From Actinomycetes bacterium (GTDB lineage Bacteria > Actinomycetota > Aquicultoria > SURF-47 > JAUUWJ01): a DNA stretch of 10,837 nt. Position numbers and translations under genes: made by a program. Below the pieces are notes generated by a model, which saw only the letters and a list, made by a program, of their open reading frames with translations, was not told the origin of the DNA and did no database searches. Every line of letters begins with the position of its first letter. Position 1 is the first letter of the stretch. Location of the stretch: positions 1 through 10,837 of the forward strand of contig JAUUWJ010000010.1 of NCBI GenBank assembly GCA_030589175.1. The letters are read 5' to 3'. Below, one piece after another: positions 1 through 10,837 of this stretch.

Positions 1-1
1 A

Positions 2-466
2 ACAATAGAAGAAAAAGCAAAGGCTGTAGATAAAAATGTTTTTGTTGCTCCAAATTTTGCAATAGGGGCCGTACTTATGATGGAGCTCTCCAAAAAAGCA
101 GCTAATCACATGGATCATGTAGAGATAATCGAACTTCATCATGATCAAAAAGCAGATGCTCCTTCCGGAACGGCGGAAAAAACAGCGGCAGAATTAACAG
201 CCAGCAGTGCCACGGTGGAGGGAGAAAGGGAAAATCTTAAAGGAAGCCGTGGTGGGGTAAAAAACAACATTAGGATACACAGCGTTAGGTTACCAGGACT
301 TGTAGCCCATCAAGAAGTAATATTTGGAGCTAAAGGCCAAACTTTGACTATTAGGCATGACACAACTGATAGGACTTCTTTCATGCCCGGTGTTTTAGCG
401 GCAATCAAGAAAGTACCGGAACTTAGCGGCCTAACATACGGACTTGAGAATATTTTGGAAATATAA
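2..466 (+). CDS. dapB: 4-hydroxy-tetrahydrodipicolinate reductase, 3' part (5' end outside window)
   Basis: DapB reduces the DapA product with NAD(P)H in the cytoplasmic diaminopimelate/lysine pathway, which feeds peptidoglycan and lysine synthesis. The frame is already open at the left edge, so about 154 C-terminal codons are visible out of a usual 250-270. The NAD-binding N-terminus is missing. Seen directly: [12 protein letters not shown], which opens the C-terminal domain; then [15 protein letters not shown], the family's substrate/catalytic signature with the two His and the Lys (codons from 137 to 151); then [18 protein letters not shown] and [15 protein letters not shown] near the end. 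The last two are typical of the Firmicutes/Actinobacteria-type enzyme. The ATG codons at 77 and 80 are internal methionines, not the start, because homology continues upstream of them. The gene lies 38 nt before dapA and is very probably co-transcribed with it. The identification is secure; only the start is unknown. Confidence 0.95.
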
Positions 467-504
467 CGATGAATAAACAACGAAAACCGAATAACGGAGT
501 TTAA

Positions 505-1398
505 ATGGCCGAACTTATTACGGCGATGGTAACAATTTTTAAAGATGATTTAAGCGTAGACTATGAAGCCTGCGCTGATTTAGCTTGCTTTCTAATAAAC
601 AATGGCTCTGATGGCTTAGTTGTAAGCGGAACGACAGGCGAGTCTCCAACGCTAACGGACGAAGAAAAACTAAATTTGTTCAGTAATATAAAAGAGGCCG
701 TCGGTAGTGATGTACAAGTAATAGCGGGAACGGGTTCAAACTCTACTGTTGCTTCCAAAAAACTTACAATAGAAGCTGAGCATACCGGAGTCGATGGCGT
801 GATGCTCGTCTCACCTTATTACAATAAACCACCGCAAAATGGTCTTATAGAGCACTTCAAAACGATAGCAAAGAAATCCAAGCTTCCGATAATACTTTAT
901 AACGTTCCATCAAGAACAGGTTCTAATATAGAAGCGAATACAACAATAACGCTTTCTAAAATAGATAATATCGTCGCTATAAAAGAGGCCAGCGGAGATG
1001 TAGCTCAAATAGAAAAAATAATAAATAATACCAGCGAAGATTTTAAGCTCTATAGCGGAGACGATGGTACTACTTTTGACATAATGAAGCTTGGCGGAAA
1101 CGGAGTGATTAGCGTTGCCTCTCATATAATCGGCAACAAAATAAAGGAAATGCTAAATCTTTGCCAAGATAACAACTTTGAAGAGGCTGAAAAATTAAAT
1201 AATAAACTCATGCCGGTTTTCAAAGGCTTGTTTAACACTACCAACCCTATTTTGGTTAAGGCCGGCTTGGAGCTTATCGGTCAACAAGGAGGACCACTCA
1301 GGCTTCCCCTTGTAAAAGAAACTAAGGAAGAAAATGAACAGTTAAAAGAGTTGCTAAGTGCTTTTGGCCTTCTCAAGCAATCTCTAAATGTAAAATAA
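505..1398 (+). CDS. dapA: 4-hydroxy-tetrahydrodipicolinate synthase
   Basis: DapA condenses pyruvate with aspartate semialdehyde, the committed step of diaminopimelate/lysine synthesis, acting as a cytoplasmic TIM barrel. It is 297 residues, the normal family length. Visible active-site elements, in order: SGTTGES (Thr43-Thr44), SPYYNKP (Tyr106), YNVPSRTG (Tyr132 and Arg137) and AIKEASGD with the Schiff-base Lys160. LYSGDDGTT follows at the expected place after the lysine. The ATG has GGAG at 496-499, five bases upstream, and MAELITAMVTIF is a typical DapA beginning, so the start is firm. It follows dapB by 38 nt, giving a dapB-dapA pair whose products act in consecutive steps. In many relatives the next gene is RNase J; here it is uppP after a 94-bp gap. 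No defects are seen. Confidence 0.97.
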   Translation: MAELITAMVTIFKDDLSVDYEACADLACFLINNGSDGLVVSGTTGESPTLTDEEKLNLFSNIKEAVGSDVQVIAGTGSNSTVASKKLTIEAEHTGVDGVMLVSPYYNKPPQNGLIEHFKTIAKKSKLPIILYNVPSRTGSNIEANTTITLSKIDNIVAIKEASGDVAQIEKIINNTSEDFKLYSGDDGTTFDIMKLGGNGVISVASHIIGNKIKEMLNLCQDNNFEEAEKLNNKLMPVFKGLFNTTNPILVKAGLELIGQQGGPLRLPLVKETKEENEQLKELLSAFGLLKQSLNVK

Positions 1399-1414
1399 AC
1401 GCTCCATAACTTAA

Positions 1415-1466
1415 ACGCCACCAGAAAGTACTTTGGCGAGATAAACATATAAACGATTTTCTGGTA
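1415..1466 (+). repeat. Competing inverted repeats between dapA and uppP
   Basis: An exact 8-bp inverted repeat pairs ACCAGAAA at 1420-1427 with TTTCTGGT at 1458-1465, with a 30-nt loop. A second, mutually exclusive stem pairs CGCCA (1416-1420) with TGGCG (1434-1438). Neither is followed by a T-run, so this is not a standard intrinsic terminator. The 3' arm of the long repeat overlaps the extended -10 proposed for uppP, so it could be a protein-binding site rather than an RNA fold. No function is assigned. Confidence 0.4.
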
Positions 1467-1470
1467 ATAT
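1442..1470 (+). promoter_or_regulatory. Candidate extended -10 promoter for uppP-ftsK
   Basis: TAAACA at 1442-1447 (4 of 6 matches to TTGACA) lies 17 bp before TAATAT at 1465-1470. TG at 1462-1463 completes an extended -10 (TGGTAATAT). The predicted transcription start is near 1477, giving a leader of only about 16 nt before the uppP ATG. This is assigned by consensus only; AT-rich DNA gives chance matches, but the TGn element and correct spacing favour it. Confidence 0.45.
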
Positions 1471-1492
1471 AAGTTAGAGATTACTTAAAGTA

Positions 1493-2272
1493 ATGACAAT
1501 AGTTCAGACGATCACACTAGGTGCGGTACAAGGAATAACTGAATTTTTACCGATTAGCAGCTCTGCTCATTTGGTATTAATACCACGTTTACTTAATTGG
1601 AACAATTTGGGCCATCAAAACACATCCCAAGTTTATTTTGACGTCGTTTTGCACCTGGGAAGTCTTATTGCTTTGCTTCTATACTTCAGAAAAGACTTAG
1701 TTGACATTTTAAAAAACCAATACGCCGGCAACAATAAATTTCTAATGTTTCTTTTCCTGGGTACCCTACCAATTGTTTTTGTCGGTTTACTTTTAGGCTC
1801 CAGCATAGAGAATATTTTTAAGTCTGCAAATATAACGGCCCTTTTGTTGATCTTTACAGGGCTATTGATCTTATTTAGTGAAATAAGGTCCCGTTTGAAT
1901 CGTAATATCGTAACTATGAAAGCAAAAGACAGCATTACCATAGGTATTGCCCAGGCTTTTGCGCTAGCACCAGGCATAAGCCGTTCGGGAGCTACGATAT
2001 CGGCCGGATTGCTACTCGGCCTTAACAGGGAAGCGGCAGCCAGGTTTTCTTTTCTATTGGCTATTCCAGCCATTATTGGTTCTTTATTAGTTACGGTTTT
2101 TAAAGCGGGAAGTTTCTTATTTAGCTATTACATGCTAGCCGGTCTTGTAAGCTCTTTCATTTTTAGCTACTTAGCAATATCATTTCTAATAGGGTATTTA
2201 AAAAAAGGCAGTTTATTTGTATTTGCCGCTTATTGTCTGTCGGCGGGTTTATTGTTCCTTATAATTTTATAA
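1493..2272 (+). CDS. uppP: Undecaprenyl-diphosphatase (bacitracin-resistance type, BacA/UppP family)
   Basis: UppP is an integral membrane phosphatase that converts undecaprenyl diphosphate to the monophosphate, recycling the lipid carrier for peptidoglycan and other envelope polymers. It is 259 residues, normal for the family, and strongly hydrophobic with about seven or eight membrane segments. Diagnostic motifs are GAVQGITEFLPISSSAHL near the N-terminus (Glu17 and His26) and PGISRSGATIS at 160-170, with the conserved Ser163, Arg164 and Thr168. The ATG fits family N-termini, but its ribosome-binding site is poor (AGAGA at 1476-1480, 12 nt upstream). A small hairpin, TTACT/AGTAA at 1481-1493, reaches the first base of the start codon, so initiation may be weak or controlled. 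The gene ends one base before ftsK. Its place between dapA and ftsK is one often held by RNase J in related gene orders. Confidence 0.95.
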   Translation: MTIVQTITLGAVQGITEFLPISSSAHLVLIPRLLNWNNLGHQNTSQVYFDVVLHLGSLIALLLYFRKDLVDILKNQYAGNNKFLMFLFLGTLPIVFVGLLLGSSIENIFKSANITALLLIFTGLLILFSEIRSRLNRNIVTMKAKDSITIGIAQAFALAPGISRSGATISAGLLLGLNREAAARFSFLLAIPAIIGSLLVTVFKAGSFLFSYYMLAGLVSSFIFSYLAISFLIGYLKKGSLFVFAAYCLSAGLLFLIIL

Positions 2273-2273
2273 A

Positions 2274-4391
2274 ATGGCTAAAAGAAAAAAGCGAATAAGA
2301 AAGAAAAAAGCGAATAAGAAACAAACAAGAGGGCTCTACGATATTTATTCCTTGCTGACTTTTGCCGGTGCTTTCTTGGCTCTGATATTTATCTACACTA
2401 AAACGACTGGCGTAGTGGGAAGCTACATAAATATCGCTCTAAAGTACGGTTTTGGCGGGGGACGCTATTTAATGCCATTTTTTCTAGCTGCTATGGCCTT
2501 GTATTTTATGCTAAGCAAGTCTAAGCAGTATTCGCGATTTGGGACAGGGCTGTCAATAAGTTTTTTAAGCATCTTGGCCATCAGTCATACTACGGTAGGG
2601 CTTAAAAATACTTTTAAACCACATTACTTGATGGAGAACGGAGGAATTGCCGGAGCTCTCTTTGCCTATAGCTTTAAATTTTTGATAGGACCGGGCGCCA
2701 GTTATGTAATCTTTAGCTTTGCTTTCATAGTTGGAGCATTATTGCTTACAAACAAGACACTGCCTGAATTATGGAAGAATACGAAAACAGGTGTCATTAC
2801 CCTAAAAGAAAAAGTTGACAAAAACTCTCCTTCGGAAGAACTAACCCAAAAAGTAGAAGAGATTAAGAAAATAGCAGTTAACACAAAAGCGATTGAGCCA
2901 CAGTTTGATTTTGAGCCGGTGCGACATAAAAAAACCGGAGAGGAAATAGAGGCAGAAAAAGTTAAGAAGGAAGAGTCTTTTAAGCTTCCGCCCGTCTCAA
3001 TTTTTTCTACGACCGATGGCTCAAAGTCAAAAGGCAAAAAAAGCGTCAAAGAAAATATTAAAGTTTTGGAAAAGACATTAAGTGACTTTGCAGGCGATGC
3101 CGGAGTATCCAAGGTTGTAACCGGCCCGACTGTCACCAGATATGAAATCCATCTGGCCTCCGGAGTAAAGGTTAATCGTATACTAAGTTTGGCTGATGAC
3201 ATAGCCTTGGCGTTCGCTTCGCCTGATGTTAGAATCCTTGCTCCAATCCCGGGTAAGTCGGCGATAGGAGTAGAGGTTCCCAATATTCATCGAGAACTTG
3301 TAACTATCGGAGACATTCTTACTAGTCCGAAAATGAAAGAAAATAATAGCGCTCTCTCCATAGTCATCGGCAAAGATATATCAGGTCATCCTACAATAGC
3401 AAATCTAGCCGATATGCCACATTTACTAATTGCCGGAGCAACCGGCTCGGGTAAGAGCGTATGCATAAACAGCTTAATAGCGACTATTTTAAGCCGGGCG
3501 ACACCTAGTATGGTTAAGATGATTCTCATAGACCCGAAACGAGTCGAGCTTAATATGTTCAACGGAATACCTCACCTGCTTACACCGGTCGTAACGCAAG
3601 CCAAACAAGCCGCTCACGCTTTAGAATGGGTAGTATCTGAGATGGAGAGCAGATATGAGCTTTTGGCAGCAAATAGAGTGAAAAATATTGCAGGCTATAA
3701 CAACAAAATGTCTAAAAAGGGATCAAATACCATGCCCTACATAATCGTAATTATAGATGAGTTAGCAGACTTAATGATGGTAGCGGCCAGAGAGGTTGAA
3801 GACGCTATCTGCCGGTTGGCCCAACTAGCCAGGGCGGTAGGAGTTCACTTGATTGTTGCAACACAGCGGCCTTCAACGGACGTTATAACCGGGCTTATCA
3901 AGGCAAACATAACTCACCGTATAGCTTTTGCCGTTTCATCCCAAATCGACTCCAGAGTTATCTTAGATTCAGGAGGAGCCGAAAAACTGGTTGGAAAAGG
4001 AGATATGCTTTTTTCAACGCCCCAGACAATAAAACCGAAAAGAATACAAGCGGCTTTTATAACAGAGAAAGAGATTGAAAATCTTTGCACTTTTATTAAA
4101 AGCCAATCCGAACCAGAATACGTGCAGGATATTACCACTCCCAAGAGAACACAATATTCGCTCGACGATTTTGAAGACGAACTCTATGATTCCGCTGTTG
4201 AAATAGTTGTTTCAAGCAAGAAGGCAAGCGTTTCATATCTGCAAAGAAGACTTAGAATAGGTTACGGCAGAGCGGCACGATTAATGGATATGCTAGAAGA
4301 CAAAGGTATCGTAGGACCGCAAGAAGGCTCTAAGCCCAGGGAAGTCCATATCGACGAAGAAGAACTCTCAACTTTAAGATCAGACGAATAA
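2274..4391 (+). CDS. ftsK: DNA translocase FtsK/SpoIIIE
   Basis: This is a septum-anchored ATP-driven pump that clears and orients chromosome termini during division. The 705 residues run as follows: a very basic cytoplasmic tail (residues 2-19); about four membrane segments between 21 and 160; a charged linker (165-255); the alpha/beta motor with Walker A GATGSGKS at 388-395 (Lys394) and Walker B IIVIIDELADL around Asp495-Glu496; the family signature ATQRPSTDVITGLIKANI; and a C-terminal gamma winged helix (about 634-695) with YLQRRLRIGYGRAARLMD and GSKPREV. The gamma helix reads GYGRAAR where many relatives have GYNRAAR. The start lies one base after the uppP stop with no recognisable Shine-Dalgarno, so translation is probably coupled to uppP. 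Codons 3-16 contain a 19-bp near-perfect tandem duplication. The identification is certain; the exact start is slightly less so. Confidence 0.97.
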   Translation: MAKRKKRIRKKKANKKQTRGLYDIYSLLTFAGAFLALIFIYTKTTGVVGSYINIALKYGFGGGRYLMPFFLAAMALYFMLSKSKQYSRFGTGLSISFLSILAISHTTVGLKNTFKPHYLMENGGIAGALFAYSFKFLIGPGASYVIFSFAFIVGALLLTNKTLPELWKNTKTGVITLKEKVDKNSPSEELTQKVEEIKKIAVNTKAIEPQFDFEPVRHKKTGEEIEAEKVKKEESFKLPPVSIFSTTDGSKSKGKKSVKENIKVLEKTLSDFAGDAGVSKVVTGPTVTRYEIHLASGVKVNRILSLADDIALAFASPDVRILAPIPGKSAIGVEVPNIHRELVTIGDILTSPKMKENNSALSIVIGKDISGHPTIANLADMPHLLIAGATGSGKSVCINSLIATILSRATPSMVKMILIDPKRVELNMFNGIPHLLTPVVTQAKQAAHALEWVVSEMESRYELLAANRVKNIAGYNNKMSKKGSNTMPYIIVIIDELADLMMVAAREVEDAICRLAQLARAVGVHLIVATQRPSTDVITGLIKANITHRIAFAVSSQIDSRVILDSGGAEKLVGKGDMLFSTPQTIKPKRIQAAFITEKEIENLCTFIKSQSEPEYVQDITTPKRTQYSLDDFEDELYDSAVEIVVSSKKASVSYLQRRLRIGYGRAARLMDMLEDKGIVGPQEGSKPREVHIDEEELSTLRSDE
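2281..2321 (+). repeat. 19-bp tandem duplication in the ftsK basic tail
   Basis: Positions 2281-2299 are repeated exactly at 2300-2318, with a few further matching bases to 2321 (core GAAAAAAGCGAATAAGAA). The period is not a multiple of three, so the two copies are read in different frames, yet both encode Lys/Arg-rich sequence. The low complexity of Lys codons may have helped it arise by slippage. Confidence 0.75.
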
Positions 4392-4429
4392 AAGCTCTAC
4401 TATCAATCATTTCCTAAAAACTTTACAAG

Positions 4430-4458
4430 TTGAAAAATAACTAAAAAATATTTGTTAT
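4430..4458 (+). promoter_or_regulatory. Candidate promoter for rodZ (and possibly pgsA-cinA-thpR)
   Basis: TTGAAA at 4430-4435 lies 17 bp before TGTTAT at 4453-4458, in the 111-bp gap after ftsK. The predicted start is near 4465, giving a leader of about 38 nt that begins just before the hairpin over the rodZ ribosome-binding site. This rests on consensus matching in AT-rich DNA, so it is moderate evidence only. Confidence 0.4.
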
Positions 4459-4480
4459 TTATAAAAGCGACTGGGTATAT

Positions 4481-4496
4481 CCCCTAATGAAAGGGG
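4481..4496 (+). promoter_or_regulatory. Hairpin sequestering the rodZ ribosome-binding site
   Basis: CCCCT at 4481-4485 pairs perfectly with AGGGG at 4492-4496 across a 6-nt loop. AGGGG is also the Shine-Dalgarno of rodZ, six bases before its ATG. The only good ribosome-binding sequence is therefore inside a GC-rich stem, which suggests translational control. No T-run follows, so it is not a terminator. GGG at 4473-4475 could pair with CCC at 4481-4483 and release the site, but that stem is only 3 bp. Confidence 0.5.
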
Positions 4497-4502
4497 ATTG
4501 AA

Positions 4503-5237
4503 ATGCCTTCAATCGGTCATCAGTTAGCTTCAGCCCGCCGTAAGCAGGGCCTTAACATAAAAGAAATAGAAGAAAACACTAAGATTAGATCAAGGTTTTT
4601 AAAGGCAATCGAGAAAAATGAGTTTGATGTTTTACCAGGACCTGTTTATGTAAAAGGTTTTATCAGGTCTTATGCCAACTACTTAAAAATAGAAGCAGAC
4701 CCATTGGTTGAAGAGTACAAGAAAATTCAACCAAAACAAAACCTATCGGTAGCAGAACTTATGCCTCCGTCATTCAAAGTCGCCACTGGAAGTAAAAAGA
4801 TACCAAAAATAACAATTCCTTTTGCTTTAATAACCTTAATTTTTTTCATGATGGTTTTTCTGGCTTATTTAGGCTATCAAGACACGACTTTGAGTAATAA
4901 GATCTCAAGCAAAAAAGAAATAGACCAAGAGATTGAAAGCTTAAAGGAAAGCAGAAAACCGAAAAAGAAAAAAAGCGATAAAAAAACAGTTAAGAAAACA
5001 ACCTTGTTTAAATTGCGGCTAGTCTTTGAAAGAGGCACCTGGGTGCGTCTTAGAGCGGACGGAAAAACGTTTTTCTATAATTATGTTAGAAAAGGTGAGA
5101 GTAGGACTTTTATATCCCGAAAGCCAATTGAGATTACTGCCGGCCGGGGCTCTTTCGTAAAAGTCTATAAAGATAATCATCAGAAAGGCACATTATCTAC
5201 TAACCCAACTATTGCTACTAAAGTTTTTAAAAAGTAA
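4503..5237 (+). CDS. rodZ: RodZ-like membrane-anchored helix-turn-helix protein (HTH_25 and DUF4115)
   Basis: RodZ links the MreB cytoskeleton to the cell-wall elongation machinery and maintains rod shape. In the 244 residues I see: an N-terminal HTH_25-type domain (about 3-75) with GHQLASARRKQGLNIKEIE and the hallmark FDVLPGPVYVKGFIRSYANY; one membrane segment at about 102-123; a very Lys-rich linker (about 131-168); and an extracytoplasmic DUF4115 domain (about 169-240) with GTWVRLRADGK and the Gly-rich ITAGRGSFVKV. This order, with the HTH in the cytoplasm and DUF4115 outside, is the standard RodZ architecture. The ATG has AGGGG at 4492-4496 as its Shine-Dalgarno, which lies in a hairpin. 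In Bacillus the equivalent gene (ymfM) also precedes pgsA. The HTH is thought to bind MreB rather than DNA in the family, so a transcription-factor label would be misleading. Confidence 0.9.
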   Translation: MPSIGHQLASARRKQGLNIKEIEENTKIRSRFLKAIEKNEFDVLPGPVYVKGFIRSYANYLKIEADPLVEEYKKIQPKQNLSVAELMPPSFKVATGSKKIPKITIPFALITLIFFMMVFLAYLGYQDTTLSNKISSKKEIDQEIESLKESRKPKKKKSDKKTVKKTTLFKLRLVFERGTWVRLRADGKTFFYNYVRKGESRTFISRKPIEITAGRGSFVKVYKDNHQKGTLSTNPTIATKVFKK

Positions 5238-5306
5238 GATAGACTGAGATAAGTAAAAACGTAAATAGAAAAATTTATTACATTAAAAGTAGAAAGGTAA
5301 ATTCTC

Positions 5307-5843
5307 GTGCAAAACCTGGCCAATAGAATTACATTTGCCAGAATTGTTCTAACTCCGATATTTTTCATCCTGCTCATGAGCGATTTTCAGTACAGGCAAT
5401 GGTTTGCAGCATCGGCATTTGCCCTGATTGCACTTTCAGACGGATTAGATGGCTATTTTGCCAGAGCTTACAACCAAGTAACGAACCTAGGAAAAAATCT
5501 TGATCCTCTAGCTGATAAGCTAGTTGTAATAGCAGCTTTAGTTGCATTAGTGCAAGTAGCATCTCTTCCTGTTTGGGTAGCAGCTCTCATTATAGGAAGA
5601 GAAATCGCAGTTTCAATATTGAGGCTTATGGCAAATCGAAAGAATATAGCAATAAGCGCTTCTTCTTTGGGTAAAGCAAAGACATTTTTTCAAGTGATCG
5701 CCATATTCTTTTGGATATTTAACGTCGACGGTTCATTAGCTATCATTAATCAAATAAGCTGGATATTGATTGTCGTAGCCGTTATATTAAGTTTTGTATC
5801 TGCTTTTAATTATTTTGCAAAGTTTAGGGAGATATGGACTTAA
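5307..5843 (+). CDS. pgsA: CDP-diacylglycerol-glycerol-3-phosphate 3-phosphatidyltransferase
   Basis: PgsA makes phosphatidylglycerophosphate from CDP-diacylglycerol and glycerol-3-phosphate, the committed step to phosphatidylglycerol and cardiolipin in the inner membrane. It is 178 residues, typical for the family, with about six hydrophobic segments. The CDP-alcohol phosphotransferase signature is complete: Asp45, Asp48-Gly49, Ala52-Arg53, Gly62, Asp66 and Asp70, within SDGLDGYFAR and LGKNLDPLADK. The start is GTG at 5307, supported by AGAAAGG at 5291-5297 and by the family-like MQNLANRITFARIVLTPIF. The stop overlaps cinA by 10 nt, so the two are probably translationally coupled. Other CDP-alcohol transferases share the motif; the small size, N-terminus and neighbourhood favour PgsA. 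Confidence 0.93.
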   Translation: MQNLANRITFARIVLTPIFFILLMSDFQYRQWFAASAFALIALSDGLDGYFARAYNQVTNLGKNLDPLADKLVVIAALVALVQVASLPVWVAALIIGREIAVSILRLMANRKNIAISASSLGKAKTFFQVIAIFFWIFNVDGSLAIINQISWILIVVAVILSFVSAFNYFAKFREIWT

Positions 5844-7060
5844 AAATTGCCCTTCTTACCATAGGAACAGAGCTAACTGAAGGAATAGTAAAGGATACAA
5901 ATTCATACTATTTATCAAAAGAGCTTTTCGAAAACGGATACTCTGTTACAAAACATGTCAGCGTTCCGGACTCATTGGAAGCTATTGTAAAAGAGATAAA
6001 ACAACTGGTAACCGAATTTCACATAATAATTGCTACCGGAGGGTTAGGGCCGACTCAAGATGACTTAACAAGAGAAGCGATATCAAAAGCATATGGAAAA
6101 GAATTAGAGATTAGTACAAAGTATTACGAAATTGCTAAAGAAAATCATCCCAAAAATGGAGCGAAAAGACTGGCCAGCTTTCCAAAAGATGCCCAATTAA
6201 TAGAACCCGGACAATACGGAGCAGCCGGATTTCTACTAAAAGAGAATCAAAAAATCATAATATCTTTACCTGGCGTGCCAAAAGAACTCGAGATGATGCT
6301 TAAAAAGTCCGTATTAAAAATAATATCGGAATTTGAAAAAGGTCTTGGTCAACCCAAAGAATTTATTAGACGCCGCATTTTCAAGTTTGTAAATCTCAGA
6401 GAAACTCAGATAGAAGAAAAACTAAAGCTAATTGATGGCAAACTAAACTATGGCATATTGCCAAAACTCGGCGAAGTTCATCTATATCTTAGTGTTAAGT
6501 CTGAAAATGAAAGTGAAACTCAAAGCAGGCTTGAGCAACTTGACGAAAGAGTTGAAGAGTTATTCAACGACAATCTTTTTGCCAAAGATGATGAAACTTT
6601 GGAACAAGTAATAGTAAGAGACCTGTCGAGCAAAAAATTGCTTTTATCGGTTGCCGAATCTTCTACCGGAGGATTGATAGGCCACAGAATTACTAACGTA
6701 AAAGACTCTTCTATTATATTTCCCGGAGGATTTATTGCTTACTCAAACGAACTTAAAGAAGAGATTGGCGTAAATAAAGAGGTAATGGTTTCAAAAGGTG
6801 CGGTTAGCAAAGAGGTAGCAGCTCAAATGGCTGAAGCAACTCTAAAAATGACAAAAAGCGATATTAGCGTATCGGTAACCGGAATAGCCGGCCCCACCGG
6901 AGCAACAAAAGAAAAACCGCTTGGGTTACACTACATCGGATTAGCTAAAAAAGGCAAAGAAACAAAAGTAAAGAAATTTGTTTTCAGAGGAGACAGGGAG
7001 CAAAACCAATTACTTGCCAGTCAGGAAGCTTTAGTAATGGTCAGAGAATCATACTTATGA
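5834..7060 (+). CDS. cinA: CinA: ADP-ribose pyrophosphatase-like / nicotinamide-nucleotide amidase
   Basis: This is a two-domain cytoplasmic protein. The N-terminal MoCF-biosynthesis-like domain (about 1-170) shows LLTIGTELTEG, ATGGLGPTQDDLTREA and LPGVPKELEMM. The C-terminal CinA/PncC amidase domain (about 255-405) shows AESSTGG, GGFIAYSNELK and SVTGIAGPTGATKEKPLGL. In the family the C-terminal domain deamidates NMN to NaMN for pyridine-nucleotide recycling. The gene is named for competence-induced expression with recA in streptococci. At 408 residues both halves are present and no key motif is lost; AESSTGG replaces the frequent AESCTGG. The ATG overlaps pgsA by 10 nt. AGGGAG at 5826-5831 is only two bases before it, so spacing is short, but no in-frame start exists further upstream because a stop codon lies at 5825. 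The gene overlaps thpR by ATGA. Confidence 0.94.
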   Translation: MDLKIALLTIGTELTEGIVKDTNSYYLSKELFENGYSVTKHVSVPDSLEAIVKEIKQLVTEFHIIIATGGLGPTQDDLTREAISKAYGKELEISTKYYEIAKENHPKNGAKRLASFPKDAQLIEPGQYGAAGFLLKENQKIIISLPGVPKELEMMLKKSVLKIISEFEKGLGQPKEFIRRRIFKFVNLRETQIEEKLKLIDGKLNYGILPKLGEVHLYLSVKSENESETQSRLEQLDERVEELFNDNLFAKDDETLEQVIVRDLSSKKLLLSVAESSTGGLIGHRITNVKDSSIIFPGGFIAYSNELKEEIGVNKEVMVSKGAVSKEVAAQMAEATLKMTKSDISVSVTGIAGPTGATKEKPLGLHYIGLAKKGKETKVKKFVFRGDREQNQLLASQEALVMVRESYL

Positions 7061-7599
7061 CACGGCTATTTGTAGCAATAGATTTTGAGCAAAAAACAAA
7101 AAAAAGATTAGAAGATTTTACAAAAAAACTAGATATTAAAGATGCGCGGGTAGTGCCGGCAAAAAATATTCACATCACTGTCAAGTTCCTAGGATATGTT
7201 GAAGAAAGCATTTTACCGGAAATAAAAAAGGTGCTATCAAGTATCGCCAATAAACATGGTCCTTTTAATGTAACCTTGGATAGATTAGGCGCTTTCCCTT
7301 CGAAAAGGAAAGGGAGAATATTTTGGCTCGGTTCTCGAAAGAATGAAGCGGCAAACAGTTTCGCAGATGATCTAGATAAAAAATTTCAAGCACTTGGATT
7401 TAAGCTTGAAAAGAGAGCTTTTAAGATACATCTAACTCTTGCTAGGTTAAAAAAACCGATAAATTTAGAAAAAGCTACTAATGCAAAAATATCGTCTGTA
7501 GATCAAAAAGTTAGCCATATTTCATTGTTTGAAAGTAAGATTACACCCAAAGGGGCCCAGTACAGAGTACTTGAAAAATATTATTTAAAAAGAGCTTGA
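7057..7599 (+). CDS. thpR: RNA 2',3'-cyclic phosphodiesterase (2'-5' RNA ligase family)
   Basis: ThpR belongs to the 2H phosphoesterases, which open 2',3'-cyclic phosphates on RNA and can join 2'-5' ends in vitro; its cellular role is uncertain. It is 180 residues, normal for the family. Both catalytic HxTx motifs are present: HITV at residues 39-42 and HLTL at 125-128. MTRLFVAIDF, GRIFWLG and LGAFPSKRKG also match the fold. The start codon sits in an ATGA overlap with the cinA stop, indicating translational coupling and an operon pgsA-cinA-thpR. The final TGA (7597-7599) lies inside the -35 box of the recA promoter, so the gene ends exactly where SOS control begins. A thpR gene between cinA and recA is known from several Clostridia-type gene orders. 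Confidence 0.92.
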   Translation: MTRLFVAIDFEQKTKKRLEDFTKKLDIKDARVVPAKNIHITVKFLGYVEESILPEIKKVLSSIANKHGPFNVTLDRLGAFPSKRKGRIFWLGSRKNEAANSFADDLDKKFQALGFKLEKRAFKIHLTLARLKKPINLEKATNAKISSVDQKVSHISLFESKITPKGAQYRVLEKYYLKRA

Positions 7600-7626
7600 C
7601 AAAACCGAACACTTGTTTGGTATAAT
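7596..7626 (+). promoter_or_regulatory. Promoter of recA
   Basis: A perfect -35 TTGACA at 7596-7601 and a perfect -10 TATAAT at 7621-7626 are separated by 19 bp, slightly long. The -35 overlaps the thpR stop codon. The predicted start is near 7633, leaving a leader of about 160 nt before recA. A LexA box occupies the spacer. Confidence 0.8.
7606..7619 (+). promoter_or_regulatory. LexA/DinR (SOS) operator of recA
   Basis: CGAACACTTGTTTG matches the Gram-positive SOS box (CGAAC-N4-GTTYG/C) in both half-sites: CGAAC at 7606-7610 and GTTTG at 7615-7619. It lies between -35 and -10 of the recA promoter, where a bound repressor would block RNA polymerase. DNA damage should therefore induce recA, and the leader ORF with it. 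The E. coli-type box (CTGT-N8-ACAG) is not present. Confidence 0.8.
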
Positions 7627-7675
7627 AGCGAAAGGCCGATCGTATACAGTATATTATAGACAGTAGGAGTAAGCC

Positions 7676-7768
7676 TTGAAAAATAATTTAGATAAAAAAG
7701 AAGGGGTTTTAGCAAAAGCTTCGAACTATATTATTGTAAGGTTTTTAAAATTAAATAGAGCAGTGTAA
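7676..7768 (+). CDS. Candidate 30-codon leader micro-ORF upstream of recA
   Basis: A TTG start at 7676 has a strong Shine-Dalgarno, AGGAG at 7665-7669, six bases upstream. The frame runs 30 codons to TAA at 7766-7768, 28 nt before recA. The peptide begins [10 protein letters not shown] and ends with a basic and hydrophobic stretch, [14 protein letters not shown] recognise no family. It lies wholly inside the predicted SOS transcript, and recA also starts with TTG, so this start codon is in keeping with local usage. It could be a regulatory leader peptide, a functional microprotein or a decayed gene end. The only support is the ribosome-binding site and position. Confidence 0.4.
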
Positions 7769-7796
7769 ACAGATACCGACAAAAAAGGAGAAAAAA

Positions 7797-8873
7797 TTGG
7801 AAAAAGAAAAAATGCTTGATCTGACCAGAGATCAAATCGAAAAGAAATATGGCAAAGGCGCCTTAATGAGATTGGGGGAACGAGCTGCCAGAATGCACAT
7901 AGGAAGAATCTCAACCGGAGCCCTCTCTTTAGATATTGCTTTAGGCATAGGAGGCGTTCCAAGGGGAAGAATAATTGAAATATTCGGTCCGGAAGCCTCA
8001 GGAAAAACAACCCTAAGTTTGGAAATTATAGCCCAAGCCCAAAAAGAAAACGGAATAGCGGCTTTTATTGACGCTGAACACGCTCTGGACCCGGTATATG
8101 CGAAAAAGCTTGGCGTAGATGTTGATAACCTGCTCATATCTCAACCAGACACAGGAGAGCAAGCTTTAGAGATCACCGAAATGCTTGTTAGGAGCGGTGC
8201 AGTTGATATTGTAGCCATAGATTCAGTAGCCGCTCTTGTCCCTAAGGCTGAAATAGAAGGAGAAATGGGTGACTCTCATATGGGGCTGCAAGCAAGGTTG
8301 ATGTCGCAAGCTTTAAGAAAGCTAGCTGGAAGTATTAGTAAGTCAAAAACGTGTACGGTTTTTATTAATCAACTTAGAGAAAAAATAGGAATAATGTTTG
8401 GTAATCCTGAAACAACTCCCGGAGGAAGAGCATTAAAGTTTTATTCTTCAGTTAGAATAGATATAAGAAGGATTGAAACTTTAAAGGTAGGCACTGAAAT
8501 GATAGGCAACAGAGTACGGGCAAAAGTCGTTAAAAACAAAGTTGCACCTCCTTTCAGGCAAGCTATATTTGACATTTACTATGGTAAGGGGATTTCAAAA
8601 ACTTCAAATATTTTGGACCTGTGCGTGGATAAGGGAATAATTGTAAAAAGTGGCGCCTGGTATGGTTATCAAAATAAAAGAATTGGACAAGGCAGAGAAG
8701 CGGCATGCCAATATTTAGAAAAAAATCCGTCTATTCTTAAGAAAATAGAACAAGAAGTAAAATTAGCAAACGGGCTTATTGAATCAAAGACGGCCAATAA
8801 AGAAAAAGCGACTAAAGAAACAACGAAAAAAGCGGCTGGGCAGTCACAAGTAAAAGTAAAAAGCATAAGTTAG
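7797..8873 (+). CDS. recA: Recombinase RecA
   Basis: RecA forms ATP-dependent filaments on single-stranded DNA, drives strand exchange and triggers LexA self-cleavage. It is 358 residues, a normal length. Visible elements: the N-terminal [16 protein letters not shown]; Walker A GPEASGKT at 64-71 (Lys70); DAEHALDP; Walker B VDIVAIDS (Asp142); loop L1 around [10 protein letters not shown]; loop L2 with [26 protein letters not shown]; and a Lys/Ala-rich tail (about 329-358) unlike the acidic tail of E. coli RecA. The start is TTG at 7797, chosen because AAGGAG at 7785-7790 is six bases upstream, while the ATG at 7812 has no such site. The gene is transcribed from its own LexA-controlled promoter. 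No recX follows, although recX often does in related genomes. There is no intein and no lost motif. Confidence 0.98.
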
Positions 8874-8876
8874 TTC

Positions 8877-8901
8877 TTGGTTATTGGTTATTAGTTGCTA
8901 G
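8877..8901 (+). repeat. Degenerate heptanucleotide repeat run 1
   Basis: Directly after the recA stop, TTGGTTA occurs twice in tandem (8877-8883 and 8884-8890), followed by the related heptamer TTAGTTG (8891-8897) and CTAG. Runs of this type resemble the short tandem heptanucleotide repeats known from cyanobacteria and some uncultured bacteria. No coding potential is seen. Confidence 0.5.
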
Positions 8902-8946
8902 AAAGGCAAAAAATACTAAAAATTGCTATTTATTAAAATATGTTTT

Positions 8947-8974
8947 ATCTGATTTCTGGTATCTTGTATCTGAC
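8947..8974 (+). repeat. Degenerate heptanucleotide repeat run 2
   Basis: Four consecutive 7-mers share the pattern xTCTkrY: ATCTGAT, TTCTGGT, ATCTTGT and ATCTGAC. The seven-base phase is kept without a break for 28 bp. The run ends seven bases before the -35 of the promoter upstream of the structured RNA. Confidence 0.5.
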
Positions 8975-8980
8975 TTTTCC

Positions 8981-9010
8981 TTGACTACATACGGGGCAAA
9001 GAAGTAGTAT
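8981..9010 (+). promoter_or_regulatory. Candidate promoter for the structured RNA / rny leader
   Basis: TTGACT at 8981-8986 lies 18 bp before TAGTAT at 9005-9010, giving a predicted start at G9017 or G9018. TATAAA at 9008-9013 is an alternative -10 but would need a 21-bp spacer. The predicted start falls 3-4 bases before the first paired base of the folded RNA, which independently supports the call. Confidence 0.5.
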
Positions 9011-9016
9011 AAAATA

Positions 9017-9148
9017 GGTAATTAGGTTAACTGATATACAAGAACGTTAAGTTTTTAGATATATAAAATTTAGCAAGTAAAAAGTGCTGTTTTTTTAATA
9101 ATGAAGCAGCTGTATGTTGTTAACTTAATACCCCGAAAGGGGTTTTTT
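9017..9148 (+). ncRNA. Candidate structured RNA: small RNA or attenuated rny leader (unknown family)
   Basis: Bases 9021-9031 pair with 9119-9129 over 11 bp with one G-U pair. After a single bulged U (9032), 9033-9040 pair with 9111-9118 over 8 bp including two G-U pairs. The result is an almost continuous 19-bp stem. Inside it, 9086-9093 can form a hairpin with 9103-9110, and 9053-9057 pairs weakly with 9064-9068. The stem is followed after one base by an intrinsic terminator (9131-9148). Promoter, fold and terminator together describe a transcript of about 132 nt. It does not match a riboswitch I recognise and is short for 6S RNA. No GGGG within the transcript could act as an obvious antiterminator partner for the CCCC arm, so a stand-alone RNA with readthrough into rny is as likely as a switch. 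Confidence 0.5.
9131..9148 (+). terminator. Intrinsic terminator in front of rny
   Basis: CCCC (9131-9134), a GAAA tetraloop (9135-9138) and GGGG (9139-9142) are followed at once by six T (9143-9148). The stem is short but pure GC with a stable GNRA loop. It ends 25 nt before the rny ATG, so any transcript from the promoter near 8981, or readthrough from recA, must pass it to reach rny. Confidence 0.75.
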
Positions 9149-9173
9149 ATTATTAAATAGGAGGTAAAAGCAC

Positions 9174-10715
9174 ATGTACGAAGTATTAGTTGTTTTAGTA
9201 ATTACTGCCTTATCAATAGCCAGCGTTGCATCAATAACTTACGTCAGGAGAAACAAGGCAGTAGGGAAAATAGATGACGCAAATGAAAGCGCAAAAAACA
9301 TTATTAGTAATGCAAAAAAGGAGGCAGAAAACAAAAAGAGAGAAATAATAATAGAGGCGAAAGACCAAGCATATGCTATCAAAAACGAATCAGAGAAAGA
9401 AATACGTAAAAGAAGGCAGGAAATATCAGGGCTCGAAAAGAGAATCATTCAAAAAGAAGAACAAATTGATGACAAGCTTACAAAGTTAGCTAATAGAGAT
9501 AAAGAAGCCCTAAGGACAAGAGAAAAACAAAAAGAAAGAGAAAAAGAGCTTGAAAAAGCATTTGAACAACAAAAAAATCAGTTGGAAGACATTGCTAGCC
9601 TTACCACTGATGAAGCAAAGGATATTCTTCTTAAGAAAGTTGAAGAACAATGCCGCAAAGATGCTGCTCATCTTATAAACAATATAGAACAAGAGGCAAA
9701 AGAAACGGCTGACAAAAAAGCTAGAAACATAATTACTCTAGCAATACAAAGATGTGCGGCGGACCAAGTAGCAGAGACAACAGTGTCTGTTGTCTCTCTT
9801 CCCAGCGATGATGTGAAAGGAAGGATAATCGGCAGAGAAGGAAGAAATATTCGTGCTTTTGAAAACATAAGCGGCATGAACCTCATTATCGATGATACTC
9901 CTGAAGCCGTAATAATCTCCGGTTTTGATCCTGTAAGAAGAGAAATAGCTCGACTTACCCTAGAAAGATTAATAGCAGACGGTCGAATTCAACCGGCAAG
10001 AATTGAAGAAATGTACAATAAAACAAAAAAAGAAGTTGATGCGGAAATTAAAAAGGCCGGAGAGCAAGCAGCAATGGACGCAGATGTCATGGGAATAAAT
10101 CAAGAGCTTCTTAGAGTCGTAGGAAGATTAAAATATAGAACAAGTTACGGACAAAATGTCTTGCAGCACTCCCTGGAAGTTTCAGCTTTGGCGGGAACAA
10201 TAGCTTCCGAACTTGGAATTGACCCCAAAAATGCCAAACGAGCGGTATTCTTGCAGGATTTAGGAAAAGCAATAGATCATGAAGTAGAGGGCCCCCATGC
10301 TTTAATAGGCGCTGATCTTGCAAAACGCTTTAAAGAAAATCAAATTATTTGTAATGCTATTGCTTCCCACCATGAAGAAGTAGACCCGGAAACCATTGAA
10401 GCCGTACTGATTAAAGCCGCAGATGGAATTTCAGGCGCAAGACCTGGAGCAAGAAGAGATAATCTGGAAAGATATATTAAAAGACTAGAAAATCTTGAAC
10501 AGTTGGCGGAGTCCCATAAAGGCGTATCAAAAAGTTTTGCGGTTCAGGCAGGAAGAGAAATAAGAGTTATTGTTAATCCCGAAGAAATAAACGATAAGGA
10601 AACCGCGCTTTTGGCAAAAGAAATTGCTAATAAAATCGAAGGCGAATTGGAATATCCGGGACAGATAAAAGTAACTGTTATTAGAGAATTTAGAAACGTT
10701 GACTACGCAAAATAA
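9174..10715 (+). CDS. rny: Ribonuclease Y with an altered HD dyad (His to Gln)
   Basis: RNase Y is the membrane-bound endonuclease that starts mRNA decay in many Gram-positive bacteria. It is 513 residues (B. subtilis has 520). I see an N-terminal membrane segment (about 4-24), a long charged coiled coil (about 30-190), a KH domain (about 205-270) with GRIIGREGRNIRAFE and IIDDTPEAVIISGFDP, and the HD domain (about 328-425). HD residues kept are His332, Asp362, His399-His400 and Asp417, plus GRLKYRTSYGQNVL and ARPGARR. The catalytic dyad, normally HDxGK, reads QDLGK: Gln361 (codon CAG at 10254-10256) replaces the metal-binding His equivalent to B. subtilis His368. Nearby AADGISG replaces the usual AADAISA. 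The start has AGGAGG at 9160-9165. The gene family is certain; whether this copy is catalytically active is not. Confidence 0.96.
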   Translation: MYEVLVVLVITALSIASVASITYVRRNKAVGKIDDANESAKNIISNAKKEAENKKREIIIEAKDQAYAIKNESEKEIRKRRQEISGLEKRIIQKEEQIDDKLTKLANRDKEALRTREKQKEREKELEKAFEQQKNQLEDIASLTTDEAKDILLKKVEEQCRKDAAHLINNIEQEAKETADKKARNIITLAIQRCAADQVAETTVSVVSLPSDDVKGRIIGREGRNIRAFENISGMNLIIDDTPEAVIISGFDPVRREIARLTLERLIADGRIQPARIEEMYNKTKKEVDAEIKKAGEQAAMDADVMGINQELLRVVGRLKYRTSYGQNVLQHSLEVSALAGTIASELGIDPKNAKRAVFLQDLGKAIDHEVEGPHALIGADLAKRFKENQIICNAIASHHEEVDPETIEAVLIKAADGISGARPGARRDNLERYIKRLENLEQLAESHKGVSKSFAVQAGREIRVIVNPEEINDKETALLAKEIANKIEGELEYPGQIKVTVIREFRNVDYAK

Positions 10716-10730
10716 ATCAAAGACCTATTG

Positions 10731-10835
10731 CTATTTCTTTTTAGGTTTGGATAGAAGCCAGTAAGTAAATACAAGGACAAAAGTCAAAATTGATAGCGAT
10801 ATAGCTTCAAGAAATGCTTTTTTTACGAACTCGAA
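10731..10835 (-). CDS. C-terminal end of an unidentified minus-strand membrane protein (partial)
   Basis: On the minus strand an open frame enters from the right edge and ends at a TAG (10733-10731). The 34 visible residues contain one clear hydrophobic segment, AISLSILTFVLVFTYWLL, followed by the basic tail SKPKKK. This is a typical membrane-anchor end with the positive residues on the cytoplasmic side. It would converge on rny with only 15 bp between the two stop codons. I do not recognise a family, and no start is visible. The alternative is chance open frame in 105 bp; the coherent membrane segment and convergent layout argue for a real gene. Confidence 0.45.
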   Translation of the reverse strand, partial: FEFVKKAFLEAISLSILTFVLVFTYWLLSKPKKK

Positions 10836-10837
10836 TA

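Follow-up and report, generated by a model that had tools for sequence, protein, structure and literature searches.

In published work, RNase Y is sensitive to changes in its HD dyad. Single dyad mutations 'almost abolish' cleavage by the Bacillus subtilis enzyme, and in that organism inactive RNase Y has a dominant-negative effect (PMC10303841). Mutating both dyad residues abolishes the rescue of Escherichia coli lacking RNase E (PMC5436854). B. subtilis, Staphylococcus aureus and Streptococcus pyogenes tolerate deletion of rny, and in S. aureus a membrane-anchored active-site mutant partly reverts the effect of an anchorless form (PMC4608709). Elsewhere, water can replace the dyad His in OxsA, and changes to the metal ligands inactivate YfbR (PMC8177086).

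RNase Y gene and its altered HD dyad

We analysed a stretch of 10,837 nucleotides (the window) from an uncultured bacterium, whose assembly (G000) comprises 276 contigs and is 71% complete. Positions 9174 to 10715 hold a complete rny gene of 513 codons plus stop, with the following features.

9174 to 10715, + strand: rny, complete RNase Y gene, 513 amino acids, ATG start (family and domain matches; sole PF12072 match in the assembly)
9189 to 9767, + strand: RNase_Y_N region, hydrophobic N-terminal anchor and coiled coil (Pfam PF12072, residues 6-198)
9795 to 9959, + strand: KH domain (Pfam PF00013, residues 208-262)
9819 to 9851, + strand: GRIIGREGRNI motif inside the KH domain (motif position)
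10158 to 10433, + strand: HD domain (Pfam PF01966, residues 329-420)
10167 to 10169, + strand: His332, first ligand, intact (position read)
10245 to 10250, + strand: Val358 and Phe359, unusual residues directly before the dyad, where most others have Gly and Leu (protein alignments)
10254 to 10259, + strand: altered HD dyad, Gln361 (CAG, 10254-10256) and Asp362 (GAT, 10257-10259) (codons read)
10296 to 10298, + strand: His375, intact, ligand role by analogy with PgpH (position read)
10368 to 10373, + strand: His399-His400, intact, ligand roles by analogy with PgpH (position read)
10422 to 10424, + strand: Asp417, last ligand, intact (position read)
10425 to 10427, + strand: Gly418, unusual residue beside Asp417, found in 0 of 238 others (protein alignments)

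The product scores 701.4 bits against NCBIfam TIGR03319 (cut-off 454.35) over residues 10-513 and has the Pfam domain order of RNase Y (RNase_Y_N, KH_1, HD). Upstream of rny lies recA (7797-8873), giving the recA-rny order; of the 29 rny loci read from relatives, 22 likewise include recA in their 1.5 kb flank. Judged from its sequence, the protein is a member of the RNase Y family by descent. Its anchor comprises the first ~23 residues, as judged by eye, and the predicted structure model draws the coiled coil as a single long helix. The PF12072 search found no second rny in the assembly.

The initial annotation had read the HD dyad as QD, and we confirmed CAG at this codon in an intact 513-codon frame. 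The dyad stretch is QDLGK, against HD(I/L/V)GK in relatives, so the His-Asp dyad of a competent RNase Y nuclease is replaced by Gln361-Asp362. CAG is unremarkable as a codon here, since it accounts for 7 of the 22 Gln codons of the gene. All six other residues of the metal motif H..HD..H..HH..D are kept, among them the ligands outside the dyad that a competent enzyme has (His332, His375, His399, His400 and Asp417). The annotation was likewise right that the other ligands, the KH domain and the full-length frame are intact. It had also taken two Ala-to-Gly changes by Asp417 as pointing to a reshaped site and away from an isolated error. Gly418 is indeed unique, but Gly421 is ordinary (64 of the 238 other listed RNase Ys), and we rejected the pair as a joint signal; the idea of a reshaped site keeps moderate support from Val358, Phe359, Gly418 and Asp429.

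Structure models of the Gln protein (mean pLDDT 75.2, pTM 0.45) and of its His-bearing sister P0003 (77.4 and 0.45) agree almost completely in the succession of their helices and strands. The helix leading up to the dyad ends at residue 359 in the former and at the equivalent of residue 360 in the latter. Because the two are nearly alike, no local change at the dyad is clearly predicted, and such models judge single residues poorly. Searching solved structures by sequence returned no match with the single window protein and, with a profile, one KH protein and nothing else.

Rarity of Gln361 and the activity to be expected

Residue 361 is His in all 238 other RNase Ys listed and aligned, which were the 119 best of 7993 matches to the whole protein and the 119 best of 2895 matches to residues 341-384; none of the latter 119 is a Gln form. 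The relatives' genomic rny loci agree (His in 29/29). These come from 60 genomes searched, 53 of which had an RNase Y match, G000 included; 29 of the other 52 were read as loci. Conservation of Gln in relatives, which the annotation had proposed checking, was thus not observed. It had held that His in relatives would mark the Gln as a sequencing error, yet the nearest proteins among the matches listed (P0002-P0007) are 70-74% identical to the window RNase Y, which is too distant to decide between change and error.

An exact DNA pattern for the Gln form, run on 36 genomes of the class and 296 of the phylum (both counts including G000), occurred in G000 alone; the pattern also demands the following codons for G-K-A-x-D-H, so that diverged forms escape it. 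The matching His-form pattern, applied to the class sample only, occurred in 30 of 36 genomes. An RNase Y match was absent from 6 of 24 phylum-level relatives, and many members of the phylum may have none. A scan of genome contigs gave 14 loci at 50-58% identity, mostly from Clostridia. A search of the RNase Y literature, covering few subscription journals and therefore weak evidence, found no naturally occurring RNase Y that lacks the dyad His. Gln361 in an otherwise complete RNase Y is confirmed as a rare substitution.

Two further sequences lack a different ligand. In L021 (genome G026, same class; rny at 678-2207), Val replaces His332, with the codon GTC two bases from CAC; the remaining motif is intact and the counted stretch holds only two other unusual residues. 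In P0138, from an Eggerthellaceae MAG, position 332 is Gln and 29 further residues across the protein are unusual; given this scatter its sequence may be poor. With these two cases, ligand loss in RNase Y is rare but not unique to the window.

By analogy with the B. subtilis and S. aureus dyad mutants, from which a loss or change of activity can be inferred, the Gln361 protein is probably largely unable to cut RNA. The chief alternative is that the Gln form still cuts, its six ligands holding one or two metals with an altered metal preference or rate. Gln or water would fill the position of the His, and Val358, Phe359 and Gly418 would repack the site. We consider this unlikely, but it is a serious rival because six of the seven ligands are kept and because the dyad His of OxsA can be replaced by water (PMC8177086); the unusual residues near the dyad could also compensate. 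Set against it are the near-abolition of B. subtilis RNase Y activity by single dyad mutations (PMC10303841) and the inactivation of YfbR by metal-ligand changes (PMC8177086), as well as the absence of Gln here from all 238 other listed RNase Ys.

Real substitution or wrong base

We regard it as improbable that a single assembly base is wrong and the organism really has His361. The codon is one base away from either His codon, the site is otherwise invariant (238/238 His), the other six ligands are intact and the assembly is fragmented and incomplete, all of which would fit an error. The HD domain, however, has four more unusual changes, whereas the conserved columns of the rest of the protein have none. 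Among columns at least 97% conserved in the 119 proteins that the whole-protein search listed besides this one, 5 of 47 are changed in the HD domain (residues 325-432; G358V, L359F, H361Q, A418G and E429D) versus 0 of 106 in the rest (Fisher 0.0023). Of the eight listed proteins richest in HD changes, the window RNase Y has the lowest value; P0113 and P0011, with 6 and 5 such changes, are also altered outside the domain. With Gln361 left out, the counts become 4/46 versus 0/106 (approx. 0.008, worked by hand). P0138 was dropped from the background of the unusual-residue lists. Within the clade, private differences number 31 in the window RNase Y, of which 9 fall in the HD domain; for the six sisters combined the total is 52, of which 7 fall there. 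Its terminal branch is 0.325, versus 0.051-0.155 for P0002-P0007, in a tree of 43 proteins from which the long entries P0011 and P0014 and all after P0045 were left out.

Clustering of changes near the ligands gave Fisher values of 0.049, 0.017, 0.025, 0.004, 0.035 and 0.119 at widths 1 to 6, and of 0.13, 0.046, 0.057, 0.009, 0.068 and 0.20 without residue 361; the six widths were chosen after the sites had been seen, which makes the values exploratory. In a wider test the window RNase Y ranks 7 or 9 of 239. With Fisher values spread from 0.004 to 0.20 and this rank, the clustering at the ligands is suggestive only.

Every frame in the window is open, and the window RecA looks normal: of 140 conserved columns, a single one carries a private change (E257I); on the same unique-residue measure RNase Y has four private changes versus one in RecA (P0240 and P0241 left out of the RecA test). 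Ten HD matches were found in the assembly and eight were given as loci; these eight include rny itself and L079, which escaped the motif, and the remaining six proteins, all read, keep their HD. Neither a general decay of genes nor an elevated error rate across the contig is supported, given the normal-looking RecA and these six proteins.

Some observations concern the RecA entries themselves. The window recA was read from a TTG start, and P0240 starts at a Met five residues later. P0241 is a near relative, its RecA 94% identical to that of the window. P0242-P0245 are RecA entries of 424-490 residues with repeated RecA segments and are probably assembly artefacts.

A database protein is identical to the window RNase Y, and its cluster lists a 12819-base contig, versus 10837 bases for the window contig. 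P0240, the RecA cluster representative, comes from a contig of 7966 bases; it is shortened at both termini relative to the window RecA and differs from it by K337T. We infer that a second assembly or strain shares Gln361; which cluster member lies on which contig is not stated, and reads could be shared. The HD-only changes and the identical database protein speak with moderate strength against a lone base error.

RNA-decay enzymes, a possible scaffold role and comparison with known systems

RNase J is absent from its usual place, as the annotation had noted; a gap separates the end of dapA (1398) from the start of uppP (1493).

1399 to 1492, no strand: 94-base gap between dapA and uppP, where relatives carry RNase J (window frames and relatives' loci)

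In 19 of 20 RNase J loci from relatives, dapB/dapA and uppP/ftsK flank rnj; the twentieth starts at a contig end and has only uppP visible. No RNase J match was found in G000 (71% complete). RNase J scored over the cut-off in 33 of 40 genomes searched, G000 included. It did not in G003, G015 and G020 (family f4, 90-99% complete), and no match was found in G030 (75% complete), G033 or G034 (both at least 90% complete), so absence of RNase J recurs in the class. G015 (97% complete) is without an RNase Y match too. Given the 71% completeness of G000, the missing sequence could hold RNase J away from its usual place, or a further decay enzyme.

The genome search that the annotation had called for returned no second rny and no rnj, but RNase E/G is present in G000 and over the cut-off in 30 of 36 class genomes. 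The G000 protein has 481 residues and runs off a contig end. It aligns with residues 5-429 of E. coli RNase E, including the segments TAIDVNTG, IVIDFIDM and CPTC, which contain the catalytic aspartates and the zinc-link cysteines. PNPase was over the cut-off in 33 of 36 class genomes versus none in this assembly, where the gene may lie past a contig end; in some relatives (G001, G009 and G012) PNPase and RNase J are a few kilobases apart on one contig.

Our preferred reading, to which we give an even chance, is a real, lineage-specific loss of the dyad His. The metal site would be impaired and RNA cutting lost or greatly reduced, while the protein would be kept as a membrane-anchored, oligomeric scaffold that binds RNA, or as a brake on decay. 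The anchor, coiled coil and KH domain would remain for binding and assembly. mRNA decay would be started by RNase E/G, the presence of which would make the loss of RNase Y cutting tolerable. A more tentative version, which we hold with rather less confidence, has this lineage of uncultured Actinomycetota in effect giving up both of the decay enzymes that typify Gram-positive bacteria, with RNase J gone as well, leaving RNase Y as a non-cutting, membrane-anchored RNA-binding scaffold and RNase E/G to start decay. Against a long-standing scaffold, the six kept ligands agree equally well or better with a base error, a loss of recent date or a site that still works, and no Gln sister is known among the relatives compared, hence no conservation of Gln.

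It is improbable that RNase Y is instead on its way out, its activity recently lost, selection relaxing and no role kept, for although the terminal branch is long, RNase J already gone, RNase E/G available and the class genome G015 without any RNase Y match, the frame is intact and no conserved column outside the HD domain is changed (0/106).

If the scaffold reading is true, RNase Y has a selected role apart from cutting. If the substitution is real, it would be a natural split of RNase Y cutting from binding and tethering, and would illustrate how a bacterium can functionally lose RNases Y and J when most of its class has both, along with RNase E/G.

Two other HD domains offer comparisons. 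That of the c-di-AMP phosphodiesterase PgpH (4s1b) has all seven ligands and acts on another substrate. The HD domain of the bacterial heterotetrameric GlyRS beta subunit is among the best fold matches of the window RNase Y model, and according to PMC8464048 it, too, is an HD fold that lacks the His-Asp doublet and belongs to a protein that handles RNA. In GlyRS beta, however, both dyad residues are replaced (Ser393 and Lys394 in E. coli), whereas the window protein keeps Asp362, and the two have no sequence kinship as far as tested.

With known RNase Y (Rny/YmdA/CvfA; TIGR03319) the window protein shares architecture, family score, the recA neighbour, the KH domain and six of seven ligands; it differs in having Gln for the dyad His and the unusual residues Val358, Phe359, Gly418 and Asp429. 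A further parallel is offered by the laboratory mutants B. subtilis H368A/D369A and S. aureus 367AA, in which the same dyad is hit and the rest of the protein kept. Those are engineered alanine doubles (PMC10303841, PMC4608709), whereas the window carries a natural Gln with the Asp kept.
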